IMG/VR virus record: IMGVR_UViG_3300003794_000008
Location: 1-34,110 of that record
Length of the DNA stretch: 34,110 nt
From: a virus
Reading direction: 5' to 3' (one strand)
Part shown: positions 1 to 34,110 of the stretch, in pieces
How the letters are laid out: each line of letters opens with the position of its first letter
How positions within the stretch are numbered: the first letter of the stretch is position 1
Translations under genes and position numbers: made by a program
The notes under the pieces: model-generated
Databases searched by the model: none
What the model saw: only the letters and a program-made list of their open reading frames with translations
What the model was told of the DNA's origin: nothing

Positions 1-273
1 GACAAACTTGTCACCCGCACCGGTGAAGCCGCCGGCGCTCAGTACATCATCAGCCTCAGGGTCGGGACTGAGGGTGACACCAGGATCGAGGCAATCGTCG
101 CAGTCGTTGACGACCAAGAGCTGCATGCGCCCGCCTCTGGCAGCGTCTTTGATTCCGAAGAGGCCGCGATGACTGAAGCGATCCAGACAGTCGAAGGTCT
201 TGTCGGGAGTGATGAACGCCGCTCCGATGTGGCTGCCGTCAAGCCGACCGGAGGAAGTATCGGCGGCAAGTAA
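1..273 (+). CDS. 3' end of an unrecognised gene (partial)
   Basis: Frame 1 is open from the first base to a TAA at 271-273, giving the last 90 residues of a protein whose start lies outside the window. The visible part is acidic and soluble, with a probable beta-strand stretch (YIISLRV, IEAIVAVVDD), then a helix around EEAAMTEAIQTVEGL, and a Gly-rich tail ending GGSIGGK. I do not recognise the family. It runs toward the leftward early operon, whose last gene ends at 327, so the two converge with about 50 bp between them. I see no clear terminator hairpin in that gap. It may be a flanking phage gene or the edge of another module. Confidence 0.55.
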   Translation, partial: DKLVTRTGEAAGAQYIISLRVGTEGDTRIEAIVAVVDDQELHAPASGSVFDSEEAAMTEAIQTVEGLVGSDERRSDVAAVKPTGGSIGGK

Positions 274-326
274 ATCTGCGCTGAGCGCCGGAACGCCTGT
301 TCCTCGCTTTCGGTTGCGTCCGGGTT

Positions 327-605
327 TCACGAGTGTGCCTCGGGATGCGCGCGGCGGTGCGCGTCGATCAGCCCCTGCACCTGACCCTGCAGCCCGGCAG
401 CCATGTCGCAGAAGTTCGGTACCACCGTCGTGGCCATGACGTGCAGCTGGTTGCGTATGTCCAGCAGGTCCACCACGGGGAATGGGGCCTGGCCAGCGCG
501 GATAGCTTCCACCACCGCGACCTGCAGCTGCGCGCGGCGCTGCGGCTCATCGTCCTGGGTGAAGCGGCGTGCAATGTCGAGGGCGATCTGATCGATGTCA
601 GCCAC
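327..605 (-). CDS. Small early phage protein, unknown function
   Basis: This is a 92-residue protein and the last gene of the leftward early operon. The start is taken as GTG at 605, giving MADIDQIALDIARRF, because it overlaps the stop of the upstream nucleotidase gene (598-600) and has a G-rich Shine-Dalgarno-like run just upstream. A longer reading to 653 would sit inside the neighbour. The sequence looks all-helical (QRRAQLQVAVVEAIRAG, then GLQGQVQGLIDAHRRAH) with no membrane segment or known motif. Function is unknown. Coupling to the upstream gene suggests co-translation. Confidence 0.6.
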   Translation of the reverse strand: MADIDQIALDIARRFTQDDEPQRRAQLQVAVVEAIRAGQAPFPVVDLLDIRNQLHVMATTVVPNFCDMAAGLQGQVQGLIDAHRRAHPEAHS

Positions 606-1347
606 GGAGCACCCCCGTGCCCTGCAGCGCGGTGCGCGTTTCTTCCCAGTCACCTTCGTGCTTGATGGCCACGCCGCCGGCGTCGGCCCAGGCGGCGCAG
701 TTCTTCCCCCAATCGTCGATCAGGATGTCGCCGGGCTGGTGCATGAAGAGTGGCTTGTGCCTGCCGCCCAGTACGGGCAGGACCAGGCACGTCTGCGAGA
801 GGTGCTGCCGGACCCATGCTCGCTTCTGCGAGGCCACATGCGCGTAGTTCGACTTCGGGCACGCGGTGAGGATGACCGGCTGCAGGTGCTCCACGGACCG
901 GAAGAAGTCGATCGCGCCAGCCATTGGCGGCAGGTCGCGGAAGAAGGATGCGTGGCTATTGATGTGACCCCACATTTCCTCGTCTGCCAGCGAGCGGTGG
1001 TCGAGCCCGAACACCGCAGGAAAAGCGCCGTCGAAGTCCGCCATCACGCCGTCCAGGTCGATGTAGAGCGTGCGCGCCGGCCTCACCTGCACCTGGCCAC
1101 CGGGCTTGACGGTCGCCAGCGTCATAGGGCGGAAATGATCCACTGCTGCCCAGAAGGCACGTGCGGCGTCGTCGAGATGGGCACCTTCGGCCAGTAGCAC
1201 TCTGCCGTCCTGCTGAATCCGGAAGATCTCCTTGCCGGGGCCGAAGATGAGCGCCGGCGAGGAAATCGGGGCAACGCCGTGGACCCAGCTCCAGTTGAGG
1301 TGCGGGGTATGAATGGCGCCCTTCTGGGGTTGCTGCGTATCGCTCAT
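598..1347 (-). CDS. HAD-superfamily 5'(3')-deoxyribonucleotidase-like protein
   Basis: A 249-residue protein with two parts. Residues about 10-75 form a small N-terminal region (FRIQQDGRVLLAEGAH, then AARAFWAAVDHF). The rest is a HAD hydrolase: motif I DLDGVMADFD with nucleophile Asp97 and Asp99, motif II ILTACP with Thr161, a Lys at about 198, and motif III/IV DILIDDWGKN near 207-214. This layout matches the NT5C-type deoxyribonucleotidases, which remove phosphate from dNMPs, so a role in nucleotide-pool management during phage replication is inferred. The ATG at 1347 overlaps the preceding stop (ATGA). An open frame continues upstream to 1557 but covers the neighbour's coding sequence and is not used. 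Substrate cannot be read from the sequence. Confidence 0.75.
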   Translation of the reverse strand: MSDTQQPQKGAIHTPHLNWSWVHGVAPISSPALIFGPGKEIFRIQQDGRVLLAEGAHLDDAARAFWAAVDHFRPMTLATVKPGGQVQVRPARTLYIDLDGVMADFDGAFPAVFGLDHRSLADEEMWGHINSHASFFRDLPPMAGAIDFFRSVEHLQPVILTACPKSNYAHVASQKRAWVRQHLSQTCLVLPVLGGRHKPLFMHQPGDILIDDWGKNCAAWADAGGVAIKHEGDWEETRTALQGTGVLRG

Positions 1348-1583
1348 GGCTGTTGCTCCTTCTGCTGCTGGGGCGCGCGTGCGGACTGCAGCGACGCCCA
1401 AGTGAGGGGAAACGGGCCGCGCTTGGCCCGGGTGGATGCGGTTTCGATGCTGGTGCCGATGGCTTCGGCGATCTCCCGGCTGGTAAGCAGCTTCCCTTCG
1501 ACCACGTGGGCGAAGAGCCGGGCCCGGGCCAGGCCTGCGCGGCGGCGGTGGTGGCATCGGGGACGTGCCGGGTGGGTGGCCAT
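1344..1583 (-). CDS. Small protein with a probable helix-turn-helix
   Basis: A 79-residue basic protein. The ATG at 1583 overlaps the upstream stop as TGATG; a GTG one codon earlier (1586) is an alternative. The N-terminus is rich in Arg and His (ATHPARPRCHHRRRAG). The centre, LTSREIAEAIGTSIETASTRAKRG, looks like a helix-turn-helix with SREIAEAIG as the first helix and SIETASTRAKR as the recognition helix. This suggests a DNA-binding regulator or a small endonuclease accessory protein. It sits between two coupled genes of the early operon. No specific family is recognised. Confidence 0.6.
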   Translation of the reverse strand: MATHPARPRCHHRRRAGLARARLFAHVVEGKLLTSREIAEAIGTSIETASTRAKRGPFPLTWASLQSARAPQQQKEQQP

Positions 1584-1837
1584 CACGGGCGCCCCTGGGT
1601 CAGCGCCGGCGCCTGCTGCGGAGCGCCGACAGCGGTGGCCAGCTTGCCTGTCTCGTCCATCAGGCGGATCGCGTCCAGCTCGACCTTCACCGCACCGATG
1701 TAGGTTGTCGCCACCATGGTCGTGGTCTTGGCGCGCTCGATTATCTGGTTCATTGCGTCGGCGCTGAGGTTGTCGTCGCCGAGGCGCTCCAGCATGGCCA
1801 CCAGGTGGTCGCGGACGTCACTGACCTTGTTCTTCAT
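1583..1837 (-). CDS. Conserved phage early protein, unknown function
   Basis: This 84-residue protein begins MKNKVSDVRDHLVAMLERLGDD and has helical segments around MNQIIERAKTTTMVATTYIGAVKVELDAIRLMD. That pattern (a short helix, an ERAK motif, then a helix with KVE or KVD) recurs in small early proteins of many lambdoid prophages, whose function is not established. It lacks membrane segments and cysteines. The start overlaps the end of the upstream HNH gene by 20 bp, with a purine-rich SD (AAGGAGCAG) placed before ATG 1837. Confidence 0.7.
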   Translation of the reverse strand: MKNKVSDVRDHLVAMLERLGDDNLSADAMNQIIERAKTTTMVATTYIGAVKVELDAIRLMDETGKLATAVGAPQQAPALTQGRP

Positions 1838-2519
1838 GCTGCTGCTCCTTCGTGCGTTTGTTGATCCGGCGAGTAATGCGAGCCTTGAGGTAGATGAGTT
1901 CTTTCACTTCGGCGGGATAGCGGTTGTGCAGCGTGTTGCGGCGCATGTTCTCGGCGAGGGTCACTACTTCCAGCCGGTCGGCAGTGATGTCGGCTGCGGT
2001 GAAGGTCTTCATGCCCGGCCGGAAGATCACGATGTGGCCTGCCGGTACCTGTCCCTTGGCTTCCTCCCAGACCATCACGTGTACTGGGCGCCAGCGTTGG
2101 GCCGGGAATATGGATGGGTCGTCTGTGATCTTTCGCATCAGCACATTCCGCTTACGGTCGATCTTTTCCGTGCCGATCGGGACGTAGTTGCGGGATTCGC
2201 TCGCGGGACGGCCCTTCTTGAATTGCGTAGTCGCCATGCGCCCGGATGACCAGCCAGGACGCCGAAGGCCCTTGTTCGGCGGCACCTGCCCGGGCTTGAA
2301 GCGCGCCGCGATGGAGGCCGGATCCTCGGTGCCGTTCCACAGCCTGGCCAGCGGCTGCGTTTCGAAGTCATCGGCCTTCTTGAGGCCAAGCTGGTTGGCA
2401 CGGCGGTAGACAGACGCGCGGCCCCGTTTCAGCACGTGAGCGATCAGGAACGCGGGGAAGCGCGGCCAGTTGATCCGCAAGGTCTCGTCCTCGTCAGCAG
2501 TCCAAGTGCGGCCGTTCAT
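1818..2519 (-). CDS. HNH homing-type endonuclease
   Basis: A 233-residue protein. The N-terminus (TWTADEDETLRINWPRFPAFLIAHVLKRGRASVYRRANQLGL) resembles a Myb/SANT-like or HTH DNA-binding segment. The C-terminal half carries the phage HNH pattern: WRPVHVMVWEEAKGQVPAGHIVIF, with the metal/base His in VHVMVWEE, then AENMRRNTLHNRYPAEVKELIYLKARITRRIN, typical of HNH_3-type phage endonucleases. Such proteins nick or cut DNA and often spread as free-standing homing nucleases, though some act in packaging or replication. The ATG at 2519 overlaps the preceding stop as TGATG. The open frame extends upstream to 2924 but that part belongs to other genes. Confidence 0.8.
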   Translation of the reverse strand: MNGRTWTADEDETLRINWPRFPAFLIAHVLKRGRASVYRRANQLGLKKADDFETQPLARLWNGTEDPASIAARFKPGQVPPNKGLRRPGWSSGRMATTQFKKGRPASESRNYVPIGTEKIDRKRNVLMRKITDDPSIFPAQRWRPVHVMVWEEAKGQVPAGHIVIFRPGMKTFTAADITADRLEVVTLAENMRRNTLHNRYPAEVKELIYLKARITRRINKRTKEQQHEEQGQ

Positions 2520-2830
2520 CAGCGCCCACCGATCAGGGCGGCGCGCAGCGTTTCGACCCTCGCACGCCAGTAGTCGATGGTTTCGTTGCTGCTGCTGCGC
2601 AGCGTCTCGTGGTGCCCCAGGCGGGCTGCCGCTTCGACCAACTCGGTCAGCAGCCACTCGCGCTCGGTGCTGGTGATGGGGCCCTGGGCGCGCAGCTCGG
2701 CGACCTCCGCCTGCAGCTGTTCGGTCCGCTCGGCGGCCAGCACCAGCCAATGGCGCAGGGCCGCCTTGGTCGGCTGCTTCATACGGCCAAGGGTCGGGCC
2801 GGTGGCCGGCGCCAGCACCAGGGCACTCAT
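2519..2830 (-). CDS. Coiled-coil early protein, unknown function
   Basis: A 103-residue protein starting at ATG 2830 (MSALVLAPATGPTLGRMKQPTK). Most of the chain is predicted helix with a heptad-like segment (ERTEQLQAEVAELRAQG) and a second helix (YWRARVETLRAALIGG). No membrane segment, cysteine pair or known catalytic motif is seen. Both ends are coupled to neighbours by TGATG overlaps. Another possible start is the internal Met before KQPTKAAL. Function is unknown. Confidence 0.6.
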   Translation of the reverse strand: MSALVLAPATGPTLGRMKQPTKAALRHWLVLAAERTEQLQAEVAELRAQGPITSTEREWLLTELVEAAARLGHHETLRSSSNETIDYWRARVETLRAALIGGR

Positions 2831-2967
2831 CAGCGGGCGTCCCGCCGCGCTTCGGCCAGGATTTCGCGGAGGTCTTCCAGAACCTTGCGATCCTCGCCTT
2901 GGGCAGTGGCGGCGGCCAGGGCACGCTCGAGGGCGTAGGCGCGGTCGTTGGGGTGGATGCAGTTCAT
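2830..2967 (-). CDS. Small early protein of 45 residues
   Basis: A short minus-strand gene reads MNCIHPNDRAYALERALAA followed by a charged helix (EDRKVLEDLREILAEARRD) and ends at TGA 2830-2832, which overlaps the next start as TGATG. The overlap on its left side and the helical, well-formed protein support it despite its size. Its start lies 33 bp from the start of the divergent plus-strand gene at 3000. Function is unknown. Confidence 0.6.
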   Translation of the reverse strand: MNCIHPNDRAYALERALAAATAQGEDRKVLEDLREILAEARRDAR

Positions 2968-2975
2968 GGCAGAAT
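2948..2975 (+). promoter_or_regulatory. Weak candidate promoter for the reversed membrane-protein gene
   Basis: TTGGGG at 2948-2953 and CAGAAT at 2970-2975 are 16 bp apart and precede the strong ribosome site GGGAGGAAG of the gene starting at 3000. The match to consensus is partial, and the site lies inside the end of the opposing gene. It is a candidate only. Confidence 0.3.
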
Positions 2976-2999
2976 CGGCTCCAACAGGGAGGAAGCGGT

Positions 3000-3602
3000 A
3001 TGTCGATGCTTGACGGTGTCAGCCAGTGCTGGTGGCTTAGCCAAAAATGCGTGGTCAATTGGGACGCGTGGGCCGCGATCGGAACGGTGGCTGCTGTGGT
3101 CACTGCCATCTTCGCTCCAGCTATCCAGCGTCGATTTGTTCGCAAAAATGCAAATGCACTTTTTGCGTTGGCTTTCCGAACGGACATAGCTACTGCCCGG
3201 ATAAGGATGAACACTCTGAGGCAGGAGTTCCCTCTCTCCCCGGGCGGCGAAAGTGCCTGGGCAGTTCACGCAGCGATTCAGTTGAGTGGGCAGAGCCAGA
3301 AGCGTTTTGTGGAGATGTACCGTCACCTTGATCTCCTCGGTATGCGAGAAGTCGACATCACCCGATGGCCGGCGGTGGATCTCGAACTTGCAGCGCTCGT
3401 CGCTGTGGCGATCGAGCACCTGAAGCACTTCCAGTTTGGGGCGGAAACCATCGCGACGACCAATCCTGGCGACGAATGGAACGAGCTCATGCGCAGTGTC
3501 GATTACGCAGAACGGTTGGCATACGACAGTGTGATTCGTGCTGACAGGGCGATCGCGCAGGCTCTGCGCCGATCCAAAGTGACCATTACCGCGATCAGCT
3601 GA
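3000..3602 (+). CDS. Single-pass membrane protein (reversed moron-like gene)
   Basis: A 200-residue protein transcribed against the surrounding early operon. The ATG at 3000 follows a strong SD (GGGAGGAAG). The N-terminus is Trp-rich and contains one membrane helix (about residues 22-40, AWAAIGTVAAVVTAIFAP) followed by a basic stop (IQRRFVRK). The rest is a soluble, mostly helical domain with HLDLLGMREVDITRW and LAALVAVAIEHLKHF. Base composition is visibly lower in GC than the neighbours, as expected for an acquired gene. Its layout matches that of the gene at 16239-16748, also reversed. Independent, lysogenic expression and a role in superinfection exclusion or defence are inferred from context; the family is not identified. 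Confidence 0.75.
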   Translation: MSMLDGVSQCWWLSQKCVVNWDAWAAIGTVAAVVTAIFAPAIQRRFVRKNANALFALAFRTDIATARIRMNTLRQEFPLSPGGESAWAVHAAIQLSGQSQKRFVEMYRHLDLLGMREVDITRWPAVDLELAALVAVAIEHLKHFQFGAETIATTNPGDEWNELMRSVDYAERLAYDSVIRADRAIAQALRRSKVTITAIS

Positions 3603-3622
3603 AGCTGAGGTTTCGCTCGACG

Positions 3623-3880
3623 TCACGCTTCCACCCCCAGCGAAGCCAGGTCCAGCTCGTCCACGCGATCGCGCAGCCGATGGCACGCGGTGCGCAGCGC
3701 AATAGCCACATCGCGACGGTTGTCCTGCGGGTAGAAGTCCAGCCCCTCGAAGTGCACGGCGCCGGTCAGGTCGCGACGGAACAGCCGGTAGGCGACCACG
3801 CCGCTGTCGCCCATCGGGTAGCGGCCCCAGGAGAAGCCGCCGTTGCGCTTCGGCGCGCGGCGGGGCATAGGCCGGCTCAT
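3623..3880 (-). CDS. Small early phage protein, unknown function
   Basis: An 85-residue basic protein beginning MSRPMPRRAPKRNGGFSWGRYPMG at ATG 3880, which overlaps the upstream stop as ATGA. The middle (SGVVAYRLFRRDLTGAVHFEGLDFYPQDNRRDVAIAL) suggests a small beta-alpha fold, ending in an acidic helix (RDRVDELDLASLGVEA). No known motif is recognised. Its stop lies 20 bp from the end of the opposing membrane-protein gene, so the two converge. Confidence 0.6.
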   Translation of the reverse strand: MSRPMPRRAPKRNGGFSWGRYPMGDSGVVAYRLFRRDLTGAVHFEGLDFYPQDNRRDVAIALRTACHRLRDRVDELDLASLGVEA

Positions 3881-4530
3881 GCGGTCACCTGCTTGAACTC
3901 GACGACCCATACCCACGGGTTGTCCACCCACATGCCGCCGGTGCTGTCCCACAGCGTCATGAAGCTGCTGCGCGCGGTCAGCGATTCGTGCCTGCCGCCG
4001 TTGAAGGTGAAGCGACCACCGATCCCCTCGATACCCTCAGCCAGCGCATCGGCCTCGCTGATGTCCTGCAGCCGCTCCACGCGCACGGCGGAGATCTCCA
4101 GCACCAGGCGGCAGGCATCGCGTGGCATGTGGATCGCGGGGATCCGACCGAACTTGCGGGCCCATGGCCGCGCTTCTGCAGGACGGTACTCGTTGCCCTG
4201 CCACTCGTCGTCGTAGACCACACACGGCTGATCGCCGTAGCCGGGGAGATCACAGCCCCAGAAAGACTCCCGCACCCAAATCCGGTTGCCAACGTCGCCA
4301 AGCGGGCACACCAGTGTGTCGCCGGTACGGGTGTGCCAGATGCACGCCTGCTCCGGCACCAGGTTGCGCTTGCTGTCGCGCGCGCCGTAGCCGCCCACGG
4401 TGGATGCCTCCCACTGCCCCAGCGGGTTGTTGTGCGGCAGCTTCACCGCGCGGCGGGTTTGGGTTTTGCGGCCGGCCAAGATGGCCCGCACCATGTCGCC
4501 GTTGAACAGGATGGGACGTTCCTTGCTCAT
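3877..4530 (-). CDS. ASCH/PUA-like phage protein
   Basis: A 217-residue protein beginning MSKERPILFNGDMVRAILAGRKTQTRR. The segment VRAILAGRKTQTRR fits the GxKxxExR-type signature of ASCH domains (PUA-like fold, proposed RNA binding). The remainder (GDVGNRIWVRESFWG, PAIHMPRDACRLVLEISAVRVERLQDISEADALAEGI) matches a family common in lambdoid prophages, known only as conserved phage proteins. RNA or modified-nucleotide binding is inferred from the fold. The ATG at 4530 overlaps the end of the next gene upstream by a few bases, and an SD-like GGAAGGAGC precedes it. Confidence 0.65.
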   Translation of the reverse strand: MSKERPILFNGDMVRAILAGRKTQTRRAVKLPHNNPLGQWEASTVGGYGARDSKRNLVPEQACIWHTRTGDTLVCPLGDVGNRIWVRESFWGCDLPGYGDQPCVVYDDEWQGNEYRPAEARPWARKFGRIPAIHMPRDACRLVLEISAVRVERLQDISEADALAEGIEGIGGRFTFNGGRHESLTARSSFMTLWDSTGGMWVDNPWVWVVEFKQVTA

Positions 4531-4742
4531 GCTGCATGCTCCTTCCCAGCCGGCGCGGGCAGCCGCCCGTCTATGATCTGGCGGCGGGTTTTCGCCTTCT
4601 TCAGCGGCGTGTCTCCCAGTACCTGGATCTTGCCGCCAGCCTTCCGGAATTTGGCAAGGTCGGCCTCCAGCTGCTGCTGATCCAATTCCTTCTGGCGGCG
4701 GCTCGGCGCATCGAACAGCGGCCGTGCGTGGATGTCAGTCAT
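4527..4742 (-). CDS. Small basic early protein
   Basis: A 71-residue protein starting at ATG 4742 (MTDIHARPLFDAPSRRQKELDQQQLEADLAKFRKAGGK), overlapping the upstream stop as ATGA. A short charged coil is followed by GKIQVLGDTPLKKAKTRRQIIDG and a Lys-rich tail. The FRKAGGKIQVLGDTP segment appears in small early proteins of related phages, but I know no function. No zinc ligands or membrane segment. Confidence 0.55.
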   Translation of the reverse strand: MTDIHARPLFDAPSRRQKELDQQQLEADLAKFRKAGGKIQVLGDTPLKKAKTRRQIIDGRLPAPAGKEHAA

Positions 4743-4969
4743 GCTGCGATCCTCAGCGGCGCGCGGCTCACCGGCCCGTGCCACAGGTTGAAGGTGTTGT
4801 TGATGCGGACCTGCACCGGATCGATCCGCGCCGGCGCCAGCGGGTTGCGCAGGCGGCGCTCGTCGGTGGCGCAGGGGACGCAGATTGATTTCGGCCCGCG
4901 CTTGCCATCGCTGGCCATCTGGCACAGCGGCAGGCGGCGCTGGCATCCGGTGCAGGTCCGGCGCTCCAT
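4739..4969 (-). CDS. Small zinc-ribbon-like protein
   Basis: A 76-residue protein with two cysteine pairs: CTGCQRRLPLCQM near the N-terminus and CVPCATDERRLRNP further on, spaced like a short zinc ribbon. Basic residues between the pairs (SDGKRGPKS) fit nucleic-acid binding. The C-terminal half (RIDPVQVRINNTFNLWHGPV) has no recognised motif. ATG 4969 overlaps the exonuclease stop as TGATG, so it is co-translated with the recombination genes. A DNA-binding accessory role is inferred. Confidence 0.6.
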   Translation of the reverse strand: MERRTCTGCQRRLPLCQMASDGKRGPKSICVPCATDERRLRNPLAPARIDPVQVRINNTFNLWHGPVSRAPLRIAA

Positions 4970-6723
4970 CAGGCAGCCCTCTTCAGCCAGTCGTTGCCGG
5001 CCTGCAGCGCGGCAGCCGACAGGGCATTGCAGATGTCGATGAACTGCGCCTGGTCGTACAGCTTGGCGGCGCCCTTCTCGGGCAAGGCGTTGAAGCCGAG
5101 CTTGGCCAGGCCGTCGGCGCTAATGGTCAGCGGCGCGATGCGGGCATTGATGTCGCCCAGCTTCATCTTGACCACCTCGCGCGGGGCGGTGCTCGCCGGT
5201 GCAGCTGCAGGTGAGCGAACCAGTACCGGGGCGGGGCGCGCAGCAGGTGCCGGCGCCGGCTCTTCCACCACCACAGGCGCAGGGGCAGCGGCGGCCGCAG
5301 CGGCAGCGGCAGCGTCGCGAGTCTGCTGCTCTTCCAGTGCCTTGCGGGCCTTCTCGGCCTCTTCCTCCCGCATCTTCACGCGCTCTCGCTCGCGGCGATC
5401 TTCTTCGGCCTTCTCGTGATCGCTGATCCGCGCTGCCACCAGGTTGCGCAGGTCTTCCGGCGCCTTGCTGGCGCACAGCTGCACGCGGTCGGCGAACAGG
5501 GTGGAGTACTCGGGCCGCTCGGCCAGGATCGCCATGTTGGCCCGGATGCGTTCGGCGGTCTGGCTGGCGGCGATCTTGGCGTTCGTGGCCACCGTGTCGA
5601 CCGCGTCCTGCATGCTGGCGAAGGAGCGCTTGCCCTTCATGGCCGCCTGCAGGTCGGCGATCAGCGTGGCCGGCATCGGCAAGCCGTGCTCTCCCAGCGT
5701 CTCGTTGATCGCGCAGACGTGATCCTGCACCGCGCGGCGGGCGTTGTGGCCGATCTCGGTGCGGCGCTCTTCTTTCCGCTTCGTGACCAGCTTGTCCAGC
5801 GCCAGACGGGTTGCCCGGGCCTGCTCGCTGATGTCATCGATCGTGCGGAACAGCAGGTCGATGCTCTCGGTCTGGCTGAGGGCATGCTGCTTGGCGCCGG
5901 CCAGTTGGCTCTCGATATCGCTGCACCACTTCACGGTCTTCTCGGCATCGGCGAAGTCCTGATCGGTGACCAGGTCCTTGCTGATTCCCTGGAACACAGC
6001 GATGGCCTGCTCCTTCCAGTCGGCGAGGTTCGAGGCGGTAACCATGCCGGTCACTTCGATGCGGAGCGCGGGCATCTGGTCCGGCGCGCGCCCGGCGGCG
6101 ACCGGCGCTGCAGGTGCCTCCGGCTCGTAGGCAGCCACGTCGGCCTCCAGCTGGGCCCAGCCGGCGACGATGCGTGCGCGCAGCTCCGGGTTCGGCGTGT
6201 ACCAGCAGTGGCGCTCTTCGACCAACTCCCACTGGCCCTCGGCGCGCTTCCACTCGGAAGCCATGAAGAACACGCGCTCGCACCCGGATACCATCGCCTG
6301 GTGCTCCATCTGCACCTGATACATAAGCGGCAGGTCGGTACCGGTGCAGCCGTCGAACATGGCATCGCGCAGGGCTTGGTTGAGGCGCTTGTGCTCCCAC
6401 GCAGTGTCTTCCAGCAGCGTGAGGCCGTCGAAGCTGGCGGAGTACTTGCCCTGGGCGCCGGTAACCGGATACAAGTCTTCGCCGACGTAGCCCTCGGCGA
6501 TTACCCGTGCCAAGGCTTCGAACTCATGTCCCGGGTCGATCACGCGCTCCTGCACGAAGTCGCTGAACTCGCGCGGGACGCCAGCCGCCAGCTCGCGCAT
6601 CAGGTCGGCGCGGGAGAAGTTGGTGGAGACGCCCAGCATGGCCGGCGCGTCGCTGGCGTTGAGATGCTGTGCCCGGTGCTGGTGCCATTCGTGGCTGCCC
6701 TGCAACAATTCGACGGTCTTCAT
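4969..6723 (-). CDS. YqaJ/lambda-exonuclease family recombinase with long C-terminal extension
   Basis: A 584-residue protein. Residues 1-200 are the nuclease: an N-terminal GSHEWHQHRAQHLNASDAPAMLG motif, then SFDG with Asp99 and WEHK with Glu110 and Lys112, the D-ExK metal-binding core of the lambda Exo/YqaJ fold. It should digest one DNA strand and hand the 3' tail to the neighbouring annealing protein. From about 220 there is a helical region resembling DUF1351-type domains, a charged coiled coil (EEDRRERERVKMREEEAEKARKALEE), an Ala/Pro-rich linker and a C-terminal domain (KLGDINARIAPLTISADGLAKLGFNALPEKGAAKLYD). Typical family members are about 200-350 residues, so this one is a multi-domain fusion. 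The chosen ATG overlaps the recT-like stop as ATGA. Confidence 0.85.
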   Translation of the reverse strand: MKTVELLQGSHEWHQHRAQHLNASDAPAMLGVSTNFSRADLMRELAAGVPREFSDFVQERVIDPGHEFEALARVIAEGYVGEDLYPVTGAQGKYSASFDGLTLLEDTAWEHKRLNQALRDAMFDGCTGTDLPLMYQVQMEHQAMVSGCERVFFMASEWKRAEGQWELVEERHCWYTPNPELRARIVAGWAQLEADVAAYEPEAPAAPVAAGRAPDQMPALRIEVTGMVTASNLADWKEQAIAVFQGISKDLVTDQDFADAEKTVKWCSDIESQLAGAKQHALSQTESIDLLFRTIDDISEQARATRLALDKLVTKRKEERRTEIGHNARRAVQDHVCAINETLGEHGLPMPATLIADLQAAMKGKRSFASMQDAVDTVATNAKIAASQTAERIRANMAILAERPEYSTLFADRVQLCASKAPEDLRNLVAARISDHEKAEEDRRERERVKMREEEAEKARKALEEQQTRDAAAAAAAAAAPAPVVVEEPAPAPAARPAPVLVRSPAAAPASTAPREVVKMKLGDINARIAPLTISADGLAKLGFNALPEKGAAKLYDQAQFIDICNALSAAALQAGNDWLKRAA

Positions 6724-7670
6724 GCGCGCTCTCCTTCGCCCGGGGCGTCCCAATCGATGGGGCCGGTGTCAGTGTTGGAGGAATCGGTGGCGGTGGCGCA
6801 GGTGCCGGCAGCGGCCTCGGTGGGCACGTCCTCGACCTGGCCGAACTTCTCGATGGCTCGGGTCTGCTCGTCGGTGAGCGAGCCCTTGGTCTTCACCATG
6901 TTGATGATCTGGCTCGCGGTCTTCTTGCCGCCGGTGATCAACGCGCCCCAGGTGGGCAGGTTCTCCGCGAACTTGTCCGCCGGGTACGCCGGCAGCTCGC
7001 GGGAGATCTGCTGCTGCGCCTCCTGCCGGACCGGAGTGGATTCCCCATCGATGACGCGACCTTCCATTTCCTCGGCGGTCGGCTGCGCGCCTACCGCTTC
7101 CGGGAACGCCTTGCGCAGCGCCAGCGCCTCGGCGCACTTCTCCAGCTGGCCGAAGGGACGCTTCTTCCACATGGCGTTCGGCGCATCGCTGTCGCGCTTC
7201 TGCGTGGCGTAGCTCTCCAGCCAGTAGGCCTTGGCCGAGTAGCGCACCGGGCTGCCGTTGACCAGGCGATAGACCGCGACGCTGCACCATTCCGGGTAGC
7301 GCACGTTGACCCCACCCAGGTTCTCTTCGATGGTCGGCCCGAAGCTGGCCTCATCCTGCCCCGCGTACTCCCCGGTGCGGTGGGCCTTCGTGCGGTACAG
7401 CTCGATGCCCGGCATGATCACATCGCGCATGCCGGCAGGACTGATGACACGGTTGCCCTGCTTCTTCTCGGGTACCCACATCGGCACGATATGCACCGGC
7501 TTGGTCATCGGGTCCAAGGCGCCGGCGCGGCAGTAGGCCAGCACCATGTCGACCGATTCGTCGGTGGCGCCCGGGTACAGGCTGGTCTTCAGCGCGGTTC
7601 GGATGGCCTCCGCCTGCTCGGCGGTCACAAGTTCGCCGCCGCGCTGCTTGAGGGGTGCGATGTTGCTCAT
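6720..7670 (-). CDS. recT: RecT/Bet-family single-strand annealing protein
   Basis: A 316-residue protein beginning MSNIAPLKQRGGELVTAEQAEAIRTAL. The core LAYCRAGALDPMTKPVHIVPMWVPEKK, the GMRDVIMPGIELYRTKAHRTGEYAG block and the segment FGQLEKCAEALALRKAFPEA are diagnostic of the Bet/RecT annealing family. These proteins bind single-stranded DNA and pair it with a complementary strand, working with the adjacent exonuclease in phage recombination. The tail from about 260 is variable and Thr/Ala-rich. ATG 7670 has a GGAG site six bases upstream. It is the first gene after a 260-bp leader holding a nut-like hairpin. Confidence 0.9.
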   Translation of the reverse strand: MSNIAPLKQRGGELVTAEQAEAIRTALKTSLYPGATDESVDMVLAYCRAGALDPMTKPVHIVPMWVPEKKQGNRVISPAGMRDVIMPGIELYRTKAHRTGEYAGQDEASFGPTIEENLGGVNVRYPEWCSVAVYRLVNGSPVRYSAKAYWLESYATQKRDSDAPNAMWKKRPFGQLEKCAEALALRKAFPEAVGAQPTAEEMEGRVIDGESTPVRQEAQQQISRELPAYPADKFAENLPTWGALITGGKKTASQIINMVKTKGSLTDEQTRAIEKFGQVEDVPTEAAAGTCATATDSSNTDTGPIDWDAPGEGERA

Positions 7671-7932
7671 TGATTGCTCCGGCCGGCGTCGCCGGCATGG
7701 TGGGTGGGTGTCACTGCGATCCATCCGGCTGCGGCCTCCCCGAGTGGATTACGGGGTTTTTGCCCTGGACCGGGAGGGCAATCCCGGCAGGCCGCATGCG
7801 GATGGATGCCGGTCTTTCCCGACTGTCAGCGGCGTTGCATCCGCACCACTCGTTGACCCATGAGCTTTCGCTGGGGCGGGTTACGTCTCCCGCGCGGCCC
7901 GATGCTGCAGCACCCCCGCCGTCTGGGTTCGA
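7671..7932 (-). promoter_or_regulatory. Structured non-coding leader of the recombination genes
   Basis: About 260 bp without a credible gene separate the KTSC gene from recT. On the minus (sense) strand it carries a boxB-like hairpin at 7808-7823, closed by an outer stem GGATGC/GCATCC, and further GC-rich inverted repeats. No good promoter is seen. It may act as an untranslated leader controlling antitermination or translation of the recombination pair. Confidence 0.45.
7808..7831 (-). promoter_or_regulatory. nut-like element, copy B
   Basis: On the sense (minus) strand CGCTGACA is followed at once by GTCGG-GAAAGA-CCGGC, a 5-bp stem with a GAAAGA loop. The same flank and loop recur at 8252-8275 with a compensating base-pair change. 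It resembles lambda boxA plus boxB, placed within a PL operon in the correct orientation. Confidence 0.45.
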
Positions 7933-8226
7933 TCAGGCGGCCAGCTGCTGCTCGGCGACCTTGTGGTACGGGTACTTGTCCGGGAACGGCTTGATGAAGC
8001 CTCCGAAGTGCTTGCCGATGGAATCCGCGTTCTTGAACGCCTCGAACTCGGCAGCGCTGAAGCTCTCGTAGTGGTAGACCGATCCGGGGCCACGGGCAGC
8101 GCCGGTACCGCGCTTGAAGCAGATGGCGAGGGTGCTGGTTTCGGGGTCGTGGCCGATGCTGTGGATCTGGGAGGAATCGACGTCGATCAGCTGGATGCGG
8201 CGCGGGGCCGGCGAGGTGTCGGTCAT
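7933..8226 (-). CDS. KTSC-domain protein
   Basis: A 97-residue protein containing a KTSC domain: VDSSQIHSIGHDPETSTLAICFKRG, a VYHYESFSAAEFEAF segment and NADSIGKHFGGFIKPFPDKYPYHKV at the end, in the order and spacing seen in this family. KTSC domains are short and occur alone or fused to phage and plasmid proteins; their function is unproven, with nucleic-acid-related roles proposed. ATG 8226 has an AGGAG site. Upstream lies an unusual inverted repeat (8241-8264) that could fold over the leader. Confidence 0.8.
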   Translation of the reverse strand: MTDTSPAPRRIQLIDVDSSQIHSIGHDPETSTLAICFKRGTGAARGPGSVYHYESFSAAEFEAFKNADSIGKHFGGFIKPFPDKYPYHKVAEQQLAA

Positions 8227-8240
8227 GGTGTGCTCCTGGG

Positions 8241-8275
8241 CGGAAAGAGGTGCCCGTCTTTCCGGGCTGTCAGCG
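8241..8275 (-). promoter_or_regulatory. nut-like element copy A with an alternative 8-bp hairpin
   Basis: Sense (minus) strand: CGCTGACA, then GCCCG-GAAAGA-CGGGC (8252-8267), the second copy of the element at 7808-7831. A competing 8-bp stem pairs CGGAAAGA (loop side) with TCTTTCCG, covering 8241-8264. The two stems exclude each other and end just before the AGGAG ribosome site of the KTSC gene, so a two-state leader is possible. Confidence 0.45.
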
Positions 8276-8307
8276 CTGCGCTACAGGGGAGCGCGCAGGG
8301 CAGGGGA

Positions 8308-8571
8308 TCAGTAGTCGCTGCTGGCCAAGAAACCGGGTTCATCGCCGTGTTCGACCAGGAACTGGCGGATGGACGTCATTTCCCCGGTGGCCACTTCGTT
8401 CTCGTCAAATGCAGGGATGGGCTTGTCCAGGTCCTCGTCGGACAGTTCAATCGGATAGCCGGCAGCGATATCGACCTCTTCCCCGCAGTGATCGCGGTAG
8501 GCCCGGATCGCTTCTTCGGGGGAGGAGGCTGCGTAAAGGTCGCTGTCATCGACGGCATAGGCTTTCAGCAC
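8308..8571 (-). CDS. Acidic early phage protein, unknown function
   Basis: An 87-residue acidic protein starting at GTG 8571 with a GGAG site seven bases upstream; no ATG is near. The sequence (LKAYAVDDSDLYAASSPEEAIRAYRDHCGEEVD, then TSIRQFLVEHGDEPGFLASSDY) fits a small alpha/beta protein seen in related phages without assigned function. It is separated from the genes on both sides by short gaps, not overlaps. Confidence 0.65.
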   Translation of the reverse strand: MLKAYAVDDSDLYAASSPEEAIRAYRDHCGEEVDIAAGYPIELSDEDLDKPIPAFDENEVATGEMTSIRQFLVEHGDEPGFLASSDY

Positions 8572-8586
8572 GTTCGTTCTCCTCGA

Positions 8587-9114
8587 TCAGGCGGCAGCCA
8601 GGTCTTCCTGCTGCTGGGGTTCTTCGTCAGCCTTGCCGGGCTGGAGGGTCAGGACCACCGACTCGCGAATCAGCGCTTCGGTGAGCTCGGCGACCTCGTC
8701 GGGGGCGACGTTGGCGGAGGCCTTGAACGTCAGCTCGACGCTGCCGCCTTCCTTCGGAGCTATGACGAACTTCTTGAGCTTCACGTCCACGAGGAAGATC
8801 GGCTGGGTGCTTTCGAGCTCACCGTTGATCTGGAGCTCATAGCCTTTGAACTCGTGGCCGACCTTGAGCGGTTCCAGGCTGGGAATCTTGATCTCGGTCA
8901 GGTGCTCACCGATGGTCGGCAGCGACTGCTGCTCGCCCGCCTTGGGCTTGCGGAACAGTGCCTTGCGCAGCTCTTTGTCGAAGTGATCCAGGACCGTGTT
9001 GCCGGTGCTGGTGACGAAGGTGACGTCGACCGCCAGCGAGCGCTCGTCACCGTGCCGCTCGATGCGCACGTTGACGTTTCCGATCACGGCGGGGTTTTTG
9101 TCCAGATGGAACAT
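8587..9114 (-). CDS. Conserved phage protein of the recombination operon
   Basis: A 175-residue protein starting at ATG 9114 (MFHLDKNPAVIGNVNVRIERHGDE) behind a GAGG site. It is rich in beta strand: RSLAVDVTFVTS, HEFKGYELQINGELESTQPIFLVDVKLKKFVIAP, GGSVELTFKASANV. The C-terminus is helical and Gln/Glu-rich. Homologues near phage RecT and exonuclease genes are usually unnamed. A DNA- or protein-binding accessory role is only inferred from position. The open frame extends to 9234 but an Arg-rich, poorly coding stretch argues against that. Confidence 0.65.
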   Translation of the reverse strand: MFHLDKNPAVIGNVNVRIERHGDERSLAVDVTFVTSTGNTVLDHFDKELRKALFRKPKAGEQQSLPTIGEHLTEIKIPSLEPLKVGHEFKGYELQINGELESTQPIFLVDVKLKKFVIAPKEGGSVELTFKASANVAPDEVAELTEALIRESVVLTLQPGKADEEPQQQEDLAAA

Positions 9115-9152
9115 GGGAACCTCGTAGGTTGGGCCGGCCGCGCCGGCAGTGG

Positions 9153-9398
9153 TTACTGCAGATCGCAGGGGACGGCCGGAACCGGAACCGCGGCGGTGGC
9201 GGTGGAGCGCAGGGCGTGCTCGGCGCGGATCCACTCCAAAGTCGTGAGGTAGACCAGCCCGGCCAGGACGGCGCGCGCCAGCAGCATTCCGGCGTAGCTG
9301 TCGGCCATGAAGGCCAGGCCGGCGCCGGCGGCGGCAACGCCGCAGCAGGTGGCGGCGATGAGGAGAGGCAGCAGGATCAGCAGGCGTTCGCGGCTCAC
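9153..9398 (-). CDS. Small two-helix membrane protein
   Basis: An 81-residue protein read from GTG 9398, which overlaps the upstream stop as GTGA. It has two hydrophobic helices: LLILLPLLIAATCCGVAAAGAGLAF and YAGMLLARAVLAGLVYL, then a short Ala/Val-rich tail. This is an inner-membrane hairpin protein. It is coupled with the 42-residue membrane protein just upstream, which suggests the two act together in the membrane. Function is unknown. Confidence 0.6.
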   Translation of the reverse strand: MSRERLLILLPLLIAATCCGVAAAGAGLAFMADSYAGMLLARAVLAGLVYLTTLEWIRAEHALRSTATAAVPVPAVPCDLQ

Positions 9399-9523
9399 GA
9401 GAACACCGCCTGTGCCATCAGCGTCCCTGCGATGCCCAACACCAGGCCCACAACCGCGCCGTAGAAGGCGAACTCGCGAGACATGCCGGCGGTTTCCGCG
9501 GCGATGATTTCTTCGAACTTCAT
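9395..9523 (-). CDS. Small single-pass membrane protein of 42 residues
   Basis: A short gene reads MKFEEIIAAETAGMSREFAF followed by a hydrophobic helix (GAVVGLVLGIAGTLMAQAVF). ATG 9523 overlaps the upstream stop as ATGA and its own stop overlaps the next GTG, so it is held in a chain of coupled genes. A charged amphipathic start and one membrane helix are clear. Function is unknown. Confidence 0.65.
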   Translation of the reverse strand: MKFEEIIAAETAGMSREFAFYGAVVGLVLGIAGTLMAQAVFS

Positions 9524-9729
9524 GCCGCCTCCGGACCGCTCGGGGTGGTGAACTCGTCCCTGAACTGCCGGCGCAGGCGCAGCGCGTTGTTGAGGACGGA
9601 CAGACCCCGGTTACCCTCGCGCTGCTCCGCATTGAGGCGGCGGAACAGCGGGGCAGGGTTCAATCCGGTGCTGGCGATCGCGTCCCGGACAGCGCGGAAC
9701 TCGCCGATGTGGCGGACGTTGGTGCTCAT
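9520..9729 (-). CDS. Small early phage protein, unknown function
   Basis: A 69-residue basic protein from ATG 9729 (MSTNVRHIGEFRAVRDAIASTGLNPAPLFRRLNAEQREGNRG), overlapping the upstream stop as ATGA. Helical and Arg-rich (LNNALRLRRQFRDEF), which could fit nucleic-acid contact. No defined motif. Confidence 0.6.
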   Translation of the reverse strand: MSTNVRHIGEFRAVRDAIASTGLNPAPLFRRLNAEQREGNRGLSVLNNALRLRRQFRDEFTTPSGPEAA

Positions 9730-9929
9730 GACGGCTCCTTGGAGGTCGTGATCTGGATGCGACGCAGGCCGGCCAGCAGCTCGTCGCTGACGGTTTCGTC
9801 GTTGGTGGAGAAGCGGCAGTCGCCCAGTTCCAGCTGCTGCAGGTAGCGACCTGCGTTGGTCATCGGCTCGGGCCGTGCAGAGAGCAGGCCGCCGAAGATC
9901 GAAAGGAAGGGGTTGAAGTGCGGGGTCAT
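9726..9929 (-). CDS. Small early phage protein, unknown function
   Basis: A 67-residue protein from ATG 9929 (MTPHFNPFLSIFGGLLSARPEPMTNAGRYLQQLELGD), overlapping the end of the first gene in the operon. No motif is recognised. The N-terminus is mildly hydrophobic but too short for a confident membrane helix. Confidence 0.55.
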   Translation of the reverse strand: MTPHFNPFLSIFGGLLSARPEPMTNAGRYLQQLELGDCRFSTNDETVSDELLAGLRRIQITTSKEPS

Positions 9930-10348
9930 GCCGCGCGCTCCAGGTCGGCGTTGCCCAACAGCAGCTCGCCATCGGCATGCGGCTGCTGCACCGCGAAGGG
10001 ATTGATCAGGGCGCGGACGCGGTCGATCTCTTCCTGCCGGGCGGCGCGGCGCATCTGCAGCGCCACGGTGGTCATTCCAGAACGGTCGCTACGGGCATCC
10101 CGTCCGGTCGGGACGATGTCGATCGCATCGCCCAGCATCTGCAGCTGATGCCGCCGGGCAGCTTCCCAGGCCAGCTCGCAGTTACCGCCAGTCGCCCAAT
10201 GGGCTCCGAGGTAGGCAACCTCGCAGCCCGGCATGGCCAGGCCGTGGCTCAGCAGCTGCGCGGCGAGAATGGATGCGAGGTGGCGCTGGAAGCGGATCTC
10301 ATCGGCGGGTTGGGCCGGGGGGTTGGAGTTGGCAGCGGGCTGGTCCAT
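9926..10348 (-). CDS. First gene of the PL operon, unknown function
   Basis: A 140-residue protein, the first gene after PL. ATG 10348 has GGAG six bases upstream and lies about 44 nt after the predicted transcription start. The N-terminus is Pro/Asn-rich; the middle is helical (RFQRHLASILAAQLLSHGLAMPGCEVAYLGAHW and CELAWEAARRHQLQMLGDAIDIV). In lambda this position holds the N antiterminator, but the sequence is not Arg-rich at the N-terminus and does not look like N. Function is unknown. Confidence 0.7.
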   Translation of the reverse strand: MDQPAANSNPPAQPADEIRFQRHLASILAAQLLSHGLAMPGCEVAYLGAHWATGGNCELAWEAARRHQLQMLGDAIDIVPTGRDARSDRSGMTTVALQMRRAARQEEIDRVRALINPFAVQQPHADGELLLGNADLERAA

Positions 10349-10398
10349 GACGGTCTCCGTCGCCCTGCCTCGGAGTGAGGTCGCTTGGGCGTTGGCGC

Positions 10399-10417
10399 AT
10401 TAAACACCCCGTTTAAT
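10399..10417. promoter_or_regulatory. Operator OL1 (over the PL -10)
   Basis: A perfect inverted repeat ATTAAAC-ACCCC-GTTTAAT, 7-bp arms and 5-bp centre, covering the -10 of PL. Probably a CI/Cro binding site. The same 19-bp layout occurs at 12092-12110. Confidence 0.75.
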
Positions 10418-10428
10418 CCGGAAGTCAA
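10399..10428 (-). promoter_or_regulatory. PL, leftward early promoter
   Basis: On the minus strand TTGACT (10428-10423) and TTTAAT (10404-10399) are 18 bp apart, predicting a start near 10392 and a leader of about 44 nt before ATG 10348. Operators cover both boxes. The promoter closely parallels PR at 12082-12110. Confidence 0.75.
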
Positions 10429-10441
10429 CACCATGTTTAAA
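10423..10441. promoter_or_regulatory. Operator OL2 (over the PL -35)
   Basis: On the minus strand TTTAAAC-ATGGT-GTTGACT, an imperfect version of the 19-bp operator overlapping the -35. It is nearly identical to 12069-12087 at PR and sits 24 bp centre-to-centre from OL1. A 12-bp perfect palindrome ATGTTTAAACAT lies at 10433-10444. Confidence 0.6.
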
Positions 10442-10449
10442 CATCGGGC

Positions 10450-10482
10450 AAAAAAATCCCGGGTGCCGTAGCTGCCCGGGAT
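10450..10482 (-). terminator. Intrinsic terminator of the lysogenic operon
   Basis: On the minus strand an 8-bp perfect stem ATCCCGGG/CCCGGGAT (10475-10482 with 10456-10463) is followed by seven T residues (10456-10450). It starts 8 bp after the lipoprotein stop, so it ends the repressor operon just before PL. Confidence 0.85.
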
Positions 10483-10490
10483 GCTGTGAG

Positions 10491-10964
10491 TCAGAAGGTC
10501 GGTTCTATTACCGGCGGTGACTCCGCGGAAGGGAAGGAAAGCCGGTACTTGCGAGTCGTGCCGGCCTCCACGAAAACCTCAATCGAGCGGCGACGGGCGA
10601 GGGTAGCCTTCGAGTTGTTGAGCCCACACAGCCCAGGACCGTCGATACCAGTGACTGTGAGTAGATGGCGCCCAGGCCGCAGGTTGAAGGACGCCGATTC
10701 AGCAGTATTGAGGTGCGCCGCAATCTGCTCGTCGATCATCAGCCCAAAGGCGCATTTGCTTCCGACGGCGCCTACGTCTCGGGTGACGACAACGGTACCG
10801 GTCTCCGTCCCCTGGGGTGGGATCGGAAAGACCCGATCCGCCGGCACCGGTCGGACCAAAGCGGCGTCGGGCTGCTTGGTCGGCATGAAGCATGCGGCCA
10901 GGGTGATCGCCCCCAGGCACGTGAGTAGTAGCTTTGCGGCCGATGCTAGACGTGGTGCGTTCAT
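10491..10964 (-). CDS. Lipoprotein encoded in the repressor operon
   Basis: A 157-residue protein with a lipoprotein signal: basic start, hydrophobic core (AAKLLLTCLGAI) and lipobox LAAC with lipidated Cys25. There is no Asp at +2, so outer-membrane location is expected. The mature part is beta-rich (KCAFGLMIDEQIAAHLNTAESASFNLRPG, HLLTVTGIDGPG, SIEVFVEAG) and resembles DUF2846-like lipoproteins. ATG 10964 overlaps the stop of the membrane protein upstream, and a terminator follows. Expression from the repressor operon means it should be made in lysogens. A receptor-masking or superinfection-exclusion role, as for other phage lipoproteins, is inferred. Confidence 0.8.
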   Translation of the reverse strand: MNAPRLASAAKLLLTCLGAITLAACFMPTKQPDAALVRPVPADRVFPIPPQGTETGTVVVTRDVGAVGSKCAFGLMIDEQIAAHLNTAESASFNLRPGRHLLTVTGIDGPGLCGLNNSKATLARRRSIEVFVEAGTTRKYRLSFPSAESPPVIEPTF

Positions 10965-11179
10965 CCGAAGAACCCTTTGTTTGGCCGGAATTCTGGGATA
11001 GCCGTATTGGGCACCCCGGCTTCGCGGACCTGGCCAGCCAGCAGCTCGTTGGTCCGCTTTTGCTCAGCCAGAATCTGCTGAAGAAGCCTCTTGATGGCGA
11101 ATATGGCGAAAGGCACGAACAACCACAGCAGGCCCAACGCTACCCAGACAAGCACCAACGCACCGCTTCCAGAACCCAT
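10961..11179 (-). CDS. Small membrane protein of the repressor operon
   Basis: A 72-residue protein with one membrane helix (ALVLVWVALGLLWLFVPFAIFAI) followed by a basic, coiled-coil-like segment (KRLLQQILAEQKRTNELLAGQV). ATG 11179 has an AGGAG site. Its stop overlaps the lipoprotein start as ATGA, so the pair is co-translated and may work together at the envelope in the lysogen. Confidence 0.7.
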   Translation of the reverse strand: MGSGSGALVLVWVALGLLWLFVPFAIFAIKRLLQQILAEQKRTNELLAGQVREAGVPNTAIPEFRPNKGFFG

Positions 11180-11188
11180 CGCTCGCTC

Positions 11189-11557
11189 CTATTCGATCCC
11201 GACATCCAAGCCGCCGCGCACCAGCCCAGCGTCATCGAAGGCGATGCCCTCAACCCGGCATTCCCGTCCTCGTTCCATCTTGACCAGCAATGCATCGAGC
11301 TCGGTGTCGGTCAGGCATTCAACAATGCCGTGCACGTGGGCCGTCTCCTGCCTGACCAGCCACATCAGCCAGTACATGCGGCCAAGATCTCTGATCCTGG
11401 CGTAGAGCACGTCACGCTGGAGCGCGTTCAGACCGGCTGGCTCGGTGCTATCGGGCGTGACGACGGTTAACCGCCTCGGTCGCTTCCCTGTCCGCGCCCC
11501 CAGCGCCGACGCAACGGCTGCCGCCATATCCTTCATCTCACGCTCGCTTACCGACAT
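11189..11557 (-). CDS. Unknown protein downstream of the repressor
   Basis: A 122-residue protein starting at ATG 11557, with a perfect AGGAGG site placed inside the last codons of the repressor gene, three bases after whose stop the gene begins. It has an N-terminal helix (SEREMKDMAAAVASALGART), a helical centre (LQRDVLYARIRDLGRMYWLMWLVRQETAHVHGIVECLTDTELDALL) and an acidic beta tail. No membrane helix or known motif. It is expected to be made with the repressor. Confidence 0.7.
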   Translation of the reverse strand: MSVSEREMKDMAAAVASALGARTGKRPRRLTVVTPDSTEPAGLNALQRDVLYARIRDLGRMYWLMWLVRQETAHVHGIVECLTDTELDALLVKMERGRECRVEGIAFDDAGLVRGGLDVGIE

Positions 11558-11560
11558 CGT

Positions 11561-12037
11561 TCATCCTCCTGATCGGAACTTGGCGATGACGTTGCGTCCA
11601 GCTGCAGCCAGGTCCTTGTCCCCCTCGATCCCCTGCGCCCAGCGCTCCATGACCTCCGCTGTGGCGACATCGATCAACCTTTCGCGATCTTCGTCGGGGA
11701 TGGGATCAAGGACCATGTCGTTCACATAGTCGATCAACCTCACCGTGGTGGCGATGATCGTTCGCTGCAGTCCCGCAGACTGAGACTGACTCGGGCGCTC
11801 GCCGCCCACGTACATCGGCAGCGACCCTTCTAAGATCCAGGTGGCGCTGATCCCCAAGGCCTGCTGGGCTTTCGATGCACCGGCGGCGCTCACGCCCGTT
11901 GCCCGGCTCTCCCAGTTCTTCACGGTCTGCGGGGACTGCCCGAGCGAGCGAGCTAGCTCGGATTGCCCCCGAATGGGTTGGTCGAGCCGTTGGGCGGCGT
12001 CGTAGAGCCGCTTCATCGAGGGGTGCATGGATGCCAT
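11561..12037 (-). CDS. cI: CI-like phage repressor, short form
   Basis: A 158-residue protein with an XRE-type helix-turn-helix at about 26-42 (QSELARSLGQSPQTVKNWESR) and the following ISATWILEG segment typical of phage repressors. The C-terminal part (TIIATTVRLIDYVND, EDRERLIDVATAEVMERW) is helical and has no S24/LexA Ser-Lys protease motif, so RecA-stimulated self-cleavage is not expected. ATG 12037 is preceded by AGGA at nine bases; ATGs at 12028 and 12016 are alternatives. It is divergent from the Cro-like gene across the operators and should maintain lysogeny by binding the 19-bp sites at PL and PR. Confidence 0.85.
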   Translation of the reverse strand: MASMHPSMKRLYDAAQRLDQPIRGQSELARSLGQSPQTVKNWESRATGVSAAGASKAQQALGISATWILEGSLPMYVGGERPSQSQSAGLQRTIIATTVRLIDYVNDMVLDPIPDEDRERLIDVATAEVMERWAQGIEGDKDLAAAGRNVIAKFRSGG

Positions 12038-12053
12038 GCGCCATTGTCCTGTG

Positions 12054-12072
12054 ACTAAACAGGGCGTTGTTA
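12054..12072. promoter_or_regulatory. Operator OR3-like site
   Basis: ACTAAAC-AGGGC-GTTGTTA has one good half-site and one poor one. It is the operator nearest the repressor gene, a position suited to control of the repressor's own promoter. It overlaps the next site by four bases. Confidence 0.45.
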
Positions 12073-12087
12073 CACGTGGTGTTGACT
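12069..12087. promoter_or_regulatory. Operator OR2 (over the PR -35)
   Basis: GTTACAC-GTGGT-GTTGACT overlaps the PR -35 and matches the OL2 site at 10423-10441 in 16 of 19 positions when read on its sense strand. Confidence 0.55.
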
Positions 12088-12110
12088 GTGGATTAAACAT
12101 GGCGTGTAAT
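12082..12110 (+). promoter_or_regulatory. PR, rightward early promoter
   Basis: TTGACT (12082-12087) and TGTAAT (12105-12110) are exactly 17 bp apart. The expected start is about 12117, which is the A of the Cro-like ATG, so the message is probably leaderless. Operators cover both boxes. Confidence 0.8.
12092..12110. promoter_or_regulatory. Operator OR1 (over the PR -10)
   Basis: ATTAAAC-ATGGC-GTGTAAT, a 19-bp inverted repeat with one mismatch between arms, covering the -10 of PR. Same half-site as OL1. Confidence 0.7.
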
Positions 12111-12116
12111 GCCGCC

Positions 12117-12344
12117 ATGAACGCCAAAGCCCTGATCGAAGTGCATCCCGACGCCCAGCTGATCGAACAGCTGGGCGGACCGGCCGTTGTGGCTCGCGCG
12201 CTCGGCTTCGAAATGCCGGGTGGGGTCCAGCGGGTCCACAACTGGAAGTCCCGGGGCATCCCCCCCCTGATCAGGCTCACGCGTAAGGACGTGTTCGAGC
12301 CCCTGTCTGGTGACGAGGCCGGGCAGGTGGATGTAGCCGCGTGA
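12117..12344 (+). CDS. cro: Cro-like repressor
   Basis: A 75-residue protein (MNAKALIEVHPDAQLIEQLGGPAVVARALGFE) with a helix-turn-helix formed by LIEQLGGPAVVARALGF and VQRVHNWKSRGIPP, as in Cro/YdaS-type regulators. It is the first gene from PR and divergent from the CI-like gene, the standard Cro position, and should repress the repressor gene to commit to lytic growth. No Shine-Dalgarno sequence precedes the ATG, which coincides with the predicted transcription start. Upstream in-frame ATGs lie inside the promoter and cannot be used from PR. Confidence 0.8.
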   Translation: MNAKALIEVHPDAQLIEQLGGPAVVARALGFEMPGGVQRVHNWKSRGIPPLIRLTRKDVFEPLSGDEAGQVDVAA

Positions 12345-12362
12345 GCCAGCTCTACGCCCCTT

Positions 12363-12474
12363 CCCAGCCTGCCCGTGCGTGTGGTGACCACGGGCTTCCG
12401 GCTGGGTGGGGCACCCCTTCCTTGAGTTGATCGTTTCCATGGCGCACATCGTGCGCCGCTGACGCCCAGGCGTC
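12363..12474 (+). promoter_or_regulatory. Three tandem RNA hairpins in the right early leader
   Basis: The 150-bp gap between cro and the CII-like gene holds three strong inverted repeats: a two-part stem at 12363-12406 (CCCAGCC with GGCTGGG, inner GCCCGTG with CACGGGC), GGCGCAC-ATC-GTGCGCC at 12441-12457, and GACGCC-CA-GGCGTC at 12461-12474. None has a T tract, so they are not standard terminators. CGCTGAC before the third echoes the nut-like elements of the left operon. An antitermination role is inferred. Confidence 0.5.
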
Positions 12475-12494
12475 TCCAATCGAGAAATCCGCCC

Positions 12495-12944
12495 ATGAAT
12501 GTCACCGATGCCGCCTACGACACCGTCCACGAGTACCCCGGCGGCAGCGAGTCTCTCGCGCCCCGGATGAGCAAAGGCATGTCGCCAGCCACCTTGCGGG
12601 CGAAGGTCAACCCGAACACGGACCGCAACCTGCTGAGCCTGCAGGAGGCCGACGAGCTGATGGCCAAGGCCGGCGACTATCGGATCCTCCATGCCCTGGC
12701 GGCTACGCACGGCTTCGTGGTGCAGCGGGTCGATGCTCCGGACAGCGGCTCTATGATCGGCGCATTGCTGTCCGCAGCCGCCGGACATGGTGATCTGTCC
12801 CAGGTCATCGCCGCAGCGCTCGCCGACGGCAAGGTGACGCCCAACGAGGCGGACGAGATCGGCCGGGCCTGCGCGCTGGTGCAGGCCGCGATCGCGCAGG
12901 TCGGCCAGCACGCCGACGCAGCTGCGGAGCGGGGCGGGGTATGA
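12495..12944 (+). CDS. cII: CII-family regulatory protein
   Basis: A 149-residue protein with the signature of the phage CII/CP76 family: MNVTDAAYDTVHEYPGGSESLAPRM, then LRAKVNPNTDRNLLSLQEADELMAKAGDYRILHALAATHGFVV. Members bind DNA and influence the lysis-lysogeny choice. The C-terminal half is Ala-rich and helical (SMIGALLSAAAGHGDLSQVIAAAL, EADEIGRACALVQAAIAQV). ATG 12495 lies at the end of the hairpin-rich leader. It follows cro in the standard position. Its target promoter is not evident. Confidence 0.85.
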   Translation: MNVTDAAYDTVHEYPGGSESLAPRMSKGMSPATLRAKVNPNTDRNLLSLQEADELMAKAGDYRILHALAATHGFVVQRVDAPDSGSMIGALLSAAAGHGDLSQVIAAALADGKVTPNEADEIGRACALVQAAIAQVGQHADAAAERGGV

Positions 12945-13222
12945 GCTCAACTGCCCGAACTCTGGGCTCGGTTAAGGCACGCAATCGGCGCGCCCGTGCT
13001 GCGGCATGGGTGTTCGCCCAACGAGGGGGACACCCCATGAGAACACGACCCGAAACCCTCCGGCAGCTGCAGTGCTGCCTGGACGTCATCGCCCGTAGCG
13101 AGCCTATGACCGACGCCGAGCGCGCCGAGCACCGGTGCCGTTGTGCCGACGAACAGGCCCGGGCAGAGGCGCGGCGCGCGGGCCTGGCGCCAGACCTGCT
13201 GGGGGATGTCAGCCATGCGTGA
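12941..13222 (+). CDS. Arg-rich early protein, unknown function
   Basis: A 93-residue protein from ATG 12941, which overlaps the CII stop as ATGA. An internal ATG at 13037 has a better SD (GAGGGGG) and would give a 61-residue protein, MRTRPETLRQLQCCLDVIARSEPMTDAERAEH. The longer N-terminus is Arg/Ala-rich (SVKARNRRARAAAWVFAQRGG). The C-terminal half is helical with paired cysteines (RCRCADEQARAEARR). No family is recognised. It overlaps the replication gene by eight bases. Confidence 0.55.
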   Translation: MSSTARTLGSVKARNRRARAAAWVFAQRGGHPMRTRPETLRQLQCCLDVIARSEPMTDAERAEHRCRCADEQARAEARRAGLAPDLLGDVSHA

Positions 13223-14144
13223 CTACGCGAAGGTGGTGCCGAAGTTCTGGACCGGGGAGACATGCAAGGCACTTCGCCGGAAGGGCCCGGAGGGGCTTGT
13301 CGTGGCCCTTTACCTGATGTCCGCGCCGGGCTCGAACATGCTCGGGCTGTACTACCAGCCAATCCTGTTCATGGCACATGAAACCGGCTTGGGCTTGGAA
13401 GGGGTTCGCAAGGGGCTTGCCGATTGCATCGATAGCGGCTTCTGTTCCTACGACGAAGACTCGGAAATGGTGTGGGTCTTCGAAATGGCCAAGTACCAGA
13501 TTGCAGAGGGTTTGAAGGGTACCGACAACCGGTGCTTGGGCATCCAACGCGACTACGAGGCCATCGCGGCCAACCCGTTCCTGGCTCCGTTCTTTGACCG
13601 TTATCAGGCAGCTTTCCACCTGACGAACCGTAGGGGATCGGAAGGGGGTTACAAGCCCCTCCCAAGCCAAGAACAGGAACAGGAACAGGAACAGGAGCAA
13701 GAACAGACATCCTCGCTTCGCTCGGAGTCGTCCCCGCAGCTGTCGCTGACGGGCGACCCGTCTGCCCCTGCTGACCTCAAGGCAAAGCGAGCAGACCGGA
13801 TCCGCCAGATCGCAGAGGACGCGCGCGCCGCCTACAACGCCATCCTGGCCAAGCCACACGGTCAGCTGCCGGCCTGCACCCTGCTGAACAAGTCGCGCAT
13901 CAAGACGGTGGAAAAGGCACTCCCGACCGTGCGCCAGCTTTGCCAGGCGATGTTCGGCGGCGAGAAGGTCACGCCGCAGTTCTGGCAGGCCTACTTCGAG
14001 ACGGCTGCTGGCGACGACTTCCACAACGGGAAGGGGCCCTACACCGCGCCGCACGAGAACTGGCGGCCGGACTTTGAATACCTGCTGCGGGAGACGGTCA
14101 TCGCCAAGCTTGCTGACCGCGCTGCATCGGAGGCTGCAGCATGA
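13215..14144 (+). CDS. Phage replication initiator / helicase loader-like protein
   Basis: A 309-residue protein starting at ATG 13215 (MRDYAKVVPKFWTGETCKALRRKGPEGLVVALYLMSAPGSNMLG). The N-terminal 130 residues resemble the winged-helix part of phage replisome organisers. An Arg/Ser linker contains a Glu-Gln run (13671-13706). The C-terminal half (DRIRQIAEDARAAYNAILAK, then TVRQLCQAMFGGEKVTPQFWQAYFETAAGDDFHNGKGPY) looks like the helicase-loading domain that precedes DnaB in many phages. The gene directly precedes and overlaps the helicase gene (ATGA), supporting a role in origin recognition or helicase loading. Origin repeats are not clear. Confidence 0.7.
   Translation: MRDYAKVVPKFWTGETCKALRRKGPEGLVVALYLMSAPGSNMLGLYYQPILFMAHETGLGLEGVRKGLADCIDSGFCSYDEDSEMVWVFEMAKYQIAEGLKGTDNRCLGIQRDYEAIAANPFLAPFFDRYQAAFHLTNRRGSEGGYKPLPSQEQEQEQEQEQEQTSSLRSESSPQLSLTGDPSAPADLKAKRADRIRQIAEDARAAYNAILAKPHGQLPACTLLNKSRIKTVEKALPTVRQLCQAMFGGEKVTPQFWQAYFETAAGDDFHNGKGPYTAPHENWRPDFEYLLRETVIAKLADRAASEAAA
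13671..13706 (+). repeat. Hexanucleotide repeat, six units
   Basis: Six tandem copies of GAACAG (one copy changed to GAGCAA), coding for a run of Glu-Gln pairs in the linker of the replication protein. The repeat keeps the frame whatever its copy number, so linker length could vary between relatives. Confidence 0.85.
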
Positions 14145-15610
14145 GCGGCCGAGAGCACGAGGTGGACCGCCTGGCCGGCCTCTACCAGGACCAACAGAGC
14201 CTGCGCCTGCCGCCGCACAGCGTTGACGCCGAACAGGCGGTGCTGGGAGGCCTGATGCTGCGCCACCGCGCGTGGGACGATGTGGCCGACCTGCTGAGCT
14301 CGGAAAGCTTCTACCGGGCCGACCACCGGCTGATCTGGCAGGCAATGGTCTCCATGCCGCGGAACGTGGAGTTCGACCCGGTCACGCTCGGTGAATGGTT
14401 CGAATCTCGCGGCAAGCTGGATATCGTGCGCGGCGGAAGCTACCTCGTGGAGTTGGCCACCACCACGCCATCGGCGGCGAACATCGCTGCCTACGCTGAG
14501 ATCGTTGCCGAGAAGGCGAAGCTGCGCGCGCTGATCGACGCCGGGCACGACCTGATCGACGCTGCCTACAGCCCGGAAGGGCGCAGCGCGCTCGACCTGG
14601 TAGGGCGGGCCCAGAGCCGAATCGGTGGTCTTCTCGACAATGAGCCGTGCGACCTGGAGCCGGTGGCGCCTGTTATGGCCAGGGTGTTCGACCAGCTGAG
14701 CCGCGCGTCTGGGCAACCCGGCAGCATCAGCGGTCTGTCCACCGGCATGGAGGACCTGGACGCGGTGCTGGACGGCTTGCAGCCGGGCAGGCTGTACGTG
14801 GTTGCCGCCCGTCCCAAGATGGGCAAGACCACCTTGGCGCAGAACATCGCGGAGCAGGTCGCGCTGCAGGCGAAGCGCTCGGTGGCGTTCTTCAGCTTCG
14901 AAATGAAACCAGAAGAGCTCGGCAAGCGGATGCTTTGCAACAAGGCCGGCATCAGCGGCAGCAAGCTGCGCCGCGGCGAACTGGACGAGATCGACTGGCA
15001 GAACGCGGCGGACTGGACCCGTCGCATCGGTGAGGCATCCATCCGGATCAGCCGCCCACGCACCGCCAAGGTGCAGCACGTTTGCGCGCAGGTGCGGCGC
15101 ATGAAGGCACAGGACCCGAATCTCGCGGTGGTGGTGATCGATTACCTGCAGCTGATGCACGTCTCCGGTGACAACCGGGCCTCCGGTATCGGCGATATCA
15201 CCCGGGCGCTGAAGCTCCTGGCCAGCGAGATCGACGTGGCGGTGCTGCTGCTGAGCCAGCTCAATCGAGACGTGGAGAAGCGGGTAGGAGACAAGCGCCC
15301 CATCGTGGCGGACCTGCGCGACTCAGGCTCGATCGAGCAGGACGCCGACGCGGTGATCTTCATCTACCGCGACGAGATCTACCACAAGGACAGCCGCTGG
15401 GAGGGCACGGCGGAGCTGATCGTGGCGATCCAGCGCGACGGCGCCCCGGGTATGGCACGGGTGCTGTACGAACCAGGCTACTTCCGATTCTCGAACCTGC
15501 CGGAATGGTGGCGCCCGAAGGACGCGGCGAGCGCGCCGGCGGCTGGCAAAGCACCGGCGAAGCGGCGCGGCCTGGCCGGGTTCCTCCCGCAGGCAGGGGA
15601 GGCCGCATGA
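14141..15610 (+). CDS. dnaB: DnaB-type replicative helicase
   Basis: A 489-residue protein. Residues 20-140 form the N-terminal domain (PPHSVDAEQAVLGGLMLRHRAWDDVADLL). The RecA-like ATPase follows with Walker A ARPKMGKT (223-230), a SFEMKPEELGKRMLCNKAGI segment, Walker B VVVIDYLQLM and the LSQLNRDVEKRV, LRDSGSIEQDADAVIFIYRDEIYH motifs diagnostic of DnaB. Length and order match bacterial and phage DnaB. It should unwind DNA at the phage fork after loading by the preceding gene product. ATG 14141 overlaps the upstream stop, and its own stop overlaps the next start. The C-terminus adds a short basic tail. Confidence 0.95.
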   Translation: MSGREHEVDRLAGLYQDQQSLRLPPHSVDAEQAVLGGLMLRHRAWDDVADLLSSESFYRADHRLIWQAMVSMPRNVEFDPVTLGEWFESRGKLDIVRGGSYLVELATTTPSAANIAAYAEIVAEKAKLRALIDAGHDLIDAAYSPEGRSALDLVGRAQSRIGGLLDNEPCDLEPVAPVMARVFDQLSRASGQPGSISGLSTGMEDLDAVLDGLQPGRLYVVAARPKMGKTTLAQNIAEQVALQAKRSVAFFSFEMKPEELGKRMLCNKAGISGSKLRRGELDEIDWQNAADWTRRIGEASIRISRPRTAKVQHVCAQVRRMKAQDPNLAVVVIDYLQLMHVSGDNRASGIGDITRALKLLASEIDVAVLLLSQLNRDVEKRVGDKRPIVADLRDSGSIEQDADAVIFIYRDEIYHKDSRWEGTAELIVAIQRDGAPGMARVLYEPGYFRFSNLPEWWRPKDAASAPAAGKAPAKRRGLAGFLPQAGEAA

Positions 15611-16233
15611 CCCTCACCTCTGCGGCGAAGAAGATCCGCGCCAAGCGCGCAAGCCGGCCCATCTACGCCACCTGCATGCGCCTGGTCGAACCCAGCACGG
15701 GTGAGGAGCTGGGCGCCTTCGTGCCCGTGCATGAGATCGACCGTCGGCTGGCCAAGCAGCGCGGATACCGCGTCGGGCAGGAATACCGGCTGGAGATCAA
15801 GGAATCCCGCAACCCCGCCTTCCACCGCCTAGCACATGCCATTGGGCACCTGCTGGTGGACAACGTCGAAGCCTTCCGCGACCTGGACGCGCACGCGGCG
15901 CTGAAGCGAGTCCAGCTGGAGGCTGGCATCTGCTGCGAGATGGTGGAGATGGACGCCACCCCGGTGATCGCCGCGGTGCTGGACGCCAGCGAAACCCTGC
16001 TGGGCGCCGGCGCGCGCAAGGTCCTGGCCGGCGTGCTGCCGGAGATCCACACCATTCCGGTCAAGGTCGCTCAGTCGCTGGCGTTCGATTCGATGGAAGA
16101 GGAAGACTTTGCCACCTTCTTCAAGGGCGTCACCGCCTGGATCGGCGAACGCTACGCCCACGTCATGCTCGACGAGGTGCGCTCGGAGTTCTGGTTGATG
16201 GTCAACGGCCGGCAGCAGGGGAGGGCGGCGTGA
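15607..16233 (+). CDS. DUF1367-like phage protein
   Basis: A 208-residue protein from ATG 15607, overlapping the helicase stop. It contains RNPAFHRLAHAIGHLLVD, a helical centre (CEMVEMDATPVIAAVLDASETLLGAGARKV) and KVAQSLAFDSMEEEDFATFFKGVTAWIGERY. The pair NPAFHR and SLAFDSM-EEDF-F matches DUF1367 and NinB-region proteins of lambdoid phages, found in the early right operon. Function of the family is unproven; recombination has been suggested for neighbouring nin-region genes. It ends six bases before the opposing membrane-protein gene. Confidence 0.7.
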   Translation: MTLTSAAKKIRAKRASRPIYATCMRLVEPSTGEELGAFVPVHEIDRRLAKQRGYRVGQEYRLEIKESRNPAFHRLAHAIGHLLVDNVEAFRDLDAHAALKRVQLEAGICCEMVEMDATPVIAAVLDASETLLGAGARKVLAGVLPEIHTIPVKVAQSLAFDSMEEEDFATFFKGVTAWIGERYAHVMLDEVRSEFWLMVNGRQQGRAA

Positions 16234-16238
16234 TTGAT

Positions 16239-16748
16239 TTACAGCTGAAGAGCCGTTTCAAGCAGCTCGATTGCGAGGTTGGATTCCGATTTTGCAATAG
16301 TCATCTGTTGCACAAATCGCTCGCCACTTTCATCGCCCGTAATGAGCAGTTGCTTGTAGAGCTCCTTCCGTGCAAGGCGAACGGCGTTCATAGCCAGCAG
16401 AACGTGGTGCCCTGGAAGTCCAAGAACGTGCAGCCGCTCGGTGTTGTTCCAGAGCGCTTGCGGAATCGTGTCGGATTCAATTTCAACCATCTCGTTTGGG
16501 CGCGTGCCGACCTTGTTGAGGTCCCTGCTGATGCGCTCGTTGAAGCTGACGAATTCCCTCAGCAACATCGTACCCAAGCTACGAGCGACCAAGGCTTCTT
16601 GGGTCTTGCGATCCCTCAAATCAGTGCGGCGCTGCCAATAAGGCACCCCGCAGGCCGCGAGAATCGCCAAGACGCTACCAACCGCTTGAACCCATGCGGC
16701 CTGGCCTTCCGGCTTGAGCGCGCACCATCCGATCCATTCACAGACCAT
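16239..16748 (-). CDS. Single-pass membrane protein (second reversed moron-like gene)
   Basis: A 169-residue protein on the minus strand inside the rightward early operon. ATG 16748 has a strong GGGAGGA site. The N-terminus is Trp-rich (MVCEWIGWCALKPEGQAAWVQ) with one membrane helix (AVGSVLAILAACGVPYW) and a basic stop (QRRTDLRDRK). The soluble part is helical (SLGTMLLREFVSFNERISRDL, RLHVLGLPGHHVLLAMNAVRLARKELYKQL). Composition is less GC-rich than its neighbours. The layout is the same as that of 3000-3602: Trp-rich start, AW-QA-G-VAI-type helix, RR stop, helical domain. Lysogenic expression and exclusion or defence are inferred. Confidence 0.75.
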   Translation of the reverse strand: MVCEWIGWCALKPEGQAAWVQAVGSVLAILAACGVPYWQRRTDLRDRKTQEALVARSLGTMLLREFVSFNERISRDLNKVGTRPNEMVEIESDTIPQALWNNTERLHVLGLPGHHVLLAMNAVRLARKELYKQLLITGDESGERFVQQMTIAKSESNLAIELLETALQL

Positions 16749-16775
16749 TCCACGTCCTCCCTGTCGTTGCTGCGG

Positions 16776-16804
16776 ATGATGGGTCGGGCCTTCTTCTTCC
16801 GCAA
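16776..16804 (-). promoter_or_regulatory. Weak candidate promoter for the reversed gene
   Basis: On the minus strand TTGCGG (16804-16799) and CATCAT (16781-16776) are 17 bp apart, upstream of the SD of the gene starting at 16748. The match is partial; a candidate only. Confidence 0.3.
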
Positions 16805-16828
16805 GGGTTTTCCCTGGGAGTCCTGCTG

Positions 16829-17242
16829 ATGCGCCGCGCGATCAAGGCCGCGACCAAGGCGGAGCAGGCGTACCAGGACACGGCCCGCGCACTCGGCTGT
16901 GTGGTCTGCCGCTGGCGGCACGCCGCCGGTATGCAGCGCGGCATCGGGTGCGGCCCCACCCGGATCCACCACCGGAACATCGGCGACCTGCACGGCCAGA
17001 AACAGATTGGCCAGCACGCCGTGGTCGCCATCGGCGACTGGCACCACCAAGGCATACCGCTGCCAGGCCGCACCGGCCGGCAGATGTACGCCATCTACGG
17101 GCCCAGCTTCCAGGAGCAGGCCCGCGAGTTCCGCACCTGGACGCAGGAGGTGCTGCCCGGCATGGGGCGCGGCACCGAAGCGTGGCAGGCATACCAAGAC
17201 CAACTTCTTCAGCAGACCGCTCCGAAGGACGAAGCAGCATGA
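16829..17242 (+). CDS. Ref-like HNH nuclease
   Basis: A 137-residue protein with LGCVVCRWRH, TRIHHRNIGDLHGQKQIGQHAVVAIGDWHHQGIP, and a C-terminal helix (FQEQAREFRTWTQEVLPG). The paired cysteines, the IHH and the later WHH match the Ref-type (RecA-dependent) HNH nucleases of phage P1 and lambdoid prophages, which cut DNA at RecA-made joints. One cysteine expected before the WHH in some relatives is replaced by Gly-Asp here. It neighbours a RuvC-like gene, consistent with a recombination role. It begins 80 bp after the reversed gene's start, inside which the opposing promoter must lie. Confidence 0.65.
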   Translation: MRRAIKAATKAEQAYQDTARALGCVVCRWRHAAGMQRGIGCGPTRIHHRNIGDLHGQKQIGQHAVVAIGDWHHQGIPLPGRTGRQMYAIYGPSFQEQAREFRTWTQEVLPGMGRGTEAWQAYQDQLLQQTAPKDEAA

Positions 17243-17427
17243 ACGACGAAAAGCGATACGCCGCCGCCCACGACCAAGGCCGCGCCGCGCGCCGCAGCGG
17301 GAAGCCGCGCAGCGCCAACCCCTACACCGGCCACACCAAGCTGGTGCGCGACCTGCACGAGCAGCACGACCTCGGCTGGGTCGCGCAGGACGCCGAGAAC
17401 CTGGCCGCGCGCCAGAGGGCGGCATGA
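17239..17427 (+). CDS. Rmf/CrpP-like small protein
   Basis: A 62-residue protein: MNDEKRYAAAHDQGRAARR followed by SGKPRSANPYTGHTKLVRDL. The pattern of a Q-G-x-x-A helix, a short turn and R-x-x-NPY resembles the ribosome modulation factor/CrpP family found in many phages and plasmids. Rmf dimerises ribosomes; phage members have no agreed role. ATG 17239 overlaps the upstream stop and its TGA overlaps the next ATG, so it is translationally coupled on both sides. Confidence 0.65.
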   Translation: MNDEKRYAAAHDQGRAARRSGKPRSANPYTGHTKLVRDLHEQHDLGWVAQDAENLAARQRAA

Positions 17428-17930
17428 GCGCGCTCCGGCTGACCTTCGGCATCGACCCCGGCCTGCATGGCGCGGTGGTGACCCTGCTGGATGGGGTGCC
17501 CGGGCCGATGATCGACATGCCCACCGTGGATGTCGGCGGCTGGGAAGAGATCGACTCGCGCGCGGTGGTGGTGTTCATCCGTGAGCAGCGAGCCGCGCAC
17601 CCGGGCGCCTACGTGTCGGCCTGCATCGAGAAAGTCGGCGCTCGGCCCACCGATGGCGGCACTAGTGCCTTCCGATTCGGCCAGACCGCCGGCAAGCTGC
17701 AGGCGATCCTTGAGGTGCTGGGCATCCCGGCAACCCGCGTGACGCCGGTGGTGTGGAAGCGCTATTTCGGCCTGCTCAAGCAGGAGAAGGACGCCGCCCG
17801 GGTGATGGCCATCGCCCGCTTCCCGGCCGGCGCGAGGATGCTGGCGCGGAAGAAGGACAGCGACCGCGCCGATGCCCTGCTGATCGCCCTGTGGTGGGAC
17901 CAGCAGCACAGCATGGAACAGGCCGCTTGA
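17424..17930 (+). CDS. RuvC-like Holliday junction resolvase
   Basis: A 168-residue protein with an RNase H-fold active site: FGIDPGLHGAVV (Asp11), ACIEKVGA (Glu69) and KKDSDRADALLIALW (Asp147, Asp150). The GTSAFRFGQTAGKLQAILEVLGIP segment matches phage RuvC-like resolvases. It should cut branched recombination intermediates, or replicated DNA before packaging. ATG 17424 overlaps the upstream stop as ATGA; the downstream gene starts on its TGA. Length is normal for the family. Confidence 0.85.
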   Translation: MSALRLTFGIDPGLHGAVVTLLDGVPGPMIDMPTVDVGGWEEIDSRAVVVFIREQRAAHPGAYVSACIEKVGARPTDGGTSAFRFGQTAGKLQAILEVLGIPATRVTPVVWKRYFGLLKQEKDAARVMAIARFPAGARMLARKKDSDRADALLIALWWDQQHSMEQAA

Positions 17931-18148
17931 CCTCGGCCGACATCTCCGACGTGCGCCTGGCGAAGCGGTACCGGGCGTACCTGCGGCGATACGGCAGGTG
18001 CGCGGCCTGCCGGTTTCGGGAACAGACCGACGGCACCTACCACTGCCAGCGGCGACCGGAGCGGCAGGGCACCTGCGACACCGACGGCATCCTGCCGGCG
18101 TTTCGATTCGACGAAGAAGTACTTGAGGGGATGCGCGATGCGCCATGA
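17927..18148 (+). CDS. Small Cys-rich protein, probable zinc binding
   Basis: A 73-residue protein read from TTG 17927, which overlaps the RuvC stop as TTGA. It has CAACRFRE, YHCQRRPERQGTC and a C-terminal helix (FDEEVLEGMRDAP), giving four cysteines and a histidine that could bind zinc. A GTG at 17951 is an alternative start. Zinc-finger-like proteins sit just before Q in several lambdoid phages. Function is not known. Confidence 0.6.
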   Translation: MTSADISDVRLAKRYRAYLRRYGRCAACRFREQTDGTYHCQRRPERQGTCDTDGILPAFRFDEEVLEGMRDAP

Positions 18149-18671
18149 GGACGAACTGACAAAACAGCTGCGGCGGTGGGGCCATGCCCAGGTGAACCGG
18201 TTCGCCCTGAGCCGCGCGGACCGGAGCGTGCACGTGCTGGACAAGGTGCGTGACCACGCTCCCCTGACCCGGGAGCGTGCCGCGCGGGACCTGGTTGCCC
18301 GGGACGGTGCTGAACGCCGTCGCTTCATGGCGGCCCGGAGTGGCGTCGAGGGCATGACGATGCTGCCGATGTGGGCGGTGGATCCGGTTCGGGCATCCAA
18401 CGATGCAGACCACCCGCACGACAATCCGGAAATCGCCGTCGACACCGGCACACCAGACGAACTGCGTTGGGTCGACCGCGCCTTGGCGTCGATGGGCCGG
18501 CAGTATCCGCTGAGGGCGCTGATCGTGCGTACCGAATTCACGGTGTCGGCCAGCCAGGCGGTAAAGGCCCGGATGGTCGCCGAGCAGTACGGCGGAGCCC
18601 TATCGATCTGGCAGTACCGCCGCGAGCTGCAGCGCGGGGTAGACTTCATGGGCGGCAGGATCGCCGCTTAA
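18138..18671 (+). CDS. Probable Q-type late antiterminator
   Basis: A 177-residue protein from ATG 18138 (MRHEDELTKQLRRWGHAQVNRFALSRADRSVHVLDKV), with a GAGGGG site upstream. The N-terminal LRRWGHAQVNRF and the C-terminal block LRWVDRALASMGRQYPLRALIVRTEFTVSASQAVKARMVAEQYGGALSIWQYRRELQRGVDF form a helix-turn-helix-like region, as in Q-like proteins. The main support is context: it is the last sizeable early gene, followed by a strong promoter and an intrinsic terminator 20 nt from its start. Q would let RNA polymerase read through into the lysis and head genes. Sequence family not firmly identified. Confidence 0.6.
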   Translation: MRHEDELTKQLRRWGHAQVNRFALSRADRSVHVLDKVRDHAPLTRERAARDLVARDGAERRRFMAARSGVEGMTMLPMWAVDPVRASNDADHPHDNPEIAVDTGTPDELRWVDRALASMGRQYPLRALIVRTEFTVSASQAVKARMVAEQYGGALSIWQYRRELQRGVDFMGGRIAA

Positions 18672-18687
18672 TCACATGGAGTAGAAC

Positions 18688-18846
18688 ATGGCTTCGACAC
18701 GTGAAGAAATTGCCCGGGATCTCGTGGTGGCTGCGATTGAAGGACGCAATTTCATATCGCCGGAGGACTTGGCAGAACTTTACAAGAGCACCTTGAAGGC
18801 CGTCCGTGAAGCTGCGTCCCAGAGGAACGATGATTCCAGTAGTTGA
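18688..18846 (+). CDS. Small acidic-basic protein of 52 residues
   Basis: A short gene reads MASTREEIARDLVVAAIEGR, then NFISPEDLAELYKSTLKAV and an Asp/Ser tail, ending at TGA 18844-18846. TGGAG lies eight bases before ATG 18688. A related pattern (ISxxxLAELYKxxxKxV) occurs in small phage and plasmid proteins without known function. Its stop codon lies inside the -35 box of the late promoter, so translation of this gene could interfere with the promoter region. Confidence 0.6.
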   Translation: MASTREEIARDLVVAAIEGRNFISPEDLAELYKSTLKAVREAASQRNDDSSS

Positions 18847-18871
18847 CAAGTTGCACGCGTACACCTAGCCT
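18843..18871 (+). promoter_or_regulatory. PR'-like late promoter
   Basis: TTGACA (18843-18848, perfect) and TAGCCT (18866-18871, with the key T, A and final T) are 17 bp apart, predicting a start near 18878. It is directly followed by an intrinsic terminator, the arrangement of lambda PR'-tR'. Confidence 0.7.
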
Positions 18872-18897
18872 TTCTGCGACTGTCAAGAACTGCCCCT

Positions 18898-18933
18898 GAA
18901 GCCCTGGCCAAAAGCCGGGGCTTCTGCTTTCTT
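18898..18933 (+). terminator. tR'-like intrinsic terminator
   Basis: An 11-bp stem with one U-G pair (18898-18908 with 18914-18924, GAAGCCC paired to GGGCTTC at its base) and a CAAAA loop, followed by the T-rich TGCTTTCTT (18925-18933). It begins about 20 nt after the predicted late start, so uncontrolled transcripts would end here. Confidence 0.8.
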
Positions 18934-19163
18934 GGCCCCGTATACCGATTGATCACCGCGCGACCAGGCCTGAACACCTCGCCGTGAGGCGACACGGGCC
19001 GGCACCAAGACCTCCGGGCGGAGGGTAGCTGGGTCCATGACCCCGGCAGGTGCCTATCCAGCGGTGGTGATCGGCCTTCTACGCCCGCGGCCCCCCGGAC
19101 CAACCACGAATCGTCGAAGAGACCGGTCGAGGGGCGGGCACCTACTACCGAAGCGAGTCAGGC
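18934..19163 (+). other. Untranslated late leader, no gene seen
   Basis: Between the tR'-like terminator and the endolysin there is no credible gene on either strand. It contains small hairpins: TCGCC-GTGA-GGCGA within 18979-18994 and CCTCCG-GG-CGGAGG near 19011-19024. The endolysin start at 19164 has only a weak SD. Confidence 0.5.
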
Positions 19164-19646
19164 ATGAGCCAGTTCGACGAGATCATCAATCGCGTGCTGG
19201 CCCACGAGGGCGGCTACGTCAACGACCCGCGCGACCCAGGCGGCGAGACACAGTGGGGAATCAGCAAGCGCTCCTACCCGCAGCTCAACATCCGAGCGCT
19301 GACCCGGCAGGACGCGGTCGAGATCTACCGCCGCGACTTCTGGCAGCGCGTTCAGGGAGACAAGCTGCCGCGTGCGTTTGCCTTCCAGGCGCTGGACGCT
19401 GCCGTGAACCACGGCATCGGCAGCGCTGTCCGCTGGCTGCAGCGCGCCGCCGGCGTCGCCCATGATGGTGTGATCGGCCCTAGGACAATGGCTGCGGTGG
19501 CTGCCCAGAACCCGGCAGACCTGGTGCTGCTGTTCAATGCCGAGCGACTGGAGTGCTACGCCAAGCTCGGCACGTTCGACGCCTTCGGGCGTGGATGGAC
19601 CCGCCGCGTCGCAGGGAACCTGCGCTATGCCGCCCGGGACAACTGA
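19164..19646 (+). CDS. GH108-family endolysin
   Basis: A 160-residue muramidase-like lysozyme of family GH108: HEGGYVNDPRDPGGETQWGISKRSYPQ holds the catalytic Glu15 in the EGGY motif, followed by IYRRDFWQRVQGDKLP. The C-terminal part (HGIGSAVRWLQRAAGVAHDGVIGPRTMAAV) matches the peptidoglycan-binding domain that goes with it. No signal peptide, so release depends on a holin. It cleaves cell-wall glycan at the end of infection and opens the lysis module. Confidence 0.9.
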   Translation: MSQFDEIINRVLAHEGGYVNDPRDPGGETQWGISKRSYPQLNIRALTRQDAVEIYRRDFWQRVQGDKLPRAFAFQALDAAVNHGIGSAVRWLQRAAGVAHDGVIGPRTMAAVAAQNPADLVLLFNAERLECYAKLGTFDAFGRGWTRRVAGNLRYAARDN

Positions 19647-19969
19647 TGCCGGCGGCGAAGAAGCCGGCGAAGCTGTCGCCGATCAGCCAGCTGCAGGGCG
19701 TGCTGCTGGTGCTGGATAACCGCAGCGGTCGGCCTACGGCGGAGATGCTGGCCAACGTCCGGGAGATGGTCGGCGACGCCCTGGCGGTGATGCAGGAGCC
19801 GGACGCCACTAAACAGAAGATCGCCTTCGTGCTGCTGGCCATCCAGCAGTCGACGGAGGTGGTGGTGCGCCTGGTGCGCGGTAAGGAAATGACCCGGGTT
19901 ACCGTGGTCGACCAGCCGCTATACCACTGGGCGCTTCGAGAGATTCACGCACTGGCAGGTGCCGCATGA
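19646..19969 (+). CDS. Lysis-module protein, unknown function
   Basis: A 107-residue protein from ATG 19646 (overlap TGATG). It begins with a Lys/Pro-rich stretch (MPAAKKPAKLSPIS), then helices (LLVLDNRSGRPTAEMLANVREMVGDALAVMQ and KIAFVLLAIQQSTEVVVRLVRG). No firm membrane helix. Located between endolysin and holin-like genes and coupled to both, so a role in lysis is possible but not shown. Confidence 0.6.
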   Translation: MPAAKKPAKLSPISQLQGVLLVLDNRSGRPTAEMLANVREMVGDALAVMQEPDATKQKIAFVLLAIQQSTEVVVRLVRGKEMTRVTVVDQPLYHWALREIHALAGAA

Positions 19970-20181
19970 CCTTCGCAACCCGCAATGTCGGCGCGGCCCG
20001 GGTGGGGATCGCCGTTCTGGTGCTGTTCCTTCTCGGTATGGCCATGGCCGCGCTCATCGCGGTGGCAATCCCGCCAGAGAACAAGGACTCCTTCGGCATG
20101 CTGATCGGCGGTTTGAACAACGCCACCGGCATGGTCATCGGCTACTTCTTTGGAATGACCCGGCGCGGGTCCGGAGCCTGA
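19966..20181 (+). CDS. Holin-like membrane protein
   Basis: A 71-residue protein with two hydrophobic segments: VGIAVLVLFLLGMAMAALIAVAI and MLIGGLNNATGMVIGYFFG, a short linker (PPENKDSF) and a basic tail (MTRRGSGA). This fits a small class II-type holin that permeabilises the inner membrane and lets the endolysin through. ATG 19966 overlaps the preceding stop. Position within the lysis module supports the call. Confidence 0.7.
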   Translation: MTFATRNVGAARVGIAVLVLFLLGMAMAALIAVAIPPENKDSFGMLIGGLNNATGMVIGYFFGMTRRGSGA

Positions 20182-20182
20182 T

Positions 20183-20437
20183 ATGCGACAGCTCATCTAC
20201 ATCACCGAGCAGGAAGCCCTTGAGGCGGGCATGACCAACGAAGGCCGCCTGTTTGGGGTCCCGGCATGGCTGCGCGTGGACAGCGACGAACAGGTCACGG
20301 GTACCCCGAAGGTACCGGTCCTGCACCTGTGGTGCTGGGTGGCGGATCTGGCCATGGAGCTGAAGGCTTGCTTCTTCTACGTGGACGAGGTGGTCGAATC
20401 ACCGATCAGCATCGGCCGCCGGATCGAAGGCGCATGA
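20183..20437 (+). CDS. Lysis-region protein, unknown function
   Basis: An 84-residue protein from ATG 20183 (MRQLIYITEQEALEAGMTNEGRLFGVPAWLRVDSD), likely a small beta-rich soluble protein with a Trp/Cys-containing core (VLHLWCWVADLAMELKACFFYVDE). No known motif. It follows the holin-like gene after a one-base gap and is coupled to the Rz-like gene (ATGA). Confidence 0.6.
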   Translation: MRQLIYITEQEALEAGMTNEGRLFGVPAWLRVDSDEQVTGTPKVPVLHLWCWVADLAMELKACFFYVDEVVESPISIGRRIEGA

Positions 20438-20910
20438 ATCGCCTGATCGCGGCAGCGGTCGGTTTCGCCATCTGGACCGGTTTGGTGTTCTGGGCTGGTT
20501 GCACCTTCACCGGGCGAGGCGCTGACCTCAAGGCGTCAAAGAAGGAGACGGCCCAGGCAACCGCAGTGGTGGACCAGGCGAACCAGACCCGCGCCACCGA
20601 GCACACCCAGGCCGCCACCATGGCCACCATCGGAGCGAAGCATGAAGAAGACCGCGCTGCGGCCGAGGCCGTCCCTGCTGCTGTTGTGGCTGAGCTGCGC
20701 GCTGGCACTGTCCGCCTGCGCCACGACCTTGCCGCCTGCCACACAGGCCGCCTGTCCGAAGCTGCCGCCGGCGCCACCGAACGTGATGCGCCCGCCGACC
20801 TCGGAGTCACAGTTGCGGGCCCTGCTATTGGAATCGGTCGAGACGCCGACGACCAGCTCCGCGCCTGCCAAGCCGTCGTCGCCGCAGACCGTGCCGAGGT
20901 AACTCCGTGA
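20434..20910 (+). CDS. Rz: Rz-like inner-membrane spanin
   Basis: A 158-residue protein with an N-terminal membrane anchor (LIAAAVGFAIWTGLVFWAGCTF) and a long Ala-rich periplasmic helix (KASKKETAQATAVVDQANQTRATEHTQAATM), the plan of i-spanins. ATG 20434 overlaps the upstream stop. The reading frame carries an overlapping Rz1 gene in the +1 register (20642-20902). Together they join the inner and outer membranes in the last step of lysis. Little sequence conservation is expected for spanins; architecture and the nested partner are the evidence. Confidence 0.8.
   Translation: MNRLIAAAVGFAIWTGLVFWAGCTFTGRGADLKASKKETAQATAVVDQANQTRATEHTQAATMATIGAKHEEDRAAAEAVPAAVVAELRAGTVRLRHDLAACHTGRLSEAAAGATERDAPADLGVTVAGPAIGIGRDADDQLRACQAVVAADRAEVTP
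20642..20902 (+). CDS. Rz1: Rz1-like outer-membrane spanin lipoprotein (nested)
   Basis: An 86-residue lipoprotein fully inside the Rz-like gene in another frame. It has a signal peptide (MKKTALRPRPSLLLLWLSC), a lipobox LSAC with lipidated Cys26, and a Pro-rich mature part (LPPATQAACPKLPPAPPNVMRPP). This is the Rz1 plan. It binds the Rz partner across the periplasm. The start is ATG 20642. Confidence 0.85.
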   Translation: MKKTALRPRPSLLLLWLSCALALSACATTLPPATQAACPKLPPAPPNVMRPPTSESQLRALLLESVETPTTSSAPAKPSSPQTVPR

Positions 20911-21080
20911 ACGTTGGCTGGCCGCAGGCCATCTATCTCGCGCTGACGCTGCTCGGCTTGGGGGTTGAGATCAGCCGCCATGGGGAGCTGAAGAAGCCTG
21001 GGCGCTACAACGCGGTAAGCACCTTCGTTGCAACGGCGGTCGTCCTGAGCCTGCTGTACTGGGGCGGATTCTTCCGCTGA
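20907..21080 (+). CDS. Small two-helix membrane protein of 57 residues
   Basis: A protein read from GTG 20907, overlapping the Rz stop as GTGA, with hydrophobic segments AIYLALTLLGLGVEI and TFVATAVVLSLLYWGGFF, separated by SRHGELKKPGRYNA. Similar small proteins lie in lysis modules of related phages. A second holin or antiholin is possible but unproven. Confidence 0.65.
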   Translation: MNVGWPQAIYLALTLLGLGVEISRHGELKKPGRYNAVSTFVATAVVLSLLYWGGFFR

Positions 21081-21185
21081 TCACCTCCTGCGGCTCGGGC
21101 GGTTGCGGGCGGTAATTACACGTGCGATTGCGGACACGACGGCAGCGAACGCCTTCACGTATTCCGGGATGAGGTCTAGGGGCAT
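21081..21185 (-). CDS. Possible 34-residue membrane-active peptide
   Basis: A minus-strand reading frame starts at ATG 21185 behind AGGAGAA and encodes MPLDLIPEYVKAFAAVVSAIARV followed by a basic tail (ITARNRPSRRR). It is an amphipathic to hydrophobic helix with a basic end, like type I toxin peptides of the Ldr size class. It ends just after the preceding gene. A longer frame to 21386 exists but has poor coding character. Real expression is uncertain. Confidence 0.35.
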   Translation of the reverse strand: MPLDLIPEYVKAFAAVVSAIARVITARNRPSRRR

Positions 21186-21428
21186 AGCTGGTGCTTCTCC
21201 TGTGTTTTGTATTTCTAATGGGTACCGCATTAAATCTGCGCTCCGCGGGCGGTCCCGGCTATGGCAACCATGGTCCGGCAGGGATGTCGCATGCGGCGCG
21301 ACCTTTTCGAGGCATTCGCGACTGGCTCGAGCCGTGCCTTCGTCGACCTGCCGCGCATGTTTCGTCGGGTTCCACCACCGTTCCACTTGCAGGATTTCCG
21401 CCCGGAGCGCCCGGGCCTGGAGGATCAG
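21186..21428. other. Non-coding gap with an AT-rich segment
   Basis: No convincing gene. An AT-rich stretch near 21195-21240 stands out from the GC-rich surroundings and contains TTTAAT and TACAAA on the minus strand, 17 bp apart, a weak promoter-like pair. It may mark the edge of an inserted or lost gene. Confidence 0.4.
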
Positions 21429-21479
21429 ATGAGCACCGACCGATGGAACCGGGACGACCGAGCCGAGGTGATCCAGTGA
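21429..21479 (+). CDS. 16-residue leader peptide or gene remnant
   Basis: MSTDRWNRDDRAEVIQ is encoded after a strong SD (GGAGG, six bases). The first ten residues match the start of the gene at 21636 (MSIDRWNRDD). Its TGA overlaps the GTG of the next gene. It is either a duplicated, truncated copy or a leader that couples translation to the membrane protein. Confidence 0.5.
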   Translation: MSTDRWNRDDRAEVIQ

Positions 21480-21646
21480 GGCAGTGGAGCTGGCAGACAG
21501 CCGCCACCGCTGTGGCGGTGCTGGCGATTCTCGTCCTGTACCACTGGTTCGCTGCCATCCCCATGCAGCGCGCCTATACCCGTTGGCTGCTGTCCGGGGA
21601 TCAACCGTGCCACTGCACGAACAGTGAGATACCCCATGAGCATTGA
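21476..21646 (+). CDS. Small membrane protein of 56 residues
   Basis: Read from GTG 21476 (overlap GTGA with the 16-residue frame). One membrane helix (TAATAVAVLAILVLYHWFAAI) is followed by MQRAYTRWLLSGDQPCHCTNSEIPHEH with a CHC motif. It overlaps the next start by 11 bp. Function unknown. Confidence 0.55.
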   Translation: MRQWSWQTAATAVAVLAILVLYHWFAAIPMQRAYTRWLLSGDQPCHCTNSEIPHEH

Positions 21647-21815
21647 CCGCTGGAACCGTGATGACTCGGCCCGTCTGAGGCGTATTGAGGAGAAGCTGGA
21701 CGCCCTGCTCGGTGCACTGGCTGCCGAGGGCGAGGAAGAGCAGGAGGCCCCGCCCACCAGCCTGGACGGTGACGTGCTCCCCGGTGAGCGGAACCAGTCG
21801 CAGAGTCTGGGCTGA
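21636..21815 (+). CDS. Small coiled-coil protein
   Basis: A 59-residue protein from ATG 21636 (MSIDRWNRDDSARLRRIEEKLDALLGALA) with a short coiled coil and an acidic tail (EGEEEQEAPPTSLDGD). Its start duplicates the 16-residue frame upstream. The SD is weak, so coupling to the overlapping membrane-protein gene is likely. Confidence 0.6.
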   Translation: MSIDRWNRDDSARLRRIEEKLDALLGALAAEGEEEQEAPPTSLDGDVLPGERNQSQSLG

Positions 21816-22129
21816 TGGCTGCTGTCACGGTCGTACCGTCGCTGCCCGACAACCCTTCGGGCCTGACGCGAACCCAAGGCACCAAGGTGCTGGTGGATGG
21901 GCAAGAGCTGAACGGCGTAATCCGCGTGGTGCTGGTGGCGGAGGTTGACGACGTGTGGCGTGCTCACATCGAGTGCTTTGCCCAGGTACAGACGATGCCC
22001 GGCATGTGGCTAGACCTTCAGACGCAGCCCCGCATGGCCTGGTGGCGTCGCCTGCTACTGAGGCTGGCTGGTGTCACCGTGGATACCACGGACCTGGGCG
22101 GCGCAGCGCGTACGTACGAGAAGCCGTGA
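21815..22129 (+). CDS. Conserved late-region protein, unknown function
   Basis: A 104-residue protein from ATG 21815 (overlap TGATG). A beta-rich segment (TKVLVDGQELNGVIRVVLVAEVDDVWRAHIECF) leads to an Arg-rich helix (MAWWRRLLLRLAG) and VTVDTTDLGGAAR. Small proteins of this kind precede HNH and terminase genes in related phages. No function is known. Confidence 0.65.
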   Translation: MAAVTVVPSLPDNPSGLTRTQGTKVLVDGQELNGVIRVVLVAEVDDVWRAHIECFAQVQTMPGMWLDLQTQPRMAWWRRLLLRLAGVTVDTTDLGGAARTYEKP

Positions 22130-22461
22130 TGGCCAGGGTAACGACGCTGGCTCCGCGCATCAGCTGCGCGCCCAGCAGGCTCAAGCCCTCGGCACCGGTG
22201 GTGCCCACGTACGGGCAGGGCAGAGGTGGCCGCCCCTGGCGGCGGGTGAGGGATGCAGTGCTCCTGAGGGACAAGTACCTCTGCCAGTGCGAGCAGTGCC
22301 AGGCCGGTGGCCGGCTCCCGCTACTGGCCGACGAGGTAGACCACATCGTGCCTGTGGCAGAAGGCGGCACGGATCACCCGTCCAACCTGCGCGGCATCAA
22401 CCGTGACTGCCACAAGGCGAAGACGCAGGAAGAGGCGAGGCGCGGTGCGGCGCGACGCTGA
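22129..22461 (+). CDS. HNH endonuclease of the packaging module
   Basis: A 110-residue protein with a zinc-binding HNH core: CQCEQCQAGG, then EVDHIVPVAEGGTDHPSNLRGINRDCHKAKT, giving the H-N-H residues and the ligating cysteines. In HK97-like phages an HNH protein next to the small terminase is needed for cos cleavage and DNA packaging. The position directly before the candidate cos region and terS supports that role. ATG 22129 overlaps the upstream stop as TGATG. Confidence 0.85.
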   Translation: MARVTTLAPRISCAPSRLKPSAPVVPTYGQGRGGRPWRRVRDAVLLRDKYLCQCEQCQAGGRLPLLADEVDHIVPVAEGGTDHPSNLRGINRDCHKAKTQEEARRGAARR

Positions 22462-22621
22462 ACGCGGGTCGTGGAACGCAGCGCACCGACATCGAACGGT
22501 TTCACAGGGGCGGACACCCCGGGGGGGAGGGCGGACATTTCCGGAGCCTTGCTACGGACACCCGCCGCCCACTCATCGAGAGGTTTTTTTCTCGGCCGGA
22601 ATTTCAGGCTTAAGGCCATTT
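22462..22621 (+). other. Candidate cos region
   Basis: A 160-bp non-coding stretch between the HNH and small terminase genes contains CGGACA three times (22511, 22532, 22555), spaced 21 and 23 bp, about two helical turns. The first two are part of a longer match (GGGCGGACA-CCCCGG and GGGCGGACA-TTTCCGG). Such iterated sites beside terS are expected for terminase binding near cos. The cut position cannot be read from the sequence. Confidence 0.45.
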
Positions 22622-23035
22622 ATGCGCAAAAACACGAAATCGGGTCGGCCCGCGTTCAAGGCGACCGCTGTGCAGCGCCGGATGGTCACCAACGCCGCCG
22701 CCAGCGGCATGTCGCACCAGGAGATTTCCATCGCCCTGGGCATCTCGCGCAACACGCTGGAGAAGTACTTCGAAAAGGAGATTTCGACCGCTGCGCTGCG
22801 CCGGCGCATGGAGGTGATGGACGCGATGGCGAGGACGGCACTTAAGGGCAACGTGGCAGCCCAGAAGGCGTTCCTTGCGCAGACGCCCACGCTGGCTGCG
22901 CCCCCGGAGGTACCTGAGAAGCCGCTGGGTAAGAAGGACCAAGCCAACGCTGATGCAGTCGGCGCGGAGGCTGGGACCGAGTGGGCTGACCTGCTGGACA
23001 AGAAGGTCACCCCGATTCGGCGCGCGGCGAAGTAA
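22622..23035 (+). CDS. terS: Terminase small subunit
   Basis: A 137-residue protein from ATG 22622 (MRKNTKSGRPAFKATAVQRRMVTNAAASGMSHQEISIALGISRNTLEKYFEKE). The helix-turn-helix HQEISIALGISRNTLEKYF binds packaging sites. The middle is helical (MDAMARTALKGNVAAQKAFL) and the tail is acidic then basic. Position directly before terL and next to an HNH gene supports the call. An open frame runs further upstream but over the non-coding cos region. Confidence 0.8.
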   Translation: MRKNTKSGRPAFKATAVQRRMVTNAAASGMSHQEISIALGISRNTLEKYFEKEISTAALRRRMEVMDAMARTALKGNVAAQKAFLAQTPTLAAPPEVPEKPLGKKDQANADAVGAEAGTEWADLLDKKVTPIRRAAK

Positions 23036-24724
23036 GTGGCCTGGGACCTGTCCTGCCGCGACTGGTGGGAGAAGTTGCAGGCCGGCAAACTGCCGGTCGC
23101 CGACCTGCCGCTGTGGACCCCCCAGGCAGAGCGGGCTGCAGCGATTCTCGGCCGCCTGCGACTGGCTGACGTGCCGGGCACGCCCACCGTGGCAGAGGCC
23201 GGCGGCGAGTGGTTTCAAGACGTAACGCGCAACATGTTCGGGTCGGTAAACCCGGAGAGCGGCGACCGCGAGATCCGCGACCTGTTCGCCCTGGTGCCGA
23301 AGAAGAACGCCAAGACCACCTTCGGCGCGCTGGGCATGGTCACGGCGACGTTGATCAACGAGCGCCCGCGTGCGACGTTCCTGATGACCGCGCCGGTCCA
23401 GGACACGGCGCAGCTGGCGTTCGACGCCGCCGCCGGCGCGATCGAGCTGGATCCGGTGCTGGCGGCCAAGTTCCATATCCGGCACCACCTCAAAACGATC
23501 ATCCACCGGGAGACGAAGGCCTCCCTGGAGATCATGACGTTTGACCCGTCGGTGCTGACCGGCGTGAAGGTATCTGGCGGCGCGCTGATCGACGAGCTGC
23601 ATGTCTGCGCCAAGAAGGCGAAGGCGGCGCAGGCGCTGCGCCAGATCCGCGGCGGCATGGTTCCGTACCCGGAAGCGTTCCTCTGGTTCATCACCACGCA
23701 GAGCGACGAGCAGCCGGTTGGGGTCTTCGCCGACGAGCTGCAGAAGGCGCGGGATATCCGCGACGGCAAGCGCGTCGGCAAGATGCTGCCGGTGCTGTTC
23801 GAGTTCCCGCAGGAGATCCAAGAATCGAAGGACCAGCAGTGGAAGGATCCGCGGCTGTGGCCACTGCTGAACCCGAACATCGGTCGTGCCATGACGCTGG
23901 AGCGCATGGTCGAAGAGTTCGACGACGCCGTTGGCACCAGCGAGGCCGAGCTTCGCAGCTGGGCATCGCAGCACCTCAACGTGCAGATCGGCGTGGCGCT
24001 GCACCAAGGCAGCTGGGCCGGAGCTGAGTTCTGGGAAGCGCAGGCGGACAAGCGGCTGACGCTGGAAGCGTTGATCCGGCGCTGCGACGCCATCACGGTG
24101 GGGATCGACGGTGGCGGCTTGGACGACCTTCTGGGCCTGTCCTTCTGCGGCCGCGACAAACATACGAAGCGCAAGCTGCTGGTTAGCCGGGCATTCGCCC
24201 ATCCCAAGGCGCTGAAGCGTCGGAAGAGCCAGGAGACGCGCTACGAAGATTTCATCGCCGACGGCCACCTGGTTGTCGGCAGCGAGTCCGACGAGGGCGC
24301 CACGGACTTAAGCGACATGGCCGCCATGGTGAAGCAGGTGGCCAAGGCCAGGCTGCTGGCCGGCATCGGCGTGGATCCATCAGGCCTCGGCACCGTCCTG
24401 GACGTGCTGGCCGCCGAGAAGATCGACGCGGAGCTGATCACCGGCATCCGCCAAGGTTGGCAGCTGACCGGCACCTGCAAGGTGTTCGAACGCTGGCTGG
24501 CCGATGGACTGCTGACGCACGACGGCTCGCGGATGATGGACTGGTGCGTGGGCAATGCCAAGGTCGAGGCGTCGAAGAACGCGCTCTACGTGACCAAGGC
24601 GGCCAGCGGGGTCGGGAAGATCGATCCCCTGATGGCGGCGATGAACGCCGTCGAGCTGATGTCTCGGAACCCCGAGCCGCAGAACAAAAAACTCGTCCTC
24701 ATGACAGTGGGTGGAGCCCGATGA
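23036..24724 (+). CDS. terL: Terminase large subunit, HK97-type
   Basis: A 562-residue protein starting at GTG 23036, directly after the terS stop. ATPase: Walker A-like VPKKNAKTT (87-95), Walker B ALIDELH (183-189, Asp186/Glu187) and FITTQSDEQP near 218. Nuclease domain: GIDGG (Asp358), GIGVDPSGLG (Asp447) and KIDPLMAAMNA (Asp530), the three metal-binding acids expected of this family. It powers DNA translocation into the prohead and cuts concatemers. Length is normal. Confidence 0.95.
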   Translation: MAWDLSCRDWWEKLQAGKLPVADLPLWTPQAERAAAILGRLRLADVPGTPTVAEAGGEWFQDVTRNMFGSVNPESGDREIRDLFALVPKKNAKTTFGALGMVTATLINERPRATFLMTAPVQDTAQLAFDAAAGAIELDPVLAAKFHIRHHLKTIIHRETKASLEIMTFDPSVLTGVKVSGGALIDELHVCAKKAKAAQALRQIRGGMVPYPEAFLWFITTQSDEQPVGVFADELQKARDIRDGKRVGKMLPVLFEFPQEIQESKDQQWKDPRLWPLLNPNIGRAMTLERMVEEFDDAVGTSEAELRSWASQHLNVQIGVALHQGSWAGAEFWEAQADKRLTLEALIRRCDAITVGIDGGGLDDLLGLSFCGRDKHTKRKLLVSRAFAHPKALKRRKSQETRYEDFIADGHLVVGSESDEGATDLSDMAAMVKQVAKARLLAGIGVDPSGLGTVLDVLAAEKIDAELITGIRQGWQLTGTCKVFERWLADGLLTHDGSRMMDWCVGNAKVEASKNALYVTKAASGVGKIDPLMAAMNAVELMSRNPEPQNKKLVLMTVGGAR

Positions 24725-25293
24725 ATACCGAGAACCGCGCCTACAGCGTGCTGGAGGTCAAGTCGTACGACGACGACCAGCGCATCATCACTGGGTGGGC
24801 GACCACGCCGGAACCGGACCGCTACGGCGACGTGGTCGAGCCGCTGGGGGCGAAGTTCGCCGCCGAGCTGCCGCTGCTCTGGCAGCACAGACACGACAGC
24901 CCCGTGGGCATCGTGAAGTTCGGGAAGCCGACGAAGGACGGCATTCCCTTCACCGCCAGCGTGGCGAAGATCGAGACGCCCGGGGCGCTGAAGGACCTGT
25001 GCGATCTGGCCTGGCAGTCAGTGAAGGAGAAGTTGGTGCGTGGCGTCTCCATCGGCTTCCGCGCGCTGGAGTACAGCTACATGGACGGCGGTGGCATCCG
25101 CTTCACCGAGTCCGAGATCTTCGAGCTTTCCCTGGTCACCATCCCGGCCAACGCCGCGGCGACCATCCAGACCATCAAGGCCATGGACACTGCCGGCGGG
25201 CGCCGTTCGGTGAACTACGGCGTCCCCCTCATCCAGCGCCAGGCGGCACCGGTCGAGCGACCGGCCGGCGGCGCGGTGAAGTTGCTGCACTGA
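24721..25293 (+). CDS. HK97-family prohead protease
   Basis: A 190-residue protein of peptidase family U35. Catalytic candidates are His58 (LWQHRHDSPVG), Ser110 (RGVSIGF) and Glu135 (EIFELSLVTIPAN). ATG 24721 overlaps the terL stop as ATGA. It cleaves the delta domain from the capsid subunits during prohead maturation and should degrade itself. The C-terminal tail (PVERPAGGAV) is disordered. Confidence 0.9.
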   Translation: MNTENRAYSVLEVKSYDDDQRIITGWATTPEPDRYGDVVEPLGAKFAAELPLLWQHRHDSPVGIVKFGKPTKDGIPFTASVAKIETPGALKDLCDLAWQSVKEKLVRGVSIGFRALEYSYMDGGGIRFTESEIFELSLVTIPANAAATIQTIKAMDTAGGRRSVNYGVPLIQRQAAPVERPAGGAVKLLH

Positions 25294-25299
25294 AGTTCC

Positions 25300-25370
25300 G
25301 GGCCACGCGGCCCTGCGGGGTGGAACCCGCTTCCCAATCTTGCAGGCACCGCCCGGGGTGGAACCCGGGC
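25300..25370 (+). promoter_or_regulatory. Hairpin cluster in the capsid leader
   Basis: Three hairpins lie between protease and capsid genes: GGGCC-ACGC-GGCCC (25300-25313), GCGGG-GTGGAA-CCCGC (25315-25330) and GCCCGGG-GTGGAA-CCCGGGC (25351-25370). The last two share the loop GTGGAA but have different stems. No T tract, so termination is unlikely; RNA processing or protein binding is possible. Confidence 0.55.
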
Positions 25371-25399
25371 CGAACGGCTGCGCCCTCAAGGAAAACTCG

Positions 25400-26797
25400 A
25401 TGAAGACCCTCGCAGAACAGATGGAGTCGCTGCGTGCGACCCGTGAAGCCCACCAGAAGAAGCTGGGCGAAATCGCCCAGAAGTCGATGGACGAAAACCG
25501 TTCGTTCAATACCGGCGAGCAGGAAGAGTTCGACGATCTGGAAGAGCAGATCAAGTCGCTGGACGGCGACATCGACCGCCTCACCCGACTGCAGGCCGTC
25601 CAGGCAAAGTCGGCCGTGCCGGCGGCGCAGATCGTTCAGGAGCACGGCTCCGCGACTGACCAGCGGCGCTCCACCGGCAATGGCCAGGGCCCGTCCCTGA
25701 TCCACAGCCGCAAGAACGAGGAGCAGGGGATCGGCTTCGCCCGGTTCGCCATGGCCATGTATGCCGGCAAGGGCGACGTATCCAGTGCCAAGGCCTTCGC
25801 GGAGAACACGTTCCGCGACGACGTGCGCCTGAACGAAATCATGAAAGCCGCGGTCGCCGCCGGCAACACCACCGATCCCGCGTGGGCGGGCAATCTGGTG
25901 CACTACCAGACCCTGTCCAGCGAGTTCGTCGACTTCCTGCGCCCGCGCACCATCATCGGTCAGTTGGGCGTCGGCAATGTGCCTGGTCTGCGTCGCGTTC
26001 CCTTCAACGTGCGCATTCCGGGCAAGACCGCCAAGGGCCGCGCGCAGTGGGTTGGCGAAGGCTTCCGCAAGCCGGTTACCAAGTCGGGCTACGATGCGGC
26101 TGAGCTGAAGTGGTCCAAGATCGCGGGCATTTCGGTGATCACTGAAGAGCTCGCCCGCTTCTCCGACCCGTCCATCCAGATCCTGGTGCGTGACGATCTG
26201 TCGGACGCGGTGATCGAACGTATGGACGAGGACTTCGTCGACCCGGCCAAGGCCGCCGGGACCGGCGCGGGTCTCTCGCCGGCGTCCATCACCAATGGCG
26301 TTACGGCCATCCCCTCCACCGGTGACGTCTACGCTGATATCCAGGCGCTGTGGGCGACCGCAGACGACACCAACCTGCCGGTATCCAGTGCGGTTTACAT
26401 CACCGACAGCGCCACCGCGCGCCAGCTGGCTGGCCTGCGCAATCCGCTGATGGCGCGTGAGTTCCCCAACGTGACCATGACGGGCGGCGACATCGACGGC
26501 GTGCCGCTGGTGGTGTCCAACTACGTGGCGTCGGGAATGTTCATCCTGGCCTTCACCAGTGAGATCTATCTGGCGGATGACGGTGTCGTCACCATCGACA
26601 TCAGCAAGGAGGCAACGATCGTCATGGACGATGACGCGACCGCAACGCCGACGATCGCGCAGATCCAGAGCATGTTCCAGACCAACCAGCTCGCGATCCG
26701 TGCCGAGCGCTTCGTCAACTGGAAGAAGCGGCGCCCGCAGGCCGTGGCCTACCTCAGTGGCGTGGATTGGAGCAACAGCGCTCCGAACAGCCCGTAA
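25400..26797 (+). CDS. HK97-family major capsid protein
   Basis: A 465-residue protein from ATG 25400 behind AAGGAAAA. The N-terminal 100 residues are a charged coiled-coil delta domain (QMESLRATREAHQKKLGEIAQKS, EEFDDLEEQIKSLDGDIDRL), which the protease should remove. The HK97 fold follows: TTDPAWAGNLVHYQTLSSEFVDFLRPRTIIGQLG, VPFNVRIPGKTAKGRAQWVGEGFRKPVTK, KWSKIAGISVITEELARFSDP and AERFVNWKKRRPQAVAYLSG. It forms the icosahedral shell. In-frame codons reach 25340 but run over the hairpin leader. Confidence 0.95.
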   Translation: MKTLAEQMESLRATREAHQKKLGEIAQKSMDENRSFNTGEQEEFDDLEEQIKSLDGDIDRLTRLQAVQAKSAVPAAQIVQEHGSATDQRRSTGNGQGPSLIHSRKNEEQGIGFARFAMAMYAGKGDVSSAKAFAENTFRDDVRLNEIMKAAVAAGNTTDPAWAGNLVHYQTLSSEFVDFLRPRTIIGQLGVGNVPGLRRVPFNVRIPGKTAKGRAQWVGEGFRKPVTKSGYDAAELKWSKIAGISVITEELARFSDPSIQILVRDDLSDAVIERMDEDFVDPAKAAGTGAGLSPASITNGVTAIPSTGDVYADIQALWATADDTNLPVSSAVYITDSATARQLAGLRNPLMAREFPNVTMTGGDIDGVPLVVSNYVASGMFILAFTSEIYLADDGVVTIDISKEATIVMDDDATATPTIAQIQSMFQTNQLAIRAERFVNWKKRRPQAVAYLSGVDWSNSAPNSP

Positions 26798-26807
26798 CTG
26801 TGTTGCG

Positions 26808-26832
26808 GGGCGGGGTCCATGTGACCCCGCCC
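26808..26832 (+). terminator. Strong hairpin after the capsid gene
   Basis: A 10-bp perfect stem (26808-26817 with 26823-26832, GGGCGGGGTC paired to GACCCCGCCC) and a CATGT loop, without a T tract. More likely an RNA-stabilising or attenuating hairpin than a full terminator; it would favour high capsid mRNA. Confidence 0.55.
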
Positions 26833-26854
26833 TTGCTCAATCGAGAGGTGCGAA

Positions 26855-27109
26855 ATGCGTAAGGTCGAACTGGTCAGGGGGAACCGCGTAGTGATGGTGG
26901 ACCATCGCCTCGCCCCCCTTCTCGAGAAGCACTCCGGCTATCTCCGGCGTGACATGGTCGCGCAGCAGCCGGCAGTTCCGAGCGCTGAAGAGGTCGCGGC
27001 TGAGGCAGCGAGGAAGGCTCCGGAAGTAGCCGCGAAGCGTCAAGCCAAGGCTGCGGCGAAGAAGGCAGCTACGAAAAATGCTGGGCCCAAGAAGGACGCA
27101 GCCGAATGA
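26855..27109 (+). CDS. Small basic head-region protein
   Basis: An 84-residue protein from ATG 26855 (MRKVELVRGNRVVMVDHRLAPLLEKHSGYLRRDMV) behind GAGAGG. The C-terminal half is a Lys/Ala-rich helix (EEVAAEAARKAPEVAAKRQAKAAAKKAA). The lysine-rich tail could bind DNA or act in head assembly. Not recognised as a known decoration protein. Coupled to the portal gene. Confidence 0.6.
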   Translation: MRKVELVRGNRVVMVDHRLAPLLEKHSGYLRRDMVAQQPAVPSAEEVAAEAARKAPEVAAKRQAKAAAKKAATKNAGPKKDAAE

Positions 27110-28536
27110 CCGGCTTCTCGCCCCGCGAACTGGCCACCGAGGCCGGCGTGCGCAAGTACGGCACCGACTACCTGAAATCGCTGTCTCCGGTAGACGCTGG
27201 TCCGGGGCGAGACGGGTGGCGACCGCTGGTGCGTGAGCCATTCACCGGCGCATGGCAGCGGAATCTTGAGGAGCGCCACGACACGCTGCTCTGCTACCCG
27301 ACGCTATACGGTTGCCTCAACCGCATTTCCACGGACATCGGCAAGCTACCGTTCCTCCTGAAGCTCGAGGACGAGAATGGAATCTGGAAGCTCGACAAGA
27401 AGAACACTTCGTACTGGCCGGTACTGCGCAAGCCCAATGGCTACCAGACGGCGCAGCAGTTTCGGGAATCTTGGTTGCTGTCCAAGCTCATCCAAGGCAA
27501 TACCTACGTCCTGAAAGGCAGGGATGAACGGCAGGTCGTGACCAAGCTGTGGGTGATTGACCCGGCTCGTGTTCAGCCGATGGTGTCCGACAGCGGCGAC
27601 GTGTTCTACCAGATCAAGTACAGCACCGGTGCGAACCTGCTGCCGGAAAACTACCCCGGCGAGGATTTGATCGTACCGGCGCGCGAGGTCATCCACGACC
27701 GCATGAACTGCTTTCACCATCAGCTCATCGGCGTGCCTCCGCTTTGCGCGGCTCACTGGCCGACGGTAAAGAACCTCAAGATTTTGAAGGACTCCACGAC
27801 GTTCTTCTCGAACGGAGCCAATCCGGGCGGCATCTTGACTGCCCCCGCTGGTATGTCCGACGAGGATGCGCAGGCCGTCAAGGACTACTGGAACACCAAC
27901 TTCCAGGGGTCCAACGCTGGCCAGGTGGCGGTGGTCGGTGCCGACATGAAGTTCACGCCGTTCTCGTTCAAGTCGGCCGACAACCAGTTGGTCGAGCAGA
28001 TGCAGTACTCGGATCAACAGATCACCCAGCCCTTCGGGATTCCGCCGTTCAAGGTCGGCATCGGCTCCATCCCCGCTGGGATGAAGGTTGACGACGTGAA
28101 CCAGCTTTATTACTCCGACGCGCTGCAGGCACACATCGAGGCGATGGAGAACCTGCTGGACGAGGGCCTGGGCATCGCCCGGCCGATGGGTGTCGAGCTT
28201 GACCTGGGGCCGCTCCTGCGCATGGACGTGGGCAAGCAGGCGGAGGTGGAGACGAAGCTCGTCAGCGGAAACGTCAAGACCCCCAACGAAGGGCGGCTGG
28301 CCTTCAACCTGGCGCCCTTGGAGGGCGGCGACACGGTTTACATGCAGCAGCAGGACTACCCACTGGACCAGGTGCGCCAGAACAAGATCACCGTGGCGCC
28401 AGCCACCATCGAGCCGCCCGCGCCGGACGACGACCCGCCTCTTGACGATAGCGATGAACTACGCGCGCTGCAGCAGGAGAATTTCATGTACAAGGCCCTC
28501 GAGGCCGCGCGAGCCGAGGTGTTCCGCAATGAATGA
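27106..28536 (+). CDS. HK97-family portal protein
   Basis: A 476-residue protein with LLCYPTLYGCLNRISTDIGKLPFLL, PNGYQTAQQFRESWLLSKLIQGNTYVLKGRD, EVIHDRMNCFHHQLIGVPPL and the wing/clip segments QQITQPFGIPPFKVGIG and YYSDALQAHIEAMENLLDEGL, as in HK97-type portals. It forms the dodecameric DNA entry ring. It follows the capsid gene, unlike the usual terminase-portal-protease-capsid order. The C-terminus is acidic and Pro-rich (PPAPDDDPPLDDSDELR). Confidence 0.9.
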   Translation: MTGFSPRELATEAGVRKYGTDYLKSLSPVDAGPGRDGWRPLVREPFTGAWQRNLEERHDTLLCYPTLYGCLNRISTDIGKLPFLLKLEDENGIWKLDKKNTSYWPVLRKPNGYQTAQQFRESWLLSKLIQGNTYVLKGRDERQVVTKLWVIDPARVQPMVSDSGDVFYQIKYSTGANLLPENYPGEDLIVPAREVIHDRMNCFHHQLIGVPPLCAAHWPTVKNLKILKDSTTFFSNGANPGGILTAPAGMSDEDAQAVKDYWNTNFQGSNAGQVAVVGADMKFTPFSFKSADNQLVEQMQYSDQQITQPFGIPPFKVGIGSIPAGMKVDDVNQLYYSDALQAHIEAMENLLDEGLGIARPMGVELDLGPLLRMDVGKQAEVETKLVSGNVKTPNEGRLAFNLAPLEGGDTVYMQQQDYPLDQVRQNKITVAPATIEPPAPDDDPPLDDSDELRALQQENFMYKALEAARAEVFRNE

Positions 28537-29551
28537 CCCCATCGACTTCGGCAAAATGCTGGGCGGGCTGGTCCGCGATGCTCTGGCGCCGCTTCTGCAG
28601 CGAATCCAGCAGCTTGAGGAAAGGGAGGTGCCCGAGGGGCGCCCGGGCCGGGATGCCGACCCGGAGATGGTCGCAGAGCAGGTTCGAGCCGCGCTGGAGG
28701 GTCTGCCGGCCCCGCGAGACGGCAAGAATGCGGATCCCGTCACCGACGACCAGGTTGCGGCGCAAGTGGCCCGCCATCTGGAGGCGCATCCGGTACCGGC
28801 CGGCCGCGACGCGGATCCGGTCGACCTGGAGACGCTGGCCGACCTGGTGGTGGACAAGATGCTGGCCTCGCCGCGGCTGCTGACGTTGGTCGACCTGGCC
28901 ACCGTCGACGCAGTGTCCAAGCACTTCGAGGCCAACCCGGTGCGGCACGGCCGCGACGCAGACCCGGCGGTGATCGAGCTGGCGGTGAAGGCGGCTGTCG
29001 ATGCGCTGCCGGCGCCGAAGGATGGCCGTGACGCCGATCCGGTGACGGAGCAGCAGCTGGCCGCGCAGGTCGCCAGGCACCTGGCCGCGAACCCGCCGCA
29101 GCCCGGTGCCGAAGGTGTGGGCTTGGCCGGTGCAATGATCGATCGCGCTGGCGAGCTGGTGATCACCACCACCAAAGGTGAGGCGGTCAGGCTGGGCAAG
29201 GTCGTGGGCGAGGATGGCCGAGACGGCATCAGCTTCGAAACAGCGACTGGCGAGTACGATGCGGAGCGCGGCTTCGTCATCAAGCTCGGCGCAGGCGAGC
29301 GCCGCACCGAATTGGTCCTGCCGTACATGGTGCACCGCGGCTTCTGGCGCGAGGGCCTGGCTACGAAGGCCGGGCAGTCGATCACCCACGATGGGGCGCT
29401 GTGGATCGCGAAGCGCGACAACGCATCGAAGCCTTGCCTGGAGAATGAGCAGGATTGGGCGCTGGCTGCGCGCAAGGGCCGTGACGGAAAGGACGGCAAG
29501 AGCGTCCGCTTGCCGGCCGAGCCGGTGAAGCTGGGAGCCGGCAATGCGTGA
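28529..29551 (+). CDS. Repeat-rich, collagen-like head protein
   Basis: A 340-residue protein from ATG 28529, overlapping the portal stop. The N-terminal half carries imperfect repeats of about 40-80 residues built on GRDADP (PAPRDGKNADPVTDDQVAAQVARHLEAHPVPAGRDADPV and a second copy PAPKDGRDADPVTEQQLAAQVARHL). Near the end is a module resembling carbohydrate-binding domains (HRGFWREGLATKAGQSITHDGALWIAKRDN, then W-ALAA) and a short collagen-like GRDGKDGKS run. Surface exposure on the virion and glycan or receptor binding are inferred. It lies between the portal and the head-tail connectors. Confidence 0.7.
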   Translation: MNDPIDFGKMLGGLVRDALAPLLQRIQQLEEREVPEGRPGRDADPEMVAEQVRAALEGLPAPRDGKNADPVTDDQVAAQVARHLEAHPVPAGRDADPVDLETLADLVVDKMLASPRLLTLVDLATVDAVSKHFEANPVRHGRDADPAVIELAVKAAVDALPAPKDGRDADPVTEQQLAAQVARHLAANPPQPGAEGVGLAGAMIDRAGELVITTTKGEAVRLGKVVGEDGRDGISFETATGEYDAERGFVIKLGAGERRTELVLPYMVHRGFWREGLATKAGQSITHDGALWIAKRDNASKPCLENEQDWALAARKGRDGKDGKSVRLPAEPVKLGAGNA

Positions 29552-29939
29552 GTTCGTCACCCCGGAAGATGCGCGAGAGCAGCTGCGCATCGACAGCGAG
29601 GCTGATGACCGCTGGCTGGCCATCTGGATCCCCGCCGTCTCGGCCTCAGTGGCGGCGTGGCTGAAGCAGGAGTGGCGGCTGTACGTGTTGCAGCGCGATT
29701 CCAACGGGGACGTGGTGACGGACAGCTCGGGGGTGCCGCTGCCCGTGCTGGACAGCGACGACTTGCCGGTGCTGCAGCCGACGGTGATCGCCGCAACGCT
29801 CCTGGAGCTGGCGTCGCAGTACCGCTATCGGGAAGGCGAGGGCGACAACGCGGTGCCTGCGGATGCCGGGCACGGGTACGTGCTGTCCCGGGCGGCGACG
29901 GCTCAGCTGGCGCCCCTGCGCCGCACCACGGTGGCCTGA
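29544..29939 (+). CDS. Head-tail connector, gp6-like
   Basis: A 131-residue protein beginning MREFVTPEDAREQLRIDSEADDRWLAIWIPAVSASVAAWL, the typical start of HK97 gp6-like connectors (VTxEEAKxxLRID...DDxxL...I), then VLQPTVIAATLLELASQYRYREGE. It attaches below the portal to start the neck. ATG 29544 overlaps the preceding gene by eight bases. Length is normal. Confidence 0.85.
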   Translation: MREFVTPEDAREQLRIDSEADDRWLAIWIPAVSASVAAWLKQEWRLYVLQRDSNGDVVTDSSGVPLPVLDSDDLPVLQPTVIAATLLELASQYRYREGEGDNAVPADAGHGYVLSRAATAQLAPLRRTTVA

Positions 29940-30280
29940 TGAGCAACGTGGCGGCGGGCGAACTGCGACACCGGGTGCTGATCCAGCAGCAGATCACGAC
30001 CAGGGACAGCGACGGGATCAAGCAGGTGAGCTGGGTGGACGTGGCGACGGTGTGGGCATCGGTCGAGCCGCTGTCGGCTCGCGAGTTCATCCAGTCCGGC
30101 CAGACGCAGGCAGCGGTTACCGCGCGCATCACGATCCGTTACCGCGCCGGCCTGCTGCCGTCGATGCGCCTGCTGCACCGTGGCCAGGTCTTCAACATCG
30201 CCGGCCTGCTTCCGGACAAGGCGTCTGGGCTGGAGTACATCACCATTCCGGTCTCGGCCGGGGTCAACGACGGCCAATGA
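29939..30280 (+). CDS. Head-tail joining protein
   Basis: A 113-residue protein (AAGELRHRVLIQQQITTRDSDGIKQVSWVDVATVWASVEPLSAREFIQSGQTQAAVTARITIRYRAGL) matching the phage head-tail joining/adaptor family, with a conserved GxLRHRVxIQ start. It closes the head after packaging. ATG 29939 overlaps the upstream stop as TGATG. Confidence 0.9.
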   Translation: MSNVAAGELRHRVLIQQQITTRDSDGIKQVSWVDVATVWASVEPLSAREFIQSGQTQAAVTARITIRYRAGLLPSMRLLHRGQVFNIAGLLPDKASGLEYITIPVSAGVNDGQ

Positions 30281-30780
30281 TCGAGATCGACCTTCTGGGA
30301 CCAGGCCCGAGCGCATCGCTGGACCTGGCCGAACGGCTGCGCGGGCGACGGGTCGGGGTTGTCGGCAACGGCTTCGAACTGGCGCCGTGGGCTGAGTTCC
30401 TCGCTGCCAGCGACGTCCAGTGGTGGGACAAGCACCCCGCGGCCATGGCGTTCTGCGGTGCCAGGTATGCACCGCACCGCAAGGCGGGGCTGCAGCAGCT
30501 GCCCGGCGCGAGGACGAACTGGAACAGCGGCGTGCTCGGCCTGGCTGTCGCGGCATCGCTCGGAGCAACCCTGGTGCGGCTGCACGGTTTCGACCTCCGC
30601 GGCTCTCACTTCTTCGGTCCCTACACGAATGGCCTGCGCAACACCGCGCCGGCCCGTCGAGAGGTTCATCAACTGCAGTTCGCGCAATGGGCGCGCCAGC
30701 ATCCCCACGTCCGGGTGGTGAACTGCACCCCCGGCTCAGCTCTCAGGTGCTTCGAATTCGATGAAAAGATTGCCGCTTAA
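30277..30780 (+). CDS. DUF115/MptE-like Rossmann-fold protein
   Basis: A 167-residue protein: LLGPGPSASLDLAERLRGRRVGVVGNGFELAPWAEFLAASDVQWWDKHP, then NWNSGVLGLAVAASLGATLVRLHGFDLRG and HFFGPYTNGLRN. The GPS motif and the NSG...GFD...H pattern match a phage family related to DUF115/MptE-like proteins, several of which act in glycan or nucleotide-sugar handling. ATG 30277 overlaps the previous stop. Its end overlaps the methyltransferase by 20 bp. The activity is unknown; it probably works with the next two genes. Confidence 0.65.
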   Translation: MIEIDLLGPGPSASLDLAERLRGRRVGVVGNGFELAPWAEFLAASDVQWWDKHPAAMAFCGARYAPHRKAGLQQLPGARTNWNSGVLGLAVAASLGATLVRLHGFDLRGSHFFGPYTNGLRNTAPARREVHQLQFAQWARQHPHVRVVNCTPGSALRCFEFDEKIAA

Positions 30781-31318
30781 CTCCGTGCGCGGACGCATCC
30801 GCGCGCACATCGAGCGCTATGCCGGCGCCCTGGGGGACGACGTGCTCGAGGTCGGCAGCCGGATCCACGACCCTGCCGCGTGGTGGTGCAGCAACCGGGA
30901 TCTCGCAGCTGGTCAGTGGACTGGAATCGACATGCAGGCCGGCGATGGCGTCGACCAGGTGGCCGACATCCATGACCTGCCGGCCGAGTGGTCCGGCCGC
31001 TTCACCGGCATCGTCTGCTCCGAGGTCCTGGAACACGTGGCCCGACCGTGGCTGGCTCTGCCGGAGCTGCGCCGCGTGCTGCAGCCGGGCGGCCTGCTGG
31101 TGGTCACCACGCTTTTCGCATTCCCCGAGCACGGCTACCCGGATGACTACTACCGCTACAGCCAGAGCGGGCTGCAGCTACTGCTCGCCGATGCCGGCTT
31201 CAGCGACATCGCCACCGAGTACGCCGGCGAGGTGCCGCTCGAATTGAATGACCACGGCGAACGCGGCGTTGCGCGCCGCCGGCTGCCGATGCACACGTTC
31301 GCGGTGGCGCGGTGCTGA
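30761..31318 (+). CDS. Class I SAM-dependent methyltransferase
   Basis: A 185-residue protein with the Methyltransf_11 plan: motif I VLEVGSR (28-34), acidic ribose ligand GID (Asp57), ADIHDLP, motif IV-like GIVCSEVLEHV (83-93) and RRVLQPGGLLVVTT. The substrate is unknown; C-terminal features (FPEHGYPDDYYRYSQSGLQLLLADAGF) are those of small-molecule and sugar methyltransferases. It lies in a cassette with a glycosyltransferase, so a methylated sugar on the virion is inferred. Start ATG 30761 is within the previous gene. Confidence 0.85.
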   Translation: MKRLPLNSVRGRIRAHIERYAGALGDDVLEVGSRIHDPAAWWCSNRDLAAGQWTGIDMQAGDGVDQVADIHDLPAEWSGRFTGIVCSEVLEHVARPWLALPELRRVLQPGGLLVVTTLFAFPEHGYPDDYYRYSQSGLQLLLADAGFSDIATEYAGEVPLELNDHGERGVARRRLPMHTFAVARC

Positions 31319-31992
31319 TCCTTCTGACCGCCACTGGTGCCAGGCCTGCCGCCTGGGCGCTGTGCGAGCGCTGGATGGCCAGGCAAGACTATGCCGGCCC
31401 TGTGCGCTGGGTGATCGTGGACGACGGCCCTGAGCCGCAGCCTGTCACCTTCCGGCGCGAAGGGTGGCAGCTGGTAGTGGTCCGCCCGTCGCCGCACTGG
31501 GCGCCCGGTCAAAACACCCAGGCGCGGAACCTGATGAAGGGGCTGGCCGCCGTCGGCGCTGATGAGCGCCTGGCCATCATCGAGGACGACGACTGGTACG
31601 CGCCGGATTGGCTGACGACCGTTGATCGCGAATTGGACCGTGCGGAACTGGTCGGCGAACACCGGGCCCGCTACTACAACGTGCAGCAGCGCCGGGGCAG
31701 GCAGCTGGCCAACACCGGCCACGCCAGCCTGTGCAGCACTGCGATGCGCGGCAGCGCGCTGCAGGACTTCGCCGAAGCCTGCCGGGCACGTCCGAAGTTC
31801 ATCGACCTGGAGCTCTGGCGCCGCACGCAGGGCCGACATCTGTTCGGCGGCAACCGCGTCGTCGGCATGAAAGGACTTCCCGGCCGCGGTGGTATCGGCA
31901 TGGGCCACGACGCAGCGTTCAATGGCCAAGCCGATCCTGATGGTGCGCTGCTGCGCTCCTGGGTGGGTCTGGATGCAGAGGTGTACCGGTGA
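31312..31992 (+). CDS. GT-A-type glycosyltransferase
   Basis: A 226-residue protein from GTG 31312. It has VIVDDGP (35-40), APGQNTQARNLMKG, and the metal-binding IIEDDDWYAPDWL (acids at 91-94), the DxD site of GT-A glycosyltransferases (GT2-like), then RYYNVQQRRGRQLANTGHASLC. It should transfer a sugar from a nucleotide donor, probably to a virion protein given its position in the head-tail gene cluster. It overlaps the gp10-like gene start by four bases. Confidence 0.8.
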   Translation: MLILLTATGARPAAWALCERWMARQDYAGPVRWVIVDDGPEPQPVTFRREGWQLVVVRPSPHWAPGQNTQARNLMKGLAAVGADERLAIIEDDDWYAPDWLTTVDRELDRAELVGEHRARYYNVQQRRGRQLANTGHASLCSTAMRGSALQDFAEACRARPKFIDLELWRRTQGRHLFGGNRVVGMKGLPGRGGIGMGHDAAFNGQADPDGALLRSWVGLDAEVYR

Positions 31993-32480
31993 AGGTGGAA
32001 TTCAACATCGTCGGCATCCCGGGCATCATCCGCACGCTCAACAGCCTGCCGGCCGAGATCGTCAGCAAGAAGGGCGGTCCGGTAAAGCTGGCGCTGGCCA
32101 AGGCAGCGCGCCTGGTGCGGGATGAGGCGAAGAGCAACCTGCAACGGTCCATCGATCTGCGCGGCGCCGACAGCACTGGCACGACGGTGAGGTCCGTGAT
32201 TGCCAGCCGCGGCAAGGCGCCCAGCGACGGCAATGGCGAACGCTACCTGGTGCGGGTGAAGAAGCGCTCCTTCGTCAACGCCCGAGGGCAGAAGACGTCC
32301 ACGCTCATGACCGCCAACCTGCTGGAGTGGGGATCCGGGCACCAGCCCGCCACCCCGTGGCTGCGCCCGGCGGTGACAAGCAAGGGCCAGGAGGCCATTG
32401 ACGTGATGGTGACCGACCTGAGCCGTCGCATCGACCTGATCGTTCGGCAGCTGGCCGCCAAGAACGGGAGCGCGGGCTGA
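31989..32480 (+). CDS. HK97 gp10-like neck/tail-completion protein
   Basis: A 163-residue protein from GTG 31989 (overlap GTGA). It has VEFNIVGIPGIIRTLNSLPAEIVSKKGGPVKLALAKAARLVRDEAKSNL, RYLVRVKKRSFVNARGQK and EWGSGHQPATPWLRPAVTSKGQEAI, matching HK97 gp10-like proteins. It helps join tail and head. In many phages it follows the head-tail adaptor directly; here the three modification genes lie between. Confidence 0.85.
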   Translation: MKVEFNIVGIPGIIRTLNSLPAEIVSKKGGPVKLALAKAARLVRDEAKSNLQRSIDLRGADSTGTTVRSVIASRGKAPSDGNGERYLVRVKKRSFVNARGQKTSTLMTANLLEWGSGHQPATPWLRPAVTSKGQEAIDVMVTDLSRRIDLIVRQLAAKNGSAG

Positions 32481-32833
32481 TGTTTCCAAAGGTCTACCGC
32501 ACCATCCACACCGCGGCGGTCGCCGCCATCGTCGAAACGCGCATCGGCCGGCACGGCGAAGTGTCCCAGACGGAGCAGCGCCCTTACATCACCTGGCAGA
32601 TCGTCACTGGGCTGCCTTACGACAACCTCAGCACTGCACCGGGCGGCGACTTCACCACGGTGCAGCTGGACTGTTACCACCCCACCGACGCCGGCGCGGA
32701 ACAGCTGGCACTCGCGGTGCGTGCTGCCCTGGACGCGGCCCTGATCTGCAATCGCATCGTGCTCAACAACCGCGATCCGGACACGAAGCTCTACCGGGTC
32801 GGCATGGAAGCCGACTTCATCGACCAGCGGTGA
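32480..32833 (+). CDS. Tail terminator / DUF3168-like protein
   Basis: A 117-residue protein from ATG 32480 (TGATG overlap): FPKVYRTIHTAAVAAIVETRIGRHGEVSQTEQRPYITWQIV, then VQLDCYHPTDAGAEQLALAVRAAL and a C-terminal strand (LYRVGMEADFIDQR). The plan and position match DUF3168/tail-terminator proteins, which cap the tail tube. Confidence 0.8.
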   Translation: MFPKVYRTIHTAAVAAIVETRIGRHGEVSQTEQRPYITWQIVTGLPYDNLSTAPGGDFTTVQLDCYHPTDAGAEQLALAVRAALDAALICNRIVLNNRDPDTKLYRVGMEADFIDQR

Positions 32834-32855
32834 GCCGCTGGCACCCCCCAACCCG

Positions 32856-32879
32856 ACCGCCGCAAGGCGGTTTTTCTTT
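32856..32879 (+). terminator. Intrinsic terminator before the tail-tube gene
   Basis: ACCGCC-GCAA-GGCGGT followed by TTTTTCTTT (32871-32879). It lies in a 63-bp gap before the tail-tube gene. Because the gap lies within the late operon, Q-modified polymerase is expected to pass it. Confidence 0.8.
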
Positions 32880-32896
32880 GACCAGAGGAATTTGAA

Positions 32897-33403
32897 ATGA
32901 CCGAGGGCGTCATCAAAACCCAGGGGTCCGAGCTCTTCACCGTGGACAAGCTGAGTTCCAGCGTCGCCTCGGTCCTGAAGTTCGAGTGCCCGACTGGCAT
33001 CACCGGCCTGGGCGGCGCGGCCGACCAGATTGAATCCACCTGCCTGAGCACCGTGGGCGACAAGGAATACGAAGGCGGCCTGGGCAACCCGGGGCAGGTC
33101 AGCGTTCCGTTCAACTTCATCCCGCGCAGCCAGTCCCACCAGATCCTGTTCGAGCTGAAGGAATCACGCGAGGTCGTCGACTGGTTGATCGGCCTGAGCG
33201 ACGGCGTGGCGGTGCCCACCCTGGACTCCAACGACAACCTGGTGGCGCCGGCGGCACCGCTCCGGACGTCCATCGGGTTCCGTGGCTACGTTTCGGACCT
33301 GAACATCGATATCGCCACGAACGAAATCGTGCGCGGCACGCTGACGATCCAGCGCAGCGGCAGCGTAATCCCCTACTGGAACGGCGACTACGCGGCGGCG
33401 TAA
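32897..33403 (+). CDS. Major tail tube protein
   Basis: A 168-residue protein from ATG 32897 behind GAGGAA: MTEGVIKTQGSELFTVDKLSS, then FECPTGITGLGGAADQIESTCLST and GNPGQVSVPFNFIPRSQSHQILF. This is the signature of the long-tailed-phage tail tube family (TIGR-type, lambda gpV-like). It polymerises to form the tail tube. Position between tail terminator and chaperones supports it. Confidence 0.85.
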   Translation: MTEGVIKTQGSELFTVDKLSSSVASVLKFECPTGITGLGGAADQIESTCLSTVGDKEYEGGLGNPGQVSVPFNFIPRSQSHQILFELKESREVVDWLIGLSDGVAVPTLDSNDNLVAPAAPLRTSIGFRGYVSDLNIDIATNEIVRGTLTIQRSGSVIPYWNGDYAAA

Positions 33404-33486
33404 CGGCTCCCGCACCTACTTCTGGGGTGCCGGCTCTGCGCGCCCAGCCGTCGCGTATCCGGCACCACAACTAAAGAGAACGGCTT
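33404..33486 (+). other. Short gap with no gene
   Basis: Eighty-three bases without a gene. It contains loose inverted repeats built on GCCGGC/GCCGTC but no T tract. The downstream chaperone ATG has AAGAGAA as a weak SD. Confidence 0.4.
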
Positions 33487-33843
33487 ATGGACAAGAGCAG
33501 AATTCTGACCAACGAGGCCCCCGTCGCACGCGAGGTGACGTTCAGCGACGGCACCGCCGAGACGGTCCACTTCAAGCAGGTGAATGCCGGTCAGATGCGG
33601 CGCTGGCGTGCAGCGGAGCAATCGGGCGTTGACGACGTGAAGTACTTCGCCATGCAGAGACTGGTCGCGGCGAGCATCTGCGATGAGCGAGGCAAGCTGG
33701 TGCTCACGGAGGCCGAATCGGAGAATCTGACCCCGGCGGGACTGACCGACCTGTTCCCGCACGTGATCGCCGTGGCGGGCATCGGTGACGACTCAAAAAA
33801 GTCCTCGCCGAGCGCGGACGCGAGTACTTCAGCTGCATCCTAG
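33487..33843 (+). CDS. Tail assembly chaperone G
   Basis: A 118-residue protein from ATG 33487 (MDKSRILTNEAPVAREVTFSDGTAETVHFKQVNAGQMRRWRAAE, then LTPAGLTDLFPHVIAVAGIG). Sequence and position, after the tail tube and before the expected tape measure gene, identify the gpG-like chaperone. It carries a slippery heptamer near its end, from which the GT fusion is made. It helps the tape measure protein fold for tail assembly. Confidence 0.85.
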   Translation: MDKSRILTNEAPVAREVTFSDGTAETVHFKQVNAGQMRRWRAAEQSGVDDVKYFAMQRLVAASICDERGKLVLTEAESENLTPAGLTDLFPHVIAVAGIGDDSKKSSPSADASTSAAS

Positions 33844-34103
33844 GCCTCGCGCTCGGCAAGACCCTCGGGGAGATCGACGATCTTCCCGAGCCTGAGTTCC
33901 AACGCTGGCTGGCGTTCTACCAGCTGTACCCCTTCGATGACCTCCACCGCTACCACCGGCCTGCGGCCTTGGTCGGCGCGAGCTTCGGCGGGTCGATCCA
34001 GAAGAACCTCGAGTACCTGCAGCCGGTTCCGGTTGTCCACGAATTCCCCGATGCCGATCTGCGCACCCTCGCAGCGTTCGGCCTGAAACCACCGAGAGGC
34101 TGA
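33487..34103 (+). CDS. Tail assembly chaperone GT (by -1 frameshift)
   Basis: The first 105 codons of G are joined to a -1 frame segment of 100 codons starting at 33801 and ending at TGA 34101-34103. The T part reads VLAERGREYFSCILGLALGKT, LPEPEFQRWLAFYQLYPFDDLHRYHRP and FPDADLRTLAAFGLKPPRG, with no start codon of its own at its beginning. This is the standard G/GT pair. The ratio of G to GT is set by the slippery site at 33795-33801. Confidence 0.85.
33795..33801 (+). promoter_or_regulatory. -1 frameshift slippery site
   Basis: A AAA AAG, in zero frame TCA AAA AAG, the classical dnaX-type -1 heptamer. A stem built on GCGAGG/CCTAGG-like bases may follow, but no clear pseudoknot is seen. Confidence 0.85.
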
Positions 34104-34107
34104 TCTG

Positions 34108-34110
34108 ATG
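34108..34110 (+). CDS. Start codon of the next gene (partial)
   Basis: The last three bases are ATG, four bases after the GT stop. By gene order the next gene should be the tape measure protein, but nothing of its sequence is visible. Confidence 0.4.

Follow-up and report, generated by a model that had tools for sequence, protein, structure and literature searches.

Introduction

Glycosylated phage particles have been documented mainly in mycobacteriophages. The glycosylation targets reported for these phages are the capsid and the tail tube (PMC12363180). In the mycobacteriophage Corndog, genes for an O-methyltransferase and for glycosyltransferases lie between the portal and the protease genes; their products were found in infected cells and were absent from twice-banded virions, in which unexpectedly few capsid peptides were detected (PMC4351075). 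A later report describes Corndog virions as glycosylated (Freeman 2023, cited in PMC12363180). A preliminary description of the DNA analysed here referred to virion glycosylation in some mycobacteriophages, and Corndog does provide a functional precedent. In phage P1, pmgO, pmgP and pmgQ were each found to be nonessential for lytic growth, both by CRISPRi and by deletion (PMC10695390), and the main text of a P1 virion study, for which 29 genes were knocked out singly (24 of the knockouts had no plaque defect), names neither these genes nor glycosylation (PMC9024508). Together these two reports fit a dispensable decoration which has so far not been looked for.

The locus described here is a set of three genes, g1, MT and GT, in the virus record IMGVR_UViG_3300003794_000008. 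As in Corndog and Firecracker, methyltransferase and glycosyltransferase genes are found in a late structural (head) operon. The Corndog/Firecracker sets differ in occupying another slot (portal to protease), in having no g1-type protein and in belonging to phages of a mycobacterial host, and profiles A1-A3 of the cassette gave no significant match to Firecracker gp33-gp36 or to Che8 gp108-gp110.

Results

The window, i.e. the whole stretch of DNA that was analysed, consists of 34,110 bases with a GC content of 66 % and is a temperate-type siphophage record. The source phage is a Stenotrophomonas/Xanthomonas-type temperate phage. The cassette and its neighbours are the following:

28529..29551, + strand: collagen-like protein with GRDADP repeats, after the portal gene (from sequence; homologue PAJU2 gp07, E 1e-22)
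29544..29939, + strand: Ad1 head-tail adaptor (phrog_40, E 2e-8)
29939..30280, + strand: Hc1 head-closure protein, upstream neighbour of g1 (PF05521, E 3e-28; phrog_25, E 2e-35)
30277..30780, + strand: g1, 167 aa, putative glycosyltransferase of a minimal DUF115/MptE/GT42 type (PHROG 4603, AF2 fold, dN/dS)
30761..31318, + strand: MT, 185 aa, class I SAM-dependent methyltransferase, UbiG/sugar-O-methyltransferase-like (Methyltransf_11 and PDB profile matches)
31312..31992, + strand: GT, 226 aa, GT-A (family-2-like) glycosyltransferase with a GTG start (Glycos_transf_2 in relatives, AF2 fold)
31989..32480, + strand: HK97 gp10-like/Neck1 tail-completion protein, downstream neighbour of GT (phrog_5, E 1.6e-12)
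32480..32833, + strand: tail terminator (PF11367, E 6e-11; phrog_78)

The three open reading frames between the Hc1 and gp10-like genes are real, and they overlap as originally described: by 4 bp (ATGA) between Hc1 and g1, 20 bp between g1 and MT and 7 bp between MT and GT, with a further 4 bp between GT and gp10. These overlaps support the suggested co-translation with the late head-tail genes. A search for sigma-70-like promoters in 29300-32900 found none, and within 30277-31992 the coding strand showed no terminator-like site. Given this and the same-strand overlaps, the cassette is probably expressed together with the late connector genes. Its GC content, also by codon position, matches that of the neighbouring genes.

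The g1 protein belongs to PHROG 4603, a family named 'alpha-2,3-sialyltransferase' (E 4.9e-25, residues 8-161 of 167), and has no match in Pfam. The MptE-like/DUF115 family PF01973 matches 6 of 39 g1 relatives weakly (best E 0.003) and P1 PmgO with an E value of 6e-5, all of them under the gathering cut-off of 34.6 bits. No relative of g1, and no match to Cst-I/II, was found in sequence searches against PDB, whereas the fold search did find relatives. With an AF2 model of pLDDT 95, the best fold match, with a Z score of 13.3 over 154 residues, was the Maf flagellin glycosyltransferase (5mu5), and Cst-I was matched with Z 11.6 over 155 residues at an rmsd of 3.2 (range for Cst-I/Cst-II Z 11-12), thiamin pyrophosphokinase with Z 10.8 and the MptE HPPK 8sd5 with Z 10.2. 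Thus g1 shares the fold of both the MptE-like/DUF115 and the GT42 proteins but, being a minimal protein of 167 aa, is only 12-16 % identical to Maf and to Cst-I/Cst-II. The preliminary description had proposed structure prediction as a check of its DUF115/MptE assignment; the prediction shows the assignment to be right at the fold level, though g1 stays under the Pfam cut-off. In the literature we found no biochemical data on any PHROG 4603 member and nothing relevant on DUF115/MptE-like proteins in phages.

The other two enzyme classes, also named from the beginning, are supported as well. MT is a class I SAM methyltransferase according to its match to Methyltransf_11 (E 4e-9, 37.3 bits against a cut-off of 21.2), and its profile found UbiG (E 1e-7) and EvdMO1 (E 1.5e-4) in PDB. 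The match of GT to Glycos_transf_2 (PF00535; E 3e-4) is, at 21.1 bits, just under the cut-off of 23.3 bits; the signature is present in 37 of 40 GT relatives (best 2e-11). GT has an invariant EDDD motif. The AF2 model of GT (pLDDT 93.7) has the GT-A fold, with WrtF fucosyltransferase (Z 17.4), AvpGT (16.9) and SpsA (16.4) as matches. Identity to these three is about 15 %; donor and acceptor do not follow from these matches.

In a viral contig collection, g1 relatives were found in 33 loci and GT relatives in 54, and in nearly all of these the cassette genes lie between the portal/capsid and the tail tube genes. Complete open reading frames of all three genes are present in 27 loci, 20 of which, the window's own copy included, have overlaps of exactly 20 and 7 bp. 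The median dN/dS values of 0.15-0.17 (g1 0.17, MT 0.15; about 0.16 overall) indicate purifying selection. The recurrent order, the exact overlaps and the dN/dS of about 0.16 show that the cassette is more than a chance arrangement. It is a dispensable insert, judging from clean empty sites in which gp10 directly follows Hc1. In about 20 cassette-less contigs with an Hc1 78-89 % identical to that of the window, the gp10 start codon stands 3-5 bp after the Hc1 end, confirming that the two genes are usually adjacent, as had been claimed. Among contigs with an Hc1 at least 78 % identical and with the same portal and collagen-like genes, 20 have the cassette (cut off after MT in one of them) and 3 do not (L093, L104 and L113); it is absent from every contig of this Hc1 set whose portal side is unrelated and whose left flank is long enough. 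Relatedness among the contigs means that the counts do not represent independent events.

In other contigs the same slot carries additional or other sugar-related genes. L076 has genes for GT2 and GT-B enzymes, L030 one for a Capsule_synth protein, L025 one for another MptE-like protein, L082 a GT2+GT9 fusion with two methyltransferases, L069 an RMNT/CmcI-like methyltransferase, and L029 a 2OG oxygenase with an extra methyltransferase. A DNA N6/N4 methylase gene was found between Ad1 and Hc1 in L019 (3738-4643, PF01555 E 9e-29) and L033 (482-1204, E 4e-26), so the connector module takes cargo at more than one joint. Since DNA methylase genes are also taken up, location alone is no proof of a role in the virion.

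Cassette-carrying prophages were found in Stenotrophomonas, Lysobacter, Xanthomonas, Thiobacillus, Edaphovirga, Roseovarius and other bacteria; 2 of 81 Stenotrophomonas-group genomes searched carry it, the starting genome included. Four of seven related virus records have integrase genes. NeuB (PF03102) was absent from all six host genomes with cassette prophages, which may be incomplete drafts (the control was positive in 9 of 14), and a KdsB/NeuA-type CTP transferase was present in all six. The absence of NeuB makes the name 'alpha-2,3-sialyltransferase' doubtful.

The cassette had no DNA-level match among 50,697 phage records, and protein searches with MT and GT gave little or nothing in known phages. 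The link to known phages was obtained solely through Citrobacter phage phiNP, in which an unannotated g1 stands ahead of genes for another MptE-like protein, a glycosyltransferase of PHROG 1962 and a minor tail protein. With this bridge the family reaches 65 phage records, including P1 (PmgO), P7 (HdmB), Pseudomonas D3, PAJU2, PMG1, the Klebsiella jumbo phage Eowyn and Caulobacter jumbo phages. All bacterial hosts named among the records listed are Gram-negative, and three records name an alga. The g1 of phiNP (OR565852, L183) is the reading frame 5986-6588, matching PHROG 4603 with E 7e-55; the phiNP protein annotated as 'alpha-2,3-sialyltransferase', encoded beside it, better matches PHROG 2111.

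In PAJU2 (Detrevirus) the order of the module is as in the window: portal, collagen-like gp07, Ad1, Hc1, g1, GT-like, MT, gp10-like, tail terminator and major tail protein. Within its gp10-gp12 the g1 protein is homologous to that of the window (profile E 3e-45), but gp11 (GT-like, annotated as hypothetical) and gp12 (MT) have no homology to the GT and MT of the window (profile A2 no match, A3 E 1.2), and the two partner genes follow g1 in the opposite order (g1, MT, GT in the window). In D3/PMG1-like phages g1 precedes Ad1 and the other two genes, again unrelated to those of the window, come after Hc1. No functional study of the PAJU2/D3-type set was found in the literature searched. Eowyn (L189, 4995-7080) has a PAJU2-type trio of g1, GT-like and MT genes near the genome end, in the opposite orientation to the surrounding genes. 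The trio thus moves between siphophages and jumbo phages as one unit. Across the family g1 is the constant part, the GT and MT partners being swapped.

P1 PmgO is also a homologue of g1 (profile E 3e-39), with a weaker match for PmgP (5e-4), and the Hdm genes of P7 are their counterparts. In P1 (L186, 4941-7499), pmgO and pmgP are followed by a glycosyltransferase-type gene (pmgQ, PHROG 1962), and the set has an annotated late promoter upstream; it differs from the window in lying outside the Hc1-gp10 slot, in having no methyltransferase gene and in having a protein phosphatase gene (ppp). The existence of the PAJU2, D3/PMG1 and P1 sets means that this kind of cassette is not new in proteobacterial phages, though it was unrecognised. 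The suggestion that it may be a new version holds only in part: PAJU2 has a parallel set of g1, GT and MT in the same slot, D3/PMG1 have one at a shifted position, and P1 has pmgO, pmgP and pmgQ. The GT and MT of the PAJU2 and D3-type sets are not orthologous to those of the window.

Discussion

Because the cassette is expected to be expressed with the head-tail genes, virion glycosylation is its most plausible role. We consider it somewhat probable that this is an optional late cassette of a temperate siphophage, predicted to place a short glycan, probably a methylated one, on a virion protein synthesised in the same period. Translation of the three genes would coincide with that of the connector genes, while virions are being assembled. 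In the order of steps that we envisage, g1, with its minimal Maf/GT42-like domain, and the GT-A enzyme would build or attach a short glycan late, in the cytoplasm, and MT would probably O-methylate it. The acceptor would most likely be a virion protein synthesised at the same stage and site as the enzymes. Particles could be produced without the modification, and its benefit would lie in the particle's dealings with its environment, i.e. adsorption, antibodies, proteases and superinfecting phages.

Several observations favour a virion role. Among them are the same-strand overlaps with late connector genes, the conserved overlap lengths, the clean empty sites, the Corndog precedent and the way in which cassette divergence follows the portal-to-Hc1 block. 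Maf, the best match to the predicted fold of g1, glycosylates a protein, flagellin, and this would speak for a protein acceptor. The module between capsid and tail tube has repeatedly acquired other sugar enzymes, the combination of g1 with unrelated GT and unrelated MT recurs in the connector module of PAJU2 and D3, and the P1 homologues are nonessential with a late promoter upstream. Counting against it are the orientation of the Eowyn trio, opposite to its neighbours, and the lack of covariation of the cassette with capsid or tail tube, the targets in mycobacteriophages.

The enzymes might instead modify the host surface (LPS, capsule, flagellin or pilin), either in the lysogen or towards the end of infection, thereby excluding other phages or freeing progeny from debris. 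The flagellin glycosyltransferase as closest fold to g1, the temperate character of the phages (integrase genes in the records mentioned above), the placing of the P1 PmgQ-type glycosyltransferase under moron/host takeover in PHROGs, and the Capsule_synth or GT9-type genes in some relatives all agree with such a role. Expression in the lysogen is, however, not expected with no promoter of its own found and with the overlaps with late genes; Gtr-type conversion needs membrane proteins, whereas the cassette proteins are small and of soluble-enzyme type, and D3 converts the O antigen of its host via a separate gene set. On balance we regard modification of the host surface as unlikely. A further possibility is late accessory cargo, in which case the trio would make or modify a small soluble or lipid-linked sugar compound (a signal or exclusion factor) and the slot would be a tolerated insertion site. 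The slot cargo is diverse, DNA methylases included, and the trio is dispensable and moves as a unit, as in Eowyn; yet sugar enzymes recur more often than other cargo in the loci examined, GT and MT are exchanged around a constant g1, and the site is within the virion module across very different phages, which makes accessory cargo rather improbable.

The RefSeq and PHROG names imply that g1 is a genuine sialyltransferase with CMP-sialic, pseudaminic or legionaminic acid as donor, which in our opinion is very unlikely. The PHROG 4603 name and a fold near Cst-I/II and Maf are in its favour, but g1 has no sequence match to Cst-I/II, and NeuB is missing from the same six host genomes, possibly incomplete drafts, that have a KdsB/NeuA-type CTP transferase. 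Sialic acid as the donor is thus not supported. Gram-negative cells make CMP-Kdo for their LPS, and one may speculate that CMP-Kdo serves as a donor for the cassette. Phage glycosyltransferases can also act on DNA, and DNA methylases are encoded nearby in some relatives. Glycosylated or hypermodified bases as the product are nevertheless hardly credible here: the genes are in a late structural operon, no base-modifying precursor enzyme was seen among those window proteins that were scanned, and no DNA glucosyltransferase was among the fold-search matches, which at most makes one less likely.

Returning to virion glycosylation, a wider proposal can be made tentatively, as one that may well prove wrong: many phages of Gram-negative bacteria, P1 and D3 included, would have widespread, unrecognised virion-modification cassettes, built of a minimal Maf/GT42-like PHROG 4603 enzyme and interchangeable glycosyltransferases and methyltransferases, and using a donor other than NeuB-made sialic acid (CMP-Kdo being one candidate). 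If this is true, virion glycosylation would be widespread among temperate phages with Gram-negative hosts and would have been overlooked in two classical laboratory phages, and the unexplained nonessential genes pmgO, pmgP and pmgQ of P1, as well as orf7 of D3, would acquire a function. The cassette family is large and barely studied, and as it includes P1 and D3 the idea is directly testable there. It would be of relevance for phage therapy because virion glycans can alter antibody recognition.

As to the acceptor, the distances of the cassette genes (g1, MT and GT) were compared with those of virion genes among close relatives (21 entries), in which one contig occurs twice (L008 = L044) and the sequences are related, so that p-values are indicative only. 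Mantel correlations with portal, collagen-like protein, Ad1 and Hc1 were 0.47-0.85 (0.59-0.85 for the collagen-like protein), and those with capsid (0.09-0.19), gp10 (0.08-0.20) and tail tube (0.06-0.21) were low. This weakly suggests that the acceptor is encoded in the portal-to-Hc1 block, but it may also reflect no more than recombination breakpoints just downstream of GT and upstream of portal. The low values for capsid and tail tube weaken the case for a system specific for either of these proteins. The collagen-like protein was dropped as a universal acceptor: D3-like phages and modules of the L056/L060 type have the cassette without a collagen-like gene. As the cassette also accompanies portal and capsid genes of unrelated types (L056, L060 and D3), no single virion protein stands out as its partner.

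Among phages with a common portal-to-cassette block, the capsid type is exchanged (window 25400-26797; 90 %, about 50 % and about 39 % identity), which indicates a recombination joint between capsid and portal. The collagen-like protein (28529-29551) has a C-terminal tryptophan-rich domain which by eye is like carbohydrate-binding modules. Its family, PHROG 1289, is named 'portal protein', which looks like a misannotation.
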